Below are positions 1 to 64,000 of a DNA stretch of 64,000 bases, piece by piece. The stretch covers positions 1 through 64,000 of the forward strand of contig JADZAF010000223.1 in the NCBI GenBank assembly GCA_020852755.1, read 5' to 3'. Each line of letters begins with the position of its first letter. Within the stretch, counting starts at the first letter, position 1. Source of the DNA: Bryobacterales bacterium. Its GTDB lineage: Bacteria > Acidobacteriota > Terriglobia > Bryobacterales > Bryobacteraceae. The position numbers and the translations under genes are program-made. The notes under the pieces are model-generated. The model was not told where the DNA came from, did not search any database, and saw nothing but the letters and a program-made list of their open reading frames with translations.

Positions 1-180
1 GCGCTCCGCGCGGGGCTGGCCGTCTGGGTGATCGGGTACCTGATGTCCGTGGTCCCGCCCCTGGTCATGGGAATGTTCCCGGTCCGGCTGCTGCTCATCA
101 GCCTGGCGGCCGGACTGGTTGAAGTCCTGGCCGGGACCCTGCTAGGGGCGTGGATCTACAAGGAAGAGCCGGCCGCTTAG
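1..180 (+). CDS. C-terminal fragment of an unrecognised membrane protein
   Basis: The open frame runs from the window edge to a TAG at 178-180 and gives the last 59 residues of a protein whose start lies outside the window. The fragment is very hydrophobic. It shows two likely membrane helices (around residues 5-25 and 29-52 of the fragment) and a short charged end, IYKEEPAA. No family motif can be recognised from this piece alone. Its stop codon overlaps the stop codon of the convergent minus-strand gene by four bases, so the two genes end tail to tail with no room for a separate terminator. Confidence 0.6.
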   Translation, partial: ALRAGLAVWVIGYLMSVVPPLVMGMFPVRLLLISLAAGLVEVLAGTLLGAWIYKEEPAA

Positions 181-1313
181 GGCATTCCCAGGTGGGCGGC
201 CAGCAACTCGTGGATGTATAGCTGCGCCACTCCCGAGGCCGGCAGAATCCGCACGTCGTAATCCGGCACGGGAACGGCGGCGTCGCCCATCTGCCATTGC
301 TGGTCGATGAACAGGTCGCCGTGGCTGGCGAAATCGAGCTTCTGGTCGGGCCTCGGCACGGCGATCCAGACGGCCCGCGCTCCCGCCCGGCGCAACGCGT
401 CCCACACGTCCATGGGCAGGGGGTGGTAGTAGCCCAGGTAGACCAGGTAGTCATTCTTTCCCAGGGCTGCCTCCAGGGCTTTGGCGTCTTTCTGGAAACG
501 GTACCAGCGGCCGTCGCCGCTCATCACGTGCGGCATCATGTGTGCATTGGTCATCATGAGGGGCAGCCGGCCGGCGGCGACCCGCTTCCGGATTTCCGCC
601 GCCACGGCCCGCAGGCTGGCTCCTTCTTTCCGGTTGATCAGGGCGACCATGTGCTGGATGTAGTCAATGTAGGCGCGCGCGAGAGCGCCCGGGGCGGCCG
701 GCCGCATGCTGGGCTGGCCTGGCTCGTGGACGCTCAACGCCTTGTACTTCTCGTAGCGTTCCTTGCCGCCGGGCATGCCGAAGCTTTTCCAGAAGACGAT
801 GGTGCGGCCCTGCCGGGCGGCGGCGGAAGCGGTCTCCCCGGTCAGCGTCCAGAGCGCCAGGACGTTGCCGGTCTGGGTCGCGTTGGGGCGCGCGTCCCAG
901 GCGGTGAAGGTCTCCACCCAGCGCTTCACCGGCGGGGCGCCGGAGGGCGGGCGCGGCCCCATGGCCGTCACTACGCACCCCTTGGCTTCCAGGGCGCGGG
1001 CCTGCTCCACATCCTTCCGGTAGCTCGCCGGCCAGTAGGCCAGCCAAACGACGTCGCCCGGGCGCGCTTCCTCAACCGAGCGCAAGGCGGCGGCGACGTA
1101 GATGCCGCCCGCGCGGCCGGTGGCTTCCGAGATCCAGCCCGGGTCGCTGCCCGCCACGAAGTAGCGCCCGCCGGCGAGAATGGCGCGGGCGCTCGCCTCG
1201 GCCGGAGCGAACAGACGTTTAACCTCGCGGCGGTTCCGATCCAGCAGGCGCGTGATCTCCTGTTCCGGGGAAGGCGCGGCCGCGGCAAAGAGCAGAAAAA
1301 GAGCCGGAATCAT
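177..1313 (-). CDS. Secreted protein of unknown function, possibly SIS/phosphosugar-binding-like
   Basis: This 378-residue protein starts with a short signal peptide (MIPALFLLFAAAAPSP) and has no other membrane segment, so export is likely. The N-terminal third alternates predicted helices with glycine-rich strands (AILAGGRYFVAGSD, RPGDVVWLAYWP). That pattern recalls the sugar-isomerase (SIS) phosphosugar-binding fold, but no diagnostic motif was found and the call is weak. The C-terminal half contains several His and Trp residues (NAHMMPHVMSGDGRWYRF) that could line a pocket. The start has no Shine-Dalgarno sequence; instead TATGAT lies six bases upstream, which suggests a leaderless mRNA. 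Divergent from the enolase-superfamily gene across a 70-bp palindrome. Confidence 0.55.
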   Translation of the reverse strand: MIPALFLLFAAAAPSPEQEITRLLDRNRREVKRLFAPAEASARAILAGGRYFVAGSDPGWISEATGRAGGIYVAAALRSVEEARPGDVVWLAYWPASYRKDVEQARALEAKGCVVTAMGPRPPSGAPPVKRWVETFTAWDARPNATQTGNVLALWTLTGETASAAARQGRTIVFWKSFGMPGGKERYEKYKALSVHEPGQPSMRPAAPGALARAYIDYIQHMVALINRKEGASLRAVAAEIRKRVAAGRLPLMMTNAHMMPHVMSGDGRWYRFQKDAKALEAALGKNDYLVYLGYYHPLPMDVWDALRRAGARAVWIAVPRPDQKLDFASHGDLFIDQQWQMGDAAVPVPDYDVRILPASGVAQLYIHELLAAHLGMP

Positions 1314-1319
1314 GAGATG

Positions 1320-1325
1320 ATCATA
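1320..1325 (-). promoter_or_regulatory. -10 box for a leaderless transcript of the secreted SIS-like gene
   Basis: TATGAT read on the minus strand ends six bases before the ATG at 1313, placing the expected transcription start at or next to the A of the start codon. No purine-rich ribosome-binding site lies between. Confidence 0.4.
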
Positions 1326-1335
1326 GCGATTTCCG

Positions 1336-1405
1336 AGTTTCGGTGACAGGCTACAAAACCCCCAAACCCTGGAGTTTGGGGGTTATGTAGCCTGTCACCG
1401 AAACT
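1336..1405. repeat. 70-bp near-perfect palindrome, REP/MITE-like
   Basis: The outer arms (1336-1354 and 1387-1405) are perfect 19-bp inverted copies beginning AGTTTCGGTGACAGGCTAC. The inner arms (1357-1367 and 1374-1384, AACCCCCAAAC and its complement) are also perfect. One mismatched pair (1356/1385) separates them, and the loop is only CCTGGA (1368-1373). The GGTGACAG core resembles the GGGGACAG core of the second palindrome at 30606-30669, and such cores are known from REP elements mobilised by RAYT transposases. No RAYT gene is present in the window. It lies between two divergent genes, just outside the -10 box of the left one. Confidence 0.75.
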
Positions 1406-1428
1406 GAAACTCCTGCGGAGGTGATGGG

Positions 1429-2658
1429 ATGCAAGCAGAGGCCGGCACCAACCGGCGCGCTTTCCTGACGCGGGCGCTTGCTGGAACGGCCATACCGGCG
1501 GCGGCACAGGAAAAGAACCGGCGCATGAAGATCACCCGGGTAGAGCCGATCCTCACCGGCAGCGATGTGTTCCTCAAGATCGAAACCGATGCCGGCATCA
1601 CCGGCTACGGCGACGCCGCCAACCATTTCCTTCCTTACGCCGCCGAGGGAACGCTCAAGGACCTGATCCCCTACCTGATCGGCGAGGACCCCGAACGGGT
1701 CGAGCATCTCTGGCAGGTGTGCTTCCGGCGGCGCTTCATGCGCGGCGGCCCGGCCACCGGCACGGCCATCAGCGCCATCGACATGGCCTTATGGGACATC
1801 AAAGGCAAGGCCTGCGGCGTGCCGGTCTACCAGTTGCTGGGCGGGCTGGCCCGGACCCGGGTGCGCCTGTACGGCCACGTCAGCGGCAACACCGCCGCGG
1901 AAGCGGCCCGGCAGGCGAAAGAGCGGGTCGCGCGGGGCCTCACCGCCATCCGCTTCCGCGCCTTCCACAGCTACGATGCGGTGGACCTGCACGATCACAA
2001 ACTGGCCGTGGACCAGCAGATCGAATACCTGGCGGCCATCCGCGAGGCGGTGGGCAGCGAGGTGGACATCATCCTGGAGTGCCACGGGCGCTACGACCCG
2101 GAGTGGGCCATCGAACTGGCGCGCCGGGCCGAACTCTACCGCCCCTTCATGATCGAAGACCCCATACGCCATGAGAATCCGCAGGCCATGGCGCTGGTGC
2201 GCGCCCAAACCCGTCTCCCGCTGGCCATCGGCGAGCGCTACCACAACAAGTGGGAATTCCGCGAAACGGTGGTGAACTCCTACGTGAATTACCTGCGCCC
2301 GGACGTGTGTCACTGCGGCGGAATCAGCGAGATGCGCAAGATCGCGGCATTCGCCGAGGTCTTCTACCTGAACCTGATCCCTCACAACAATGCGGGAGCA
2401 TTGGGGACGGCGGCGACCCTGCACGCCGCGCTGGCCCTTTCCAACGTGGTCATGATCGAGGCGCCCTGGGCGAATTCCGACGCCCAAACCGATGTGGTCT
2501 CGCCCTACCCCAGTATTGAAAAAGGCTACGCACTGCCGCTCGAAGGGCCGGGCCTGGGCGTCTCCTTCGACGAGAAACTGGCGCGCTCACGCCCTTTCCG
2601 CCGGCCCGCCCTGCAGCCCCGCCTGAACGCCCCGGACGGCTCGGTGCGCGATTTCTGA
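1429..2658 (+). CDS. Tat-exported mandelate racemase/muconate lactonizing-family dehydratase
   Basis: This 409-residue enzyme belongs to the enolase superfamily, which abstracts a proton alpha to a carboxylate; sugar-acid dehydratases such as D-galactonate dehydratase are close in motif pattern. Residues 9-27 carry a twin-arginine signal (NRRAFLT plus an Ala-rich stretch). The capping domain follows, then the barrel with probable metal ligands E217 (ECHGRYD), E243 (IEDP) and E269 (GER), and a C-terminal IPHN whose His319 probably acts as acid/base. The first ligand is Glu where most relatives have Asp. ATG 1429 follows a good ribosome site (GGAGGTG). Substrate cannot be told from sequence; an aldonic or uronic acid is likely. 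Confidence 0.85.
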   Translation: MQAEAGTNRRAFLTRALAGTAIPAAAQEKNRRMKITRVEPILTGSDVFLKIETDAGITGYGDAANHFLPYAAEGTLKDLIPYLIGEDPERVEHLWQVCFRRRFMRGGPATGTAISAIDMALWDIKGKACGVPVYQLLGGLARTRVRLYGHVSGNTAAEAARQAKERVARGLTAIRFRAFHSYDAVDLHDHKLAVDQQIEYLAAIREAVGSEVDIILECHGRYDPEWAIELARRAELYRPFMIEDPIRHENPQAMALVRAQTRLPLAIGERYHNKWEFRETVVNSYVNYLRPDVCHCGGISEMRKIAAFAEVFYLNLIPHNNAGALGTAATLHAALALSNVVMIEAPWANSDAQTDVVSPYPSIEKGYALPLEGPGLGVSFDEKLARSRPFRRPALQPRLNAPDGSVRDF

Positions 2659-2700
2659 TCCGCCCGGAGCCGGTAGCACAATAGATATAGAGGGGGTGGC

Positions 2701-3066
2701 ATGCTGGCTCTGAAACGCGCCTACGAACCGCCCGCCCGGACGGACGGGAAAAGGTACCTGGTCGAGCGCCTCTGGCCGCGCGGCTTTACCAAGGAGTCGC
2801 TGCGATTGGATGCCTGGGTGAAAGAGGCGGCGCCCAGCGACGCGCTGCGGCGCTGGTTCGGCCACGATCCGGCCCGGTGGGAAGAATTCCGCCGCCGCTA
2901 CTTCGAGGAACTGGACCGCGATCCCTCCTCGTGGGAGACGCTCCTCCGGGAAGCGCGGCGCGCGCGGGTGACGCTGATCTACAGTTCGCGCGATCAGGAG
3001 CGGAACAACGCGGTGGCGCTGAAGGAATACCTGGACCGGCGCCTGGCCGGCCGGCGTTCCGCCTAG
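2701..3066 (+). CDS. DUF488 family protein (YeaO-like)
   Basis: A 121-residue cytoplasmic protein with the family signature VERLWPRG near residues 20-27, a central RWFGHDPARWEEFRRRY segment and the late TLIYSSRDQERNNAV motif. Length and motif order match the small DUF488/YeaO family, whose biochemical role is not established. A TAGATA box at 2682-2687 precedes the ATG by a short interval that also includes the purine-rich AGAGGGGG stretch, so it probably has its own promoter. Single gene, same strand as its neighbours. Confidence 0.85.
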   Translation: MLALKRAYEPPARTDGKRYLVERLWPRGFTKESLRLDAWVKEAAPSDALRRWFGHDPARWEEFRRRYFEELDRDPSSWETLLREARRARVTLIYSSRDQERNNAVALKEYLDRRLAGRRSA

Positions 3067-3215
3067 CCTGCCCGTTTCTCCGGGGCTTTTCACCGGACCG
3101 CGTCTCCTGTATTCTGTAGCCAGGGGGGGACGCCCCCATGCCGCTTTCCAGGAGACAGTTCGAGTCTCTTTGCCGCATTCTCCCTGGGAATCCTGACTGC
3201 CGTTTGTGGAGCTTC

Positions 3216-3305
3216 GCGGAACACGGCGATAAAGAGCCTTGTTCACGCAGTGCAACCAGTGCGCCTCGGGGCGGGGAATTCGATCCCCGCATCCGGCGAG
3301 GCGCA
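3216..3305 (+). promoter_or_regulatory. Structured 5' leader with two successive hairpins before the dCACHE gene
   Basis: Hairpin 1 pairs GCG-GAACA-C-GGC (3216-3227) with GCC-T-TGTTC-A-CGC (3236-3248) around an A-rich loop, GATAAAGA. Hairpin 2 has an outer 9-bp stem TGCGCCTCG/CGAGGCGCA (3260-3268 and 3297-3305) and an inner 7-bp stem GCGGGGA/TCCCCGC (3271-3277 and 3284-3290). The second hairpin ends two bases before the ribosome-binding site AAGGAGG. This arrangement is typical of a cis-regulatory RNA, but no known riboswitch core could be matched. Confidence 0.45.
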
Positions 3306-3322
3306 ACAAGGAGGACTTGGTC

Positions 3323-4456
3323 ATGCCATCCGACAAACTCGAGGTACGGGTCTCTCCACGGAAGCTGTTCATCGGACTGCTGCTCACGGTAGTTCCTCTG
3401 GCCCTGTTCGGACTCTTCACGGTGGCCCGCACGGACCGCTCACTGGAGGACACCATCGGCACGCACTTCAAAGTGATGGCCGAAAGCACGGCGGGAGGAG
3501 TCTCGCAGTTCATTCACGACCGGGTAATCGACGTCGTGGCCCTGGGCGCCGATCCGATCGTCGTGGACGCGGCGACCGAGGCCAACCGGAGCTACGCGGG
3601 AGCCGCCACTTCGGCCATTGAAGAGAAACTGGCGCGGATCGAGAAGATGTGGAACACTCCGGCCGCCGATCCGCTGGTCAAGGAAATGCTCAGTTCGCGG
3701 GCTTCGCGCCTGCTCAACCGCCACCGCGAGGCGGACCGCCGCATCCTGCGCATCACCCTCACCGATGAGCGCGGCGCGGCCATCGCGGGAACCCACAAGA
3801 CCTTCGACTACTACCAGGCCGACGAAGAATTCTGGCAGGCTATTTATGCCAGCGGCCGGGGCGCGGTCAGCGTGACTGACATTCTCTACGACGAAGTGAC
3901 CCGGTCGAACTACATCGGCATCGGCGCGCCCATCGTGGAGGAGGGGTCCAACCGTTTCATCGGCGCCATCGATGCCCTGATCGACCTCACCACCATGTTC
4001 CCGCTGCTGCAGCGGGCCCAGCCCGGCGGCGGGGCGCGCACCGCGCTGGTGAAGGAAGACGGGACATTCATCTACGCACCCAACGTGACTCTGTCCATGG
4101 ATCTGAAGTCCGAGGAGTTCGCGGCCATCAGGGACAATGCCGCCAGCCTGCGCGGACAGCCGGCGGGCTACCTGACCGCCACCCTGGCGGGCGGCGTTCC
4201 GACCCTGATCGGATTCGCGGACACCGGGCTGAAGAGCGAATACGCCAGGCTGGGGTGGACGGTGCTTGTGGCGCAGGACACCCGCCAGGCGTTCGCACCC
4301 ATTCGGGGCGTCGTGCGGTTGATCGCGGTGCTGGTGCTGCTGGGTCTGCTGGCCCTGACGTTCCTGGGCGTATACATGACACTGCACCGCCCGCCGCGTT
4401 TGACCGATCTGCAAGAGGTGGCTCTGGCGCCGCGCGCCGCGCCGGCATCGCGATAG
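3323..4456 (+). CDS. Membrane-anchored dCACHE sensor protein without an output domain
   Basis: This 377-residue protein has an N-terminal helix (about residues 14-36), a large extracytoplasmic region and a second helix near 330-352, followed by a short cytoplasmic tail. The periplasmic region looks like a double CACHE ligand-binding domain: an initial long helix, then YYQADEEFWQAIY and the characteristic GAPIVEEGSNRFIGAIDALIDL strand-loop-strand. Such domains normally feed chemoreceptors, kinases or cyclases, yet only about 25 residues follow the last helix and no HAMP, kinase or cyclase domain is present. ATG 3323 was chosen because AAGGAGG precedes it by eight bases. A structured leader lies immediately upstream. 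Confidence 0.7.
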   Translation: MPSDKLEVRVSPRKLFIGLLLTVVPLALFGLFTVARTDRSLEDTIGTHFKVMAESTAGGVSQFIHDRVIDVVALGADPIVVDAATEANRSYAGAATSAIEEKLARIEKMWNTPAADPLVKEMLSSRASRLLNRHREADRRILRITLTDERGAAIAGTHKTFDYYQADEEFWQAIYASGRGAVSVTDILYDEVTRSNYIGIGAPIVEEGSNRFIGAIDALIDLTTMFPLLQRAQPGGGARTALVKEDGTFIYAPNVTLSMDLKSEEFAAIRDNAASLRGQPAGYLTATLAGGVPTLIGFADTGLKSEYARLGWTVLVAQDTRQAFAPIRGVVRLIAVLVLLGLLALTFLGVYMTLHRPPRLTDLQEVALAPRAAPASR

Positions 4457-4463
4457 CCCGCGC

Positions 4464-4745
4464 TCAGCGCAGGGTGACTACGGTGGCGCCCCATCCGCCG
4501 GCCTCGGCCGGCGCGTCGTGGAAAGACTGGACGAACTCGGTGCGCGCCAGTACGGAGCGCACCATCTCACGCTGCACCCCGATGCCGCGCCCGTGAATGA
4601 TGCGCAGGGCTTTCAGTCCCAGGCGGCGGGCCTCCTCGAGGTAGGCCTCCACCACCGCCCCGACCTCGCGAGGGGGGACGCTGTGCAGGTCAAAGACGCT
4701 GGTGACCGGAATCCGGACTGGCTCTTCGAAATCGCCCATAAACAC
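4464..4745 (-). CDS. Smr-domain protein
   Basis: A 93-residue protein that is almost entirely one Smr (small MutS-related) domain: the FDLHSVPPREV start, then ALRIIHGRGIG at about residues 46-56 and the closing GGWGATVVTLR strand. Smr domains bind nucleic acid and often have endonuclease activity; the DLH and HGRG motifs seen here are the functional ones. It is a stand-alone domain rather than the C-terminus of MutS2. The gene follows the YdcH-like gene on the minus strand after a hairpin at 4749-4781. It converges on the dCACHE gene with only a seven-base gap. Confidence 0.85.
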   Translation of the reverse strand: MFMGDFEEPVRIPVTSVFDLHSVPPREVGAVVEAYLEEARRLGLKALRIIHGRGIGVQREMVRSVLARTEFVQSFHDAPAEAGGWGATVVTLR

Positions 4746-4748
4746 TGA

Positions 4749-4781
4749 GAGCCCGGTCTGGCCTTCCCCAGAGCCGGGCTC
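4749..4781 (-). terminator. Hairpin between the YdcH-like and smr genes
   Basis: GAGCCCGG (4749-4756) pairs with CCGGGCTC (4774-4781), and an inner TCTGG/CCAGA stem extends it with one bulged base. On the minus strand it is followed by TCAGTGTTT, only a modest U-tract, so it could be a weak terminator or attenuator between the two genes. Confidence 0.35.
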
Positions 4782-4810
4782 CTGGATTCTACGATTCGCG
4801 CACCTGACGG

Positions 4811-5044
4811 TCAGGCCACCTGAGCCCGGTAACGGCTCATGATGGCTTCCATCTGATCTTTCAACCGCAGCTTCAGTTTCTTCAGCCGTACCTCCTCCAT
4901 CTGTTCCTGAGGAGAAAGATGAGGTCTGGCCTCCAAAGCCTCCAACTGCCGGTCGTACTCGGAGTGCCGCTGCACCAGGCCTCGGAACTCTTCGTTCGTC
5001 TCCATCAGATGCGCTCTCAAGTCATCAAGCGTATTCCGTTCCAT
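4811..5044 (-). CDS. YdcH-like (DUF465) small coiled-coil protein
   Basis: A 77-residue, highly charged helical protein. It opens with NTLDDLRAHLMETNEEFRGL and contains the typical H-x-x-YDRQLEALE segment, then an acidic link and the basic LKKLKLRLKDQMEAIM helix. Size and pattern fit the YdcH/DUF465 family, whose role is unknown. A longer reading frame begins at 5134, but the start at 5044 is preferred because GGAGGA lies about ten bases upstream and the extra N-terminus does not fit the family. It stands between rimI and smr on the minus strand. Confidence 0.75.
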   Translation of the reverse strand: MERNTLDDLRAHLMETNEEFRGLVQRHSEYDRQLEALEARPHLSPQEQMEEVRLKKLKLRLKDQMEAIMSRYRAQVA

Positions 5045-5175
5045 TAGGCAGTTCCTCCAGGAGTGAGGATGCCGCGCCGAGTCGCTTTTAGGTTGGAAGA
5101 GGGCTCGGTGGGTGATCTTCACGTTGTCCAACACTGTTCGTTACGGCCCCCAGACGGTGCCGTCTACCCAGAACC

Positions 5176-5601
5176 TTAACATGAATGGTATTGCATGACA
5201 ACCGCGTCCTCGGCCGGGTTCCGGTAGTACCCGGGCCTGCGGCCGGCGGGCCGAAAGCCCAGGCTGTGGTAGAAGAGGCGGGCTTCGGAATTCGACTCGC
5301 GGACCTCGAGGAAGACGCTCGCCGGACGCTCCCGCAGCAGGGCCGAAATCAGCGCCCGGCCCACGCCTTTTCTTCGCCGCCCGGGGGCCACGGCCAGGTT
5401 CAGTATTTCGAATTCGCCGGCGGCCACCTGGCGCGCCGCCAGAAAGCCGGCGACCTGGCCCGCCTCCACGGCTACCCGGCAATCGTAATCGAGATAGTCC
5501 GAAACAGGCCACTGCGAAGCCGCGGGCGAGACTTGTTGAATCCATTCGATGGCGGGCAGGTCGGCCGTACCGGCGGCGCGCACTGCGATCGCTTCCGTCA
5601 T
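5176..5601 (-). CDS. rimI: Ribosomal protein bS18-alanine N-acetyltransferase-like GNAT enzyme
   Basis: A 141-residue GNAT-fold acetyltransferase. The acetyl-CoA pyrophosphate loop is seen as GRRRKGVGRAL (about residues 74-84), preceded by the ILNLAVAP strand. The RimI-type VRESNSEARLFYHSLGF and the late YYRNPAEDAVVM motif follow. RimI acetylates the N-terminal alanine of ribosomal protein S18. The gene lies four bases downstream of the DUF218 gene and is probably cotranscribed with it. Other GNAT substrates are possible, but the full motif set favours RimI. Confidence 0.85.
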   Translation of the reverse strand: MTEAIAVRAAGTADLPAIEWIQQVSPAASQWPVSDYLDYDCRVAVEAGQVAGFLAARQVAAGEFEILNLAVAPGRRRKGVGRALISALLRERPASVFLEVRESNSEARLFYHSLGFRPAGRRPGYYRNPAEDAVVMQYHSC

Positions 5602-5605
5602 CGAG

Positions 5606-6193
5606 TCACACCGGAACGCCGATAGACCACAGCAGGTAGCCCACCGACTGGCGGAGGTAGAGCCACCAGGCGCGCAGATCCGCGGGGGCCTCGGAAGGCC
5701 GCGGCGATCCGTACACCCTCAGCCCGCGCGACTCCAGCAGCTTCTTGACCCGGTAGATGTGATATCCGTCGCTGACCACGATGCAGCTGCGCATGCCCAT
5801 GCGGTTCATGATCTCGAAGGCGGCCGTCAGGCTGTGCACCGTGCTGGACCCCTCCGGTTCCACCAGGATGGCTTCCGAGGGCACTCCGCGCAGGATCAGG
5901 TAGGCGCGGCCTACGTCACCTTCGGTGAAGTGCGGATCGCCTCCCGCGCCCCCGGTGGTGAGGATGTGCGCCGCCAGTCCCTTGCGGTACAGACTGAGCG
6001 CGTGGTCCAGGCGCGCCTTGAATACCGGCGAGGGACGGCCGCTGTATTCCGCGGCGCCCAGTACGACGATCACGTCGGCGCGGTGCGCTTCGTCGTGAGT
6101 GGACTGGCGCTTGATCCGCAGCGAGATCACCAGCAGATAGCCGGCCAGCACCAGCCCGGAAACCGTTCCCAGCGCCACAAGGGTGCGTTTCAT
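5606..6193 (-). CDS. DUF218/YdcF-family membrane-anchored protein
   Basis: A 195-residue protein with an N-terminal membrane helix (residues 5-25) and a DUF218 domain. Recognisable motifs are ADVIVVLGAAEY, ILTTGGAGGD, the SSTVHSLTAAFEIM helix and IVVSDGYHIYRVKKL. Relatives include YdcF, SanA and ElyC, linked to envelope or cell-wall homeostasis; the exact reaction is not known. It is the first gene of a minus-strand group with rimI and is divergent from the trmH-like gene, sharing an intergenic space of only 32 bases. Confidence 0.8.
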   Translation of the reverse strand: MKRTLVALGTVSGLVLAGYLLVISLRIKRQSTHDEAHRADVIVVLGAAEYSGRPSPVFKARLDHALSLYRKGLAAHILTTGGAGGDPHFTEGDVGRAYLILRGVPSEAILVEPEGSSTVHSLTAAFEIMNRMGMRSCIVVSDGYHIYRVKKLLESRGLRVYGSPRPSEAPADLRAWWLYLRQSVGYLLWSIGVPV

Positions 6194-6225
6194 CTGCGCT
6201 ATCCTGATCGTGACATATTTTAGCG

Positions 6226-7029
6226 GTGAGCAAAGTGGAACATCTGAGCAGTCCCGCCAACCCGCTGCTGAAGGATGTCCGCCGTGCCATCGTACGGGGC
6301 AGCCTGACCGAGGAAGGTTACTGGGTGGCCGAAAGCTTCCACCTGCTGGAAGAGGCGCTGCGCAGCGACCTGCGGGTGGGCGCGGTGCTGGCGGCGGAAT
6401 CGGTCCATTCGGCCGTGGAGAGCCACGTGCGGCGGCTCTCGGGGGTTCGCCTGGCGGTGCTGAACGATACGCTATTCCAGCGCCTGGCGGGCACGGAATC
6501 CACGCAGGGGGTGATCGCGCTGGTGCGCCCGCAGCAGTGGGCCCTGCAACAACTGTTTCGCGGGCGCGCCCTGGTGGTGGTTCTGGACGGACTGCAGGAT
6601 CCCGGCAATGCCGGCGCCATCGCCCGTTCCGCGGAAGCCTTCGGGGCCAGCGGCCTGCTGTTCCTGAAAGGCACCGTTACACCCTTCCATCCGAAGACGC
6701 TGCGCGCCTCGGCCGGCTCCCTGTTCCGGGTCCCCTTTGTGTACGGCCTGGATGCCGCTCTGGCCCGGGCCGCCCTGCAGCAGAACCGGCTGGATCTGTA
6801 CGCGACCGTTCCGCGCTGCGGACCCTCCTCCAAGCTGTTGGGCGACGTGGACCTGACCCGCAAGTGCGGCGTTATCATCGGCAGCGAGGCGCGGGGCGTG
6901 AGCGAGGCGCTGCGCCCGGCCGCGATGAACTTGAGTATCGCTACCGCCGGGGTCGAATCGTTGAACGCCGCGGTGGCCGCCGCCATCATTCTCTATGAGG
7001 CGCGCCGCCAGAGGTGTCTGAAGGCATGA
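6226..7029 (+). CDS. TrmH/SpoU-family RNA 2'-O-methyltransferase
   Basis: A 267-residue SPOUT-class enzyme. An N-terminal substrate-binding region (residues 1-100) precedes the knotted domain, which shows all three SpoU motifs: NAGAIARSAEAFGA (motif 1), IIGSEARGVSEAL (motif 2) and ESLNAAVAAAIILYE (motif 3). These bind S-adenosylmethionine and methylate a ribose 2'-hydroxyl in rRNA or tRNA. The domain layout resembles RlmB/TsnR, but the target RNA cannot be assigned. The GTG start at 6226 has no ribosome site and follows CATATTTT closely, so a leaderless mRNA is possible. Its stop overlaps the rarA start (ATGA). Confidence 0.85.
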   Translation: MSKVEHLSSPANPLLKDVRRAIVRGSLTEEGYWVAESFHLLEEALRSDLRVGAVLAAESVHSAVESHVRRLSGVRLAVLNDTLFQRLAGTESTQGVIALVRPQQWALQQLFRGRALVVVLDGLQDPGNAGAIARSAEAFGASGLLFLKGTVTPFHPKTLRASAGSLFRVPFVYGLDAALARAALQQNRLDLYATVPRCGPSSKLLGDVDLTRKCGVIIGSEARGVSEALRPAAMNLSIATAGVESLNAAVAAAIILYEARRQRCLKA

Positions 7030-8348
7030 GCCTGTTCGATACCAGCCTGCCGGAGCCGGAACGGGTGGACAAGGGCCGGCCGCTGGCCGACCGCATGCGG
7101 CCGGAAAGCCTGAGCGAGTTCGCGGGCCAGGAGCACATCCTGGCGCCCGGCAAGCCGCTGCGGGCCCAGATCGACCGGGACGAACTGGCCTCCATGATTT
7201 TCTGGGGCCCGCCCGGAGTGGGCAAGACCTCGCTGGCCCGCCTCATCGCGCGGCTGACCCGCTGCGAGTTCATCCCCTTCAGCGCGGTGCTGAGCGGCAT
7301 CAAGGAGATCAAGGCGGTCATGGCCGACGCCGAGCGGTTGCGGCGCCTCGGCCGGCGCACGATTCTGTTCATTGACGAGATCCACCGCTTCAACAAGGCG
7401 CAGCAGGACGCTTTCCTGCCTTACGTGGAGCGCGGCGACATCATCCTGATCGGAGCGACGACGGAGAACCCGTCTTTCGAAGTCATCTCCGCTCTGCTTT
7501 CCCGTGCCAAGGTCTACGCCCTGCGCCTGCTGGCGGTTGAGGAGATCGTGGGGTTGCTGAAGCGCGCGCTGGGCGACCGCGAACGCGGTCTGGGCGAACT
7601 GGAGATCGAAACGCCGGACGAGCTGCTGGAGCAGATCGCCATCTATGCCAGCGGCGATGCCCGCACGGCCTACAACACGCTGGAGGCTGCCGCGGCCGCA
7701 GCCCTGCCTGGAAAGCGGCTCACCCCGGAAGCGGTCGAGGATGCCATCCAGCGCAAGGTGCTGCTCTACGACAAGAGCGGGGAAGAGCATTTCAACCTGA
7801 TCTCGGCGCTGCACAAGTCGGTGCGGTCGAGCGATGTGGACGCGGCGCTGTACTGGCTGACGCGCATGCTGGAGGCCGGCGAGGACCGGCTGTACATCGC
7901 GCGGCGCCTGGTGCGCATGGCCATCGAGGACATCAGCCTGGCCGATCCGCGCGCGCTCGAGCAGGCCGTGGCGGCCATGCAGGCCGTGCATTTCCTGGGC
8001 ATTCCCGAGGGCGACCTGGCCCTGGCTCAGGCCGTCATCTACCTCTCCGTGGCCCCCAAGTCCGACGCGGCCTACCGGGCCATGGGCCGGCTCAGGCAGG
8101 TGGTGCAGGCCAGCGTGGCTGAGCCCGTGCCGATGCACCTGCGGAACGCTCCCACCCGTCTGATGAAGCAGATGGGCTACGGTGAGGGCTACAGGCACGC
8201 GCACGATTTTCAGGATGCCCTTACCGACATGGAGTGCCTGCCGCCTTCCCAGGCCGGACAGCGCTTCTACCATCCTTCGGACCGCGGTCTGGAGAAGCGT
8301 ATCGCCGAGCGGCTGGAGGAAATCCGGCGGGCCCGGCGAAAAGGGTAG
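7026..8348 (+). CDS. rarA: Replication-associated recombination protein A, AAA+ ATPase
   Basis: A 440-residue RarA/MgsA/WRNIP1-family ATPase acting at stalled replication forks. The Walker A motif GPPGVGKTS is at residues 61-69 and Walker B is in ILFIDEIHRF. Sensor-1 (GATTENPSFE) and the family C-terminal region (ALHKSVRSSDVDAALYWL, then YRHAHDF and FYHPSDRG) follow. ATG 7026 is preferred over an in-frame ATG twelve bases upstream because it forms an ATGA overlap with the preceding methyltransferase gene, implying translational coupling. Length is normal. Confidence 0.93.
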   Translation: MSLFDTSLPEPERVDKGRPLADRMRPESLSEFAGQEHILAPGKPLRAQIDRDELASMIFWGPPGVGKTSLARLIARLTRCEFIPFSAVLSGIKEIKAVMADAERLRRLGRRTILFIDEIHRFNKAQQDAFLPYVERGDIILIGATTENPSFEVISALLSRAKVYALRLLAVEEIVGLLKRALGDRERGLGELEIETPDELLEQIAIYASGDARTAYNTLEAAAAAALPGKRLTPEAVEDAIQRKVLLYDKSGEEHFNLISALHKSVRSSDVDAALYWLTRMLEAGEDRLYIARRLVRMAIEDISLADPRALEQAVAAMQAVHFLGIPEGDLALAQAVIYLSVAPKSDAAYRAMGRLRQVVQASVAEPVPMHLRNAPTRLMKQMGYGEGYRHAHDFQDALTDMECLPPSQAGQRFYHPSDRGLEKRIAERLEEIRRARRKG

Positions 8349-8435
8349 ACGCGCCTCAATCCCACCTTGGACTCCGATTTGCGCCGGTCCCCAACTCTGT
8401 GTTACATCTGGTCTTAATCACGAAGTAGGGATCCC

Positions 8436-9131
8436 ATGCCTGACGAGCAGAAACCCGAGGGGATCGTTCCGCCTTCCGCCGAACCCCCAAAACCGGCGGC
8501 TGAAGCTTCACCTTCCTCCCCATCGCCCGGCTCGCCCCCGCCAACCCCGCCGAAACCTGCCGCAGGCCCGGCGGCCAAGCCCCCGGCGGCGGCCAAGCAT
8601 GCTCCGCCCAAAGCGCCGGCGGTTATGGCTAGCGTGCCGTGGGAGGACGAGCTGACGAAGCGCTTGCAGGATCAGTTCGGCGACAGGATCCTGGAGTTCT
8701 CCACTTACCTGGGCCAGAACTTCCTGGTGGCCAGGCCGGAAGCCGTGATCCCCATCATCGAGCACCTGAAGCTGGAAGCCGGTTTCGATTACCTGGTGGA
8801 CGTCACCGCCGTGGATTATCCCCAGCGGCCGGAGCGGTTCGATCTCGTCTATATCCTCTACAGCTTTTCGCGCAACGAGCGCGTCCGGATCAAGACCCGG
8901 ATCGCGGAGGGCGCCACTCCGCCGAGTGCGACCGGAGTGCACCTGACGGCCAACTGGCTGGAGCGCGAGGTGTACGACATGTTCGGCATCCGCTTCGCGG
9001 GCCATCCGAACATGCAGCGGATTCTGCTGCCGGAGGAGTGGCAGGGCCACCCGCTGCGCAAAGACTATCCCATCACCCGGCAGGACGATCGCTGGGTCCA
9101 GGAGAACCTGGGCATCGAGAGCGCCCAGTAA
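8436..9131 (+). CDS. nuoC: NADH-quinone oxidoreductase subunit C with Pro/Ala-rich N-terminal extension
   Basis: A 231-residue subunit of the peripheral arm of respiratory complex I. Residues 1-64 are a low-complexity extension rich in Pro, Ala and Lys, and the conserved 30-kDa domain begins near residue 68. Diagnostic segments are [13 protein letters not shown], the [13 protein letters not shown] motif and the closing GHPLRKDYP. It opens a nine-gene operon; the preceding gene is rarA, so nuoA and nuoB are not next to it. An AGGGA stretch before ATG 8436 may serve as ribosome site. The extension is unusual for NuoC. Confidence 0.95.
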
Positions 9132-9136
9132 GCCGT

Positions 9137-10249
9137 ATGGCGGAAGCAACCTTCTTAGACTCTACCGAGCTGGTCCTGAACATGGGCCCGCAGCACCCCT
9201 CCCCCCACGGGGTGCGGCGCGTCATTCTGAAGCTGGATGGCGAAAAGGTGCTGGGCGCCGACTGCGTGATCGGCTACCTGCACCGGGGCGTGGAGAAGAT
9301 CGGCGAGAACCGCACCTACCAGCAGTTCACTCCCTACGTGGACCGCATGGACTACGTGGCCGCGGTGTCCAACGGCCTGGGCTACTGCCTGGCGGTGGAG
9401 AAGCTGTTGAACATCGAGGCGCCGCCCAGGGCGCAGGCCGTGCGGGTGATCCTCACGGAATTGAACCGCATCGCCAGCCACCTGGTCTGGCTGGGCACCC
9501 ACGCGCTGGACATCGGCGCGCTCACCCCGGTCTTCTACTGCTTCCGGGAGCGGGAAGAGGTGCTCACCGTTTTCGAGAACTATTGCGGCGCCCGCCTCAC
9601 CACCCACGCCTTCCGGATCGGCGGCCTGCAGTACGAACTCTACGACGGGTTCGAGGAGCAGGTGAAGGCCTTCTGCGACATGTTCCTGGCCAAGGTGGAC
9701 GAGTACGAGGAACTGCTCACCGGCAACCGCATCTGGATCGGACGCCTGAAGGGAGTGGGCATCCTGACGGCCGAGGAGTGCAAGGCGTACGGCGTTACCG
9801 GCCCTCTGCTGCGGGCGGCGGGCGTGAAGTGGGACATCCGGAAAGCGCAGCCCTATTCCGGCTACGATCAGTACGAGTTCGACATTCCCACCGGGGAGAA
9901 CGGCGACACCTTCGACCGGTACAAGGTGCGGCTGGAGGAGATGCGGCAGTCGGTGCGCATCATCCGGCAGGCGGTGGACCGGATTCCCGAAGGGCCTATC
10001 ATGGGCAAGGTGCCCAAGGTGATCAAGCCCCCGGTCGGGGAAGCCTACGTGTCCATCGAGGCGCCCAAAGGTGAGCTGGGCTACTTCGTGGTGAGCGACG
10101 GCTCGCCTCAGCCCTACCGGGTGCGCGTCCGGCCGCCCTCCTTCATCAACCTCCAGGCCGTGGATAAGATGGTGCGCGGCGGACTGGTGGCGGACGTGGT
10201 GGCGGTCATCGGGACCATCGATATCGTGCTGGGCGAGGTGGATCGTTGA
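9137..10249 (+). CDS. nuoD: NADH-quinone oxidoreductase subunit D
   Basis: A 370-residue 49-kDa subunit, which helps form the quinone-binding site of complex I. It opens with [13 protein letters not shown], the conserved loop that carries the quinone-contacting His. It continues with [32 protein letters not shown] and the C-terminal PSFINLQAV and [12 protein letters not shown] 9137 lies five bases after nuoC. Reading frames exist further upstream but lack family residues. Length is within the usual range. Confidence 0.96.
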
Positions 10250-10333
10250 AGTCCGGCGCCCGGCGGGCGGCGGCGGAAGCGCCGCCGGGGCACGTGAAGA
10301 ACGTGCGGCACAACAGAGTAAAGGGGCAACATC

Positions 10334-10789
10334 GTGCGTAAGTTTTTTCGAACCGTCTTCCTGGTGGACCTGCTCAAGGGTCTGCGGGTGACCTTCCGCT
10401 ACCAGCACCCCAAGCACATCTGCACGGAGCAGTATCCGGCCCAAAGACCGCGCATCGGCGAGCGCTACCGCGGGGCGCCGCGGCTCAACACCAACCCGGA
10501 AACCGGCGAGACGCTCTGTATCGCCTGCAACCTGTGCGCTCTGGCCTGCCCGGAGAACCTGATTGTGGTGGGCAGCGAGCGCAACGAGCAGACCCGGCGC
10601 AAGGAACTGACCACCTTCACCTACGACACCTCCCGCTGCATGTTCTGCGGACTCTGCGAGGATGCCTGCCCGGTCGACGCCCTGGAACTGACCCAGGACT
10701 TCGAAATCGCGACGTACTCGCGCGAAGGCCAGATCTGGGACCGCCAGATGCTGGAAGAAGGGCCCAAGCCCACTCCCTATGAATGCTAG
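10334..10789 (+). CDS. nuoI: NADH-quinone oxidoreductase subunit I, 8Fe ferredoxin
   Basis: A 151-residue subunit that carries the two tetranuclear clusters N6a and N6b. Cluster motifs are CIACNLCALACP (Cys 62, 65, 68, 72) and CMFCGLCEDACP (Cys 102, 105, 108, 112). The N-terminal TFRYQHPKHICTEQYP segment is typical. A GTG start at 10334 gives the right N-terminus. An 84-base gap separates it from nuoD, the largest within the operon; nuoG and nuoH, which often lie here, are absent. Confidence 0.95.
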   Translation: MRKFFRTVFLVDLLKGLRVTFRYQHPKHICTEQYPAQRPRIGERYRGAPRLNTNPETGETLCIACNLCALACPENLIVVGSERNEQTRRKELTTFTYDTSRCMFCGLCEDACPVDALELTQDFEIATYSREGQIWDRQMLEEGPKPTPYEC

Positions 10790-10792
10790 CCG

Positions 10793-11305
10793 ATGACCGA
10801 TACCGTTCTTTTCTACGTCTTTGCCCTCCTGGTGCTCGGCGGTGGCGTCCTCACCATCACCCGCAAGAGCGCGGTTCATAGCGCCATCTACCTGATCATC
10901 TCGCTGATCGGAGTGGGGGGGCTCTACCTGCTGCAGCAGGCCGAGTTCCTGTTCGCCGTGCAGATCATCCTGTACGTGGGCGGCGTGATGCTCCTGTTCC
11001 TGTTCGTAATCATGCTGGTGAACCTGGAGCAGGCGGCCACGGAGAGGCAATTCAACAAGCAATGGTGGATCGCCCTGGCCTGCGTGCTGGCGGTGGGAGC
11101 GGAACTGGCTTACGTTTTGTATCGCGGCGCCGCAGCCTTCCAGTTCGCCCGGCCCTCGGAGACGCCCCCCGCCCCGGGCATGGGCAACACCGAGATTCTG
11201 GCCCAGGTGCTGTTCTCCGAATATCTGCTGCCTTTCGAAGTGGCCTCCGTTCTCCTGCTGGTGGCTGTCGTAGGCTCGGTCATCATGGCCAAGAAGAGGA
11301 TCTGA
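10793..11305 (+). CDS. nuoJ: NADH-quinone oxidoreductase subunit J
   Basis: A 170-residue membrane subunit of complex I with about five helices. The conserved segments are [22 protein letters not shown] and [22 protein letters not shown], the latter holding the pi-bulge helix that couples redox chemistry to proton pumping. It lies three bases after nuoI and one base before nuoK. Family length is normal. Confidence 0.95.
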
Positions 11306-11306
11306 T

Positions 11307-11615
11307 ATGCATCCGGTTACCACGGCGCATTACCTGTGGCTGAGCGCGGCCCTGCTGCTGATCGGCACCATCGGCGTGCTGACGCGCCGCAACATCGTCA
11401 TCATTCTCATGTCCATCGAGCTGATCCTGAACGCCGTCACCATCAACCTGATCGCTTTCTCCAAGTATCTCGGCCAGGCCCACGGTCAGGTTTTCGCCAT
11501 CTTCGTGATCACGGTGGCGGTGGCGGAGGCGGCCGTCGGCCTGGGTATCCTGATCGCTCTGTTCCGGAATAAAGAAACGATACTGGCCGACGAGGTGGAC
11601 CTGCTCAAATGGTAA
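11307..11615 (+). CDS. nuoK: NADH-quinone oxidoreductase subunit K
   Basis: A 102-residue three-helix subunit. The second helix holds the conserved Glu in [11 protein letters not shown] and the third holds a second Glu in [12 protein letters not shown]; both belong to the proton-transfer path. It follows nuoJ after one base and overlaps nuoL by seven bases, so translation is probably coupled. Confidence 0.96.
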
Positions 11616-13753
11616 ATTTCCTCGACCTGATCTGGCTGATCCCGCTATTTCCCCTGGCCGGGGCCATCGCCATGCTGCTGATCGGGTGGAAACTGGATCC
11701 CCAGGCGTCCTCCGAAGTGGCCGTCGCGCCCGGCGTGGCCTCGCACTCCCACTCATCCGGCGCGCACCACCACGCGCATGCCTCGCCGCTCAGGATGCTA
11801 GTCAGCCTGCTCTGCCCGGGCATGGTGCTGCTGTCGTTCATTTTCTCCGCCGGCGCCGTGGCCCAACTGGCCCAAAAAGCCGAACGGGTTCACGAGGTGG
11901 TCCAGTTCACCTGGCTGGCCGGCCTCCCCTTCCACACCGCCGCAGGCAGCCTGGCGCGGTTCACCGCCGACTGGGGTTTTCTGCTGGACCCGCTCAGTTC
12001 GGTCATGATCCTGGTGGTGACCGGCGTCGGATTCCTGATTCACGTCTATTCGATCGGCTACATGGGGCACGAGGGAGGCTACTACCGGTTTTTCGGATAC
12101 CTGAACCTATTCGTCTTCTTCATGCTGATGCTGGTGCTGGCCAACAACTACGCCCTGCTGTTCGTCGGCTGGGAGGGAGTGGGCCTGTGCAGCTACCTGT
12201 TGATCGGTTTCTACTTCCATAAGAAGTCGGCTGCGGACGCGGGCAAGAAGGCCTTCGTGGTCAACCGCGTGGGCGACGCCGGTTTCCTCATCGGAATCTT
12301 CCTGGTGTTCGCCCTGTTCGGCAGCGTGCGTTTTCTGGAAGTGAACCAGGCCCTGGCCGGGTTTCATGCGGAGACGGCAGGCTTCGGAGTGTTGAGCGCC
12401 ACGGCCCTGCTGCTCTTCGTCGGGGCCACCGGCAAGTCCGCCCAGATCCCGCTGTACACCTGGCTCCCGGACGCCATGGAGGGCCCCACCCCGGTCTCCG
12501 CCCTGATCCACGCGGCCACCATGGTGACCGCCGGCGTCTACATGGTGGCCCGTTCCAGCGCCCTGTTTCAGCTCACACCGGCCACTTCCGTCGTGGTCGC
12601 CTTCATCGGCGCCTTCACCGCCATCTGGGCGGCCTCCATCGCGCTGGTTCAGAACGACATCAAGCGGGTGCTGGCCTACTCGACCGTCAGCCAGCTGGGA
12701 TACATGTTCCTCGCTCTGGGCGTGGGCGCCTACTGGGTGGCGATCTTCCACCTCTTCACCCACGCCTTCTTCAAGGCCCTGTTGTTCCTTGGCTCCGGCT
12801 CGGTGATCCACGCCATGGGCGGCGAGCAGGACATGCGCTGCATGGGCGGTTTGAAGGACCGGATTCCGGTCACCTATCGCACCATGCTGATCGGCGCTAT
12901 CGCCATCGCGGGCATTCCGGGCCTGGCCGGATTCTTCTCCAAGGACGAGATCCTGTGGCAGGCCTACAGTTCGCCTTCCGGGTCGAAGCTGCTCTATCTC
13001 ATTGGCCTGACCACCGCGGCCATGACGGCCTTCTACATGTGGCGCCTGATGAGCCTGACGTTCTTCGGCAGGTCGCGCGTGAAGCCGGAAGTGGAGGCCC
13101 GCATACACGAATCGCCGGCGGTGATGACGGCGCCGCTGGTGGTGCTGGCCGCGGGCAGCATCCTGGCAGGCTGGATCGGCACGCCCAAGTTGTGGAACCT
13201 TCCGGAGGGCTTCCGGCTGTTTGAATCCTGGCTGGAGCCCCTGTTTTCCGGCGCGGCGGCTCACAGCGCCGAAGCGGCCCATCACGACGCCGCCCTCGAG
13301 TGGCTGCTGATGGGACTGTCGGTGGCCCTGGCGGTGGGCGGGATCCTGCTCGCGCGCCGTTTCTACCTGGTCCGGACCGAGCTGCCCGAACGCCTGGCCG
13401 AGCGCTTCCGGCCGCTCTACAACACCCTGGCCAACAAGTGGTACGTGGACGAGATCTACGATTTCCTCTTCGTCAACGGCTTCGGCAAGGCCGGCGGGCG
13501 GGCGGCCGGCCGTTTCGACCTCAAGGTGATCGACGGCGGCGTCAACGGCACCGGCTGGATGACGCGGTTTTCTTCGACGCTGTCGATCTGGTGGGACACG
13601 TGGATCATCGACGGCGCGGTGCGGTTGTCATCGTTCACCGTCAGGATGCTTTCCTTCCCGGCGCGCATGGTGCAGACCGGCCGGGTACAGGCCTACGCGC
13701 TGGTGATGGTGGCCGGCGTCCTGCTGTTCTTTGGTTATTACGTGATGCGGTGA
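11609..13753 (+). CDS. nuoL: NADH-quinone oxidoreductase subunit L with a His-rich loop
   Basis: A 714-residue antiporter-like subunit at the distal end of the complex I membrane arm. Family hallmarks are [18 protein letters not shown] (key Glu), [21 protein letters not shown] (key Lys) and [20 protein letters not shown]; the C-terminal part fits the lateral helix and its anchor. Between the first and second helices lies a histidine-rich loop (residues 46-57, six His in twelve positions) flanked by Ser and Ala. This is not part of the conserved core and could bind metal. It overlaps nuoK and is followed by nuoM after four bases. Confidence 0.95.
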
Positions 13754-13757
13754 CCCT

Positions 13758-15326
13758 ATGGACCGGCACTTATTGAGTATTGTGCTCTTCGCCCCCCTGG
13801 CAGGCCTGCTGGTCCTGCTGCTGATTCCTTCCTCCAACCGGACGCTGATCCGCGTCTGGGCGAACGTGGCGGCCTTCGCGGGCTTCCTGGTTTCCCTCCC
13901 GCTGGTCTTCCGCTTCGATAAAAGCGCGGCGGGCTTCCAGTTCGTCGAGAGCATGGACTGGATCCCGTCGCTGGGTGTCAAGTACGCCATCGGCATCGAC
14001 GGGATCAGCCTGCTCCTGGTGATGCTGACCACCGTGGTCGGCTTCCTGGCCATCCTCTCCTCGTGGAGCGCCATCGACACCCACGTGAAGGAATACTACG
14101 CCATGTTCCTGTTGCAGCAGACCGGGATCATCGGCGTCTTCGTAGCCCTGGACTTCTTTCTGTTCTACGTGTTCTGGGAAGTGGTGCTGGTGCCGATGTA
14201 CTTTATCATCGGCGTCTGGGGCGGGCCGCGGAAGCTGTATGCGGCCATCAAGTTCTTCCTGTACACGGTGGCCGGCTCGGTGCTGATGCTGCTGGGCATC
14301 CTGACGCTCTACTTCCAGCATTACCAGCAGTTCGGTTTCTACACTTTCGAGATCGCCGAACTGATGAAGCTGAACCTGCCGCTGGGCCTGGAGCGCTGGG
14401 TGTTCTGGGCGTTCTTCATCGGCTTCGCCATCAAGGTGCCGATGTTCCCGTTCCATACCTGGCTGCCGGACGCGCACGTGGAGGCGCCCACCGCCGGCTC
14501 GGTGATCCTGGCCAGCATCCTGCTGAAGATGGGGACCTACGGTTTCATCCGCTTCTCGCTGCCGCTGCTGCCCAAGGCCTCCATCGATCAGACCATCGTG
14601 GGGGTGCTGGCGGCGCTTTCCATCGTGGCCATCATCTATGGAGCCATGGTGAGCCTGATGCAGCAGGACTGGAAGAAACTGGTGGCCTACTCTTCGGTGA
14701 GCCACCTGGGCTTCTGCACACTGGGCATCTTCGCCTTGAACCCCAACGGCATCGCCGGCAGCGTGATCCAGCAGATCAACCACGGCATCTCGACCGGCAT
14801 GCTCTTCCTCATCATCGGCATCGTCTACGAGCGCCGGCACACGCGCGAGATCGCCGAGTATGGCGGACTCGGCCACGTGATGCCGCGCTATGCCACGGTG
14901 TTCGCGATCGCCATGCTGAGTTCCGCCGGCCTGCCGCTGCTGAACGGGTTCATCGGAGAGTTCACGATTCTGCAGGGGGCCTTTGAGGCCAACCGCGCCT
15001 GGGCCGGCTTCGCGGTGGTGGGCGTGGTGCTGGGCGCGGCTTACCTGCTGTGGCTGTACCAGCGCACCATCCTCGGCCAGGTGACCAACGCCAAGAACCT
15101 GCACCTGCCCGACCTGAACCTGCGCGAGATGGCGGTGTTCCTTCCGCTGATCGCCTGGGCCATCTGGATCGGGGTCTATCCCAAGCCTTACTTCGACGTG
15201 CTGGAGAAACCCGTGCAGCAGATTGTCGAAAGGGTCCGGCCCGGTTACTACCAGGCCGGGACCGCCAATGCCAGAGCGGCCGCGCCTCATTCGCCCTCCG
15301 CGGCGCTCGAGGGAGGGTCCCGGTGA
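13758..15326 (+). CDS. nuoM: NADH-quinone oxidoreductase subunit M
   Basis: A 522-residue antiporter-like proton-pumping subunit. Typical segments are FYVFWEVVLVPMYFIIGVWGG (with the conserved Glu), KVPMFPFHTWLPDAHVEAPT (with the conserved Lys) and QQDWKKLVAYSSVSHLGF. About fourteen helices are expected. The last 30 residues form a non-conserved Ala/Pro-rich tail. Its TGA overlaps the nuoN start as GTGA. Confidence 0.96.
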   Translation: MDRHLLSIVLFAPLAGLLVLLLIPSSNRTLIRVWANVAAFAGFLVSLPLVFRFDKSAAGFQFVESMDWIPSLGVKYAIGIDGISLLLVMLTTVVGFLAILSSWSAIDTHVKEYYAMFLLQQTGIIGVFVALDFFLFYVFWEVVLVPMYFIIGVWGGPRKLYAAIKFFLYTVAGSVLMLLGILTLYFQHYQQFGFYTFEIAELMKLNLPLGLERWVFWAFFIGFAIKVPMFPFHTWLPDAHVEAPTAGSVILASILLKMGTYGFIRFSLPLLPKASIDQTIVGVLAALSIVAIIYGAMVSLMQQDWKKLVAYSSVSHLGFCTLGIFALNPNGIAGSVIQQINHGISTGMLFLIIGIVYERRHTREIAEYGGLGHVMPRYATVFAIAMLSSAGLPLLNGFIGEFTILQGAFEANRAWAGFAVVGVVLGAAYLLWLYQRTILGQVTNAKNLHLPDLNLREMAVFLPLIAWAIWIGVYPKPYFDVLEKPVQQIVERVRPGYYQAGTANARAAAPHSPSAALEGGSR

Positions 15327-16792
15327 GCCAGTTCTACACTTCCACCGACCACTTCGTGCTGATCCCCGGGATCATGCTGGCGCTGTTCGGCTGCGCGGTG
15401 CTGCTCTTCGATTTCCTGGTCTTCCCCGCCCCGAAACAGCGCAAGTGGCTGCTCCTGTTCGTGGCCCTGGGCGAGGCCTTTACCGGCTACGGCCTCTGGC
15501 GGCAGCAGGCCTTCCTCGCGGCCAACGGCATCCCCGAAATCACGGCCTTCCAGGGCGCCTTGACCATCGACGGGTTCAGCCTCTTTTTCAACTGGGTGTT
15601 CATCGCGGCGGCGCTGCTGGTGGCCATCGTCTCCTATCGCTACCTGGAAATCGAGGGCGAGCACCACGGCGAGTATTACGCGCTGATCCTGCTGTCGCAG
15701 TGCGGCATGTTTTTCCTGGCCGCGGGCACCGACCTGGTGACCCTGTTCGTCGGCCTGGAACTGATGGCGCTGTCCTTCTACATCATGGTCGGCTTCCTGC
15801 GGCGGGACAAGCGCTCCAATGAAGCCGCGCTCAAGTACCTTTTGCTGGGAGCGTTCTCGAGCGGCTTCCTGGCCTACGGCTTCTCGCTGATGTACGGCAT
15901 GGCGGGCTCGACGCGGCTGCGGGAAGTGACCGCGGCCCTGGCCTCGCGCGATCCCTGGGACCCGGTGCTGTTCGTGGCCGGGGTGACCACCTCGGTGGGC
16001 CTGTTGTTCAAGATCTCGGTGGTGCCCTTCCACATGTGGGCCCCGGACGCTTACGAGGGCGCCCCCACCACTGTGACCGCCTACCTGTCGGTCGCCTCGA
16101 AGGCCGCCTCGTTCGCTTTTCTCCTGCGCATCTTCCTGGGACCTCTGGCAGCCGCCCGCGAAGTCTGGGAGCCCCTGCTCGTCGTCGTCGCCGTCGCCAC
16201 CCTGACGGTCGGGAATTTTGCCGCCCTGACCCAGACCAACGTGAAACGCATGCTGGCATACAGTTCCATCTCGCACGCCGGCTACATGCTGCTCGGCCTG
16301 ATCGCGGGCAACGACACCGGCATCCAGGGCATCGCGGTGTACGTGCTGGTCTATACCTTCATGAACCTGGGAGCGTTTCTGGTTGTGGTGGCCCTGCGGC
16401 GGCAGGACATCATCGGCGAGGATGTCGATGACATGGCAGGACTGATTCACAAGAGCCCGGGCTATGCCGTGCTGATGCTGATCTTCCTGCTGTCGCTGGC
16501 CGGAATTCCGCCGACCGCGGGCTTCCTGGGCAAGTATTACATCTTCCTGTCGCTGATCCAAACCGGGCACTATGTGCTGGCCGTGATCGCGACCCTGTAT
16601 GTCGCGCTGGCCATCTACTACTATTTCCGCATCGTGCGCAGCATGTTCGCGGGAGAAGTGGCCGACAAGATGCCCCTGGCCTCGAGTTTCGGGCTGCGTG
16701 TGGCTCTGACCGTTAGCGGCGTCCTGACGCTTTGGATCGGGGTGTACCCCGAACCTTTCCTGCGGCTGGCGCAAACTTCGCTGTTGCGATGA
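15323..16792 (+). CDS. nuoN: NADH-quinone oxidoreductase subunit N
   Basis: A 489-residue antiporter-like subunit of the complex I membrane arm. Recognised segments are FVGLELMALSFYIMVGF (with the conserved Glu), KISVVPFHMWAPDAYEGAPT and NVKRMLAYSSISHAGYMLLG. The GTG start at 15323 is preferred because it forms a GTGA overlap with nuoM and yields a full-length protein starting MSQFYTSTDHF. A frame open further upstream within nuoM lacks family similarity. It is followed by nuoH after one base. Confidence 0.95.
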   Translation: MSQFYTSTDHFVLIPGIMLALFGCAVLLFDFLVFPAPKQRKWLLLFVALGEAFTGYGLWRQQAFLAANGIPEITAFQGALTIDGFSLFFNWVFIAAALLVAIVSYRYLEIEGEHHGEYYALILLSQCGMFFLAAGTDLVTLFVGLELMALSFYIMVGFLRRDKRSNEAALKYLLLGAFSSGFLAYGFSLMYGMAGSTRLREVTAALASRDPWDPVLFVAGVTTSVGLLFKISVVPFHMWAPDAYEGAPTTVTAYLSVASKAASFAFLLRIFLGPLAAAREVWEPLLVVVAVATLTVGNFAALTQTNVKRMLAYSSISHAGYMLLGLIAGNDTGIQGIAVYVLVYTFMNLGAFLVVVALRRQDIIGEDVDDMAGLIHKSPGYAVLMLIFLLSLAGIPPTAGFLGKYYIFLSLIQTGHYVLAVIATLYVALAIYYYFRIVRSMFAGEVADKMPLASSFGLRVALTVSGVLTLWIGVYPEPFLRLAQTSLLR

Positions 16793-16793
16793 T

Positions 16794-17975
16794 ATGGAAA
16801 CGATTCTGAATCATCCCTTGTTCCTGCCTTTGGCCGTCGCCATCGTGGTGATCCTGGCGGTGCCGGCGGCGGCTCTGTACCTTTCGCTGATCGAGCGCAA
16901 GGTGCTGGCGGATTTCCAGGTCCGGCTGGGACCTATGCGCACCGGCCCGCACGGCATTCTGCAGCCGCTGGCCGACGCGGTGAAGCTTCTGACCAAGGAA
17001 GACATCATCCCCACCCGGGCCGACCATTTCATCTTCTGGATGGCGCCGGTGGTTTCCACCGTGGCCGCGCTGACCTCTTTCTCGGTGATTCCTTTCTCCC
17101 GCACTTTAGCCGTGGCCGATGTGAACGTGGGTATTCTGATCGTGCTGGCCATGTCGGCGGTGGGCATCCTGGGCATCATCCTGGGCGGGTGGTCTTCGAA
17201 CAGCCACTATCCCCTGCTGGGCGCGCTGCGCAGCGCGGCCCAACTGGTCAGTTATGAAGTAGCCATGGCCTTCGCGCTGCTCTCCGGCCTGATGGTGGCC
17301 GGCACCTTGAGCATGCAGGGCATCGTGCAGCAGCAGGCCGAGCGGGGGGTATGGTTCGTCTTCGCGAACTATGGCCTGATGGTGGTGCCGTTCGTGATCT
17401 ACATGATCGCGGCCGTGGCCGAGACCAACCGCGCGCCTTTCGATCTGCCCGAAGCCGAAAACGAGCTGGTGGCCGGCTTCCACACCGAGTACAGCGGCTT
17501 CCGCTGGGCCCTCTTCTTCCTGGCCGAATACGCCAACATGCTGGTGGTCTCCGCCGTGGCCGTGACCCTGTTCTGGGGCGGCTGGCTGCGCCCGTTCCCC
17601 AACGTCGCCTGGCTGGACGTGCCGCTCAACTACGGGGTGCCGCTGCTGGTCTTCGCCGGCGCCGGCCTGGCCGGTTTCCGGCTGATTCCGAAGCTGAAGT
17701 ACCCGGCCCACCGCTACCTGCTGGCCGCCTTGAACGTGGCGCTGATCCTGATCGGCCTGGTGCTGATGGTCCCGGTGATCAACGCGGCGGTGCAGAATGT
17801 GCTCTGGTTCCTCTTCAAAGTAGCCTTCGTGATCTACCTGCTGATCTGGTTCCGCGGCACCTTCCCCCGCTTCCGTTATGACCAGTTGATGGACATCGGG
17901 TGGAAGTACATGATCCCCATCGGCATGGGCGCCGTGATGGCCAATGCCGTGGTGGGCATGCTCGCGCGGGGATAG
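16794..17975 (+). CDS. nuoH: NADH-quinone oxidoreductase subunit H
   Basis: A 393-residue membrane subunit that joins the peripheral and membrane arms and lines the quinone tunnel. Diagnostic motifs are LIERKVLADFQVRLGPMRTGP, QPLADAVKLLTKEDIIP, AETNRAPFDLPEAENELVAGFHTEYSG and the C-terminal RYDQLMDIGWK. Having nuoH as the last gene, after nuoN, departs from the more usual place between nuoG and nuoI. It starts one base after nuoN and completes the operon. Confidence 0.96.
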   Translation: METILNHPLFLPLAVAIVVILAVPAAALYLSLIERKVLADFQVRLGPMRTGPHGILQPLADAVKLLTKEDIIPTRADHFIFWMAPVVSTVAALTSFSVIPFSRTLAVADVNVGILIVLAMSAVGILGIILGGWSSNSHYPLLGALRSAAQLVSYEVAMAFALLSGLMVAGTLSMQGIVQQQAERGVWFVFANYGLMVVPFVIYMIAAVAETNRAPFDLPEAENELVAGFHTEYSGFRWALFFLAEYANMLVVSAVAVTLFWGGWLRPFPNVAWLDVPLNYGVPLLVFAGAGLAGFRLIPKLKYPAHRYLLAALNVALILIGLVLMVPVINAAVQNVLWFLFKVAFVIYLLIWFRGTFPRFRYDQLMDIGWKYMIPIGMGAVMANAVVGMLARG

Positions 17976-18021
17976 CTCCGGGGTCTTCGGCACGCGGATT
18001 GCTCGTTGCATCGGTACGGCG

Positions 18022-18564
18022 ATGCAACGGCTCATTCAACTCGTCATTCTGGCCGCGGGTTTCGCTCCCACCCTGGCTGCCCAGGCCGACGAAGCCGATG
18101 TCTGGGAAGTGTCGGGAGCCCTGGGAGCGCTCACCGGGCTGGGCTCACATCCCTCGGTTTCGGCCTCTCTGGCGAACGCGCAATCGACCGCCGTCTACCC
18201 GTTTTTCGAGGCTTCGTACACTCCGCTCGGCGACCGGGCCTACCAGCGTTCCGCCGGGCAGGTGACGAACCGGTCCAGCCTGTACGAGTTCACCGGCGGG
18301 GTTCATTTCAACGCAGTGGTGCGTCCCAACTTCGCGCCCTACCTGGCCGTCGGCGCCGGCGTTCTATACGCCTCGTCGGACGTGGTGACCAGCAACGGCC
18401 GGGGAACCGCGAGGATGTCGGATGCCGATGGCGTTTTCCACATAGGCGCGGGCCTGCGCTATTATTTGTCCAGGCGCTGGGGGGTGCGTCCCGAACTGAA
18501 GTTCTGTTTCAGCGACCGGACCTTCGCCCGGGCGACAATTGGCTTCTTCTACCGTTTCCCATGA
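18022..18564 (+). CDS. Small outer-membrane beta-barrel protein
   Basis: A 180-residue protein with a signal peptide (MQRLIQLVILAAGFAPTLAAQ). The rest alternates hydrophobic and polar residues with Gly and aromatic girdles, as in eight-stranded OmpA/OmpW-type barrels; the late GLRYYLSRRWGVRPELKFCF and the aromatic end (IGFFYRFP) fit this. ATG 18022 places the signal peptide at the N-terminus; an earlier in-frame ATG would bury it. The TGA overlaps the next start (ATGA), so it is cotranslated with the SIMPL gene. Ligand and function are unknown. Confidence 0.65.
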   Translation: MQRLIQLVILAAGFAPTLAAQADEADVWEVSGALGALTGLGSHPSVSASLANAQSTAVYPFFEASYTPLGDRAYQRSAGQVTNRSSLYEFTGGVHFNAVVRPNFAPYLAVGAGVLYASSDVVTSNGRGTARMSDADGVFHIGAGLRYYLSRRWGVRPELKFCFSDRTFARATIGFFYRFP

Positions 18565-19274
18565 ACTGCGTACCTGTGAACTTACTGCTTGCGCTCCTGC
18601 TGGCCGGCGCCGCCGCCGCGCAGACGGCCGCCAATCCGGCTTTGCCGCCCGTGGTTCGCGCCGGCGCCGACGCCGCGGTGTCGGCCGAGCCGGACCAGGT
18701 GTCCCTGGATATCGGGGTGGTCACCCAGGCATCGACGGCGGAAGCCGCGGCCGGCCAGAACGCCAGGCAGCTCGAGGCGGTGCAGGCGGAACTGCGCCGG
18801 GCGTTAGGCTCGCGCGGGGAGATCAAGACGGTCGCCTACTCCGTTGCCCCCAACTATCGCCATCCTCGCGAGGGCGGCCAGCCGGTCCTCGCGGGATACA
18901 CCGCCACCAACCTGCTGCGCGTCCGGACCGGCGAACTGTCTCTGGCCGGGCCGCTGATCGACGCAGCCACAAAGGCGGGCGCCAACCGCATCCACCGCCT
19001 GGACTTCTCGCTGAAGGACGAAACCGCGGCGGAGGCCCAGGCCCTGGCCGAAGCCGCCCTGAAGGCCCGGACCAAGGCGGAAGCCATGGCCAAAGCGCTG
19101 GGGCTCCGGGTCGTCCGGGTGGTCTCGGTGGAGGGCGGCGGCCAGGGGCCCATCCGTCCCATGCGCGACATGGGGCTCCTGGCCGCGGAAGCGGGCCCCG
19201 TTCCCACCCCCGTTACTCCCGGGCCCGTCGAGGTCCGTGCCAGCGCGACAGTCACGTTGGAAGTCTCACAGTAG
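18561..19274 (+). CDS. SIMPL/DUF541-domain periplasmic protein
   Basis: A 237-residue exported protein with a signal peptide (residues 1-21) and one SIMPL (DUF541) domain: VRAGADAAVSAEPDQVSLDIGV at the start, KTVAYSVAPNY, then a helix with LAEAALKARTKAEAMAKALGL and a final VEVRASATVTLEV strand. Members of this family, such as BP26 and YggE, form periplasmic oligomers and are associated with stress protection. It overlaps the upstream beta-barrel gene by four bases. Function here is inferred only from the domain. Confidence 0.85.
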   Translation: MNCVPVNLLLALLLAGAAAAQTAANPALPPVVRAGADAAVSAEPDQVSLDIGVVTQASTAEAAAGQNARQLEAVQAELRRALGSRGEIKTVAYSVAPNYRHPREGGQPVLAGYTATNLLRVRTGELSLAGPLIDAATKAGANRIHRLDFSLKDETAAEAQALAEAALKARTKAEAMAKALGLRVVRVVSVEGGGQGPIRPMRDMGLLAAEAGPVPTPVTPGPVEVRASATVTLEVSQ

Positions 19275-19306
19275 CCCCCGATGTGCTGTGGGTGTCAGGG
19301 GGGCCT

Positions 19307-19621
19307 ATGCGTGCTCTTGTGCTTCTTTTTGCATTGAGTCTTGCTCTTGCGCCGGGATGCCGGACGACACAGTCGCCCGAAAGCCAGGTGAAGGACCTGA
19401 GAATCACCACGGAACTGAAGTCCCGGCTGGCATCCGAGGTGCGCCTTTCAACCTTGACCAACGTGGACGTGAACACGACCAACGGGGTGGTGACGCTCTC
19501 CGGCCAGGTGAGTAGCCGGGAAGTCAAGCAGAAGGCCGGGGAAGCCGCCCGCGCCGTTCCCGGTGTGGTGGGCGTGACCAATAACCTGCAGGTGACGGGC
19601 GAACCTCAGCCGGCGGATTGA
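19307..19621 (+). CDS. BON-domain lipoprotein
   Basis: A 104-residue protein with a signal sequence ending LALAPGC, where the Cys could be lipidated, although the lipobox is not ideal. One BON domain follows: LRITTELKSRLASEVRLSTLTNV, VDVNTTNGVVTLSGQV and a closing VPGVVGVTNNLQV. BON domains bind membranes or phospholipid and occur in OsmY and DolP. A GGGGGG run before ATG 19307 may serve as ribosome site. It probably shares the transcript of the two preceding envelope genes. Confidence 0.85.
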   Translation: MRALVLLFALSLALAPGCRTTQSPESQVKDLRITTELKSRLASEVRLSTLTNVDVNTTNGVVTLSGQVSSREVKQKAGEAARAVPGVVGVTNNLQVTGEPQPAD

Positions 19622-19706
19622 CGAGCACTCGTTGGAACCGTTGTGGCCCACGTCTTACCCTGCTGCCCCTGCACCGTAAGAAGGTGCTCCGGCCGGGGAG
19701 CGCGAG

Positions 19707-20345
19707 TCACCCGAGAAGAACCAGCAGCGCGAACACGTACACCCACAGCGCGCCCATGAAGTGCCAGTAGAACACGCTGACATCGGCCGCGGTCCTCTTG
19801 CCGGGACCGAGGCGAAAGCGCAGGGCCTGAATGTCCACGTACAGCAATGCGATCACGCCGCCCAACAGGTGCGAGGCGTGCGCTACCGTGAGTACATAGA
19901 AGAACGAGCTGCCGGGGTTCGTGCCCAGAGAGATTCCGCCGTTCTGGAGCAGCCGCCAGGCCAGGTACTGGCCCGCCAGAAACAAGGCCCCGAGCGCCGT
20001 ACCCGCCGTCCAGTAGAGGTTGAACCTCAGCCGCCGGGCGGACCGCAGCGCACGGCGGGCCAGCTCCAGAAGCACGCTGCTCACCAGAAGAACTCCGGTG
20101 TTCCACCAGAGCACACGGGGCAGGCGTACACCCGCCCAATCCTGGGACGAGGCGCGCCGTACCAGAAACGCCGCGGAAAGAGCGCCGAAGAACACGGCCA
20201 CGGCCGCGAAGACCACCAGCATCCCGAGGAAGGCCGCCTGGCGCGAGGAACCGGGCCGCCCCCCGCCTCCACCCCAGCCACTGGACCCCCCGGGCGGGGG
20301 TGTCTTTCCTGCCTTCCGGTAATCCTTCAAAAGAGAAACAGCCAT
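19707..20345 (-). CDS. Heme-copper oxidase subunit III
   Basis: A 212-residue membrane protein of the cytochrome c oxidase subunit III family with five helices, the length of bacterial short forms. Conserved positions are GQYLAWRLL, NPGSSFFYVLTVAHASHLLGG and [19 protein letters not shown]. Residues 8-35 form a Gly/Pro-rich N-terminal stretch before the first helix. No subunit I or II gene is nearby, so it must assemble with products encoded elsewhere or belong to a NorE-like lineage. It converges with the BON gene. No clear promoter was found. Confidence 0.85.
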   Translation of the reverse strand: MAVSLLKDYRKAGKTPPPGGSSGWGGGGGRPGSSRQAAFLGMLVVFAAVAVFFGALSAAFLVRRASSQDWAGVRLPRVLWWNTGVLLVSSVLLELARRALRSARRLRFNLYWTAGTALGALFLAGQYLAWRLLQNGGISLGTNPGSSFFYVLTVAHASHLLGGVIALLYVDIQALRFRLGPGKRTAADVSVFYWHFMGALWVYVFALLVLLG

Positions 20346-20460
20346 AGGCGGTCACTGCGCGAACAGGAATCCGATGAGTGCTCGCGTAGCACGGTTGCAC
20401 CGGAGCGGGCGCTTCCGTGTGGCGCAAACAATCAAACGGTGTCCTCCCTCACCCTTTCGA

Positions 20461-20490
20461 TTCAAGTGCGTCAAATCGAAGCACTATAAT
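20461..20490 (+). promoter_or_regulatory. Promoter of the TPR gene
   Basis: A consensus -10 box TATAAT at 20485-20490 lies 18 bases after a weak -35 candidate, TTCAAG (20461-20466). A transcript starting near 20497 would have a leader of about 37 bases with the ribosome site AGGAGG at 20521-20526. Confidence 0.5.
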
Positions 20491-20533
20491 TCGGGCAACC
20501 AAGTATAACTCACCGTTGAGAGGAGGATGGTGA

Positions 20534-21862
20534 ATGAAGAAGGTCTGCCTCGCCGCGACGATGGCAGCAGTAATCCGTATTACTCTTTACGCTGACGTTG
20601 CCCTCTGGGATCGGTTGCTCGTGGATGCGGATCGCCTGGCTCGCGAGGGCGTCTATGCAGAGGCGGAGAAAACCTACCAGGCCGCGCTCGCCGAGGCTCG
20701 GAAACACCCCGAGGAGGAGCACCGTCTCGCCAGGACCTTGAACAACTCGGCGGCCCTCTATCGCGCGCAAGGGCGCTACCCGGAGGCAGAGACTCATTAC
20801 CGCCGCGCGCTGGAGATCTGGGAGAAGTACCTCGAAACCCGCCCGCTCGATCTGGCATACACTCTGAGTAACCTGGCGGAACTGTTGCGCGAGGGGGGAA
20901 ACTACCGCGAGGCGGAGCCGCTCTACCGCCGCTCCCTGAACATTCTCGAGCGCCACACGGGACCCGAGGATCTCCGGCTTGCTCCTGTGCTGAATAACCT
21001 GGGCGAGTTGTGCCGGGTACAACGGCGTTACGCCGAGGCGGAATCGCTCTACCGGCGCTCGCTGGCGATTCGAGAAAAGGCGCAGGGAAAGGACGACCCC
21101 GGCCTTGCCCAGGTGCTCAACAACCTGGGCGCCCTCCATCACGGCCGCGGCGATTTTTCGGCCGCTGAAAGCGCTCTGGCGCGTGCCCTGGCTATCCGAG
21201 AGAAGTCTCTGGCCGCCGACCACCCCGACATCGGCTCCACGCTGAACAACCTGGCCGGCGTTTACCAGGCCCTGCGCCGGTGGCCCGAGGCGCGTGCGGC
21301 TTTTGACCGGGCCCTGGCGATATGGGAGAGGAAGCTGGGTCCGCGGCATCCCCGGCTGGCGGTGCTGCTGAACAACTACGGCACGCTGGAATTCCGTACG
21401 GGCCGCACGGTCGAGGCCGAGGCGCTGTACCGGCGGGCGCTTGCGGTTCAGGAGGAAGGGCTCGGCCGGAACCACCCGGACGCGGTTCCGATTCTGCAGA
21501 ACCTGGGCGATCTCTTCTTCAAACAGGGCCGCTACCGGGCGGCCGGGGAGATGTACCAGCGGGAACTGGAGGTCCAGCAGCGCTTCGCGGCGCCCGCGAG
21601 TCCCGAACTGGCGGTCACCCTGACCAGCCTGGCGCTCAGCCACTTCCAGCAAGGCCGCAATACCGAAGCCGAATCCGGTTTGAAGCGCTCGCTCAGCATC
21701 CTGGAGCAACAGGTCCCGGCCAATGAACCTGCCATTGCCGCGAACCTGGTCCATCTGGCGGCCGTCTACCGCGCCGCCGGGCGCGAGCAGAAGGCCAGAG
21801 AAACGGACCACCGGGCGAACGGGATCCGCAAGAGAGCCGGTCTTTCCACGGGCGCTCTGTAG
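20534..21862 (+). CDS. Exported tetratricopeptide-repeat protein (kinesin light chain type)
   Basis: A 442-residue protein with an N-terminal hydrophobic stretch (residues 4-21) that may be a signal peptide, followed by about nine 42-residue TPR units of the kinesin light chain kind. Each unit repeats a pattern such as LNNLGELCRVQRRYAEAESLYRRSLAIREK. Such arrays form a right-handed solenoid for protein binding; no catalytic domain is attached. The ribosome site AGGAGG is eight bases from the ATG. Its partner is unknown. The gene converges with the MFS permease gene. Confidence 0.8.
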   Translation: MKKVCLAATMAAVIRITLYADVALWDRLLVDADRLAREGVYAEAEKTYQAALAEARKHPEEEHRLARTLNNSAALYRAQGRYPEAETHYRRALEIWEKYLETRPLDLAYTLSNLAELLREGGNYREAEPLYRRSLNILERHTGPEDLRLAPVLNNLGELCRVQRRYAEAESLYRRSLAIREKAQGKDDPGLAQVLNNLGALHHGRGDFSAAESALARALAIREKSLAADHPDIGSTLNNLAGVYQALRRWPEARAAFDRALAIWERKLGPRHPRLAVLLNNYGTLEFRTGRTVEAEALYRRALAVQEEGLGRNHPDAVPILQNLGDLFFKQGRYRAAGEMYQRELEVQQRFAAPASPELAVTLTSLALSHFQQGRNTEAESGLKRSLSILEQQVPANEPAIAANLVHLAAVYRAAGREQKARETDHRANGIRKRAGLSTGAL

Positions 21863-21871
21863 CGGCCCGAA

Positions 21872-23146
21872 TCAGGTTCTGACCGCCACGGCCTGCCGCC
21901 GCCGCCGCTCCGCCTTCCAGTCGATCGTCTCCACCGGCCCCACGATGAAGATGTAGGAAAGAGCTCCGATCACAAGAACGATGCTGGCCGCTAGAAATGC
22001 CAGGAGGAAGAAACCGGTCCGTTGCACGATGATGCCGGTAATGATGGGAGCAGTGACGCCGGCCATGTTGCCCAGGCAGTTTTGCAGGCCGGTCCACTTG
22101 CCGGCGGCAGCCGGCCCGGCCAGGGTCTGAGTAGTGGCCCACAGGTTGGAGCTGAACATCCCGAACAGCAGGCAGGCGACCACCAGCAGAACCATGGAGA
22201 GCCCGTGATCCGGGATGGCGGCGGCGGGCAGCATCAGGGTGCAGCCCAGCAGTCCGCAGATGCAGAAGGTCTTGCGCACCCGCGTCACGCTCGCTCCCCG
22301 CGCGATCCAGCGGTCGGAAAACCAGCCGCCGGTGATGGAGGAGACCGCGATCCCCCAGAACGGAACCGAGCCCAGCACGGCCATCATACTCATCGAAAAG
22401 TGGCGCTCCTGAACCAGGTACGAGGGAAGCCAGGTGAGCATGAAGTACCAGGCGTAGTTGCCCGCGAACAGCCCCAGAAACGTGCCCCAGGCCGAACGCT
22501 GCCGCAGAATCTCCAGGAGGCCGGGCGCTTCCTCGTCCTCGACCGGCACCAGGCGGTGATGGTCTCGCGGCGCCCAGATCGCCCACGGCGGCAGCCACAA
22601 CATGGCCCCCACACCGAGCGCGATGAACAGAGCCCGCCAGCCGAAGTTCGCCACCAGCAGCCCGCCGATCAGCGTTCCCAGCGCGGGACCGGCCTTCGTG
22701 CCCACATCCACCAGCGCGTTGGCGAGGCCGCGCCGGCTTTCCGGGACGTGGTTGGCGATGATCTTCGAGTACGCCGGAAACGCCACCGCTTCTCCCGCGC
22801 CCAGCAGCAGCCGCAGGGCGAAGAGCGCGGCGAAACTGCCGACCAAACCCGTGAGCCCGGTGGCCAGAGACCACACGAAGAACCCAAGGCCGTAGACCAG
22901 GCTCACGTCGTAGCGGTCTACCAGCCAGCCCCCCACTACCTGCAGCAAAGCGTAGGTCCAGAAAAACGAGGAAAGCAGAACGCCCATCTGCGAGGGCGAA
23001 AGAGATAGTTCCGTGGAAAGCTGCGGCGCCGCCACCGAGAGGTTGCCCCGGTCGATGTAGTTGATTCCCACGGAGATCAGTAGAAGCAGGAGGAATCCCC
23101 ACTGCGTGCGCGTCAATTTCGCCTGGACCCTAGCGGCTTGCGCCAT
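21872..23146 (-). CDS. MFS permease of the anion:cation symporter type (hexuronate/aldonate-like)
   Basis: A 424-residue, twelve-helix major facilitator protein. The opening INYIDRGNLSVAAPQLS and the loop GGWLVDRYDVSLVYGLGF are typical of the ACS family, whose bacterial members (ExuT, GudP, DgoT) import hexuronates, glucarate or galactonate with protons. Proximity to two sugar-acid dehydratase-like genes supports such a substrate; phthalate-type or other organic anions remain possible. ATG 23146 is preferred because TACACT lies exactly seven bases upstream, as in leaderless genes, and the N-terminus matches the family. There is no ribosome site. Confidence 0.85.
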   Translation of the reverse strand: MAQAARVQAKLTRTQWGFLLLLLISVGINYIDRGNLSVAAPQLSTELSLSPSQMGVLLSSFFWTYALLQVVGGWLVDRYDVSLVYGLGFFVWSLATGLTGLVGSFAALFALRLLLGAGEAVAFPAYSKIIANHVPESRRGLANALVDVGTKAGPALGTLIGGLLVANFGWRALFIALGVGAMLWLPPWAIWAPRDHHRLVPVEDEEAPGLLEILRQRSAWGTFLGLFAGNYAWYFMLTWLPSYLVQERHFSMSMMAVLGSVPFWGIAVSSITGGWFSDRWIARGASVTRVRKTFCICGLLGCTLMLPAAAIPDHGLSMVLLVVACLLFGMFSSNLWATTQTLAGPAAAGKWTGLQNCLGNMAGVTAPIITGIIVQRTGFFLLAFLAASIVLVIGALSYIFIVGPVETIDWKAERRRRQAVAVRT

Positions 23147-23153
23147 TGTTCGG

Positions 23154-23159
23154 AGTGTA
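23154..23159 (-). promoter_or_regulatory. -10 box for a leaderless MFS permease mRNA
   Basis: TACACT, preceded by TGT (extended -10), ends seven bases before ATG 23146 on the minus strand. A divergent TGT-TACGCT (23194-23199, plus strand) may serve the beta-barrel gene. Confidence 0.5.
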
Positions 23160-23219
23160 ACAGATCGGGATTGGGCGCCGAGGTAGCGGTTGTTACGCTG
23201 GAATTTGACACACGCAAAC

Positions 23220-23696
23220 ATGCAATCGACGATGAGAATCTCTCTGCTGCTCTTGCTGGCTGGTTTGACTTTCGGCGCCGGGCACGGCTTCGCACAGCAG
23301 TCCTTCGGATACGGATTCCTGGGAGGGACTTTCGGAGGCCGGGGCATCGGTGGCGCCTTCCGTTACGGCATGGGAGGCGAATGGGCCGTTGCCCCGCGGG
23401 TGATGCTGGGGGCCGAGGTGGGCGGCATCGAGAAGGACGGCAGCGGCGTGGTGGCCTCGGCCAACGCCGCCTATCACATTCCGGTCCGCTCCTACGGCAA
23501 CCGCCTGGACCCGTTTGTCACCGGCGGCGTCTCCATCGCGCACCTGCGCGACACGGGACTGTTCCTGAATCTCGGCGGCGGAGTGAACTACTGGTTCCAG
23601 CGGCGGTTGGGATTCCGGGTCGAGCTGCGCGGATATCCCGGAGGCCAGGATCTGAACAGCTTCGGCGAATTCCGCATGGGCGTGGTATTCCGGTAA
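23220..23696 (+). CDS. Small outer-membrane beta-barrel protein
   Basis: A protein of about 158 residues with a signal peptide (MRISLLLLLAGLTFGAGHGFAQ) and a Gly-rich beta-barrel pattern: GGEWAVAPRVMLGAEVGGI, ANAAYHIPV, DPFVTGGVSIAHL and a final FGEFRMGVVFR ending in an aromatic-basic pair. It resembles small eight-stranded porin-like proteins. Two starts are possible (23220 and 23232), and neither has a ribosome site. The first is given because TGT-TACGCT lies 20 bases upstream. Divergent from the MFS permease gene; function unknown. Confidence 0.6.
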   Translation: MQSTMRISLLLLLAGLTFGAGHGFAQQSFGYGFLGGTFGGRGIGGAFRYGMGGEWAVAPRVMLGAEVGGIEKDGSGVVASANAAYHIPVRSYGNRLDPFVTGGVSIAHLRDTGLFLNLGGGVNYWFQRRLGFRVELRGYPGGQDLNSFGEFRMGVVFR

Positions 23697-23716
23697 CGCG
23701 GTGACGGAAGCGCGGC

Positions 23717-23736
23717 GGCAGCCCGGAAGGGCTGCC
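23717..23736. terminator. Symmetrical hairpin between convergent genes
   Basis: GGCAGCCC (23717-23724) and GGGCTGCC (23729-23736) form a perfect 8-bp stem closed by a GGAA tetraloop. It sits between the ends of two convergent genes (23696 and 23751). No U-tract follows on either strand, so it may be a weak bidirectional terminator or a dispersed repeat. Confidence 0.4.
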
Positions 23737-23750
23737 CCACTCCCGCAGCT

Positions 23751-24992
23751 TCAGGCGGTGAACCAGGGCGTTCCGGGACGCAGGTTCTTCTTCACCGCTT
23801 CGTCGTTCATCTCCAGCCCGATGCCGGGACGGTCGGAAACCGTGATGAACCCCTTCTGGATGATGTCGCCTTCCTTGACGAACTCCTTCCAGCGCACGGT
23901 GCGGGCGGCCGGGTGTCCCCAGTGCCACTCCAGAACCAGGGCGTTGGGGATCGCCGCCAACATGTGGCAGGTGGCCATGGTGCCCATGGGGGAAGCCTGG
24001 CAGTGGGGCGCCATCGGCACGTAGTAGGTGTGAGCCATGTCGGCGATCTTGCGCCCCTCCAGCAGGCCGCCGCACTTCTGAATGTCGGGCATGATGATGT
24101 CCACCGCCCGCTTCTCCAACAGCTCGCGGAAGCCGTGCCGCAGGAACAGGTTCTCCCCGGCGCAGATGGGCGTGCTGGTCGATTCGCGCACGTCGCGCAT
24201 GGCGTCCACGTTCTCCGGAGGCACCGGTTCTTCCAGCTTGAAGGGCTCCAGTTCCCTGGCCATGCGCTTGGCCGTGCCCAGGTCGTAACGCCCGTGCATG
24301 TCCACGGCCAGTTCGATCCGCCTGGGCAGCGACTCGCGCAGGAACGCCACCTTGTCGACCATGTGCTCGATCTCCAGGTTGTTGGCGGTCCAGTTCACGC
24401 GGTCGAACCGGTCCGGGTCCATGCCGTCGTCGATATCGATCTTGGCGGCCGTGAATCCGTTCTCGATGATTTGAGCGATAAACTCCTTGGCCTTGGGATC
24501 GTTACGGTTGTTGGTGCCCGAATCGCAGTAGATACGGATGCGCTCGCGCGTCTTGCCGCCCAGCAACTGGTAGATCGGCAGGCCCACCGCCTTGCCGGTC
24601 AGGTCCCAGAGCGCGATTTCCACCGCCGTCAGAGCGGAGACGTACTGCCCCGCCTGGGCGCCGGCGAAGATGCCTGAAGTGCGCAGCCGCTCGAAAAGCA
24701 GTTCCACGTTCAGCGGATCCTGCCCCATCAGGGCCCAGCGGAAGCCGGCCACGATGGGCACTCCGCCGCTGACCGAATCGACGGCTTCCCCGTGTCCGTA
24801 CACCCCCTGGTCGGTGTAGATGCGGACGTACAATGCTCCCATCGCGGGGACCGCCTGTACGTCCTTGATCTTCAGTTTCGGGCGCCCGTGCGGCGAGGTG
24901 GAGGTCTGCACGGCGGCGGACAGTCCTTCCAGGCTGAACAGGCTGCCCAGCCCGGCCCCGGCGGCTTGAAGAAACGATCGGCGATTGAGCAT
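23751..24992 (-). CDS. Tat-exported enolase-superfamily dehydratase
   Basis: A 413-residue mandelate racemase/muconate lactonizing-type enzyme. A twin-arginine signal (NRRSFLQAAGAG) occupies residues 3-27. Probable metal ligands are D231 (VDMHGRYD), E254 (KLEEP) and E280 (AGEN), with K184 (AAKIDID) and H330 (APHCQ) as likely acid/base residues. The set resembles galactonate or gluconate dehydratases; which sugar acid is used is not clear. GATAAT lies seven bases before ATG 24992, indicating a leaderless mRNA. A far longer frame continues upstream on this strand, but it is antisense to the next gene. Confidence 0.87.
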   Translation of the reverse strand: MLNRRSFLQAAGAGLGSLFSLEGLSAAVQTSTSPHGRPKLKIKDVQAVPAMGALYVRIYTDQGVYGHGEAVDSVSGGVPIVAGFRWALMGQDPLNVELLFERLRTSGIFAGAQAGQYVSALTAVEIALWDLTGKAVGLPIYQLLGGKTRERIRIYCDSGTNNRNDPKAKEFIAQIIENGFTAAKIDIDDGMDPDRFDRVNWTANNLEIEHMVDKVAFLRESLPRRIELAVDMHGRYDLGTAKRMARELEPFKLEEPVPPENVDAMRDVRESTSTPICAGENLFLRHGFRELLEKRAVDIIMPDIQKCGGLLEGRKIADMAHTYYVPMAPHCQASPMGTMATCHMLAAIPNALVLEWHWGHPAARTVRWKEFVKEGDIIQKGFITVSDRPGIGLEMNDEAVKKNLRPGTPWFTA

Positions 24993-24999
24993 GGTACCC

Positions 25000-25005
25000 A
25001 TTATC
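25000..25005 (-). promoter_or_regulatory. -10 box for a leaderless dehydratase mRNA
   Basis: GATAAT on the minus strand ends seven bases before ATG 24992, with GGGTACC between them and no ribosome-binding sequence. Confidence 0.45.
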
Positions 25006-25078
25006 GTCCGGAAGTCCCGGGAATCCAGCCCCCGGAATGCGGGCCCCGGCGGTCGCCGGGACCGGCGCCCCGCTTCGG

Positions 25079-25084
25079 TATAAT
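25079..25084 (+). promoter_or_regulatory. -10 box for the glycosidase-like gene
   Basis: A consensus TATAAT precedes ATG 25101 by 16 bases, predicting a leader of about ten bases. It is divergent from the dehydratase promoter at 25000-25005, so both genes start from a shared 108-base region. Confidence 0.45.
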
Positions 25085-25100
25085 TCCCCTGAGTCTCGAC

Positions 25101-27002
25101 ATGACAGCCATCTCCCGCCGAGGTTTTCTTTGCGCTTCCGGCGCCCCCCTGCTCCTCAAAGGAGCCCCGGGCCGGCATCCCGATCTGCCGGATGCCGATT
25201 TCGATTTCCGTACCTTCTTCGTCACCTGGGGCGACACGACCACTCCGGCTTTCTACCGGTTCCTGGAAGAGGTGCGGCCGGAAATGGTGCAGGCCGGCTT
25301 CTACGGCCCGCTGTTCCACGGCTATGCCGACAACCCCGCCTCCACCGGCTACATGATGCGCCTGCCGGTGGCCGGGCAGCGCGAGGCCCTGGCCGCGCAG
25401 CGACGGGTTAACGACGAAATTCACCGCCGCGGCCTCAAGGTGGCGGCGCATTTCCAGATCATCAACGTGATTCAGAAGGGCGGCGGCCGGGAGAACAATT
25501 TCGCCGAGTTCTATGAGAAGCACTGGCACGAGGACATCCTGGGGCCCAGGCCGCATCCCGACTGGCGCGAGCTCATGCTGCGCGACGCGAGCGGCAACCC
25601 CCTGGTGAACAAGCACTACGTGGACTACCACGGGCTGTGCGTCAACAGCCCCTACGCCCGGCAACTGCTGCGCCGCATGCTGGACGTAGCGCTGGATGCC
25701 GGCGTGGACGGCATCATGAGCAACTACAACTACCGCTGGGATTGCGTCTGCCCGCACTGCCAGGCCGAGTTCAAGAGCTATCTCGCCGGCCGTTTCAAAC
25801 CGGAAGAGCTGAAGAAGCGCTTCGGCATCGCCGACCTGGCCGCTCACCGGTTCGAGAGGATCGCCGGCGTCATCCCCGGCATGCCGAAACCGGGATCGCC
25901 GGAACTGGACTGGGAAGCCATGCACTGGGCCGCGCGGAATTTCAAGCGGCGCTGGGACGAACTGCTCATCGGCCACGGGCGGCGAAGGAAGCCGGACCTG
26001 ATCCTGGCGCAGTGGAACCACCTGGGCGACATGAACGCCGGCGAGGAGCGGGCCTTCACTCCGGTGGACGAGTGGGGCCGCGGCGAGAATTACTTCTGGT
26101 ATAGCGGCGGCTATGGACCCACCAGGCTGGCCGAGCGCAAGGCCGGCGAGGCCTGGCTGGATTGCCTCTGGCTGCGCGAGATGTGCGGATGGAAGCCCTT
26201 CATGATGGGCAAGTACGAGAACATCCGCATGCGCAACACCATCGCCGAGGGCGTGGCCACGGGCGGCTCCGGCATGGGCCTGCAAATCCAGTTCACCAAC
26301 CCCGCCGGCTATGAAGCGGCCGCGCGCTACCTGCGCTTCGTGCGCGATCACCGCGATCTCTATGACCGGCCGGAGTCCTGGGCCGAGGTGGGACTGATCT
26401 ATCCGCGCAGCGCCGTCTGGAACCGCCATCCCGAAGCGGTGGACGGCTTCCGCGCCATCGGCCACGCGCTGGTGGATCACCACGTCCTGTTCGATGTGGT
26501 GTGGGACCAGAAGATGACGGCGGAGCGCCTGGCGCGTTACGCGGTGATAGTGGCTCCCGGCGCGCAGTGGCTCTCGGAAAAGCCGCGCGCCCTGCTGGCC
26601 GCCCACGAGAGCCAGGGGAACGTGGTTCTGCGCCTGGACCAGGCGGAGCCGGTGCTCGCGGACACCGGCCGGCGCGGGCTCAGCAAGGTCGATGCTCCCT
26701 GGACCCTGCGGGTGGCCGGCTACTCCCGGCCGGGCCGCCGCATCCTGCACTTCGTCAACTACAACCGCGACGAAGAGAAGGGCGCTGCGATCAAGGGTCC
26801 CGCGGGAGAGTGCGCGCTGCCGGTGGCCCGCATCGACGTGGACCTGCGGCTGCCGGACCGCCGGCGCGTGCGCGCCGTGCGCCTGCTTTCTCCCGATCCG
26901 GACATTCTGGCCGAGACGGCCTGGAAGCAGGAAGGCGGCCGGCTGCGCTTCCAACTGCCTCGCGTCGAGGTCTACACGCTGGCCGAAATCCTGTACTCCT
27001 GA
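25101..27002 (+). CDS. Tat-exported TIM-barrel protein, probably glycoside hydrolase-like
   Basis: A 633-residue protein with a twin-arginine signal (SRRGFLCASG). The first part looks like a TIM barrel with segments seen in GH42-like and related clan GH-A hydrolases: FFVTWGDTTTPAFYRFL, VDGIMSNYNYRWDCVCPHCQAEF (the CPxC...F motif is common in these proteins) and WGRGENYFWYSGG. From about residue 430 a GATase1-like trimerisation region follows (VGLIYPRSAVW, YAVIVAPGAQWLS), then a beta-sandwich tail. Catalytic acids cannot be assigned with confidence. Flanking enolase-superfamily genes suggest it frees or trims sugars outside the cytoplasm. Confidence 0.65.
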   Translation: MTAISRRGFLCASGAPLLLKGAPGRHPDLPDADFDFRTFFVTWGDTTTPAFYRFLEEVRPEMVQAGFYGPLFHGYADNPASTGYMMRLPVAGQREALAAQRRVNDEIHRRGLKVAAHFQIINVIQKGGGRENNFAEFYEKHWHEDILGPRPHPDWRELMLRDASGNPLVNKHYVDYHGLCVNSPYARQLLRRMLDVALDAGVDGIMSNYNYRWDCVCPHCQAEFKSYLAGRFKPEELKKRFGIADLAAHRFERIAGVIPGMPKPGSPELDWEAMHWAARNFKRRWDELLIGHGRRRKPDLILAQWNHLGDMNAGEERAFTPVDEWGRGENYFWYSGGYGPTRLAERKAGEAWLDCLWLREMCGWKPFMMGKYENIRMRNTIAEGVATGGSGMGLQIQFTNPAGYEAAARYLRFVRDHRDLYDRPESWAEVGLIYPRSAVWNRHPEAVDGFRAIGHALVDHHVLFDVVWDQKMTAERLARYAVIVAPGAQWLSEKPRALLAAHESQGNVVLRLDQAEPVLADTGRRGLSKVDAPWTLRVAGYSRPGRRILHFVNYNRDEEKGAAIKGPAGECALPVARIDVDLRLPDRRRVRAVRLLSPDPDILAETAWKQEGGRLRFQLPRVEVYTLAEILYS

Positions 27003-27034
27003 GCGGGCGCGGCCTGATAACATAGGCCATACCT

Positions 27035-28297
27035 ATGCAGTCACATGGCAATCTCTTCAACCGCCGCCGTTTCCTGCAAACGCTGGCCGCGGCGCCCGCC
27101 GCGTCCTTCCTGGCCCGCTATCACGCGATGGCCGCCCCGGAGAAGGGGCGGGTCAAGATCCGCGATGTGAAAACGATGATGCTCCAGGGGCCCGACCGCA
27201 ACTATACCCTGGTCAAGATCGACACCGACGCCGGCGTTTCCGGCATCGGCGAGGGCTACGGGAGCCCTGGGGTGGGCGTCAAGGAGCAGGTGCTGGCGCT
27301 GAAGCCATTGCTCATCGGCAAGGATCCGCTCGAAATCGACACCATCTATACCAGGATCCTGAGCACCCGTACGGATGGCTCGGCGCACAACCTGATGCGC
27401 GCCGTGAGCGGCGTGGAGGTGGCGCTCTGGGACACCGCGGGCAAGATTCTGGGCGTTCCGGCCACCACTCTGCTGGGCGGCAAGTTCCGCGAGAAAGTGC
27501 GTATGTACGATCACGCCGCTCCGCGCAACATGCTGGACCCGGCTTCCTGCCGGGAATGGGCCGAGCGGGTCAAGGCCAACCCCTCGGGTTTCACGGCCCA
27601 CAAGTTCGGCTTTCCCCACACCGACCCAGCTGCCGACAAGGCCCGGGACGCCTCCAATAGGGTACTGACCACGAAGGAACTCAACCAGATCCGGCGCGGC
27701 TTCGAGAACTGCCGCGAGGCGATCGGGTGGGATCACGACATCATGGTCCACTGCCACTGGGAGTACGACGTCCGGACCTCGATTCAACTGGCCGAAGCCG
27801 TGGCCCCGGCGCGTCCGCTGTGGCTGGAGGATCCCATGATCCCGGACTACTCGGACAGCTGGAAGCGCCTGGTGGCCAGCTCTCCGGTGCCCATCTGCAC
27901 CGGGGAGAACACCGTACGCCGGCAGGGCTTCAAGGATTTCATTCTGAACCAGGCTGTCGACATCGTGCACCCGGACATCCGCAACACCGGCGGGTTGCTG
28001 GAGACCAAGCGGATCGCCGACCTGGCCGAGATCTTCGGCATGCCCATGGCCACCCACAACACCGGCAGCCTGGTCTGCACCCTGGCGACCATACAGGGCA
28101 TGGCCTCGGTGCGGGATTACATCGCCTGCGAGACCGTGCTCGGCCGGGGCGGCTGGATGGACGACGTGGTGGTGCACCAGGGCCGCATCATCCAGGACGG
28201 CTACATCACCCTGCCCAACAAGCCTGGTTTGGGGATGGAGTTGAACCGCGAAGTGGTGGCCGCCCACCTCATGCCGGGCGAACGCTACTGGGAGTAA
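27035..28297 (+). CDS. Tat-exported enolase-superfamily protein with altered first metal ligand
   Basis: A 420-residue mandelate racemase-like protein with a twin-arginine signal (NRRRFLQTLAAAPAAS, residues 9-24). The barrel motifs are MVHCHWEYD (residues 237-245), LWLEDPMIP and TGENTVRRQG. E265 and E291 are probable metal ligands. At the first ligand position, where relatives have Asp or Glu, this protein has His239, followed by the usual His (H241). H341 (ATHNTG) is the likely C-terminal acid/base. This may change metal use or mark a different reaction. It lies 32 bases after the glycosidase-like gene and six before the acylase gene. Confidence 0.82.
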   Translation: MQSHGNLFNRRRFLQTLAAAPAASFLARYHAMAAPEKGRVKIRDVKTMMLQGPDRNYTLVKIDTDAGVSGIGEGYGSPGVGVKEQVLALKPLLIGKDPLEIDTIYTRILSTRTDGSAHNLMRAVSGVEVALWDTAGKILGVPATTLLGGKFREKVRMYDHAAPRNMLDPASCREWAERVKANPSGFTAHKFGFPHTDPAADKARDASNRVLTTKELNQIRRGFENCREAIGWDHDIMVHCHWEYDVRTSIQLAEAVAPARPLWLEDPMIPDYSDSWKRLVASSPVPICTGENTVRRQGFKDFILNQAVDIVHPDIRNTGGLLETKRIADLAEIFGMPMATHNTGSLVCTLATIQGMASVRDYIACETVLGRGGWMDDVVVHQGRIIQDGYITLPNKPGLGMELNREVVAAHLMPGERYWE

Positions 28298-28303
28298 GCA
28301 GGC

Positions 28304-30631
28304 GTGCTCCGCGCGCTTCTGCTGCCGGCCGCGCTCCTGCTGGCGGCGCCGTCCTTTCAGCAGGAGCCGCCGCGTGTGGAACTGCTGCGGGACGCCTGGG
28401 GCATCCCGCACGTGTTCGCTTCCAATGAAGCGGACGGCTTCTACGGGCTCGGATGGGCCGCCGCCGAGGACCGGCTGCTGCAGATGGACCTGCTGCGGCG
28501 GAGGGCGCGCGGACGCCTGGCCGAAGTCTTCGGCGAGAAGTGGATCGATTCCGACCGCAAGTTCCGCATCGCGGGAATCGGTCCCTACTGCGATGCGGCG
28601 GCGCAGACCCTGCCGCCCCGCATGCGGGAGTATCTGGTCGCCTTCGCCGATGGGGTGAACGCCTGGGCCGGGCAGGAAAGCCGGAAGGTCCAGCGCCGCT
28701 TTGCCCGGCTGGGCGTGCTGCCTGAACCCTGGACGCCGGGCGACTGCATCTGCGCCTGGACCGGAGCGGCCGAGTTGTTCGACCGTTTCGTGGACGAATC
28801 GCCTGTTACGGCCTATCACGATTTCCGCCGGCTGGCTTCGCAAATCGGCGAGGAAGAGGCCCTCAAGAGCGGCGTCCAGACCATCGACGATGCCGCCGCC
28901 GTAGTGCCCGAAGCCGAGATGGCACGAGACGCCGCCGTGTACGCCAGGCTGAAGGCCCGGCCGCCCGTGCCCGGATTCCTGCGCCGCAGCCCGGCCGAGG
29001 GCGCTCTGCGTTTCTCCCACGCCTGGGCGGTGGGAGGCTCGCGCTCGGAAACCGGCAAGCCCATCCTGGAGAGCGATCCTCAGACTTCGGTCAACAATCC
29101 GCCCTTGTGGTGGGAGTTCCACCTGCGCGCGGGCCGCTTCGACGTGCGCGGCATCGGTTTCCCGGGCGCGCCCGCCATGCTCATCGGTTTCAACCGCCAC
29201 CTGGCCTGGGGCGCCTCGGCACTGGGCGCGGGATCCACCGTGGTTTTCCTGGAAAAACTCTCGGAGGACGGCAAGGGCTACCTGTACCGCGGCGAGGTGC
29301 TGCCCTTCGAGCGGCGCGCCGAAACCATCCAGGTGAAGGGCGGCCAGCCGGTGGCGCAGGAAGTGCTCACCAACCGCCACGGTTTCGTGATCAACTCGCT
29401 GATGCGCCAGACTCAGCCCGGCGAGGCGTACGTGAGCCACTACCGGCCGCTGCAGGTCAGGGCCACCTCGCTGCGGGCGCTGCTGGGAATGATGGCCGCG
29501 CGCGACTGGAGCGAGTTCCGGGAAGCCATGCGGTATTACTACAGCCCCGGCCTGCACATCGTCTATGCCGACGCCGCGGGCAATATCGGCTACCAGACCC
29601 TGGTCCACGTGCCGCTCACCCGGCGGACGCCCCGCATGGCGCTGGAGGGCTGGACCGGAGAGGACGAGATCCAGGGACGCGTCCCGCTGGACGAAATGCC
29701 GCACATGCTCAACCCCGCCGCCGGTTTCATCAGCCACGCCAACAACCTGCCGGTGGGCTCCTGGTACCCGTACGACCTGGGTATCGGCACCGGCGGCGTG
29801 GGGCACACCTCCCGGTCCATGCGGCTCGTCGAGCTGCTTCAGGGGGAGCGACAATTCTCCCTGGAAAGCTTCGAAACCGAGGTGCACCGGGACGACACGC
29901 AGGCGGCCATCGCCGCGCTCTTCCCCGTGGCGCGCAAGGTGGCTGAGGAGGACGGGCTGAACGAGGCCGCCGGCCTGCTTCACGCTCTGGAAGGCTGGAA
30001 CCTGCGCTACCGCTCGGCCGAACCTCATCACGCGGCGGCCAGGGCGCTGGCCGCCAACCTGCTGCTGCCGTTCCGGCGCTCCGGTTTGGGCGATCGTGTG
30101 GGCGGCGGCGAGGGCGGCATCTGCCACCTGGCCCGGCTGCTGGCCGAACAGTTCGCCGAATCCGGGCAGACGCCCAAGGACGCGCAGGTCCGCGCCTACC
30201 TGCTGTCCTGGCTGCGCGCCGCCGCCGAAGCCTTCCGGCGGCCTTCCCGGGAAGACCGCCACTCGATGCCTTACCAGGCGAACGGGCCGCTCGGGTTCCC
30301 GCCGCTCGACTCCGAATTCGACCTGGTCTCGCCGCCGCTCTCCTGCCTGGAGGCGGGGACCATCTGGTCGCAGGCCGGCAATTCGTACACCCAGATCGTG
30401 GACCTGGCCGACGTGGACAGCTCCCGCTCGCTGCTGCCGCCCGGAATTTCCGAAGACCCGGAAAGCCCGCACCATACCGGCCAGATGGACCTCTGGGCGA
30501 GGGGCGGCACGCACCCGGCGCCGCTTTCCAGACGCCGAATTGAAGAGCTGGGGGCTACCGGCGCGGTCCTCGAGGTCCGCCGCCCGCGGCGCCCCATCGA
30601 CCGGCGGGAAAAAGGGGACAGAGGGAATTAA
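28304..30631 (+). CDS. Penicillin acylase-family N-terminal nucleophile hydrolase
   Basis: A 775-residue precursor of the penicillin/AHL acylase family, which cuts itself into alpha and beta chains and hydrolyses amides. A signal peptide (LLLPAALLLAAPSFQQ) precedes the alpha-chain motif VELLRDAWGIPHVFASNEADGFYG. The new beta-chain N-terminus is most likely Ser238 in RFSHAWAVGGSRS, followed by NPPLWWEFHL and the conserved GFNRHLAWGAS. Members act on acyl-homoserine lactones, penicillins or other N-acyl compounds; the substrate here is unknown. The last residues (KGDRGN) and the TAA are encoded inside a palindromic repeat, so the original C-terminus may have been altered. Confidence 0.87.
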   Translation: MLRALLLPAALLLAAPSFQQEPPRVELLRDAWGIPHVFASNEADGFYGLGWAAAEDRLLQMDLLRRRARGRLAEVFGEKWIDSDRKFRIAGIGPYCDAAAQTLPPRMREYLVAFADGVNAWAGQESRKVQRRFARLGVLPEPWTPGDCICAWTGAAELFDRFVDESPVTAYHDFRRLASQIGEEEALKSGVQTIDDAAAVVPEAEMARDAAVYARLKARPPVPGFLRRSPAEGALRFSHAWAVGGSRSETGKPILESDPQTSVNNPPLWWEFHLRAGRFDVRGIGFPGAPAMLIGFNRHLAWGASALGAGSTVVFLEKLSEDGKGYLYRGEVLPFERRAETIQVKGGQPVAQEVLTNRHGFVINSLMRQTQPGEAYVSHYRPLQVRATSLRALLGMMAARDWSEFREAMRYYYSPGLHIVYADAAGNIGYQTLVHVPLTRRTPRMALEGWTGEDEIQGRVPLDEMPHMLNPAAGFISHANNLPVGSWYPYDLGIGTGGVGHTSRSMRLVELLQGERQFSLESFETEVHRDDTQAAIAALFPVARKVAEEDGLNEAAGLLHALEGWNLRYRSAEPHHAAARALAANLLLPFRRSGLGDRVGGGEGGICHLARLLAEQFAESGQTPKDAQVRAYLLSWLRAAAEAFRRPSREDRHSMPYQANGPLGFPPLDSEFDLVSPPLSCLEAGTIWSQAGNSYTQIVDLADVDSSRSLLPPGISEDPESPHHTGQMDLWARGGTHPAPLSRRRIEELGATGAVLEVRRPRRPIDRREKGDRGN

Positions 30632-30669
30632 TCCGCGAGCCGGCTAATTCCCTCTGTCCCCTTTTTCCC
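30606..30669. repeat. 64-bp perfect palindrome, REP-like, spanning a gene end
   Basis: Two perfect 25-bp arms (30606-30630 and 30645-30669) surround a 14-base spacer. The arms contain GGGGACAGAGGGAATTA and its complement. The GGGGACAG core is known from RAYT-type REP sequences and resembles the GGTGACAG core at 1336-1405. The left arm encodes the final residues and stop of the acylase gene, and the right arm touches the stop of the convergent aldolase gene. On each strand the hairpin ends in a short run of T, so it may also serve as a terminator for both genes. Confidence 0.75.
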
Positions 30670-31679
30670 TACCGCAGCCACTCGTCCAGGTGCTGGCGGA
30701 CGAACTCGTCGTCGTTCAAATGCGGGTAGGCGCGGTAGACGCGCTCGATCTCTTCCATCTGGCCGGGCGAGAGGTCCTCGTCCGGGTTCAGGCACCAGCG
30801 CCCTTGCAGCAGGCCCTGCCGGCGGAGCACTTCGTGAATGCCTGCGATGCAGCCGTGGAAGCCGTTGGCCGGGTCGAAGAAAGCCGCGTTGGAATCGGTG
30901 ACTTCGGCCGCCAGCCGCAGCAGGTCCGGCGAGGCCCCTTCGCAATGCGCCCGCTCCAACTGCTCGACTGCCCGGCGAGTCCATACCGCCCAGTGGCCCA
31001 GCAGGCCGCCCACGATGCGCAGTTCCACGCCGCCGAAGCGGAAGGGAGTAATCAGGTCGGCCAGAATCGTGTCGTCGTTGCCCGTATAGAGAGCGATCTC
31101 CCCCGCGCGCCCGGATTCGGCCACCGCCCGCACCACGTCCAGCGTCTGGTAGCGGTTGAAGGGCGCGATCTTGATGGCAGCCACGTTCTCGATTTCGGCA
31201 AACCCGCGCCAGAAGTCGTAGGGCAGGACGCGCCCGCCCACCGAAGGCTGCAGGTAGAACCCGAAGACCGGGATCACCCGCGCCACGGCCCGCGCATGCT
31301 CCAGTAATTCGCGGGTCGAAGCCTGCCGCAGGGCGCCCAGGCTCAGCAGCCCGGCGTCATAGCCCAACCCCGCGGCGAACTCCGCTTCGGCCAGCGCCTG
31401 CGCCGTCGGCCCGACAATGCCCGCCACCTTGATGGCGGGCTTGCCGCGCAACTCCTCCATGGTCAGTTCGAGCACGGGCCTGTAGAGGCCCACACGCGGA
31501 TCGCGGATCTCGAACTGGGTGGTGTGCACCCCGATCGCCACCCCTCCGGCGCCGGCCGCCAGGTAGTAGCGCGTCAAGGCGCGCTGCCGGCGCTCGTCCA
31601 GTTTCCTTCCGGCGTTGAGCGCCAGCGGGTGAGCCGGAATGACGGCCCCCTCGCGCAGTGCTTCGCGCCAATCCATCAA
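30669..31679 (-). CDS. DapA/NAL-family class I aldolase or dehydratase
   Basis: A 336-residue TIM-barrel enzyme of the dihydrodipicolinate synthase superfamily. The Schiff-base lysine is K170 in VAAIKIAPFNRY and the family Tyr is Y142 in GFYLQP. These enzymes act on pyruvate-type keto acids; members in sugar-acid clusters cleave or dehydrate 2-keto-3-deoxy acids, which would fit the nearby dehydratase-like genes. The nearby exported enzymes are probably not in the same compartment, because this protein has no signal peptide. Its start overlaps the SDR gene stop (ATGA). The C-terminal extension after residue 290 is longer than in DapA. Confidence 0.83.
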   Translation of the reverse strand: MMDWREALREGAVIPAHPLALNAGRKLDERRQRALTRYYLAAGAGGVAIGVHTTQFEIRDPRVGLYRPVLELTMEELRGKPAIKVAGIVGPTAQALAEAEFAAGLGYDAGLLSLGALRQASTRELLEHARAVARVIPVFGFYLQPSVGGRVLPYDFWRGFAEIENVAAIKIAPFNRYQTLDVVRAVAESGRAGEIALYTGNDDTILADLITPFRFGGVELRIVGGLLGHWAVWTRRAVEQLERAHCEGASPDLLRLAAEVTDSNAAFFDPANGFHGCIAGIHEVLRRQGLLQGRWCLNPDEDLSPGQMEEIERVYRAYPHLNDDEFVRQHLDEWLR

Positions 31680-32686
31680 AACCTCCCGTCTCTGGTTTCA
31701 AAATGTGTGGGCTTGTTCAGGGTCGGCCCTCCCCCGCGAATCCACTCCGCCGTCCATTCGATCATCTGCTCCAGGGTGACCGAAGGGTAGCCGAACAACC
31801 GGTGGCAGCGCGACGCGTTGTTCAACAGCGCCGTATCCGCTTCAACGCCCTCGAAAACCGGTTCGATGCCGAAGCAGGCGCCGAAACGCTCGGCGGCCCA
31901 TCGGATGGACACGGTCTCCGGCCCCGTCACGTTGACTATCGCGGGCGGCGACTGGCAGATCGCGAAAGCGCGCAGGCAGATCGAATTGGCGTCGCCCTGC
32001 CAGATCACGTTGGCGTGCCCCATGCGCAGGTCCACCGGCCGGCGCTCGAACACCTTCCGGCCCACGTCCAGCAGGACGCCGTAGCGCAGGTCGATGGCGT
32101 AGTTCAGCCGCAGCAGCGTCACCGGCGTTCCGTAAATACAGGAGAAGTGCTGGAACATGCGCTCCCGCCCCAGCACCGACTGGGCGTACTCGCCCACCGG
32201 CTCCGGCGGCGTGGCTTCCGTCGCTCCGCCCGATTTCACCGGCACCAGCGGATAGACATTGCCGCTCGAAAAGGCCACGATGCGCGAATGACGGTAGCGC
32301 TCGGCGACCATGCCGGGCAGGTAGGTGTTCATCGCCCAGGTGAGCCATTCCGCCCCGGTCGATCCGAACTTCCGCCCGGCCATGAAAATCACGTTGGGCG
32401 CTTCCGGAAGGCGTGCCAGGGCGGCGGCATCCATCAGTTCGGCGGAATGCGTCTCGATTCCGTCCGATTCCAGCGCCTCCCGCAGCCCCGGGCTCGAGAA
32501 GCGCGAGACCGCCATCACCCGCCGGGCCGGGTTGGCACGCTTGGCGCGGCGCGCCAGGCTGGGCCCCATCTTGCCCCCTACGCCCAGGATCAGCAGGTCG
32601 CCCTCCAGATCCGTCATGACCTGGATGTCGCCCGGACCGGGCTGGGACATCAGGTCTTCGAGCTGCCGTTCGTCTTGTATGGTCAC
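31676..32686 (-). CDS. NAD-dependent epimerase/dehydratase family (extended SDR)
   Basis: A 336-residue Rossmann-fold protein. The nucleotide-binding loop is LLILGVGGKMG near residue 36, close to the classic GxxGxxG. Later segments are VIFMAGRKFGS, IVAFSSGNVYPL (the Ser of the active site) and GEYAQSVLGRERM, where Tyr is followed by four residues before the position usually held by Lys, so the YxxxK pair is imperfect. GTG 32686 was chosen because it forms a GTGA overlap with the upstream kinase stop; an ATG 39 bases earlier would overlap that gene more deeply. It lies between the kinase and aldolase genes in one coupled operon. Confidence 0.75.
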   Translation of the reverse strand: MTIQDERQLEDLMSQPGPGDIQVMTDLEGDLLILGVGGKMGPSLARRAKRANPARRVMAVSRFSSPGLREALESDGIETHSAELMDAAALARLPEAPNVIFMAGRKFGSTGAEWLTWAMNTYLPGMVAERYRHSRIVAFSSGNVYPLVPVKSGGATEATPPEPVGEYAQSVLGRERMFQHFSCIYGTPVTLLRLNYAIDLRYGVLLDVGRKVFERRPVDLRMGHANVIWQGDANSICLRAFAICQSPPAIVNVTGPETVSIRWAAERFGACFGIEPVFEGVEADTALLNNASRCHRLFGYPSVTLEQMIEWTAEWIRGGGPTLNKPTHFETRDGRF

Positions 32687-33165
32687 CGTTTGTACCCGAT
32701 CTTGCGCAGCAGGCTGTGCCGCCATTCCACGTCCGCCGCGGCTTCCACGCCCTTGGGACGAAAACCGTCGATCACGCCCAGCACGCCGCGGCCCTGCTCG
32801 GTCTCGGCGAGCACCACCTCAACGGGATTCGCCGTAGCGCAGAAAATGGTGCAGACTTCCGGCACATCTTTGATGCGGTTCAGGATGTTGATGGGATATC
32901 CCTCCCGCAGGGCGATCACGAAGGTGTGCCCGGCCGCGACGGCGGCAGCGTTGCGCACGGCGATTCCCTTCAACTCCTCGTCGTTGCCCTCCACGCGCGT
33001 CAGGCAAGCGCCGGAAGCTTCGTTGAAGGCGATCCCGAACTTCATCTGGGGCACGCTTCCCGCGATGGCTTCGTACAGGTCTTCCACCGTCTTGATGAAG
33101 TGGGTTTGGCCGAATATGATGTTGCCGTTTTCCGGGATTTCCAGTCTGGCTGTCTTCAAGTCCAT
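32683..33165 (-). CDS. Adenosine-specific kinase family protein (DUF355)
   Basis: A 160-residue protein matching the compact DUF355 adenosine-specific kinase family, known mainly from archaea and thermophiles: IIFGQTHFIKTVEDLYEAI, VPQMKFGIAFNEASG, AAAVAAGHTFVIALREGYPINILN and the late EVCTIFCATANPVEVVLAE. Archaeal structures show adenosine binding; a cellular role in bacteria is not established. ATG 33165 is preceded by TATGCT eleven bases upstream, suggesting a very short leader. It is the first gene of a minus-strand operon with the SDR and aldolase genes. Confidence 0.85.
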   Translation of the reverse strand: MDLKTARLEIPENGNIIFGQTHFIKTVEDLYEAIAGSVPQMKFGIAFNEASGACLTRVEGNDEELKGIAVRNAAAVAAGHTFVIALREGYPINILNRIKDVPEVCTIFCATANPVEVVLAETEQGRGVLGVIDGFRPKGVEAAADVEWRHSLLRKIGYKR

Positions 33166-33191
33166 ATGCCTTACCCAGCATACAACGCGGG

Positions 33192-34499
33192 TCAGGCCGT
33201 GCCGAGCCACGCAAAGCGCAGCACGAAGAGGGCTGTGAGCAGGTAGACCAGCCAGTTCACCTTGCGCCATTCGCCTTGCGCCACTTTCAACAGAGTGTAG
33301 GAAGTGAAGCCGAAGGCCAGCCCGTCGGCAATGCTGAAGGTGAGCGGGATGGCCAGCATGGTCAGGAAGGCCGGCACGGCGATGGCGGGCTCCGACCAGC
33401 GAATCTCACCCACCGTGGCGATCATGAGGCTGCCCACGATGATGAGCGCCGGGGCGGTTGCGGAGGAGGGAATCACGCCGGCCAGCGGCGCCAGCAGCAG
33501 GGCGGCCAGAAACAGCATGCCGGTGATCACGGCGGTCGCTCCCGTGCGCCCGCCGGCGGCGATGCCGGCCGCGCTCTCGATGTAACTGACTACCGTGGAG
33601 GTGCCGGCCAGCGCTCCGAAGATGCTCGCCGAAGCGTCCGAGACCAGAATCCGGTTAACGCGCGGGATCTGGTTCTGATCGTCGGCCAGTCCCGCGACCT
33701 TGGCCACGCCCACCAGCGTCCCGACATTGTCGAACAGGCTGACGAACAGGAAGACGAACACGACTTCGAAAAACTGCGGCTGCAGCAGGGCGCTCCAGTC
33801 CAGTTGGAATGCCGTGGCTGAAAGGTCCCGGGGGTGGTAGGCCCGGGGCTGCCAGCGGGCCAGGCCGGTCAAGACCGCGACAGCAGTGGCGGATAGGATG
33901 CCGATCAGCATGGCGCCCCTGACGCGCCGGGCCAGGAGCGCCGCGATGACCAGCAGTCCGAACAGCGACACCAGCGTGTTGGGGTCGCGCAGGTTTCCCA
34001 GCGCAACCGTGGTGGCGGGACTGGGAACGATGATGCCGGAGTTGCGGAAGCCGATCAGCGCCAGAAACAGCCCGATGCCGCCGGCCACCGCGGCATGCAA
34101 CTCAAATGGGATGGCGGAGACGATGAGCTGCCGGATGCCGGCCAGGGTGAGGATCAGGAAAACCACGCCGGAAAGAAAGACCGCAGCCAGGGCTGCCTGC
34201 CAGGTGGCGCCCATGGCTTTGACCACCGTGTAGGCGAAATAGGCGTTGATGCCCATGCCCGGCGCCAACGCGATCGGGTACCGTGCGACGACGCCCATCA
34301 GGATGCTGCCGAATGCGGCCGAGAGGCAGGTGGCCACCGTGGCCGCGCCCGCCGGCATTCCGGCCTCGGCCAGGATCGAGGGGTTCACGAAGATGATGTA
34401 GGCCATGGTCATGAAGGTGGTGAACCCGGCCAGGATCTCGGTGCGCCAGCTGGCGCCGTGCGCGCGGAACTCGAAGTAACGTTCAAGCGATTCGAGCAT
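33192..34499 (-). CDS. NCS2/AzgA-type purine permease
   Basis: A 435-residue membrane protein with about thirteen helices. AzgA-type nucleobase permeases are recognised by WRTEILAGFTTFMTMAYIIFVNP at the start, YPIALAPGMGINAYFAYTV, VFLFVSLFDNVGTLVGVA and SASSIFGALAGTSTV-like text (here DASASIFGALAGTSTV). They import adenine, guanine or hypoxanthine with protons. TACACT lies ten bases upstream of ATG 34499, predicting a leader of only a few bases. It precedes the adenosine-kinase-like gene by 27 bases, a possible functional link through purines. No purine riboswitch was found. Confidence 0.9.
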   Translation of the reverse strand: MLESLERYFEFRAHGASWRTEILAGFTTFMTMAYIIFVNPSILAEAGMPAGAATVATCLSAAFGSILMGVVARYPIALAPGMGINAYFAYTVVKAMGATWQAALAAVFLSGVVFLILTLAGIRQLIVSAIPFELHAAVAGGIGLFLALIGFRNSGIIVPSPATTVALGNLRDPNTLVSLFGLLVIAALLARRVRGAMLIGILSATAVAVLTGLARWQPRAYHPRDLSATAFQLDWSALLQPQFFEVVFVFLFVSLFDNVGTLVGVAKVAGLADDQNQIPRVNRILVSDASASIFGALAGTSTVVSYIESAAGIAAGGRTGATAVITGMLFLAALLLAPLAGVIPSSATAPALIIVGSLMIATVGEIRWSEPAIAVPAFLTMLAIPLTFSIADGLAFGFTSYTLLKVAQGEWRKVNWLVYLLTALFVLRFAWLGTA

Positions 34500-34788
34500 G
34501 CGAAAGACGAGTGTAACTCAGGCCGATTGACCGTCGGGATCCCTCGGGGATCATGCCTGCCCCGCACTCGGACGAGAAACGCCCGCGGGAAAGGCCGTTT
34601 TCCGAGCCGCGACCAAAGGGAGCGGCGGGATGTTCCCTCCGTTCGAGCGCCCGGAGTGCCGCCGCCTGCGATCGCTGGTTCGTATGCAGGGTTTTCCGTT
34701 GACGCGGGGCGCGCTCTTAGTGCAGGTCTGAACGATGAGGGCGCCCCCGCGATCAGGCCCGCGGCCCGATCCCGACCCTTCCCTCGGC

Positions 34789-34818
34789 TTGACCGCTTCT
34801 GCTTGGGTCTGCGATAAT
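34789..34818 (+). promoter_or_regulatory. Promoter of the cold-shock gene leader
   Basis: TTGACC (34789-34794) and GATAAT (34813-34818) are 18 bases apart, a good sigma-70-like pair. Transcription would start near 34825, about 125 bases before the GTG start. The rest of the 450-base stretch 34500-34949 contains no credible gene; a small hairpin GATCCC-TCG-GGGATC lies at 34538-34552. Confidence 0.55.
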
Positions 34819-34868
34819 GAGCCTGTCCAAAGCAGTATGTGGTCCCGGCAGTTGAAGCACCTTCCAAG

Positions 34869-34894
34869 AGCTACGGCTGCGCCGTAGCTTTTTT
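34869..34894 (+). terminator. Intrinsic terminator-like hairpin inside the cold-shock leader
   Basis: AGCTACGGC (34869-34877) pairs with GCCGTAGCT (34881-34889) around a TGC loop, followed by a run of six T (34889-34894). It lies between the promoter at 34789-34818 and the coding start at 34950. It would therefore either end a short RNA of about 70 bases or act as an attenuator for the cold-shock gene. Confidence 0.6.
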
Positions 34895-34949
34895 GGCATA
34901 TGGGCCCTCCGGCGGGAACGAATCGTGGACAAAAACAGGAGATTGGGTA

Positions 34950-35153
34950 GTGAAGGAAAAAGGTGTTGTGAAATGGTTTAACGCCGCAAAAGGCTACGGC
35001 TTCATTCAGCGTGCCAGCGGTGATGACGTTTTTGTGCATTTTTCGGCCATCCAGATGAACGGGTACCGCTCACTGGACGAGGGCTCGACGGTAGAGTTCG
35101 AGGTGAAGCAGGGACCCAAAGGGCTCCAGGCGGAGAACGTTACCCGAGCGTAA
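34950..35153 (+). CDS. CspA-family cold-shock protein
   Basis: A 67-residue single OB-fold protein that binds single-stranded RNA or DNA. Both RNP motifs are present: KGYGFIQ (residues 14-20) and VFVHFSAI (27-34), along with GVVKWFNA and the closing [10 protein letters not shown]. The GTG start at 34950 is supported by AGGAGA ending seven bases upstream and by family length; an ATG frame open 111 bases earlier would add unrelated residues. The leader has a promoter and a terminator-like hairpin, so expression may be controlled by premature termination. A strong terminator follows at 35185. Confidence 0.95.
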
Positions 35154-35184
35154 AGAACTTCGAAGGCAAGTTCTGCAATCTATG

Positions 35185-35217
35185 AAGGCCCCGGCTCCCG
35201 GGGCCTTTTCCTTTTTT
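35185..35217 (+). terminator. Intrinsic terminator of the cold-shock gene
   Basis: AAGGCCCCGG (35185-35194) and CCGGGGCCTT (35198-35207) form a 10-bp stem with a CTC loop, followed by TT-CC-TTTTTT. It could also act on the convergent gene that ends at 35231. Confidence 0.85.
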
Positions 35218-35230
35218 GAGAGAAGATACC

Positions 35231-37123
35231 TCAGGGCTCCAGGTAAATGCGCACCCGGTTGCTTTCCTGCTCACCCGCGACCAGATACAACTCCGCCGGA
35301 CCTGCATTTACCAGCGCGGGTAACTGCACTTCCACCAGATAGAATCCGATGTACCCCGGCGCCAGGGTGGCCCGCGTCACCGCAACCGGTACGCGGTCCA
35401 GGTAGGCCTCCAGGGGCGCCACTACCTGGGGCGGACTATCGAGCGGAGCGGCCAGCCCGGTCGGCCAGTCCGGCCGGACGCGGCCGAGGCCGGTGGCCAG
35501 GATCTGCACGCGCGAATTCGAGCGCGCCATGTTCCCCGCGCTCAGCATCACGCCGCTGTCGCCGTCCAGCAGCATGGGCTGGCCGTCGGGGTCCACGAAG
35601 ATGGCCGGCGAGACGTTCCGGATGGGGAGCCCGAGAGTGGTTCTACCCAGCGAGGATTCGAGCGCCAGGTCGACACCCGGGCCGGAGACTTCGAACGGCA
35701 CCTGGATCTGCGCCTCGGAATCCGAAGCCGCCAGCACCGGGAAGTTGAGTCCCGCCCCGGTGGCGCGCTCGACGCGCCCGCCCAGAACGCTGAGCAGCGA
35801 TCCGGGCGCCGCCGGGCGGGTGCTGAAATCGGCCGCGTTGAGCCATCGCAGCCGGCCGGCCCGGTGAGGAGCCGCGGCCGCGTACACGCCGTATCCTTCC
35901 AGGGCGATGTAGAGCTGGTTCCCGGCCGCGTTGAGCTTCACGTCCACTGCTTTGGCGGCCGGCAGGTTGCCGGTCAGAGGCATCCAGGGTGCAGCGGGAC
36001 CGCCGCCGTACAGGTCGGCGCGCGTGAAAAAAACGCCCCGGTCGGCGGCCGTGTAGATGGTTCCGGAAGCCCGGTCCGCGATCACCGCATGGGCGTCGCC
36101 CTCGGGCAGATTCAAGGTCAGGTCGTCCCAAAAAGCTCCGCCGTTGACGGTGCGCAGCACGCGCGGCCCTCTGCCCGTCAGAGCGGCCAGGGCAAGCCGG
36201 GGCTCCTGCGGATCCACCCACAGCATGGCGACCGCGCCGGCGCCTGGAGCCGGGCTGAGCGTCCAGGAGCGCCCCCGGTCGGTGGAAACGAACAGGCGGC
36301 CGTCGGAGGCCCCCGCATAAACGGTATCGCCCGAAGCCGCGAAGGCCGTGATTTCCGCTCCGGCGGCACGGCTGTAGACGGCGCGGGTATCGGCTTCCTC
36401 GCGCACGCGGTCGTCAGCCACCGCCTGCCACTGGCTGGTGCTGCCGGGGACGAACTCCGCCGCGCCCAGCTCATCCAGCCAGATGCGCGTTCCCGCGGTG
36501 CCACCCGGAGCGGCCAGGATGCGGCGCACCGGCAGGTTCGGCAGACCTTCGTTCAATCCCGTCCAGGAAAGGCCGCCGTCCACCGTGCGCCAGACGCCGA
36601 AATCGTTGGCTACCACCAGCTCGTCGGGATTCCTGGGGGATACCGCCAGGTCGCGCTCTCCCGAGCCGATCACGGGGCGGTCCCGGTAAGCGGTCAGGTT
36701 GGCCCAGGTGCGGCCGTCGTCGTCGGTGCGGTAGAGGTTTCCGGCCAGCGCGTAGAGCCGTCCGGGCCGTTCCGGATCGGGGACCAGCCGGGCATTCGTG
36801 CCGGGCAGGCGCTCCGGCGGCGCGGGCGTTTCCATGCCGGGCGGTTTGGCGGCTGCCGACGGCGTCCAGGCCTCGAAGTCGGTGGTCTCGAAAACGCGCC
36901 CCGATCGGGTGCGGGCGTACAGGCGGTCTCCGTCCGGGGAGAACCAGACGGATTCCACCGGTCCGGTGGCGGGCGACGCCAACATCACCTCGACCGTGGT
37001 TCCGCCGATGGGCCGCCAGTCGGGACGGACCGGCGCCCGGGCGGTCTGCGCCGCAGCGGCCGTTGCCAGCAACAGCCCTAAACCGGCGCGGGCCAGCGCC
37101 CGTCCTGTGGCTCCGCGACACAT
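35231..37123 (-). CDS. Secreted BNR/propeller-like protein with a Solibacter-type (TIGR03437) C-terminal domain
   Basis: A protein of 630 residues with a signal peptide (about residues 1-26, ending ATAAAAQ). The middle consists of propeller blades with BNR/photosystem-assembly-like repeats such as LYRTDDDGRTWANL, VWRTVDGGLSWTGL and LFVSTDRGRSWTL. From about residue 410 it changes to a module starting NAADFSTRPAAPGSLLSVLGG and including AQIQVPFEV and PAIFVDPDGQP, the pattern of TIGR03437, a domain expanded in Solibacter-like Acidobacteriota. ATG 37123 is preferred: an upstream ATG at 37135 overlaps the likely -10 box TAGAAT. Function unknown; probably a surface or extracellular protein. Confidence 0.78.
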   Translation of the reverse strand: MCRGATGRALARAGLGLLLATAAAAQTARAPVRPDWRPIGGTTVEVMLASPATGPVESVWFSPDGDRLYARTRSGRVFETTDFEAWTPSAAAKPPGMETPAPPERLPGTNARLVPDPERPGRLYALAGNLYRTDDDGRTWANLTAYRDRPVIGSGERDLAVSPRNPDELVVANDFGVWRTVDGGLSWTGLNEGLPNLPVRRILAAPGGTAGTRIWLDELGAAEFVPGSTSQWQAVADDRVREEADTRAVYSRAAGAEITAFAASGDTVYAGASDGRLFVSTDRGRSWTLSPAPGAGAVAMLWVDPQEPRLALAALTGRGPRVLRTVNGGAFWDDLTLNLPEGDAHAVIADRASGTIYTAADRGVFFTRADLYGGGPAAPWMPLTGNLPAAKAVDVKLNAAGNQLYIALEGYGVYAAAAPHRAGRLRWLNAADFSTRPAAPGSLLSVLGGRVERATGAGLNFPVLAASDSEAQIQVPFEVSGPGVDLALESSLGRTTLGLPIRNVSPAIFVDPDGQPMLLDGDSGVMLSAGNMARSNSRVQILATGLGRVRPDWPTGLAAPLDSPPQVVAPLEAYLDRVPVAVTRATLAPGYIGFYLVEVQLPALVNAGPAELYLVAGEQESNRVRIYLEP

Positions 37124-37133
37124 CAATGTGTCC

Positions 37134-37139
37134 ATTCTA
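37134..37139 (-). promoter_or_regulatory. -10 box for the BNR/TIGR03437 gene
   Basis: TAGAAT on the minus strand ends ten bases before ATG 37123, giving a predicted leader of about three bases. Confidence 0.35.
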
Positions 37140-37237
37140 TCGCATCCCGGGCCCATGACTCCCTGCTAATCGTGTTGAAATCACGCGATTTGCTGCAGTA
37201 TTTTCCGCGCGGTCCCTGTATTGCATCGCAACTTTGG

Positions 37238-37246
37238 TGCTAGACT
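37238..37246 (+). promoter_or_regulatory. Extended -10 promoter of the FecR-domain gene
   Basis: TG-C-TAGACT (37238-37246) matches an extended -10 element. The predicted start near 37253 leaves a leader of about 21 bases containing AAGG before ATG 37274. Confidence 0.4.
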
Positions 37247-37273
37247 AGGGTGTCTACGTAAGGCCCGAAGCAC

Positions 37274-38053
37274 ATGTTGCGGCGAAGAGCCTCGATTCCG
37301 GCGCGGTGGGCGATCCTCCTGACCGTGGCCGCGATCCCCGCCTGCCTGCGCGGGGAGAGCGATCCCGCGGCCCGGGTTGTGAGCCTGACCGGACAGGTGT
37401 CCGTGCTGCGCGATTCGGGTCCCTGGGTCCTCAACCAGGGCGATTCCATCAAGCCCCGCCAGATCATCATCACCGGCGCCGACGGGTTCGCGGTGTTCCA
37501 GGTCGCCGACGGCAGCACCTTCGAAGTCTATCCCAATTCGCGCCTGGTCTTCCGCGATAACCCCGGAAACTGGAAAGACCTGCTGGACGTGTTCATCGGC
37601 AAGGTCAAGCTGCACGTGCAAAGGTTCGGCGGGCAGCCCAATCACAACCGGGTGCGCACGCCCACCGCGGTGATCTCGGTGCGCGGCACCATCTTTAACG
37701 TCGACGTGGAGGGCGAGGAGGCCACCACGGTGCTGGTCGAGGAAGGCCAGGTGGAAGTACGCCACATGCTTCTGCCGCAGGGCAGCCCCAAGCTCTTGAA
37801 CGCCGGGGAGTGGATCCGGGTCTACAAGAACCAGCCGCTGGCCGCCAAAGGCTTCGACAAGGGTTCCCTGATGCAGCGCGCCCTGAACGCGGTGCGCGAA
37901 GCCATATGGGTGGCTTCCACCCGCACTTCGGGCGGAACCTCAGCCGGAGGCGCTCCGGTTCCCGGAGGCGGCGCCTCTCCGCCGCCGGTGGGTGACGAGA
38001 AGAGTCCCGACCCGCCGCCTGCGCCGCCGCCGCCCGCGGCGCCGCCGAACTAG
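37274..38053 (+). CDS. FecR-domain periplasmic protein
   Basis: A 259-residue protein with an N-terminal export signal (residues 11-27) and a FecR domain: VVSLTGQVSVLRDSGPW, VLNQGDSIKPRQIIITGADGFAVFQ, and the hallmark TPTAVISVRGTIFNVDVEG. The C-terminal 45 residues form a Gly/Pro-rich tail. In FecR-type anti-sigma factors this domain senses a TonB receptor, but here no ECF sigma gene is adjacent. Many acidobacterial FecR proteins are free periplasmic proteins of unknown role. Signal sequence, domain order and promoter are visible; regulation of the receptors at 40 kb is only a possibility. Confidence 0.85.
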   Translation: MLRRRASIPARWAILLTVAAIPACLRGESDPAARVVSLTGQVSVLRDSGPWVLNQGDSIKPRQIIITGADGFAVFQVADGSTFEVYPNSRLVFRDNPGNWKDLLDVFIGKVKLHVQRFGGQPNHNRVRTPTAVISVRGTIFNVDVEGEEATTVLVEEGQVEVRHMLLPQGSPKLLNAGEWIRVYKNQPLAAKGFDKGSLMQRALNAVREAIWVASTRTSGGTSAGGAPVPGGGASPPPVGDEKSPDPPPAPPPPAAPPN

Positions 38054-38122
38054 AAACCGGCCGTCACAGCGGCAGCCCGCGCTCCCGCGCCTCGGCCGGC
38101 GCCCAAGGGCCGTCGACTCTGC

Positions 38123-38128
38123 TAGATT
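38123..38128 (+). promoter_or_regulatory. Extended -10 box for a leaderless transcript
   Basis: TG-C-TAGATT ends seven bases before the GTG at 38136, so transcription should begin at the start codon itself. No ribosome site is present. Confidence 0.5.
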
Positions 38129-38135
38129 GAAACTA

Positions 38136-38684
38136 GTGCCTGCTATCAACCGGCTGTGTGCTCTATTCCTGCTGATTCCCTGGGCTCTCGCGGGCCAGGC
38201 CGGGGGCGTGATGGCGGAATGGGACATCCGCACGGCGCTCCGGAGCATGGCGGCGGACGCCGGCCGCCTCAAGCCCGTGCTCGAACAGCTCAAGCCCCGG
38301 GAATGGGTCGCCAAGGGCGCTCCCGACACCTACGTGAAGCAACTGGAAAGCGCGCAATCCCAGATCCAGGGTGTGGTCCGGTCCACCGAAATCCTGGCCA
38401 AGGATCCGGAGAAACTGACTGCCGCGCTGGACACGTTTCTGCGCCTCCAGGCCCTGGAATCGGTGCTCGCTTCGGTTGCCGAAGGGGTTCGCAAGTATCA
38501 GAACCCCGCCCTGGCCGACCTGCTGCTGGGCTTTACTTCGCAGCAGGGCGCCAACCGCCAGCAGTTCCAGCACTACCTCACGGGTTTGGCCGCCACCAAG
38601 GAGCAGGAACTGGAGATCGCCGACAAGGAGGCCCAGCGCTGCCGCGGAGTCCTTTCGCGCCAGGCGCCCGCCGGCAAGCGCTGA
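38136..38684 (+). CDS. Exported helical protein of unknown function
   Basis: A 182-residue protein with a signal peptide (residues 1-18, AINRLCALFLLIPWALAGQ). The mature part is predicted to be almost all helical: IRTALRSMAADAGRLKPVLEQL, then VKQLESAQSQIQGVVRSTEIL and long amphipathic helices to the end. No family was recognised. GTG 38136 was selected because the signal peptide then sits at the N-terminus and because a TAGATT box lies exactly seven bases upstream; earlier in-frame codons give an arginine-rich stretch without signal character. It is followed after eleven bases by the Cys-rich gene, probably in one operon. Confidence 0.6.
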   Translation: MPAINRLCALFLLIPWALAGQAGGVMAEWDIRTALRSMAADAGRLKPVLEQLKPREWVAKGAPDTYVKQLESAQSQIQGVVRSTEILAKDPEKLTAALDTFLRLQALESVLASVAEGVRKYQNPALADLLLGFTSQQGANRQQFQHYLTGLAATKEQELEIADKEAQRCRGVLSRQAPAGKR

Positions 38685-38695
38685 AAGGAAACATC

Positions 38696-39007
38696 ATGCC
38701 CTTCGCATGCAGCATCTGCGAACAGGAATCGACCCATATCTGCGAGCGTTGCACCAAGGACACCTGCATCACCCACCTCTGCGTCAAGTGCCGGCATTGC
38801 AGCGACTGCTGCGAATGCGAGGACCCGATGACCGAGGCGCCGGCCATGGAGGTCCCGACGGTGGCGGAGACCCGCCAGGCGCCCGCCGCCGAGTCAGCGC
38901 CGGTTAGCGGGAGCGAGCCCCTCGAAACGCCCCAGGCCCCGGTCGAGCCATCCGGGATACCAGCGGAAGACGTTCCCGGTGAGGCTCCCGATAAAGATCT
39001 CCCCTGA
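38696..39007 (+). CDS. Small Cys-rich zinc-finger-like protein with acidic tail
   Basis: A 103-residue protein whose first 41 residues contain eleven cysteines and three histidines (CSIC, CERC, CVKCRHC, CCEC), spaced like paired zinc-knuckle or B-box sites. Residues 44-103 form a Pro/Glu/Ala-rich, probably disordered tail. The ribosome site GAAAGGA precedes ATG 38696. The tail-coding part overlaps the convergent NHL gene by 114 bases, so that stretch codes on both strands. Binding partner and role are unknown; it probably forms an operon with the upstream exported protein, although it has no export signal itself. Confidence 0.65.
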   Translation: MPFACSICEQESTHICERCTKDTCITHLCVKCRHCSDCCECEDPMTEAPAMEVPTVAETRQAPAAESAPVSGSEPLETPQAPVEPSGIPAEDVPGEAPDKDLP

Positions 39008-39913
39008 CGCGCTCACCGTGAGCCAGTGCCCGGGGCTTTCCATGGCGCCCAGGATCTTCCCGCTGGCGATGTCGATTCGCATGATGCGGCCGGCCAGCGT
39101 GTCGTAGGTCAGGTTCTCGATATTGGTGCGGTGGGTGATCACCCATAGCTCGTCTTTGGGCGTGATATGGATCCCCTGGGTGGCGCCCAGGTGCTTCCAC
39201 TGCCGCAGGAATTTCCCTTCGGGGCCGAAGATCTGGATGCGGTTGTTTTCCCGGTCGCTGACGTAGAGCAGTCCCTTGGAATCGACCGCGATGGCATGGG
39301 GTGTGTTGAACTGGCCCGGTCCTGTTCCGTACGAGCCCCAGGCGCGCACGAATTTCCCTTCGCGGGTGAACTCCACCACCCTGGCGTTCCCGTAGCCGTC
39401 GGTCACGTAAAAGTTGCCGGAGGGGGCGAAGCCGATATCGGTCGGCCGGTCGAAGGTGCGGCTGTCGCTGCCGGACCGGCCCTTGATGCCCAGGGCCAGC
39501 AGCAGCCGGCCGTCGCGGGTGAACTTCATGACCTGGTGGCCGCCGCTGTCGGTCACCCAGACGTTGTCCTCCCGGTCCACGCGCAGGCCGTGCGGGCTGC
39601 GGAACAGGCCCCTGCCCCAGGAGCGCAGGTAGCGGCCTTTGGCGTCAAACACGATCAGGGGGTCGGCCTTCGGTCCGCGCTGGAAGACGTAGACGCTGCC
39701 GGTGGAATCCGTGCCCACCGCGGACACGCGGCCGAACTTCCAGCCCGCCGGCATGGTGTCCGGCTCCTCCCCGAAGCGGATATTGACCCGGTATTTGAGC
39801 AAGCCGCCCTCGTGCGGATACCAGCCCTGCTGGGAGAAGCCAGCCGGGGACAGGAGCAGCAGAGTGCCCAGGGCGGCAAGAAAACCGGATCGGAAGGAGG
39901 CTGGCCGGCTCAT
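38894..39913 (-). CDS. Secreted NHL-repeat beta-propeller protein
   Basis: A 339-residue protein with a signal peptide (residues 1-27, ending SPAGFSQ) and about five or six NHL blades, for example FRSPHGLRVDREDNVWVTDSGGHQVMKF and FNTPHAIAVDSKGLLYVSDRENNRIQIF. The fold resembles peptidyl-alpha-hydroxyglycine lyase propellers, but no catalytic set was identified. TAGAAT lies eight bases before ATG 39913, with no ribosome site, suggesting a leaderless mRNA. The C-terminal coding end overlaps the Cys-rich gene on the other strand by 114 bases. Confidence 0.85.
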   Translation of the reverse strand: MSRPASFRSGFLAALGTLLLLSPAGFSQQGWYPHEGGLLKYRVNIRFGEEPDTMPAGWKFGRVSAVGTDSTGSVYVFQRGPKADPLIVFDAKGRYLRSWGRGLFRSPHGLRVDREDNVWVTDSGGHQVMKFTRDGRLLLALGIKGRSGSDSRTFDRPTDIGFAPSGNFYVTDGYGNARVVEFTREGKFVRAWGSYGTGPGQFNTPHAIAVDSKGLLYVSDRENNRIQIFGPEGKFLRQWKHLGATQGIHITPKDELWVITHRTNIENLTYDTLAGRIMRIDIASGKILGAMESPGHWLTVSASGEIFIGSLTGNVFRWYPGWLDRGLGRFEGLAPANRR

Positions 39914-39921
39914 GGCGTTCT

Positions 39922-39927
39922 ATTCTA
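39922..39927 (-). promoter_or_regulatory. -10 box for a leaderless NHL-protein mRNA
   Basis: TAGAAT on the minus strand ends eight bases before ATG 39913 and no ribosome-binding sequence follows it. Confidence 0.4.
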
Positions 39928-39985
39928 ATCCCGGCCCCACGGCCGGAGGCGGCGCGCCGGTCTAAAGCCAGACGGGATGCCGGCC

Positions 39986-39991
39986 GATAGT
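39986..39991 (+). promoter_or_regulatory. -10 box before the 39-residue ORF
   Basis: GATAGT ends six bases before ATG 39998, the spacing seen at other probably leaderless genes in this window. Confidence 0.3.
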
Positions 39992-39997
39992 TGGCCT

Positions 39998-40117
39998 ATG
40001 AACTGGTTCGAGTTGGTGCAAGCCGCGATCATCGCCGCCAGCGCGCTGGCCGCCGCCGGGGGCTGGCTTTTCGGGGGCGGGGAAACGGATGTGGATCGGC
40101 TCGGCTACCGCTCGTGA
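39998..40117 (+). CDS. Candidate 39-residue single-pass membrane peptide
   Basis: The frame encodes a short peptide: MNWFELVQ, a hydrophobic Ala-rich helix (AAIIAASALAAAGGWLF) and a polar end, GGGETDVDRLGYRS. One membrane span is likely. The start codon lies six bases after GATAGT, as in other leaderless genes here; an in-frame ATG at 39977 would add seven residues but would overlap that box. Nothing similar is recognised. The remainder of 40118-40389 holds no gene; an extended -10 (TG-C-TATCAT, 40263-40271) there may serve the TonB receptor. Coding status is uncertain. Confidence 0.35.
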   Translation: MNWFELVQAAIIAASALAAAGGWLFGGGETDVDRLGYRS

Positions 40118-40389
40118 GACTACACCACAACAAAGAGGTGGTTGCTGTCAATACGGGTTTTAGAATCGCATCTCCTTGATTTCATAGAAAACCAGACATT
40201 CAGCTCTCTTCCCCCGTGCAAAAGTCTCACTCAGGAAAACAGAAGACATTAGGTCCTGAAAATGCTATCATCCACCCACGAGTACCTTCTTGCGTTTCAA
40301 CCCGGGGCGTCATCGGGTCTGTCTTCAGCGGTGCGTAGTGAGGCATGACCGTGGGTGGGGCCTGAATTTGAGATGGAGCTTTGAACGAC

Positions 40390-43300
40390 ATGCAAGCTTT
40401 TCCCCTGAGTTGTTTCCGTAATCCCAAGGCATCCATGATCGCTGTTGCGGTGATATGCGTCCTCACCCTGCTGGTCAGCCTGCCCGTGGCCGCCCAGGAG
40501 CGCTCCGGCAACATGGCCGGAACCGCCAAGGACACCAGCGGGGCCGTGGTGCCGGACGTTACCGTCACGATCACAAACAAAACAACCAACCGTGCAGTCA
40601 CCACCCGGACCAGGGGCGACGGCACGTACAACGCACTCGATCTCGAGCCCGGCCGTTACACGGTGCGGTTCGAGAAGACGGGCTTCTCACGTTTTGAGAT
40701 GCCTGATGTGCTGGTGCTGGTCGGACGGACCACGCGGGCTGAAGCCCAGATGCAGGTCGGCAGTCTTGAGCAGGTCATCCAGGTGACCGAGACGCCGGCG
40801 GTCATTGACACCAGCAGCACGATGATCGCTCACAACGTGACGGCGGAGGAATTCGACCGTCTCCCCAAGGCGCGCAGTTTTCAGGGCATCGCCGTCTTCT
40901 CGACCTCGGTGAATACCGGCGAGATCGAAGGCGGTTACCAGGTGAACGGCGCCAGCGCGGCCGAGAACAATTACTACATCGACGGCGTATCGACCAACAG
41001 CCTGATCGACGGCAGCGCCCGCCAGAATGCCCAGTTCGAATACCTTCAGGAAGTCCAGGTGAAGACCGCGGGCCTGGAAGCCGAGTATGGCGGCGCCCTG
41101 GGCGGGGTGGTCAGCGCGGTCACCAAGTCCGGCGGCAACGACTTCCACGGCGAAGTTCACTATTACTATTACGGCAACAAGCTCAGCGCAGCCCCTGTGG
41201 AGCGGCTGCAACTCGATCCGGTGAGCGAGGCCTCAGCCAAGTACATCCAGGACGACAAGAACAAGCGCGACTTCCACGAGTTTGGCGGTTCACTGGGTGG
41301 CCCCTTCATCAAGAACAAGCTGTTCTTCTTTACTTCCATCTCTCCGCGGTGGCACCGCGCCACGTACGACTATCTTTTCAGCAGCGGCACCGACCCCGGC
41401 ACCATGAGCCGCGAAGCCTTCGCCCACAACTGGTTCAACAAGATCAATTTCGACCCGTCCAACCGGGTGCGCATGAATTTCACCTGGCTCTACACCCCTC
41501 AGTACCTGACGGGTTCCCTGTACGCCTACGATGGTTTCGGGCCGAATTTCTCAACTCAGAGCAAAGCCAATGCGGCAGGGGTTGCTTCACGCGGTTACAG
41601 CCAGCCGGAGCAGAGCTACACCGGCAGTATGGACATCAGCCTGACCAATACCTCGCTGCTCACGGTCAAGGGCGGCCGGTACTATCTCAACTACAAGGAA
41701 ACTGGAATCCCCTACACCAAATACTGGTGGTGGCAGAGCTCATCCGTTGGTCTGGAGGGCGTGCCGGCGGAGTTGCAACAGCCCTACAATTACTCCACTC
41801 CGAGTGGGGCGAAGATCCTCTATGACAAGACGACGCGAACCTATGTACAGGCGGATTTCAGCCAGTTCGTGAACCTCGGCGGGCAGCACAACTTCAAGGC
41901 CGGTATCGGAACGCAGAAGAACGTGAACAGCGTTTTCGATTCCTGGAATGGACCGGACGGCCGCGTAATGCTCTACTGGGGTCTGTCGGTCCGCGGCGAC
42001 ACCGGCAAGTACGGTTACTACACGGTTGACGACGCCTCCACCAAGGGATCGTCGGGCGCCCATATTACCCACATGTATGTTCAGGATACGTGGAGAATCT
42101 TCCCGCGGCTTACCCTGAACCTGGGGCTGCGGACGGAGAGGGAGACGATCCCCGCGTTCGACCGCGCCGCCGCCATGCAGTTCTTCGGCTACGACTATGC
42201 GTTTCGGTTTGACTTCCGGGAGAAGATGTCGCCCCGCCTGGGCGCGAGCTTCGACGTGTTCGGCGACGGCAAAATGAAGCTCTCGGGAGCCTGGGGGCGC
42301 TACTACGATTGGACCAAGTACGATCTGGGCCGCGGCACCTTCGGCGCCGACGTCTGGAAGATGTACTACCGGTCGCTGGACACCCTCGATATCTATAGCA
42401 TCGACCTGCACAACATGCCGGGCCGCAACCTCTGGTCAAGCGAATTCCGCAACCGCCGGGTTCCGGGCTTCCAGTATCTGGACGTGGACTCGAAGCCGAT
42501 GAGCGCGGACGTGATGAACGTGGGCGTGGACTACGAGTTCAAGCCGGGCATGGTTTTCTCCGGCCGCTACGTTCGCAGCCACCTCAACCGGACGATCGAA
42601 GACCTGGGCGCGCTGGATGCGGAAGGCAATGAAGTCTACCGGTACGGCAACCCCGGCGAGGGAGCCTACGTGATCTTCCCGTCGTCGGGCGGCACTTGCA
42701 CCGTGAAGATTGGAGATGCCTGCGGTTTTGAAATGCCCAAGGCCAAGCGCGACTACAATGCCATGGAACTCTCCGTCACACGGCGTTTTGGAGGCGGCTG
42801 GCTCGCCAATGCGAGCTACGTCTACAGCAAGTTGGACGGCAACTACGCGGGACTCCAGAGCACGGACGAGATCCGTCCGCCGACACTCGGCTACGGATTC
42901 GGCCCCTCGCAGGTGTTTGGAGCGCAGAATTTCCGCTCCGGCGGCAACGCCAACCGGTACTTCGATTTGGACGAGGCCATGTGGGATGCCCACGGCAACG
43001 TGGGCCTGTTCGGGCGGCTGCCCACCGACCGGCCGCACGTCTTCAAGTTCTACGGCTCCAAGATGTTCAAGTTCGGGACTGAAGTTGGAGGCTTCTTCCG
43101 CCTCACGAGCGGAACGCCGGTAACCACCCAGGTGGTGACCGTCAACGACATTCCGTACTACGTCGAGGGCCGCGGAGACTACGGGCGCACCCCGGTTTTC
43201 AATCAGACCGACCTGCTGGTTGCCCACGAGATCAAGCTGGGAGAGGTGAGGAAACTCCGCTTCGAGTTCAACATGATCAATCTCTTCAACCAGAAGACCA

Positions 43301-43512
43301 GCATGTTCACCTTCGACCGGTACAACCGCGAGGAGCACTCCGACTCGGCCGGTATCGACCTCATCGATACCGACTTGTCGAAGGGCTTCGACTGGAAGGC
43401 GATGGTGGCGGCAACACCGGATGGACAGCACGCTCTTGATCCTCGCTTCGGTAAAGCCGGGATCTTCAACCCCGGCTTTTCCGGCCGCTTCATGATCAAG
43501 TACATTTTCTGA
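40390..43512 (+). CDS. Oar-like TonB-dependent receptor with carboxypeptidase-regulatory domain
   Basis: A 1040-residue outer-membrane protein. After a signal peptide (about residues 14-36, ending PVAAQ) comes a CarboxypepD_reg-like Ig domain (GTAKDTSGAVVPDVTVTITN ... GRYTVRFEKTGFS). A plug domain follows (NNYYIDGVSTNSLI, EVQVKTAGLEAEYGGALGG), then a large barrel ending GRFMIKYIF with a terminal Phe. Such receptors take up large or complex substrates with TonB energy; no SusD gene is adjacent. ATG 40390 is preferred over a TTG nine bases earlier because GGAG (40375-40378) is then better spaced. A leader of about 110 bases starts from TGCTATCAT. Confidence 0.9.
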   Translation: MQAFPLSCFRNPKASMIAVAVICVLTLLVSLPVAAQERSGNMAGTAKDTSGAVVPDVTVTITNKTTNRAVTTRTRGDGTYNALDLEPGRYTVRFEKTGFSRFEMPDVLVLVGRTTRAEAQMQVGSLEQVIQVTETPAVIDTSSTMIAHNVTAEEFDRLPKARSFQGIAVFSTSVNTGEIEGGYQVNGASAAENNYYIDGVSTNSLIDGSARQNAQFEYLQEVQVKTAGLEAEYGGALGGVVSAVTKSGGNDFHGEVHYYYYGNKLSAAPVERLQLDPVSEASAKYIQDDKNKRDFHEFGGSLGGPFIKNKLFFFTSISPRWHRATYDYLFSSGTDPGTMSREAFAHNWFNKINFDPSNRVRMNFTWLYTPQYLTGSLYAYDGFGPNFSTQSKANAAGVASRGYSQPEQSYTGSMDISLTNTSLLTVKGGRYYLNYKETGIPYTKYWWWQSSSVGLEGVPAELQQPYNYSTPSGAKILYDKTTRTYVQADFSQFVNLGGQHNFKAGIGTQKNVNSVFDSWNGPDGRVMLYWGLSVRGDTGKYGYYTVDDASTKGSSGAHITHMYVQDTWRIFPRLTLNLGLRTERETIPAFDRAAAMQFFGYDYAFRFDFREKMSPRLGASFDVFGDGKMKLSGAWGRYYDWTKYDLGRGTFGADVWKMYYRSLDTLDIYSIDLHNMPGRNLWSSEFRNRRVPGFQYLDVDSKPMSADVMNVGVDYEFKPGMVFSGRYVRSHLNRTIEDLGALDAEGNEVYRYGNPGEGAYVIFPSSGGTCTVKIGDACGFEMPKAKRDYNAMELSVTRRFGGGWLANASYVYSKLDGNYAGLQSTDEIRPPTLGYGFGPSQVFGAQNFRSGGNANRYFDLDEAMWDAHGNVGLFGRLPTDRPHVFKFYGSKMFKFGTEVGGFFRLTSGTPVTTQVVTVNDIPYYVEGRGDYGRTPVFNQTDLLVAHEIKLGEVRKLRFEFNMINLFNQKTSMFTFDRYNREEHSDSAGIDLIDTDLSKGFDWKAMVAATPDGQHALDPRFGKAGIFNPGFSGRFMIKYIF

Positions 43513-43566
43513 GCCGGCGCTCCGGACCGGCAATCTGAAAATGCCGGGCGGAACGCCCGGTCCTTG

Positions 43567-43600
43567 AAAAGGCAGGCCCTCGGTGGCCTGCCTTTTTTTT
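43567..43600 (+). terminator. Intrinsic terminator after the first TonB receptor gene
   Basis: GGCAGGCC (43571-43578) pairs with GGCCTGCC (43585-43592), followed by eight T and preceded by four A. A further GC-rich repeat, CCGGGCG/CGCCCGG, lies just upstream at about 43544-43560. Confidence 0.9.
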
Positions 43601-43792
43601 CGGTTGCTTATCCTCGCATCACTTCAGGGCTTATGGTTTGAATGCAGCCTCCGGTGCAGCTAAGCCCCACCCCAGCATGGTTCCATACGTCCCAGAACTG
43701 CGCGCGGAAAACGGCTCAGGTTGCCGCGGGCATCCCTAACTTGTTGATAACAGTACCCGCGAACGCGAACAAGGGAACAAGATGAAGAAATC

Positions 43793-43822
43793 TTGATTCG
43801 TAATTTCCCTATATGTTATAAA
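43793..43822 (+). promoter_or_regulatory. Promoter of the second TonB receptor gene
   Basis: TTGATT (43793-43798) and TATAAA (43817-43822) are 18 bases apart. Transcription would start near 43829 and give a leader of about 167 bases before the TTG start. The 43601-43995 stretch has no credible gene; its 43740-43830 part is noticeably AT-richer than the surroundings. Confidence 0.5.
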
Positions 43823-43995
43823 TCGCACCAAAGTCCGAAAAGGTCGTTTCCGGGGGAAAGGCAAGTGTGCGGTCTGCCTCCACGGGGATACCGTGAAGGT
43901 TGCTGGACCACTTGGCCCACCCCGGGTGGTTTCGGACCCCGCAGTTTCCCCTCCGTCGTTTCCCCTCGATTCGAATGATGTAAGGAGCGCGAATC

Positions 43996-46900
43996 TTGAC
44001 ACCAAAATCCGAGTCATTCCTGCGGGCAGTACCAATCGCTGTTCTCCTGCTTGCCCTCGTCATTCCCCTTGCCGCTCAGGAAACCACCGGCACCATTCGC
44101 GGTGATGTTACCGACCCCTCCGGAGCGGTAGTTCCGGGCGCCACGGTGGAAATCAGCGGCCCGGCGTTAATGCGCAACCAGACAGTAACAACCGACAGCG
44201 CCGGAAACTTTACGTTCAGTACCCTGCCTCCCGGCACATACGAAGTGACCGTCAACGCCCGGGGCTTCTCCGCGGCCAAGCGCGTCAATATCGAACTTCA
44301 GGTGGGCAAAGTCCTCCGTCTCGACTTCCGCCTCGAGGTGGGCGGTACTTCCGAAACCGTGGTTGTCATGGGAGAGGCGGCCATCGTGGACGTGTCCCAA
44401 AGCACGGTTATGGCCAACGTGAGCGCGGCGTCCATCGACCGGCTGCCGAAAGGCCGCGGTTTCGATACCCTGATCGCCCTCGCGCCCGGCGCCCGCTATG
44501 AAGACAAGACCGGCGGCTACCAGGTGGACGGCGCCAGCGGATCGGAAAACATCTTCCTGATCGACGGTATGGACCTGACCAGCGTCTACAGCGGTGCGCT
44601 GAACAAGTCCGGCAATATCCCGTTCGAATTCGTTCAGGAACTCCAGGTGAAATCGAGCGGCTTCGAGGCTCAGTACGGCGGCGCCATGGGCGGCGTCATC
44701 AACGTCGTCACCAAGAGCGGCGGCAACAACGGTTACCACGGAGACGTGGGCCTCTTCCTGCGGACGGACTCCATGCAGGCCCGGCCGCGCGCCACCCTCT
44801 CCATCGACCCCGAAGACGACACCAAGGGCTACTACCAGCAGAACGAGGTGGACGCCTACCGGTATCTCAGCCCGGGCTTCACGCTGGGCGGGCCGGTTCT
44901 GAAGGACAGGATCTGGTTCTTCGCCGGCTACTATCCGGAACTGACCAAGTACGAACGGGAGGTTACTTTCCTTTCCAACGACGCCACCTCCACTTTTGAC
45001 CGCAAGGAACGCCGCGACTATCTGAACGGCAAACTCGACTTTGCGCCCTTCAGCAAGCTGCGCGTGTATGGCGGCTACATCTATTCGCCCTACCGCGTCA
45101 ACGGCAACCTGCCCGCCCGCAACGGCTCGAGCGATCCGAATCTGCCCTGGGCCGACAGGGGCTCCCGGTCCCCCGCCGCCTCCTATACCTTCGGCGGCGA
45201 TTACATGGCCACCTCCAAGCTGGTGCTGAGCGTTCGGGGCGGCTACAACTACACCAATTACAAGGACTACGGTGTGGCCCGCGGCGTATCGGTGTACCAG
45301 AACGTGAACAGCGCCTACCCCGTGCCCGCTCAGTGGAAGCAGACTTACGTCGGCTATACACCCGGCTACGGATCGAATCCCTACCAGCAGCGCGACATCC
45401 AGACGCGTTTTCGCACCAGCGCCGATGTTTCCTACATCTTCAACGCGGGCGGCCAGCACACCCTGAAGAGCGGGTGGGAGACCAACCAGCTGCACATGGA
45501 TCCGTTCTACGGCTCCTGGCCGGACGGCTACATCCGGTTTTACTGGGGAGCCACCTATACCGGCCAGGCGGCCCGGGCAGGCGAGAAGATGAAAGGGCAG
45601 TACGGCTATATCAGGCACTACCTGTACGGGGAATCCGGCGAGGCGTCCAGCGACAACCACGCCCTGTTCATCCAGGACTCCTGGCAGATCCACAAGCGGC
45701 TGACCTTGCAGTTGGGTTTGCGCACGGAGCGGGAGTTCGTCCCCTCCTTCGCCGTCGGCCAGAACATCCCGTCGAAGGCGATCGAGTTCGGTTTCGGCCA
45801 GAAACTGGCTCCGCGGGTCGGATTCGCCCTCGACGTGAAGGGCGACGGGCGCTGGAAGGTGGCCGGCTCCTTCGGCCTCTTCTACGACCTGATGAAGTAC
45901 TCCCTGCCGCAGGGCAGTTTCGGGGGCGCCATCTACCAGATGTGGTTCTACCCCCTGGACAACCCCGACCCCGCCTTCTACCTCTCGAAACTCCAGCGCG
46001 ATGCCGACGGCCTTGCCCTGGTCGCGCCGCTCAAGGACCTGCAGTTGTTTGAGCACGTGGACTGGCGCATCCCGTCCAACGATCCCAACGACAACACCAT
46101 CGACCCGGACCTGAAACCGATGCGCCGCCGGGTGTGGGACTTCAGCACGGAATACGCCCTGACTCCCAGCCTGGCTCTGAGCGCGCGCTTCACCCACAAC
46201 TCGGTGGACCGAGTGATCGAGGACGTGGGCACGCTTTCGGATGCCGGCGAGAAGTACTACATTTCCAACCCCGGTTTCGGCATTACGGCCGATCCCAAGA
46301 CCTGGGGAACGGGCTTTCCGGTGACTCCCAAGGCCAAGCGCAACTACGACGCGCTGGAAGTGCGCGCCGAGAAGCGCTTCTCGCGCAACTACCACTTCTC
46401 CGCCAGCTACACCTTGAGCCGCCTGTGGGGCAACTACTCCGGCCTGGCGTCGTCCGATGAACTGACCGACGGCGTGGGCCGGCAGGATCCCAACGCCAGC
46501 CGCTATTTCGACTTGCCCTGGATGTCCTATGACTCGCACGGCAGGCTCGTCGAGGGCCGGCTGGCCACCGACCGCCCGCACGCTTTCAAGTTCTTCGGCT
46601 CCTATACCTGGAAGAACAAGCTCGGCCAGACCAACTTCGGCCCGAGTTTCATGGTCATGTCCGGCACGCCGCTGACCAGCGAGGTGGCGGTGATCTCCAG
46701 CACCCCGGTCTACGTCGACGGCCGCGGCGACCTGGGCCGCACTCCGGTCTACTCGCAGACGGACTTCCTGGTTTATCACGAAGTGCCCCTGCCCAACAGC
46801 GAAACCCGCAAGATCCGGCTCGAAGCCAACATCTCGAACCTCTTCAACCAGTCCACGGTCCTGGCCCGGTCCACCAACCTGGTGCACCCGGACTACGGCG

Positions 46901-47070
46901 AGCACCTGTCGTTTGAGCCCCAGGAGAGTTTCTTCAAGGGCTTCGACTACCAGCAAATGCTGAACGCGGGCTACGCGGACGGTTCCCTGACCCGGAATCC
47001 CTACTTCAACTGGGCCAGCCAGTTCCAGGGTCCGCGCTACATCCGTCTCGGTTTCAAGTTCGTTTTCTAG
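43996..47070 (+). CDS. Oar-like TonB-dependent receptor with carboxypeptidase-regulatory domain
   Basis: A 1024-residue paralogue of the preceding receptor with the same layout: signal peptide (VPIAVLLLALVIPLAAQ), CarboxypepD_reg-like domain (DPSGAVVPGATVEIS ... GTYEVTVNARGFS), plug (ENIFLIDGMDLTSVY, GFEAQYGGAMGGVINVVTKSGG) and barrel ending YIRLGFKFVF. The start is TTG at 43996, supported by AGGAG eight bases upstream; no ATG or GTG gives a full signal peptide. It has its own promoter and terminator, so it is not an operon with the first receptor. The plugs are alike but the barrels differ, suggesting different ligands. Confidence 0.92.
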   Translation: MTPKSESFLRAVPIAVLLLALVIPLAAQETTGTIRGDVTDPSGAVVPGATVEISGPALMRNQTVTTDSAGNFTFSTLPPGTYEVTVNARGFSAAKRVNIELQVGKVLRLDFRLEVGGTSETVVVMGEAAIVDVSQSTVMANVSAASIDRLPKGRGFDTLIALAPGARYEDKTGGYQVDGASGSENIFLIDGMDLTSVYSGALNKSGNIPFEFVQELQVKSSGFEAQYGGAMGGVINVVTKSGGNNGYHGDVGLFLRTDSMQARPRATLSIDPEDDTKGYYQQNEVDAYRYLSPGFTLGGPVLKDRIWFFAGYYPELTKYEREVTFLSNDATSTFDRKERRDYLNGKLDFAPFSKLRVYGGYIYSPYRVNGNLPARNGSSDPNLPWADRGSRSPAASYTFGGDYMATSKLVLSVRGGYNYTNYKDYGVARGVSVYQNVNSAYPVPAQWKQTYVGYTPGYGSNPYQQRDIQTRFRTSADVSYIFNAGGQHTLKSGWETNQLHMDPFYGSWPDGYIRFYWGATYTGQAARAGEKMKGQYGYIRHYLYGESGEASSDNHALFIQDSWQIHKRLTLQLGLRTEREFVPSFAVGQNIPSKAIEFGFGQKLAPRVGFALDVKGDGRWKVAGSFGLFYDLMKYSLPQGSFGGAIYQMWFYPLDNPDPAFYLSKLQRDADGLALVAPLKDLQLFEHVDWRIPSNDPNDNTIDPDLKPMRRRVWDFSTEYALTPSLALSARFTHNSVDRVIEDVGTLSDAGEKYYISNPGFGITADPKTWGTGFPVTPKAKRNYDALEVRAEKRFSRNYHFSASYTLSRLWGNYSGLASSDELTDGVGRQDPNASRYFDLPWMSYDSHGRLVEGRLATDRPHAFKFFGSYTWKNKLGQTNFGPSFMVMSGTPLTSEVAVISSTPVYVDGRGDLGRTPVYSQTDFLVYHEVPLPNSETRKIRLEANISNLFNQSTVLARSTNLVHPDYGEHLSFEPQESFFKGFDYQQMLNAGYADGSLTRNPYFNWASQFQGPRYIRLGFKFVF

Positions 47071-47098
47071 ACAAGCATCACCCTTTCTTGCAGTCTCC

Positions 47099-47127
47099 GG
47101 GCGCCCGCACAACGGGCGCCCTTTTTT
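47099..47127 (+). terminator. Intrinsic terminator after the second TonB receptor gene
   Basis: GGGCGCCCG (47099-47107) and CGGGCGCCC (47113-47121) form a 9-bp stem with a CACAA loop, followed by TTTTTT. Confidence 0.92.
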
Positions 47128-47161
47128 ATTGGGCTGCGGGAGGCGGATAATCGAGAGAGCC

Positions 47162-47944
47162 ATGCCTCCCCGGACGTCGCGGCAACAATTCGACAGCCAG
47201 GCGAAACACTACAACGCCCAGTGGAATGCGTGGAGCGGAGAATCGCTGGCCTGGCTCCTGGAGAAAGCCGGCTGCGATCCGTCGCAGAAGTGGCTGGATG
47301 TGGCCACCGGAGCGGGCTTCACGGCGGCGGCCTTCGGTCCCCTGGTTTCCGAGGTCACCGGCCTGGATGTTTCCGAGGCCATGCTGGACCAGGCGCGCGA
47401 GCGTGCCCGGGCGTCGGGACTCGCCAACCTGGTCTTCCAATGCGGGACAGCGGAGGAACTCCCCTTTTCGCCGGAAGCGTTCGACGGCGTTGTCTGCCGC
47501 CTGGCGGCGCACCACTTTCTCTCCGTGCCGCGCTTCCTGGCGGAAGCCTGCCGGGTGCTGCGCCCCGGCGGCCGGTTGCTGATCGCCGATACCGCCGAAC
47601 CGGACGGCGCGCCGGAAGTGGATGCCTGGCATAACCACGTGGAGGCTCTCCGGGACGGCTCGCACGTCCGCAACTACACCTTCGCGGAATGGAGAGCCTT
47701 GGTGACAGCCGCGGGTTTCGCGATCGAGCGCCTGCAAGAGGTCTGCGAGTCCGTGCCGATTACTCTTCAGGATTGGCTGGAGAAGGGAGGCTGCCGCGGA
47801 CAGGCCGCCGGCGAGGTCCGCCGCCTCTTCCTCGAAGCTCCCTCCGAAGCGGTGCGCGCCTTTTCCATCACCCCGATGCCCGGCGGCGACATCCGCTTCC
47901 AGTGGGTACGGATCGGGCTGTCGGCCCGCAAGGCGGACGGCTGA
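47162..47944 (+). CDS. Class I SAM-dependent methyltransferase (UbiE-like)
   Basis: A 260-residue Rossmann-fold methyltransferase. SAM-binding motif I is WLDVATGAGFTAAAFGP (about residues 41-57), followed by VTGLDVSEAMLDQAR, the FQCGTAEELPF acidic loop and VLRPGGRLLIAD. The N-terminal SQAKHYNAQW opening is like UbiE/Coq5 and related small-molecule methyltransferases. The substrate is unknown; a quinone is possible but nothing nearby supports it. ATG 47162 follows GATAAT by ten bases with only weak purine-rich sequence, so the leader is very short. Confidence 0.85.
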   Translation: MPPRTSRQQFDSQAKHYNAQWNAWSGESLAWLLEKAGCDPSQKWLDVATGAGFTAAAFGPLVSEVTGLDVSEAMLDQARERARASGLANLVFQCGTAEELPFSPEAFDGVVCRLAAHHFLSVPRFLAEACRVLRPGGRLLIADTAEPDGAPEVDAWHNHVEALRDGSHVRNYTFAEWRALVTAAGFAIERLQEVCESVPITLQDWLEKGGCRGQAAGEVRRLFLEAPSEAVRAFSITPMPGGDIRFQWVRIGLSARKADG

Positions 47945-47958
47945 TGGCTGACTGCTGT

Positions 47959-48366
47959 TCAGGACTGGCTTGCCCGCGCGGCCTTCTCCTGCACCCTGGC
48001 TCCGAAGCGGGCGGTGTTCACGACGAACCGCTGGTGGGTTCCTTCCGCCACCTTCTCCACTTCGTCGAAAGCTTCCACTTTGAAGTTGATTCTGCGGTCC
48101 TCGACGGAAACGACCTCGGCGCGAAGCCGCACGTTCATCCCCACCGGAGTTGCGGCCAGGTGATGGACGTCGACGTGGGTGCCCACGGTGTCGAAGCCGC
48201 TTTCCAGCATAGGCAGGGCTAAATTGCGCGCGGTCATTTCCAGGTAGCCGATGAGCCAGGGCGTTCCCAGGACCCGGGCCGATTCCACGCCCATGAAGTC
48301 GACGGCAACCTCGCTGGTCACCAGCAACTGCTCTTCGCGCGCGCTTCCCACGGGGATGTTCGCCAT
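47959..48366 (-). CDS. FlK-like hotdog-fold thioesterase
   Basis: A 135-residue hotdog-fold protein resembling fluoroacetyl-CoA thioesterase-type enzymes: VAVDFMGVESARVLGTPWLIGYLEMTARNLA, then VGTHVDVHHLAATPVGMNV with the conserved His and a closing EGTHQRFVVNTARF. These remove small acyl groups from CoA; the natural substrate is unknown. ATG 48366 is chosen because TACAAT ends exactly seven bases upstream and no ribosome site is present. It converges on the methyltransferase gene, 14 bases away. Confidence 0.85.
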   Translation of the reverse strand: MANIPVGSAREEQLLVTSEVAVDFMGVESARVLGTPWLIGYLEMTARNLALPMLESGFDTVGTHVDVHHLAATPVGMNVRLRAEVVSVEDRRINFKVEAFDEVEKVAEGTHQRFVVNTARFGARVQEKAARASQS

Positions 48367-48371
48367 GCGAA

Positions 48372-48587
48372 CTATTGTAGGGCAGAGCCGCCCGGGGGCG
48401 TGGGACCGTAATGTCCGGCCTTGCGCTTCGCCCACTCCACCAGGCGCCGGATGGGGTGGTAATACTCGGCCAGAATCAGCAGGCCGGGGATCAGGAAGAC
48501 CCAGCCCGGCATGATGGGCAGAATCAGACCTGTAAGTCCCAGGAGGGTCAGAAAGAGGCCAGTTACTACCCGAACCGGTTTTCGCAA
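48372..48587 (-). CDS. Small membrane protein of the PGPGW family
   Basis: A 71-residue protein with two helices (about residues 6-24 and 28-42) joined by the signature ILPIMPGWVFLIPGLLILAEYY, as in putative PGPGW transmembrane proteins. The C-terminal part is basic (RRLVEWAKRKAGHY). A TTG start at 48587 fits the family N-terminus; AGGA lies three bases before it, and TAAAAT six bases before it. Function unknown. Its stop codon lies within the region that holds the promoter for the thioesterase gene. Confidence 0.7.
   Translation of the reverse strand: MRKPVRVVTGLFLTLLGLTGLILPIMPGWVFLIPGLLILAEYYHPIRRLVEWAKRKAGHYGPTPPGGSALQ
48374..48379 (-). promoter_or_regulatory. -10 box for a leaderless thioesterase mRNA
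   Basis: TACAAT on the minus strand ends seven bases before ATG 48366. It sits at the very end of the upstream small membrane protein gene. Confidence 0.45.
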
Positions 48588-48679
48588 GATCCTATTTTAT
48601 CATGGGGTATTTCACGGCCCGGATGAGGGGTGGACTGGGGCAGGCAGCAGGCGCCGCCCCAATCCGGCACTGTGCGGCA

Positions 48680-48913
48680 CTACCCCCTGCGGGCGGCCTT
48701 CAACGCCTGGAACGTCGGCGGCCACAGTCCCACGAACAGGGCCAGGTGCTTCTTTCCCGCGGCAAAAAGAGCGATGGAAGCGCCAATCGAACCCAGGGTC
48801 ATCCAGTGAAACACGCTCATACCGGTCTTCTCGCGGGTCTGCTGCTCCAGACGCTCGGCGTTGGACTCAACCCGGTCCATGGTGGCGCCCATGGCGGATG
48901 GATGCGTTGACAT
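48680..48913 (-). CDS. Small membrane protein of unknown function
   Basis: A 77-residue protein with a polar, charged N-terminal half (MDRVESNAERLEQQTREKTG) and a hydrophobic segment, MTLGSIGASIALFAAGKKHLALFVGLWPP, that probably forms one or two short helices. No family was recognised, though its make-up recalls small tail-anchored helper proteins of respiratory or envelope complexes. A normal ribosome site (GGGAGGGG) precedes ATG 48913, and TACAAT lies further upstream. It is followed by the PGPGW protein gene on the same strand. Confidence 0.6.
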   Translation of the reverse strand: MSTHPSAMGATMDRVESNAERLEQQTREKTGMSVFHWMTLGSIGASIALFAAGKKHLALFVGLWPPTFQALKAARRG

Positions 48914-48996
48914 TAGTTCCCCTCCCTAAGACCATTGTAGGTTTGCGGGTTGGGACGGTTCAATCGCTCGGGGTGAGCTTCCTCGCAACCGGACCT

Positions 48997-51900
48997 TTAT
49001 TTGAAGCGCTTCTTGTACAGAAAATCCAATCCGACCAGACCGTTCTCCTCCCGTAGCGCCACCACCGACCACTCCCGGTTGACCGCCCATTCCACGCGCA
49101 CGATCTGGTAGTTACTTCGTGACAGGTTAGTGATGTAAGTGAAGGTAATGTCACGGGTAATCTGCTGCTCCAGGGTCAGGCGCGCCTGGGGGTTATTTTC
49201 CACACCCGAGATGCTGGGGTCGATCTTCAGGCGGCTGACTCCGAAGAAGCGCTGCAGCCGTCCGGCGATGGGATTGGCGATGGCCGAGCCCAGCAGGCTG
49301 GAAGCGCCCATCTGCTGCCAGGTCTGAGGCTGCAGGTTCTGGCGGGCCACCAGCGCGGGGTCGGAAGTCGGAGTCCGGCCGGTGGCCAGCAGCGCCACTA
49401 CCTCCGAGAACTGCAGCGGAGGGTCCGAGCGGTGGGTCAGATTCAGGCGGTTGATAGGCCCCGACACGTTCAGGATGATGTTCACACCCCGGGCGCGGGT
49501 CTCCAGGTCGATGTTCAACACCGGCTCGATCTTCACCGGGTTGTAGAAGTTGATGGAGCCCTGCTGGATATCGTAGGAGGTGCCGAAAAAGAGAATCTCG
49601 CCCTGGGTGATGTTGACGCGGCCCTGCAGCGAGGGGTTGGTGCCGGTCCCCCGCAGGCGCAGGTTGGCCTCGGCTTGCAGGTCGCGGGCCAGCGCCGTCT
49701 GCAGTTGCAGACCGGCGGCGGTTTGCATGCTCACGTCGAAGCGCAGCCCCGCCAGGAAGCCCCTGCGGGCCGCCGGGGTGCGCACTGGTTCGGCGGTCTG
49801 CACCAGAATGGTTCCGAAGTCCGAGCGGGGCTGGAAAACCGTGCGGGTGATGGTGACCGTGCCGGTCAGGGTGCTGCGCTCGGTGGTGCCGGTCAACACC
49901 AGGTTGGCGTTGGCTGTTGTGCTGAGCCCCTCCGGATAGCGGATACGCACCTCGGCGGCCTCGGTCTGGAGACGGAATACCATGGTCGGGCCGCCATAGG
50001 CCGCAAAACCGCTCACCGTCACCTTGCCGCCCCCGCTCTCCGCCTGCAACTGCTGTATGGTGGCCTGGGAGCCGTCGAAAAGGATCACCCCGTTCGCGTT
50101 GGAGATGCCGGTGGGAAAATCGGGCAGGTTCACGGAGGCGTCCTTCAGCTCCAGGCGCCCGCCAATCAGAGGCGACGACCAGGCGCCGCGCACCGTTGCC
50201 GCCAGCCCCACATTGCCGTCGGCGAACACTTCCGGGTAGAAATCCTGCACGATGTTCAGGCTGGCCTGCCCTTTGATCTTGAGGTCGAGCGGGTTCTTCT
50301 GCTGCAGGGCGATGGCCCCGCTCATCTCGAGTTGCGTCTGCGGGCCGATCAGCCTGGCGCGTTTGACGCGAATGGCCGATCCCTCCAGGGCCAGGACGAT
50401 GGAACCGTCGTTCCGCAAAGTGGTGCGCGCCAGCCTGTTCCCCGGCCCCTCGGCTCCCGGGCCCGCCTCGAAGCGGCTGACTTCCAGCAGGCTCTGCAGC
50501 TTCTCCGGCCGGAAGGCGGGGCCATGGACAGTGAGCACCCCCTGGGCGATGGCGTCGAAACCGGCGCGCGGCGCCGCCTTAACCCGCAGCCACTGGCGAA
50601 CCGCGGAGTACCGTACCTGGGAAAATTCCACTTTGGCGTCCACCGGATAGTCGCCGGACAGGCGCCAGGTTCCCTGGCCCCGTAGGGTGGACCGTGCAAA
50701 GTCGGAATCCAGGGTGAAGTTCAGAACCCCTGCCTGGGTCTCGGACACCAACGTCAGGTCGCCGAAAGCCATTTCGTTCAAGGTGACCTTGCGCGCTTTC
50801 ACGCTGCCGTCCAGGCCGGTCAACCGGACCACGGGACCGGCCCCGGCCGCGCCCACGCCGGCGGTTCCCTGCGCTGCGACCTGGAGCACGCCCGCCACTC
50901 CCGGCCATCGCCGCATCAGCGGGGGAAACTTGGCCATCTCGATGGGGTTGCTGTTGAGGCGGAACTGCAGGCGGCCATTCCGGAGATTGCCGGCTGCGTG
51001 CGTGTAGGTGGCGGCCAGGTCCAGCCGGGCCGGGCCGGACTGAACGCGCAGTTCGGGAACTTCGAGCGTGCTGCCGGCATACGCCGCCTTTCCCTCGATG
51101 CGGTCGAACGGCTCCTCGAAGAGGGTCCCCTTTTCCACGGAAAAACCGGCGGCCGCTCGCGGGCTGCCGTAAGTGCCCGCGGCGGTCAGCGTAGCGGCGG
51201 CGGTGCCGCTGAAACCGCTTCCGGCATACCCGGCCAGCGCAGCCAGCTCCGCCAGCCCCGCATTTCGGAACGATGCCGTGCCCGTCAGCGGCGAGTCCGG
51301 CTGCGGCCTCCAGTTCCGGAGACCCAGGCTGGCGGCCAGTTGAACCTGCAACTGGCCCCGTGTCAAAAGGGCGTCCTGAACGCTCAGGCCCGCCGGAGTG
51401 GCGTGAACCGAGGCCGTCAAGCGGTCGAACTGGCGTCCCTCGAGGGCAAAATCCGTGATTACGATGCGCCCGTCCACGACCGGCGATTCGAACCGTCCCG
51501 AGAGCGCTCCCTCGAACGTCGCCGTGCCTCCCCGCAGGCTCACGGGCAGAGCGGCGGGAGCGCCGGGCGAAATGGACCGCAAGAGCGGCAGCAGGTCGTT
51601 CAAGTCGGTGGACGCCAGGCGAACGTCGATCCGCCGGCCCAGGGAACCGGAAACATCCACACGGGTGTGAGGCAGGGAGAGGTGCGTGGAAGAAATCTCC
51701 ACGGTTTCCCGCCGCGAATCGTAGTCCACCTTCACCCGCCCCGAGACGGGGAGCGGGCCGGTTCCGGGAGTTACCCCTACGTCCGCCCGCACCACGAACT
51801 CATTTTTCCCGCGCCCTTTCAGGTTGGCCTCGAAGTGAACCGGCCCGGAGACCTGGCCGCTCCAGTTTCGGCTCTTTTCCCCGGCGCCGGCGGCGCTCAG

Positions 51901-53229
51901 CAGGGCTTCCAGCTGCATGCTGTCTACCTGCCCGTCCACCCGTAGGGTGGCCATGCGCTCGAGCACGGCCTGGCCGGTGAAAGCCCCGTCGAAGGCGGAG
52001 GCACGCAGCCCGTCGAGCTCGATCCGGCCCGGCCGGACCTCCAGCTTCGAGGTGGCCGACAGGCCGCTGAACCGGCGTCCATCCTGGGTCACCGAGACGT
52101 CCCGCGCGGCCAGCTTGCCTTCCACGGTGTATTCTTTCGTTCCGTCGAATCGGGCCGTCCCCCCCACCTGCACAAGGCCTTCGGGCCGGCCCTCCAGCCT
52201 CAGCAGGCGGCCGAGTTCGTTCAGCGCCACCCGGGCATTGAACTCCAAGGTCCCGGACGGGCCGCTGAAGTCCCGGATCATGCCCGAGGCCTCCAGGTTT
52301 GAAGCGCCGAATCCCAGCCGCGCACTCGCCACCCGCCACTGCTCGTCCGCCAGGTTGAGGTGAATCTCGGCTTCGAGCGGCGGCGCCGCCTGCGGATGGA
52401 AAGGCAGCTGCAGCCGCAGCGGCCGCGCGAATTCGTCCAGCGCAAGGCGGGCGTTCGCCCGCCACGAACCGCGGGGCGCTTTCATGTTCTCGATCGCGCC
52501 GGAAACTACGATGGTTGACCGGGCGGATTCGAAACGCGCCTGGTTCACCTCGATGCGGTCCTGGTCGATCACCACCGGAAGCGCGGCTCTGAGCCCCAAC
52601 GGGAGTTCGGCGCCGCGGTCCAGGTACAGTGGGGCAAAAGCAACCTCGCCCCGATAGAGAGTCTGGACAGGATCGTAGGAAAGCTGCGCGCGCAGATTCT
52701 CGCCCCGCGCGTGAAATGGCGTGCGGCGCGAATCGAAAACCACCAGGCCGTCGTTGACATTGAACCGGCGCACGGCCAGGTCCACGATGGTTTCCAGCGC
52801 GGTCCTGTCCCGCTGCCGTTTGATCTTCGGCTCCGGGATGTTGGTGCGGCCGTCCGCGAAGACCAGGATGTTGGCCTGGGGCTGCTCCACATCCAGGCCG
52901 GCGAGGTCGACGGCGCGCTTGAATACCGAGACGATCTTCAACTCCACGCGGATCTGGCGGGCGCGAAACAGCGGCGCGCTGCCGGCCGGCTCCAGGCCGT
53001 GGATCACGAAGCCGTCGATTGTGGCCCTCAGGAACCGCCAGTCGAAATCGAAAGACCCGATCTCCGCGCGGCCGCCGGTGGCCGTCTCGACCTCGCGCAC
53101 GATACGGCTGCGGACCAACTGGCGGAACCAGTCCGTCTGGGCGATCACGAAAGCGGAGACCACCAGCAGGAGAACCAGGCCCAGGAGCGATCCGGCCGCG
53201 ATCAGGGCGATCTTTCTCCCGCGGCTCAT
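48997..53229 (-). CDS. tamB: TamB-like translocation/assembly protein
   Basis: A protein of 1410 residues with one N-terminal inner-membrane helix (residues 5-28) and a very long beta-rich, repetitive middle, as in TamB and other bridge-like lipid-transfer proteins. The C-terminal DUF490/TamB domain is seen in GTILVQTAEPVRTP, FFGTSYDIQQGSINFYNP and the last 60 residues (ITRDITFTYITNL ... NGLVGLDFLYKKRFK). It would span the periplasm between the two membranes. ATG 53229 overlaps the stop of the SurA-like gene (ATGA) and has GGAGG upstream. It is the third gene of a coupled trio with the Omp85 gene, as expected for a TAM-type system. Confidence 0.88.
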   Translation of the reverse strand: MSRGRKIALIAAGSLLGLVLLLVVSAFVIAQTDWFRQLVRSRIVREVETATGGRAEIGSFDFDWRFLRATIDGFVIHGLEPAGSAPLFRARQIRVELKIVSVFKRAVDLAGLDVEQPQANILVFADGRTNIPEPKIKRQRDRTALETIVDLAVRRFNVNDGLVVFDSRRTPFHARGENLRAQLSYDPVQTLYRGEVAFAPLYLDRGAELPLGLRAALPVVIDQDRIEVNQARFESARSTIVVSGAIENMKAPRGSWRANARLALDEFARPLRLQLPFHPQAAPPLEAEIHLNLADEQWRVASARLGFGASNLEASGMIRDFSGPSGTLEFNARVALNELGRLLRLEGRPEGLVQVGGTARFDGTKEYTVEGKLAARDVSVTQDGRRFSGLSATSKLEVRPGRIELDGLRASAFDGAFTGQAVLERMATLRVDGQVDSMQLEALLSAAGAGEKSRNWSGQVSGPVHFEANLKGRGKNEFVVRADVGVTPGTGPLPVSGRVKVDYDSRRETVEISSTHLSLPHTRVDVSGSLGRRIDVRLASTDLNDLLPLLRSISPGAPAALPVSLRGGTATFEGALSGRFESPVVDGRIVITDFALEGRQFDRLTASVHATPAGLSVQDALLTRGQLQVQLAASLGLRNWRPQPDSPLTGTASFRNAGLAELAALAGYAGSGFSGTAAATLTAAGTYGSPRAAAGFSVEKGTLFEEPFDRIEGKAAYAGSTLEVPELRVQSGPARLDLAATYTHAAGNLRNGRLQFRLNSNPIEMAKFPPLMRRWPGVAGVLQVAAQGTAGVGAAGAGPVVRLTGLDGSVKARKVTLNEMAFGDLTLVSETQAGVLNFTLDSDFARSTLRGQGTWRLSGDYPVDAKVEFSQVRYSAVRQWLRVKAAPRAGFDAIAQGVLTVHGPAFRPEKLQSLLEVSRFEAGPGAEGPGNRLARTTLRNDGSIVLALEGSAIRVKRARLIGPQTQLEMSGAIALQQKNPLDLKIKGQASLNIVQDFYPEVFADGNVGLAATVRGAWSSPLIGGRLELKDASVNLPDFPTGISNANGVILFDGSQATIQQLQAESGGGKVTVSGFAAYGGPTMVFRLQTEAAEVRIRYPEGLSTTANANLVLTGTTERSTLTGTVTITRTVFQPRSDFGTILVQTAEPVRTPAARRGFLAGLRFDVSMQTAAGLQLQTALARDLQAEANLRLRGTGTNPSLQGRVNITQGEILFFGTSYDIQQGSINFYNPVKIEPVLNIDLETRARGVNIILNVSGPINRLNLTHRSDPPLQFSEVVALLATGRTPTSDPALVARQNLQPQTWQQMGASSLLGSAIANPIAGRLQRFFGVSRLKIDPSISGVENNPQARLTLEQQITRDITFTYITNLSRSNYQIVRVEWAVNREWSVVALREENGLVGLDFLYKKRFK

Positions 53230-53867
53230 CGGAAGACCTCCTTTCGGTATTCGAGACGGGTCCGCTCGCGCGCGTTCCTGAGCCACTGGTCCAGGTACTG
53301 ATCCAGGCGGCGCTGCACCAGTTCTTCTTCCACCTGCGCCCGGCGGTCCTCGGCGCTGACCGGACGGGTGGGCGTGTTGGCAGCCAGGGGATTGCGGCGG
53401 GCCAGCTCCTCCTCGATCTCCTCCTCCGGGATCTGGATTCCGGGCCGGAACCGCATTTCAATGAACCGCAGGGCAGTCAACTGCCAGAACAAGTGCGCTT
53501 TCAAGTCGGCTTCGCTGATTTGGTATTCCTCAAGCGCTTTCTGATACCCGGCTTGATCGGAAAAGCGGGTCTTCCGGACGTCCTCGAGCAGGCGGTCGGC
53601 CCCGGCCGGCTCCGGCCCGGGGTAGCGGTTCAGCTCCATCTCCCGGCGGATGAGTCTTTGCTCCACCAGCCGGTCGGCGGCCTTGCGCTTCGTCTCCGGG
53701 CTGAAGTCCAGCTTGTCCCCGTTGAGGAAGGCGGTCAGCCGCAGCTCGCGCTCGATCTCGCTGGCCGTGATCACGCTGGTCCCCACCACCACCGCAATGC
53801 GGTCGATGATCTCCCCGCGAGAGGCCGCGAGGGCCAGGGGCAGCAGCAGGGCGAGGCGGAGCGTCAT
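53226..53867 (-). CDS. SurA_N-like periplasmic chaperone without a PPIase domain
   Basis: A 213-residue exported protein with a signal peptide (MTLRLALLLPLALAASRG). It has the SurA N-terminal motif IIDRIAVVVGTSVITASEIERELRL, followed by a helical body with LVEQRLIRREMELNRYPGP. SurA chaperones outer-membrane proteins to the Bam complex and usually has one or two parvulin domains; none is present here. The gene starts inside the Omp85 stop (TGATG) and ends inside the tamB start (ATGA). That points to a dedicated chaperone for an assembly system encoded together. Confidence 0.82.
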   Translation of the reverse strand: MTLRLALLLPLALAASRGEIIDRIAVVVGTSVITASEIERELRLTAFLNGDKLDFSPETKRKAADRLVEQRLIRREMELNRYPGPEPAGADRLLEDVRKTRFSDQAGYQKALEEYQISEADLKAHLFWQLTALRFIEMRFRPGIQIPEEEIEEELARRNPLAANTPTRPVSAEDRRAQVEEELVQRRLDQYLDQWLRNARERTRLEYRKEVFR

Positions 53868-56836
53868 CAGAAGGTCTGTCCTATGGAGAAGAAGAACTGG
53901 AAGTGGCTGATGCGCCGCCGGGTGCTCTCGCAAGCGGTCGGCGAGCCGACCGGGCCGCAGCGGATCAGCTCGGCCAGGTCGCCCTCAAAGCCGAAGTAGC
54001 GGGGCGGGTTGATGCTGTAGGCGAGGTCGACGCGAACCGGGCCCACCGGCGTCCGGTAGCGGATGCCGAAGCCCACCGCGTGCACCATGTAGTTGTGATC
54101 CTGCTCGTCGCGCTGTTTGAAGCGGAAGGAGATGTCGCCCGGCTTCGAGTAAACGTTGCCGGCGTCATGGAACAGCACCGCCCCGATGTTCTCACCGATG
54201 AACGGGAAGCGCAGCTCGGTCTGGTGAAAGAGCTGGGCGTTGCCGCCCAGAGGAAAGCCGGTGATGGCCTCCCGGGGGCCTGCCTGGTTTTCCGGAAAGC
54301 CGCGGTGCGAGTTGGCGCCGCCGGCGAAAAACCGCTCCGGAAAGGGGATCGCCTCGGACGGATCGGTGATGTCCCGGGGAAGCCGGAAGGGGAAGATGAA
54401 ACCCAGCGAAAGTTCGCGCGCCAGCACCATCCTTTTCCCGATGCGGTGATAGGTGGCGTTGCGGCCCAGGCCGCGGGAGAAGCTGCGCTGCGAACCGAAA
54501 TAGCGCCAGGCCAGCCCCAGGTCCAGCGTGTTGTATATGCCCCGGTGCGGGTCGGCGGGGTCGTCGCGCCGGTCCTGAATGAGACTGCCGGAGAACATGC
54601 CGATACGGGCGGGCTGCGCCAGCAGCGGCACCAGCAGCGGCTGGATCACCAGGTTCGACACGCTGGCCCGCCGGTAGCTGAAGCGGAACAGCGCGGTAGT
54701 CGGCTTGGAAAGCCTTTCCGAAAGCTGAACCGAGACCTCCTGCCGGCGGGAGGTGAAGGTGCGGACGTCGCGCGAATGGTCGTACAGGGCGGTGAAGGAG
54801 AGGTCGCGGCCCTCGACGTTGCGGTAGCGGGGCGCCGAGTAGTTGATCAGGCCGCGGCGCTGCAGGGTGGAGAGGCGGCTGCGGAAGCTGATGGAGTGGC
54901 CCACGCCCCACAGGTTCAGACGCGAGACATCGAAGGAGACGCGCGGGCTGAATCCGGTGTCCCCGCCGGGCGACTGAAGGCAGTCGCGGCAGCCGCCGAT
55001 GCGGGCCAGCTCCGCTCCCAGCCCGCCGGTGATGGAATAGCGGCTGGCCTCCTCCATCTCGTAGAGCACGTACTTCCGCGGTGTAAAGCCCTCCGGATTC
55101 TGGACGGCCATGTCGACCTTGGCGAAGACCCCCAGGTCGTATAAGCGGTGCTGCGTATCCGCCATCCGCAGGGGGGAGAGCGGGTCTCCGGGGTTGACAA
55201 ACAGGTTCTTGTTCACCAGGCTCGGCCGGGTGGTCTCGAGGCCGCCGTAGAGCACCTGCCGCACCAACTGCCGGTTTCCCTCCCGGATCGCAAACCGCAG
55301 GTTCACCTCGTGGTCTCCTGCCGCGGGCGAGGAGTTCCACTCGAAGGTGGCATCCGGGAATCCCTGCGAGTAGTAGTAGGCCAGCAGGGTGTCGCGGTCC
55401 GAAGCCACATTGAACTCGCTGAACGGCTGCCCGGCGGTGGAGCTGAGGGTCTGGACGAGCGACTTGGCCCCTTCCTGTTCGATGCCGCTCACATCCAGAC
55501 TGGCCACCCGCCACTGGGGCCCCTCCTGGATCTCGAACGCCACCGCGATCTGTTCCGACTGGCCCTGGTAGTTGCTGATCACCGTGGTGCTCACCTGCAC
55601 GTCCCGAAAGCCGTTGGAGCGATACAGGTTGGCTATGGTCTCCTCGTCCTGGCGCCGGTAGCTCTCGCTGTAGCGCCCGCGCCGGAACTGCAGGAACGAG
55701 GCCGGCGTCAGGTACATGCGCTCGCGAAGCGTCTCGGTATCGAAATAGCGGTTGCCCTTGAACTCTATGTGTGTCAGCTTGTGCCGCCGGCCGGGATTGA
55801 TCAGAAAGTCGATGGTTGCCCGGTCCCGGTTCCCGATCCGCTGTTCCTTGAAAACCACCTCGGCATGGTAGTAGCCTTCGCCCTGGAGGTAATTGCGCAG
55901 GTTCCGGGCGCCCTCCACCAGCAGGTCGCGGTCCACGGTCCCTTCCACGTAAATGGGGACGTATTGCCGCAGGCGCTTGTCCGAGATCTTGGCGCCGAAT
56001 GTGCGCAACTCCACTTGGGGTCCCGCGTCGATCTCCAGGCTGTGCCGGACCCGCCGGGAGTCGCGGTCGAAATTCACGGAGGTCAGCCGCACCTTGGCCA
56101 TCAGGCGGTCCTGTTTCTGGTACATCTGGCGGATACCGTACAGGCCGCGCTGCACCCGGGACTGCGTTACCGGCTTCCAGGTCCCGATCAGAAACCGGCG
56201 CCACTTCGTGGCCGAGATGATCTTCTCCGGCGGCACCTTCAGGTCGCCTGCAATGACGGGAGGGGCGAAGCGGGCGCGCTTGCCGCTGTCGATTTCGAAG
56301 CGCAGATGCACCTGCTGGTGAGCCTGGTCATAGTAAAAACGAGGCTGGATGCTGCTCTCGTAATAACCGTTCGCCTCCAAAAGGTTCCTGGCGCCCTCGA
56401 CGCCCTGCTGGGCCTTTTCGTCGGAATAGGGCTGGCCGAGCTCCAGCCGCGTGGCATTGGAGAGCTGGCCCGGGTTGGGAGGTTCCGAAACATTCCCTTC
56501 CACCGACACCCGGCCGATAAACCAACTGGGGGTCGTGTAGAACTTCACCGCCACCCCTCCATTGGCCGGTTCCGCGCCCACCTGGATGTCTTCATAGCGC
56601 CCGGTGGCGAACAGGCGGTCGATGGCGGCGCGCACGTCGGTCATGTGCAGGGGCTGGTCCTTCCGGAACGGCAGGATTTCGTACAATTCGGCCGGTTCCA
56701 GGGGCTGGTCGGGCGGCTCAAACTGGATCGTGACGATACGCTTGCCCTCGTAATCTTCGGCGGCGGCGAACAGTCGAAACCACGCCGGAACGCACAGCAG
56801 GCACAGCCAAGCCCCGAGACGACGCACCACCCTCAT
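53867..56836 (-). CDS. Omp85-family outer-membrane assembly protein with about seven POTRA-like repeats
   Basis: A 989-residue protein with a signal-like N-terminus (residues 1-26), a periplasmic part of about 570 residues and a C-terminal barrel. The periplasmic part divides into seven POTRA-like repeats of 72-87 residues, near 33-104, 107-185, 188-273, 275-349, 353-439, 442-520 and 523-596. The barrel starts near residue 600 and contains FFAGGANSHRGFPE, the counterpart of the VRGF/Y lid motif with His instead of the aliphatic residue. It ends IGQTF, an aromatic beta-signal. Usual numbers are five repeats (BamA) or three (TamA). Coupling to surA-like and tamB genes supports a TAM-like role; a second BamA is expected elsewhere. 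Confidence 0.9.
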   Translation of the reverse strand: MRVVRRLGAWLCLLCVPAWFRLFAAAEDYEGKRIVTIQFEPPDQPLEPAELYEILPFRKDQPLHMTDVRAAIDRLFATGRYEDIQVGAEPANGGVAVKFYTTPSWFIGRVSVEGNVSEPPNPGQLSNATRLELGQPYSDEKAQQGVEGARNLLEANGYYESSIQPRFYYDQAHQQVHLRFEIDSGKRARFAPPVIAGDLKVPPEKIISATKWRRFLIGTWKPVTQSRVQRGLYGIRQMYQKQDRLMAKVRLTSVNFDRDSRRVRHSLEIDAGPQVELRTFGAKISDKRLRQYVPIYVEGTVDRDLLVEGARNLRNYLQGEGYYHAEVVFKEQRIGNRDRATIDFLINPGRRHKLTHIEFKGNRYFDTETLRERMYLTPASFLQFRRGRYSESYRRQDEETIANLYRSNGFRDVQVSTTVISNYQGQSEQIAVAFEIQEGPQWRVASLDVSGIEQEGAKSLVQTLSSTAGQPFSEFNVASDRDTLLAYYYSQGFPDATFEWNSSPAAGDHEVNLRFAIREGNRQLVRQVLYGGLETTRPSLVNKNLFVNPGDPLSPLRMADTQHRLYDLGVFAKVDMAVQNPEGFTPRKYVLYEMEEASRYSITGGLGAELARIGGCRDCLQSPGGDTGFSPRVSFDVSRLNLWGVGHSISFRSRLSTLQRRGLINYSAPRYRNVEGRDLSFTALYDHSRDVRTFTSRRQEVSVQLSERLSKPTTALFRFSYRRASVSNLVIQPLLVPLLAQPARIGMFSGSLIQDRRDDPADPHRGIYNTLDLGLAWRYFGSQRSFSRGLGRNATYHRIGKRMVLARELSLGFIFPFRLPRDITDPSEAIPFPERFFAGGANSHRGFPENQAGPREAITGFPLGGNAQLFHQTELRFPFIGENIGAVLFHDAGNVYSKPGDISFRFKQRDEQDHNYMVHAVGFGIRYRTPVGPVRVDLAYSINPPRYFGFEGDLAELIRCGPVGSPTACESTRRRISHFQFFFSIGQTF

Positions 56837-56881
56837 GATAGCCTACGAGCCGCAAAGCAGGTTTGTTACCATCAGGAACAA

Positions 56882-57904
56882 ATGACACCAGGGGACCGGG
56901 AGCGTTACTCGCGCCAGATCCTTTTTCCAGGGATCGGTGAGGAAGGCCAGGAACGGCTGCTGGAAGCGCGCGTCGCCATCGTCGGCTGCGGCGCGCTGGG
57001 CAGCTTCCAGGCCGGGTCGCTGGCCCGTGCCGGAGTCGGTTTTTTGACGGTCATCGACCGCGACTACGTGGAAACCAGTAACCTGCAGCGCCAGTGGCTG
57101 TTCGAGGAGGAAGACGCCGCCCAGGCTCTCCCCAAGGCCGCGGCCGCCGAGCGGCGCATCGCTTCCATCAACTCCGGCGTGCGTGTCCGAGGAGTGATCG
57201 CCGACCTGACTCCCGCCAACATCGAGGATTTGTTGGGTGACTCGGTCCTGATTCTGGACGGGACAGACAACTTCGAAACCCGCTACCTGGTGAACGATTA
57301 TTCGGTTGCCGCCGGCAAGCCCTGGGTTCACGGCGCGGCGTTGGGCTCGTACGGCCTGGCCATGCCGGTGGTCCCCGGCCGGGCGGCATGCTACGCCTGT
57401 CTCTATCCCGAGCCTCCCGCCGGACCTCAGCCGACCTGCGAGACGGCCGGTGTCCTCAATGCAATTACCTCGGCGGTGGCTTCTCTTCAGGTGGCTGCGG
57501 CGCTGCGGATCCTCGTAGAGGGGCACGACGCCGCGCCCCTGCGCCTGACGACCCTGGATGTTTGGGATCTCGCGATCCGCAACTTCGCCGTGCCCCCGCC
57601 GGATCCCCAATGCCGGGCTTGCGGAAAACGCCGCTTCACCTACCTGGAAGGCAGGGAGCGCCCGCCCATCAGCTTGTGCGGCAGGAACGCGGTGCAGATC
57701 CACCAGCGGGCCCGCCCGTTGGACCTGCAGGAGCTGAAGGCCCGGCTGGCGCCGCTGGGCGAAGTGCGGGCCAACGACTTCGCCCTGCGGTTCTTCCCCC
57801 AGCCTTATGAAATCACGGTGTTCGCCGACGGCCGGGCTATCATCAAGGGCACGACCGACGTGGGGCTGGCGCGCAGCCTCTACGCCCGCTACCTGGGGTC
57901 CTGA
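56882..57904 (+). CDS. ThiF/MoeB/HesA-type E1-like adenylyltransferase with extra C-terminal domain
   Basis: A 340-residue enzyme that would adenylate the C-terminal Gly of a small sulfur-carrier protein. Seen are ERYSRQILFPGIGEEGQ, the ATP loop VAIVGCGALGSFQAG (residues 31-45), DRDYVETSNLQRQ, DGTDN (126-130), the zinc Cys pairs C170/C173 and C244/C247, and the Cys-loop PTCETAG (C186). After residue 262, where MoeB ends or carries a rhodanese domain, there is instead a module of about 78 residues (CGRNAVQIHQRARPLDLQEL ... GRAIIKGTTDVGLARSLYARYLG). No sulfur-carrier gene is adjacent. TACCAT lies nine bases before the ATG. Confidence 0.85.
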   Translation: MTPGDRERYSRQILFPGIGEEGQERLLEARVAIVGCGALGSFQAGSLARAGVGFLTVIDRDYVETSNLQRQWLFEEEDAAQALPKAAAAERRIASINSGVRVRGVIADLTPANIEDLLGDSVLILDGTDNFETRYLVNDYSVAAGKPWVHGAALGSYGLAMPVVPGRAACYACLYPEPPAGPQPTCETAGVLNAITSAVASLQVAAALRILVEGHDAAPLRLTTLDVWDLAIRNFAVPPPDPQCRACGKRRFTYLEGRERPPISLCGRNAVQIHQRARPLDLQELKARLAPLGEVRANDFALRFFPQPYEITVFADGRAIIKGTTDVGLARSLYARYLGS

Positions 57905-57922
57905 GCGCCTGACAGTTGCCGC

Positions 57923-59089
57923 TCAGGCGAACAGTTCCTGCGCCCGGATCAGCCGCTGGGCCACCTGCACCCCGTTCGGACACTGCACGGCGCAGCCGGA
58001 ACAGTCGGCGCAGCGCACCTGCTGGATGGCCGCGGGCAGCTCCTTGAAGTGCTCCCGGCCCAGTGAGAACTGGCCGTAGCCTTCCGCGTACATCAGGAAG
58101 CGCAGCATGTCGGCCACCGGCAGGCCCTGCGGGCAGGCGCCGCCGCAGCGGTCGCACATGCGGCAATAGCGCGGGCGGATGTAATCCAGGTGCGCAGCCA
58201 GCAGCTTGTCGTCCGCCGGGGTGAACGGCGCGGCCATGGCCTTGAGGTCCTCGTCCAGCTGGTCCATGTCGATGATGCTGGGAATGGCCGTATCCACGTT
58301 GGGGTTCCGCAGAACCCACTTCAAGGCCGCCAGCATGGCGCCTTCCTTGGAGAGACGGCTGCGCGTGTTGTCGTCGGAAGGATAGTAGGGGGACTTGCGG
58401 AAGCCGCCCGCCATCACCTTCATGGCCACAATCCCGATCCCCGCGTTCTTGGCGTTCCGGATGAGCTGGTCGACGCCGGGGTCCATGGCGAAGTGGTACG
58501 AGGTCAGGATCACGTCAAAGTGACGGGCCTTGATGGCGGCGGAGAATACCTCCTCGTGCCCGATGTGGGTGCTGATTCCGGCGAAGCGGATCTTGCCCTG
58601 CTGCCTGGCCATGCGCTGCGCCTCCATCAGCTCGTCGCTGACGTCGGAGGCCTTGGTCTTGTTGTGCAGGTACCAGATGTCCAGGTAGTCGGTCTGGAGT
58701 TCCTTCAGGCTGGTTTCCAGGTCCTCGAGCGCCGCCTGGCGGGTGGCCGACCTGGACTTGCTGGCCAGCACCAGGTTCTTCCGCCGGGACTTGAGCGCCG
58801 CGCCCACCATGCGCTCGTTGTTGCCTCCGCCGTAGACCCGCGCCGTGTCGAACAGGTTGATGCCCAGGTCGGCGGCCTTCTCGATCACGCTGGGATCCGA
58901 AGTGATCATGCAGCCGAAGCCCATCTCGGTGACCTTCAGCCCGGTCTTGCCGATGGTTCGATAACGGAGCGGGATTCCGGCCGGGGCCGAAGAGCCGGCC
59001 AGCGGCCGGGCCGGCAGGGTGTTCAGGCCGGCGGCAGGCAGGGCCAGGCCGGCGGCCAGGAAGTCGCGACGGGAGCTGGAGTGTGACAT
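57923..59089 (-). CDS. Tat-exported aldo/keto reductase with two ferredoxin-type cluster motifs
   Basis: A 388-residue protein with a twin-arginine signal (SRRDFLAAGLAL). The aldo/keto reductase barrel has LGINLFDTARVYGGGNNERMVG, LVLASKSR (Lys) and YLDIWYLHN (His). The last 70 residues hold two 4Fe-4S-type motifs, CRMCDRCGGACP and CADCSGCAVQCP. This fusion is a known subgroup of bacterial aldo/keto reductases, in which the clusters may pass electrons. ATG 59089 puts the Tat motif near the N-terminus; an earlier start at 59194 is unlikely. TATAAT occurs at 59126-59131 (minus strand), leaving a leader of about 30 bases. Confidence 0.87.
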   Translation of the reverse strand: MSHSSSRRDFLAAGLALPAAGLNTLPARPLAGSSAPAGIPLRYRTIGKTGLKVTEMGFGCMITSDPSVIEKAADLGINLFDTARVYGGGNNERMVGAALKSRRKNLVLASKSRSATRQAALEDLETSLKELQTDYLDIWYLHNKTKASDVSDELMEAQRMARQQGKIRFAGISTHIGHEEVFSAAIKARHFDVILTSYHFAMDPGVDQLIRNAKNAGIGIVAMKVMAGGFRKSPYYPSDDNTRSRLSKEGAMLAALKWVLRNPNVDTAIPSIIDMDQLDEDLKAMAAPFTPADDKLLAAHLDYIRPRYCRMCDRCGGACPQGLPVADMLRFLMYAEGYGQFSLGREHFKELPAAIQQVRCADCSGCAVQCPNGVQVAQRLIRAQELFA

Positions 59090-59317
59090 ATCAGATGCGA
59101 TTCTCCGAATCTTCGATTGTAGACTATTATAGCCAGTCGTCATCCATAGATTTCTCCAGGCGGGCGCGATTGTGCCGCACCCGCCGCCCTTCATGCCCTG
59201 TCAGCAGGCACGGGATCAGCCGATGGATCTCACACGGAGCAGCGCGGCCAAAGTGGTATCGATACGGGGGATGGCCCTTCCCCTGGGACGCCGGCCCCAT
59301 GTCTCATAACAACAGAA

Positions 59318-59361
59318 CCCGGAGAAAGGGACTCTCCGGGCCGCGCCACAAGTCCGGAGAG
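59318..59361 (-). terminator. Hairpin-forming region downstream of galK
   Basis: Three related blocks occur here: CCCGGAG (59318-59324), CTCTCCGG (59332-59339) and CCGGAGAG (59354-59361). The middle block can pair with either neighbour. On the minus strand the CCCGGAGAG...CTCCGGG hairpin is followed by TTCTGTTGTT, a poor U-rich tail. This may terminate the galactose operon. The remaining sequence between 59090 and 59444 has no gene that could be supported. Confidence 0.4.
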
Positions 59362-59444
59362 GGAGGAAGGGCGCGGAGGGAGCGCCCTGGGAGGAACATT
59401 CCTGCTTTAATCCGATAGTTCCCCGCCGCGCGGAATCCTCTCGG

Positions 59445-60577
<1,133 letters not shown>

Positions 60578-60581
<4 letters not shown>

Positions 60582-60763
60582 TTGGCCCTCCGGGCCAGAC
60601 CCAGCAGCACCGCTCCGAACAGGAGCATGCTCAGGCCCGAATAGAGATTGACGTTCACTTCGGTGAGGGGAGCCCGCAAGCCGGGCGAGAAGACCCCGAT
60701 GGCGGTCAGCAGCCCGCCCAGAATGGTGAAAAACCAGCCCGAGGGAATTCGCAGATCCAGCAT
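60578..60763 (-). CDS. 61-residue two-helix membrane protein between symporter and galK
   Basis: A small hydrophobic protein with helices near residues 8-26 and 38-57 and a basic end (LARRAK). ATG 60763 is preferred because it gives a compact two-helix protein; an earlier frame extends into the symporter gene. It ends in the galK start (ATGA overlap) and starts five bases after the symporter gene, so it is inside the galactose operon. No family was recognised. It may be an accessory subunit of the symporter, inferred from position only. Confidence 0.65.
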
Positions 60764-60768
60764 TCGCT

Positions 60769-62415
60769 TTACCAGAAGATGACGTTGAGAATCACCAGCA
60801 ACACACCTGCCGCCATGGCGACCGGAGCCGGCCGCGCCCACCAGGCGGCGTCGTCCCTGGGCAGCGGTGTCAGCCCATACACCAGGCCTTTCAGCTCGTC
60901 CACGGGGCGCGGGCGCGTCGCCAGGCTCACCAGGATGGTGACCACGAAACAGGTGGTCCAGGCGAAAATGGCGACCCAGAAATTCTGCGCCATGGTGGAG
61001 CGAAATTCCTGCAGGTTGGCGATCCAGGCGCCCTTGTGTTCGGCCAGAGTCAGGCCGTGGGTCAGGGCCGCGGCCGCCGTTCCGGAAAGCAGGCCGATGA
61101 AAGCGCCATGCCCGGTCGCCCGCTTCCAGAACATGCCCAGCAGGAAGGTCGCGAACAGCGGCGCGTTCACCATCCCGAAGACCAACTGCAACAGGTCCAT
61201 GATGTTGTTGTAGGACCGGGCCAGGTAGGCCGCCGCAATGGAGAGAGCCACGCCGAATATGGTGGCCGCCCGTCCCATCCAGAGGTAGTGGGCATCGGGC
61301 GCCTCCCGGCGGATGTAGCTCTGATAGATGTCATAGGTCCACACCGTGTTGAAGGCCGTGACGTTGCCGGCCATGCCGGACATAAAAGAGGCCATCAGGG
61401 CGGTGAGGCCGACGCCGAGCATGCCGGAGGGGTAGAACTGGGCCATCAGCGTGGTGAGCACCTGATCGTAATCGTAGCTGTCTCCCTTCACCGGCAGCAC
61501 ATAGCCCACCCCCATCTGGGCCAGGGCCAGCGCGGCGATGCCGGGCACGATCACGATGAAGGGGATGAGCATCTTGGGGAAGGTCCCGAACAGCGGCGTG
61601 CGCCGGGCGCCGGACATGGAATCGGCCGCCATGGCCCGCTGCACCACCAGGAAGTTCGTACACCAGTAGCCGAAGGAGAGAACGAAACCCAGCCCCGCCA
61701 CCATGCCGAACCAGTCCACCCCCATGGGGTTCTCGGCTGCGCTTCCCATGTACTTCCAGCTGTGCGTCATCACGGCCGGCAGCCGCGAGGAGATGCCCTC
61801 CCATCCGCCCGCCTTCCACACGGCCAGGATGGCCAGCGGCGCGAATCCCACCACCGTCAGAAAGAACTGCAGCACCTCGTTGTAGATGGCGCTGGTGAGG
61901 CCGCCCAGAAAGGTGTAGACCAGCACAATGCAGGCCGAGAGCAGGACCGAGGCGGTGAAACTCCACCCCAGCAGGAACTGGAACAGCAGGCCTAGCGCGT
62001 ACATCGAGATGCCGGACGAGAAGATGGTCATCACCGCGAAGGTCAGGGCGTTGAACCCGCGGGTCTTTTCGTCGAAGCGCAGCTTCAGATATTCCGGGAC
62101 CGAGCGGGCCCGGCTGCCGTAATAGAACGGCATCATGAAGACGCCCACGAAAATCATGGCCGGGATGGCGCCCAGCCAGTAGAAGTGAGCCGTCATGATC
62201 CCGTACTTGGCGCCGGAGGCCGACATGCCGATGAGTTCCTGCGCGCCCAGGTTGGCGGCCACGAAGGCCAGGCTGGTGATCCATACCGGGACCGAGCGGC
62301 CCGACATCAGAAATTCGCCGCTGCTGGTCATCCTCTTGCGCAGGCGCCATCCGATGCCCAGGACGAAGAGGAAGTACAAGGCGAGAATTGCGTAATCGAT
62401 AAAGGCGAGAGTCAA
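60769..62415 (-). CDS. Sodium:solute symporter (SSS family), probably galactose transporter
   Basis: A 548-residue membrane protein with about fourteen helices. SSS-family text includes the opening FIDYAILALYFLFVLGIGW, AANLGAQELIGMSASGAKYG, PFYYGSRARSVPEYLKLRFD (the family signature loop) and ASFMSGMAGNVTAFNTVW with the sodium-site Ser residues. The sugar-transporting SGLT branch is favoured by linkage to galK. It starts with TTG at 62415; GAGGTG, six bases before it, lies inside a 12-bp palindrome. It heads the operon symporter, small membrane protein, galK. Confidence 0.88.
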   Translation of the reverse strand: MTLAFIDYAILALYFLFVLGIGWRLRKRMTSSGEFLMSGRSVPVWITSLAFVAANLGAQELIGMSASGAKYGIMTAHFYWLGAIPAMIFVGVFMMPFYYGSRARSVPEYLKLRFDEKTRGFNALTFAVMTIFSSGISMYALGLLFQFLLGWSFTASVLLSACIVLVYTFLGGLTSAIYNEVLQFFLTVVGFAPLAILAVWKAGGWEGISSRLPAVMTHSWKYMGSAAENPMGVDWFGMVAGLGFVLSFGYWCTNFLVVQRAMAADSMSGARRTPLFGTFPKMLIPFIVIVPGIAALALAQMGVGYVLPVKGDSYDYDQVLTTLMAQFYPSGMLGVGLTALMASFMSGMAGNVTAFNTVWTYDIYQSYIRREAPDAHYLWMGRAATIFGVALSIAAAYLARSYNNIMDLLQLVFGMVNAPLFATFLLGMFWKRATGHGAFIGLLSGTAAAALTHGLTLAEHKGAWIANLQEFRSTMAQNFWVAIFAWTTCFVVTILVSLATRPRPVDELKGLVYGLTPLPRDDAAWWARPAPVAMAAGVLLVILNVIFW

Positions 62416-62420
62416 GCGGA

Positions 62421-62452
62421 CACCTCGAGGTGCACTCCGAAATCAATCGGAG
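62421..62452 (-). promoter_or_regulatory. Palindrome over the symporter ribosome site, plus adjacent hairpin
   Basis: CACCTCGAGGTG (62421-62432) is a perfect 12-bp palindrome that contains the probable ribosome-binding site GAGGTG of the TTG-started symporter gene. Two bases further upstream of that gene, CTCCGA (62435-62440) and TCGGAG (62447-62452) form a second hairpin. Pairing in the mRNA could hide the ribosome site, or the palindrome could be an operator. Confidence 0.4.
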
Positions 62453-62640
62453 AAAAAGAGAGTTTAGCTCGAAAGCGCGGGCAGCGCAAACCGGCCTCCC
62501 GGTTCGCCGGGCAATTCGCAACTCCCCAAGGTACTGGGAAGGTATAGGGGTCTAGGGACCCGAAGTTCCGGGACTCGGCGGTGCGTCCTCGCACCAACGG
62601 ACTATTGACATCGCCGGAGCATGGGGCCAGAATGCAAGTA

Positions 62641-62860
62641 GAAACTAGTTTCTGAGGCTTATGCCGCTGGCCCAGCCGCGAGGCTGGGAGGGAGGTGTAT
62701 ATAGAGCCGTACTCAGAAATGGGGCGGACGCACCGCGGCAAGTGAACAGGCAGTTAAAAGACCGCGACCGGCCGGAGATATAGCGCGGAAGTCGCGCCGC
62801 GCGTTATGCGCAGACCGATGGCTGGCAACACGATCTTTGAGTTCACAAGTCGCGGTCGCT
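62641..62860. ncRNA. Candidate structured non-coding region before mqnD
   Basis: No credible gene lies in the 537 bases 62416-62952. Within it, TTTCTGAG (62649-62656) pairs with CTCAGAAA (62712-62719) and encloses a 7-bp hairpin CCCAGCC-GCGA-GGCTGGG (62671-62688) with a GNRA tetraloop. A second domain is closed by a perfect 9-bp stem GACCGCGAC/GTCGCGGTC (62760-62768, 62849-62857) with GCGCG/CGCGC inside. GAAACTAGTTTC (62641-62652) is a competing 12-bp palindrome. No known RNA family was matched. The region lies upstream of the mqnD promoter, so it is not the mqnD leader. The strand is unknown. Confidence 0.3.
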
Positions 62861-62910
62861 CCGCCCCCTCGTATTTTTAGGTCCTTCCTTCCTGAAGCCG
62901 ATTTCCAGAC

Positions 62911-62940
62911 TTGAACCCGCGTCGAGCCCGGTGGTAGATT
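62911..62940 (+). promoter_or_regulatory. Promoter of mqnD
   Basis: TTGAAC (62911-62916) is 18 bases before an extended -10, TG-G-TAGATT (TAGATT 62935-62940). The expected start near 62947 leaves a leader of about six bases before ATG 62953. Confidence 0.6.
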
Positions 62941-62952
62941 GAAAAAACTTGT

Positions 62953-63801
62953 ATGAAGCCTTCCACCGTCCCCAGGGAACTTGTGAGCGCCCACAGCCCG
63001 GACTCGGACGACGCGTTCATGTTCTACGCTCTCGCCACCAGAAAGATCCGTTCGCCGCTCATCACCTTCCGGCACGTCCTGGAGGACATCGAGAGCCTGA
63101 ACCGCAAGGCCACCGAGGGATGCTATGAACTGACGGCGATTTCCTATCACGCGTATCCCTACGTGGCGGACAAGTACGCCCTGATGGCGTACGGCTCGAG
63201 CGTCGGGGACGGATACGGGCCGCTGGTGGTTTCGACGCGTCATCTGGAACCCGAAGACCTGAAGGGCAGGAAGATCGCAGTCCCCGGCACCCTGACTACC
63301 GCCTACCTGGTCTTCCGTTTGTTCGAACCCGATTTCGTTCCGCTCGTCGTGCCGTTCGACAAAGTTCTGGACGCCGTGCGCGAGCGCTCCGCCGATGCCG
63401 GCCTGGTGATTCACGAAGGCCAGTTGACCTACGACCAGAGCGGTTTCCTGCGCGTGCTCGATCTGGGTCGCTGGTGGAAGGCCAAGTGGAACCTGCCGCT
63501 GCCGCTCGGCGGCAACGCCCTGCTCCGGTCCCTCCCTCCCGACATCCAGGCGGAATGCTGCCGCATGATGCGCGAGAGCATCCAGTACGCTTTGGGCAAC
63601 CACGAAGAGGCGCTGGCGTACGCCCTGCAGTTCGCGCGCGACATGGAGGCGCGGCTGGCGGAGAAGTTCGTGGGCATGTACGTCAACCACTACACGCTGG
63701 ACTGCGGCGACCAGGTGCCGGCCGCCGCGCAGAAACTGCTCGACCTCGGATTCGAAGCCGGGCTGATTCCCCGCCAGGTGAAGATCGACATCGTCCGCTG
63801 A
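62953..63801 (+). CDS. mqnD: 1,4-dihydroxy-6-naphthoate synthase (futalosine menaquinone pathway)
   Basis: A 282-residue protein of the MqnA/MqnD fold, a periplasmic-binding-protein-like two-lobe enzyme. The opening SAHSPDSDDAFMFYAL is the MqnD signature. Further segments are EDIESLNRKA, TAISYHAYPYVADKYALM, IAVPGTLTTAYLVFRLF and DAGLVIHEGQLTY. MqnD converts cyclic dehypoxanthine futalosine to 1,4-dihydroxy-6-naphthoate in the cytoplasm. Its presence indicates menaquinone made by the futalosine route, a fitting electron acceptor for the complex I encoded here. mqnA, B and C are not in the window. The start lies only 12 bases after its -10 box, with no ribosome site. Confidence 0.9.
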   Translation: MKPSTVPRELVSAHSPDSDDAFMFYALATRKIRSPLITFRHVLEDIESLNRKATEGCYELTAISYHAYPYVADKYALMAYGSSVGDGYGPLVVSTRHLEPEDLKGRKIAVPGTLTTAYLVFRLFEPDFVPLVVPFDKVLDAVRERSADAGLVIHEGQLTYDQSGFLRVLDLGRWWKAKWNLPLPLGGNALLRSLPPDIQAECCRMMRESIQYALGNHEEALAYALQFARDMEARLAEKFVGMYVNHYTLDCGDQVPAAAQKLLDLGFEAGLIPRQVKIDIVR

Positions 63802-63848
63802 CGGCTCTGCCCGGCCGCGCCCGCTCAAGCCCGGCCCGGATCGCATGC

Positions 63849-63854
63849 TACTTT
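63849..63854 (+). promoter_or_regulatory. Extended -10 box for the last gene
   Basis: TG-C-TACTTT ends nine bases before ATG 63864, predicting a leader of about two bases. Confidence 0.35.
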
Positions 63855-63863
63855 GTAAGTAGT

Positions 63864-64000
63864 ATGTCGGCTAACCCCTTTTCGTTTGCTCTCGTCTTCG
63901 CGCTTCTGATCCCGGCCCTGGCTCAGACTCCAAAAGATGTACGCGAAGTCGCCAGGGGCGGGGCCAACGCCATACCCCAGTTGGAGCAGTATCTGAAGAA
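63864..64000 (+). CDS. N-terminal fragment of a secreted protein, possibly HEAT-repeat-like
   Basis: The frame is open to the window edge and encodes about 45 residues: a signal peptide (MSANPFSFALVFALLIPALAQ) and then TPKDVREVARGGANAIPQLEQYL, which resembles the start of a helical repeat such as HEAT. The family cannot be settled from this fragment. There is no ribosome site; a TACTTT box nine bases upstream suggests a nearly leaderless mRNA. Confidence 0.55.
   Translation, partial: MSANPFSFALVFALLIPALAQTPKDVREVARGGANAIPQLEQYLK

Follow-up and report, generated by a model that had tools for sequence, protein, structure and literature searches.

The minus strand of the DNA stretch analysed here (the window, 64,000 nucleotides), from a Bryobacterales-type soil acidobacterium, carries three genes with overlapping ends that encode a BamA-type Omp85 insertase with seven POTRAs, a natural SurA Core without PPIase domains and a TamB. 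In the ORF listing they run at 48997-56836 in the order omp85, SurA-like gene, tamB; the same set recurs across the Acidobacteriota in two gene orders, and at other loci of this genome and of the phylum TamB and an Omp85 are joined in a single reading frame. A unit of chaperone, bridge and insertase is the natural reading, and we consider it probable that the operon specifies a TAM-type trans-envelope assembly built from a TamB bridge, a duplicated seven-POTRA BamA and a docked SurA-core chaperone.

The coordinates of the trio and its TGATG and ATGA overlaps, as given in a first-pass annotation, proved correct on reading the window sequence (Table 1). The best start of the SurA-like gene is the ATG at 53867, and for tamB the ATG at 53229 is preferred over an upstream GTG, which yields a 1429-aa ORF. 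Relatives share these tight junctions: the ATGA overlap between the SurA-like gene and tamB is the rule (35/46 measured), and a gap of -4 to +3 nt between the Omp85 and SurA-like genes is common (32/43). Promoter and terminator scans gave nothing useful. Downstream of tamB, the product of 47959-48435 (minus strand) matches, at E 1.6e-34, the family of fluoroacetyl-CoA thioesterases (FlK). The gene at 43996-47070 (plus strand) specifies a large outer-membrane barrel protein whose N-terminus carries a carboxypeptidase-regulatory-like domain and which weakly matches a TonB plug; proteins of this type might be clients of outer-membrane assembly.

Table 1. Features of the operon and of the single-chain fusions; positions are those of the window unless a locus is named.
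Feature	Position	Strand	Description and evidence
omp85	53867..56836	-	989 aa, seven-POTRA BamA-type insertase; ORF, PF01103 and six PF07244 stretches, TIGR03303, AF2 model
POTRA1 (aa 33-103)	56528..56740	-	AF2 secondary structure
POTRA2 (aa 106-183)	56288..56521	-	AF2
POTRA3 (aa 194-270)	56027..56257	-	AF2
POTRA4 (aa 274-347)	55796..56017	-	AF2
POTRA5 (aa 353-437)	55526..55780	-	AF2
POTRA6 (aa 443-518)	55283..55510	-	AF2
POTRA7 (aa 524-596)	55049..55267	-	AF2
16-strand Omp85 barrel (aa 600-989)	53870..55039	-	AF2; Foldseek top matches BamA
Lid-loop HRGF motif (aa 844-847)	54296..54307	-	sequence
TGATG stop/start overlap, omp85 to surA-core	53865..53869	-	sequence ...TTCTGATGACG
surA-core-like gene	53226..53867	-	213 aa, signal peptide, without PPIase; profile, AF2, Foldseek
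SurA N-domain equivalent (aa 22-157)	53397..53804	-	profile search, hhalign
SurA C-terminal helix and strand equivalent (aa 172-208)	53244..53354	-	profile search, AF2
ATGA start/stop overlap, surA-core to tamB	53226..53229	-	sequence ...TTCCGATGAGC
tamB	48997..53229	-	1410 aa, signal-anchor-like N-terminal helix, AsmA/DUF748-like N-terminal region; PF04357, PF05359
TamB C-terminal domain (PF04357)	49003..50052	-	Pfam
Single-chain TamB-Omp85 fusions	L020:8938-13507, also L100-L105, L250-L266	minus (L020)	2,000-2,450 aa when complete

The omp85 product has a Sec signal-like N-terminus. Pfam recognised six POTRA stretches above threshold and one Omp85 barrel; an AlphaFold2 (AF2) model built from an alignment of 44 orthologues (A1) contains seven beta-alpha-alpha-beta-beta units between residues 33 and 596, followed by 16 barrel strands, with a pLDDT of 88.5. 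The "about seven" POTRA-like repeats that had been annotated are thus exactly seven, and structure prediction, the check set for that count, rules out three or five. Foldseek placed E. coli BamA chains as the top matches of the model, and the sequence passes the NCBIfam BamA equivalog TIGR03303 (326.6 bits against a cut-off of 297.15) and fails the NCBIfam TamA model (76 bits against 625). With seven POTRAs the protein is neither a TamA, which has three, nor a canonical BamA, which has five and a locus with Skp; as a second BamA with seven POTRAs adjoining TamB, it fits the acidobacterial TamB-associated duplicate type of Heinz et al. 2015 (PMC4494059). The lid motif, annotated as HRGF rather than VRGF, turned out not to be diagnostic: 21/44 orthologues have HRGF and the others vary (NRGF, LRGF, DRAF, HRAF and more), so we dropped it as a special marker.

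This Omp85 is not alone in its genome, which also holds a canonical BamA beside a Skp-type gene (L019:7526-11193), two PPIase-bearing SurA relatives and a second TamB-Omp85 system, described below. Their coexistence makes the earlier description of the trio as "self-contained" doubtful, and too strong as worded. A quick maximum-likelihood tree joins the canonical BamAs with E. coli BamA and sets all the TamB-associated Omp85s apart from them (SH-aLRT 94-97); E. coli TamA sits on a long branch and its placement is unsure. The genome further contains an open frame of 507 aa (L021, G000:C252) that has three POTRA matches and no Omp85 barrel match.

Judged by sequence comparison and modelling, the middle protein is a natural SurA Core: an N-domain with the C-terminal segment joined straight to it, at the position that the PPIase domains occupy in SurA. 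The profile built from 47 orthologues (A2) matched the SurA N-domain at E 3.5e-11 and nothing over the PPIase domains; its columns 176-208 align weakly (5 bits) to the C-terminus of SurA, and that segment is present in the AF2 model (pLDDT 93.6). Agreement among this profile, hhalign against E. coli SurA (94% probability), the missing rotamase matches and the structural searches carries the assignment; the best solved Foldseek matches were SurA cores in BAM-SurA complexes (9hg9_F, E 8.2e-05, TM 0.64/0.71; probability 1.00). Taken singly, the window sequence falls below the Pfam cut-off for the SurA N-terminal domain; up to 27/47 orthologues match SurA_N-type families, and a rotamase/PPIase family match was found in 0/47. 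A rotamase search of the window's own genome likewise did not return the gene. These results bear out the first-pass annotation, which had described a SurA-like protein without a PPIase domain. The gene is not a chance ORF, being conserved in 47 relatives and in the 77 of 80 named loci described below, nor is it a piece of a full SurA split by a frameshift, since the orthologues all measure 179-232 aa and lack a PPIase domain.

The third protein has the C-terminal domain (PF04357, E 8.4e-42, over the full length of the model), the hydrophobic N-terminal stretch and the long repetitive middle of a TamB, together with a PF05359 match (E 2.6e-16); it stays below the cut-off of the narrower NCBIfam TamB equivalog (72 against 825). 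Its N-terminal part matches DUF748, YhdP and AsmA models, and E. coli TamB has been reported as a phospholipid carrier (PMC12800296). Both observations favour a reading in which the operon would serve mainly phospholipid transport, with TamB as an AsmA-like conduit, the Omp85 as its port and the SurA core either just helping the Omp85 to fold or acting as a co-translated general chaperone. We think this unlikely, as it leaves unexplained why it is a SurA Core, and not Skp or no chaperone at all, that has been kept beside the Omp85 in two gene orders, and the canonical BamA has a Skp-type neighbour of its own.

Conservation of the gene order in the Acidobacteriota had been proposed as a check; the gene set proved conserved, in two orders. 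Relatives of the window Omp85 were present in 61/61 genomes of a first survey; the SurA-like gene adjoins Omp85 in all 47 loci fetched, and TamB lies downstream in 46 of them, the exception being L086. At L076, about 3.5 kb (5337 to 8887) separate the SurA-core gene from tamB. The order Omp85-SurA-core-TamB was found in 77/80 named Acidobacteriota loci, mainly from Bryobacterales, Acidobacteriaceae and Acidiferrales; at the three exceptions the sequence ends within 1.6 kb after Omp85, and wherever at least 2.5 kb of room was available (68/68) all three genes were present in this order. Many of the surveyed genomes are metagenome assemblies with short contigs. In other classes of the phylum, 18 unfused loci showed TamB upstream of Omp85 in 16 cases and the SurA core behind Omp85 in 15. 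That the set is kept despite the changed order is an argument for the genes being linked in function and not just through a common transcript. The SurA-core gene is absent at L237, at L248, at L249 (an additional Omp85-TamB copy, carried by a genome of the same class) and at four fusion loci with seven POTRAs (L244, L245, L267, L268); not every TamB-Omp85 pair, therefore, requires it. Two public metagenome records, L137 ("Bordetella parapertussis") and L184 ("Betaproteobacteria bacterium"), carry the acidobacterial operon, and their organism names therefore look wrong.

The second TamB-Omp85 system of the window's own genome (L020, on G000:C338) occupies one reading frame, which is cut by the contig end; complete frames in six relatives encode 2082-2285 aa, in which Pfam finds TamB, then POTRAs, then the Omp85 barrel. 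Matches to the Omp85 half of the fusion at E 1e-60 or better occur in 77/396 Acidobacteriota genomes, and 54 of those 77 (54/396) have an open frame of at least 1,900 aa, a count made by frame length, with unfetched frames judged on length alone. The 28 fusion frames that we fetched and checked come from many families and hold both parts in one frame, ruling out assembly error. By sequence, the fusion begins with what resembles an inner-membrane anchor and ends in the outer-membrane barrel. In L244, L245, L267 and L268, TamB is fused to a seven-POTRA Omp85 (frames of 2,403-2,446 aa), and no SurA-core gene was found beside these four; because they form a tree group of their own (SH-aLRT 100), the quick tree suggests that the fusion arose at least twice. 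Most fusions retain the last strand of TamB, and POTRA1 begins about 10-25 residues later; the linkers between TamB and POTRA1 are longer in the seven-POTRA fusions.

These data also bear on the idea that the operon is one of convenience, that is, three translationally coupled envelope genes working separately, with the SurA core a free chaperone serving the canonical BAM. Genes are often grouped by pathway in operons, and in E. coli SurA cores work as free chaperones; yet the gene set outlasts the change of order between classes, Omp85 and TamB have repeatedly been fused in frame, and PPIase-bearing SurA relatives are on hand for general use. We hold this explanation to be highly improbable.

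We favour the TAM-type unit because the seven POTRAs and BamA-type barrel, the identity of the SurA core, the conserved gene set and the in-frame fusions in two lineages all support it; against it stand the PPIase-bearing SurA relatives of the genome, which could deliver clients, and the orthologous loci without a SurA-core gene. In the TAM of E. coli, TamB makes contact with all three POTRAs of TamA, and the last TamB strand is able to pair with strand 1 of the barrel (PMC12800296). In the window's system, TamB, anchored in the inner membrane, would form a long groove of beta structure across the periplasm, and its C-terminal domain would bind the duplicated seven-POTRA BamA paralogue at the POTRAs and at the edge of the barrel. 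SurA Core alone has a similar affinity for BAM, engages BamA POTRA-1 and complements the membrane sensitivity of surA (PMC11366764); in the same manner, the SurA core of the operon would most likely dock on the membrane-distal POTRAs, hold unfolded beta-barrel or autotransporter-like clients and pass them to the barrel. With the extra POTRAs, TamB and the SurA core would each have a docking place of their own, and a seven-POTRA arm could hold both. A stricter version, which we offer tentatively, is that the SurA Core, docked on the extra POTRAs, serves as an integral subunit in fixed stoichiometry, making one fixed trans-envelope channel, and that the phylum also makes the bridge and the insertase as a single polypeptide set in both membranes.

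The TAM-type unit suggests a TAM with a dedicated chaperone of its own. A natural SurA cut down to its Core bears on the purpose of the PPIase domains, and natural TamB-Omp85 fusions fix a 1:1 stoichiometry; the 10-25 residues between the last TamB strand and POTRA1 in most fusions set a length limit on the TamA-TamB hybrid-barrel model, which becomes testable in one protein.

The insertase-bridge pair is already known, seven POTRAs included: Heinz et al. 2015 (PMC4494059) described a second acidobacterial BamA that shares an operon with TamB and in some cases has seven POTRAs, and they put this BamA forward as the origin of the TAM, so neither the main pair nor the POTRA number is new. The words SurA, chaperone, fusion and fused are absent from the main text of that paper, and the open-access papers that we searched contained no report of a SurA gene in a BamA-TamB operon or of a TamB-Omp85 fusion; the conserved PPIase-less mini-chaperone and the single-chain bridge-insertase were thus not found in that literature. 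The operon described here shares with that of Heinz et al. the phylum, a second BamA adjoining TamB and, in some cases, seven POTRAs, and differs in its conserved PPIase-less SurA gene and in TamB switching side between classes. As in E. coli TAM, where tamA and tamB overlap by 4 nt, the genes for the Omp85 barrel and TamB are overlapping or adjacent, whereas TamA has three POTRAs to the window protein's seven and its operon no SurA gene. The hybrid BAM-TAM of Borrelia (PMC13382580) resembles the window's system in that the partner of TamB is a BamA, not a TamA; it differs in using a single canonical five-POTRA BamA with BamB and BamD, and the Borrelia paper mentions SurA once only. The spirochaete order, TamB-BamA (PMC4494059), is the reverse of that in the window. 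Finally, the window's middle protein and the E. coli SurA Core share the N-domain, the C-terminal segment and the predicted fold; in E. coli, however, SurA without its parvulin domains is an engineered deletion, whereas here it is encoded naturally, by a gene of its own (about 213 aa) that lies within an Omp85-TamB operon.
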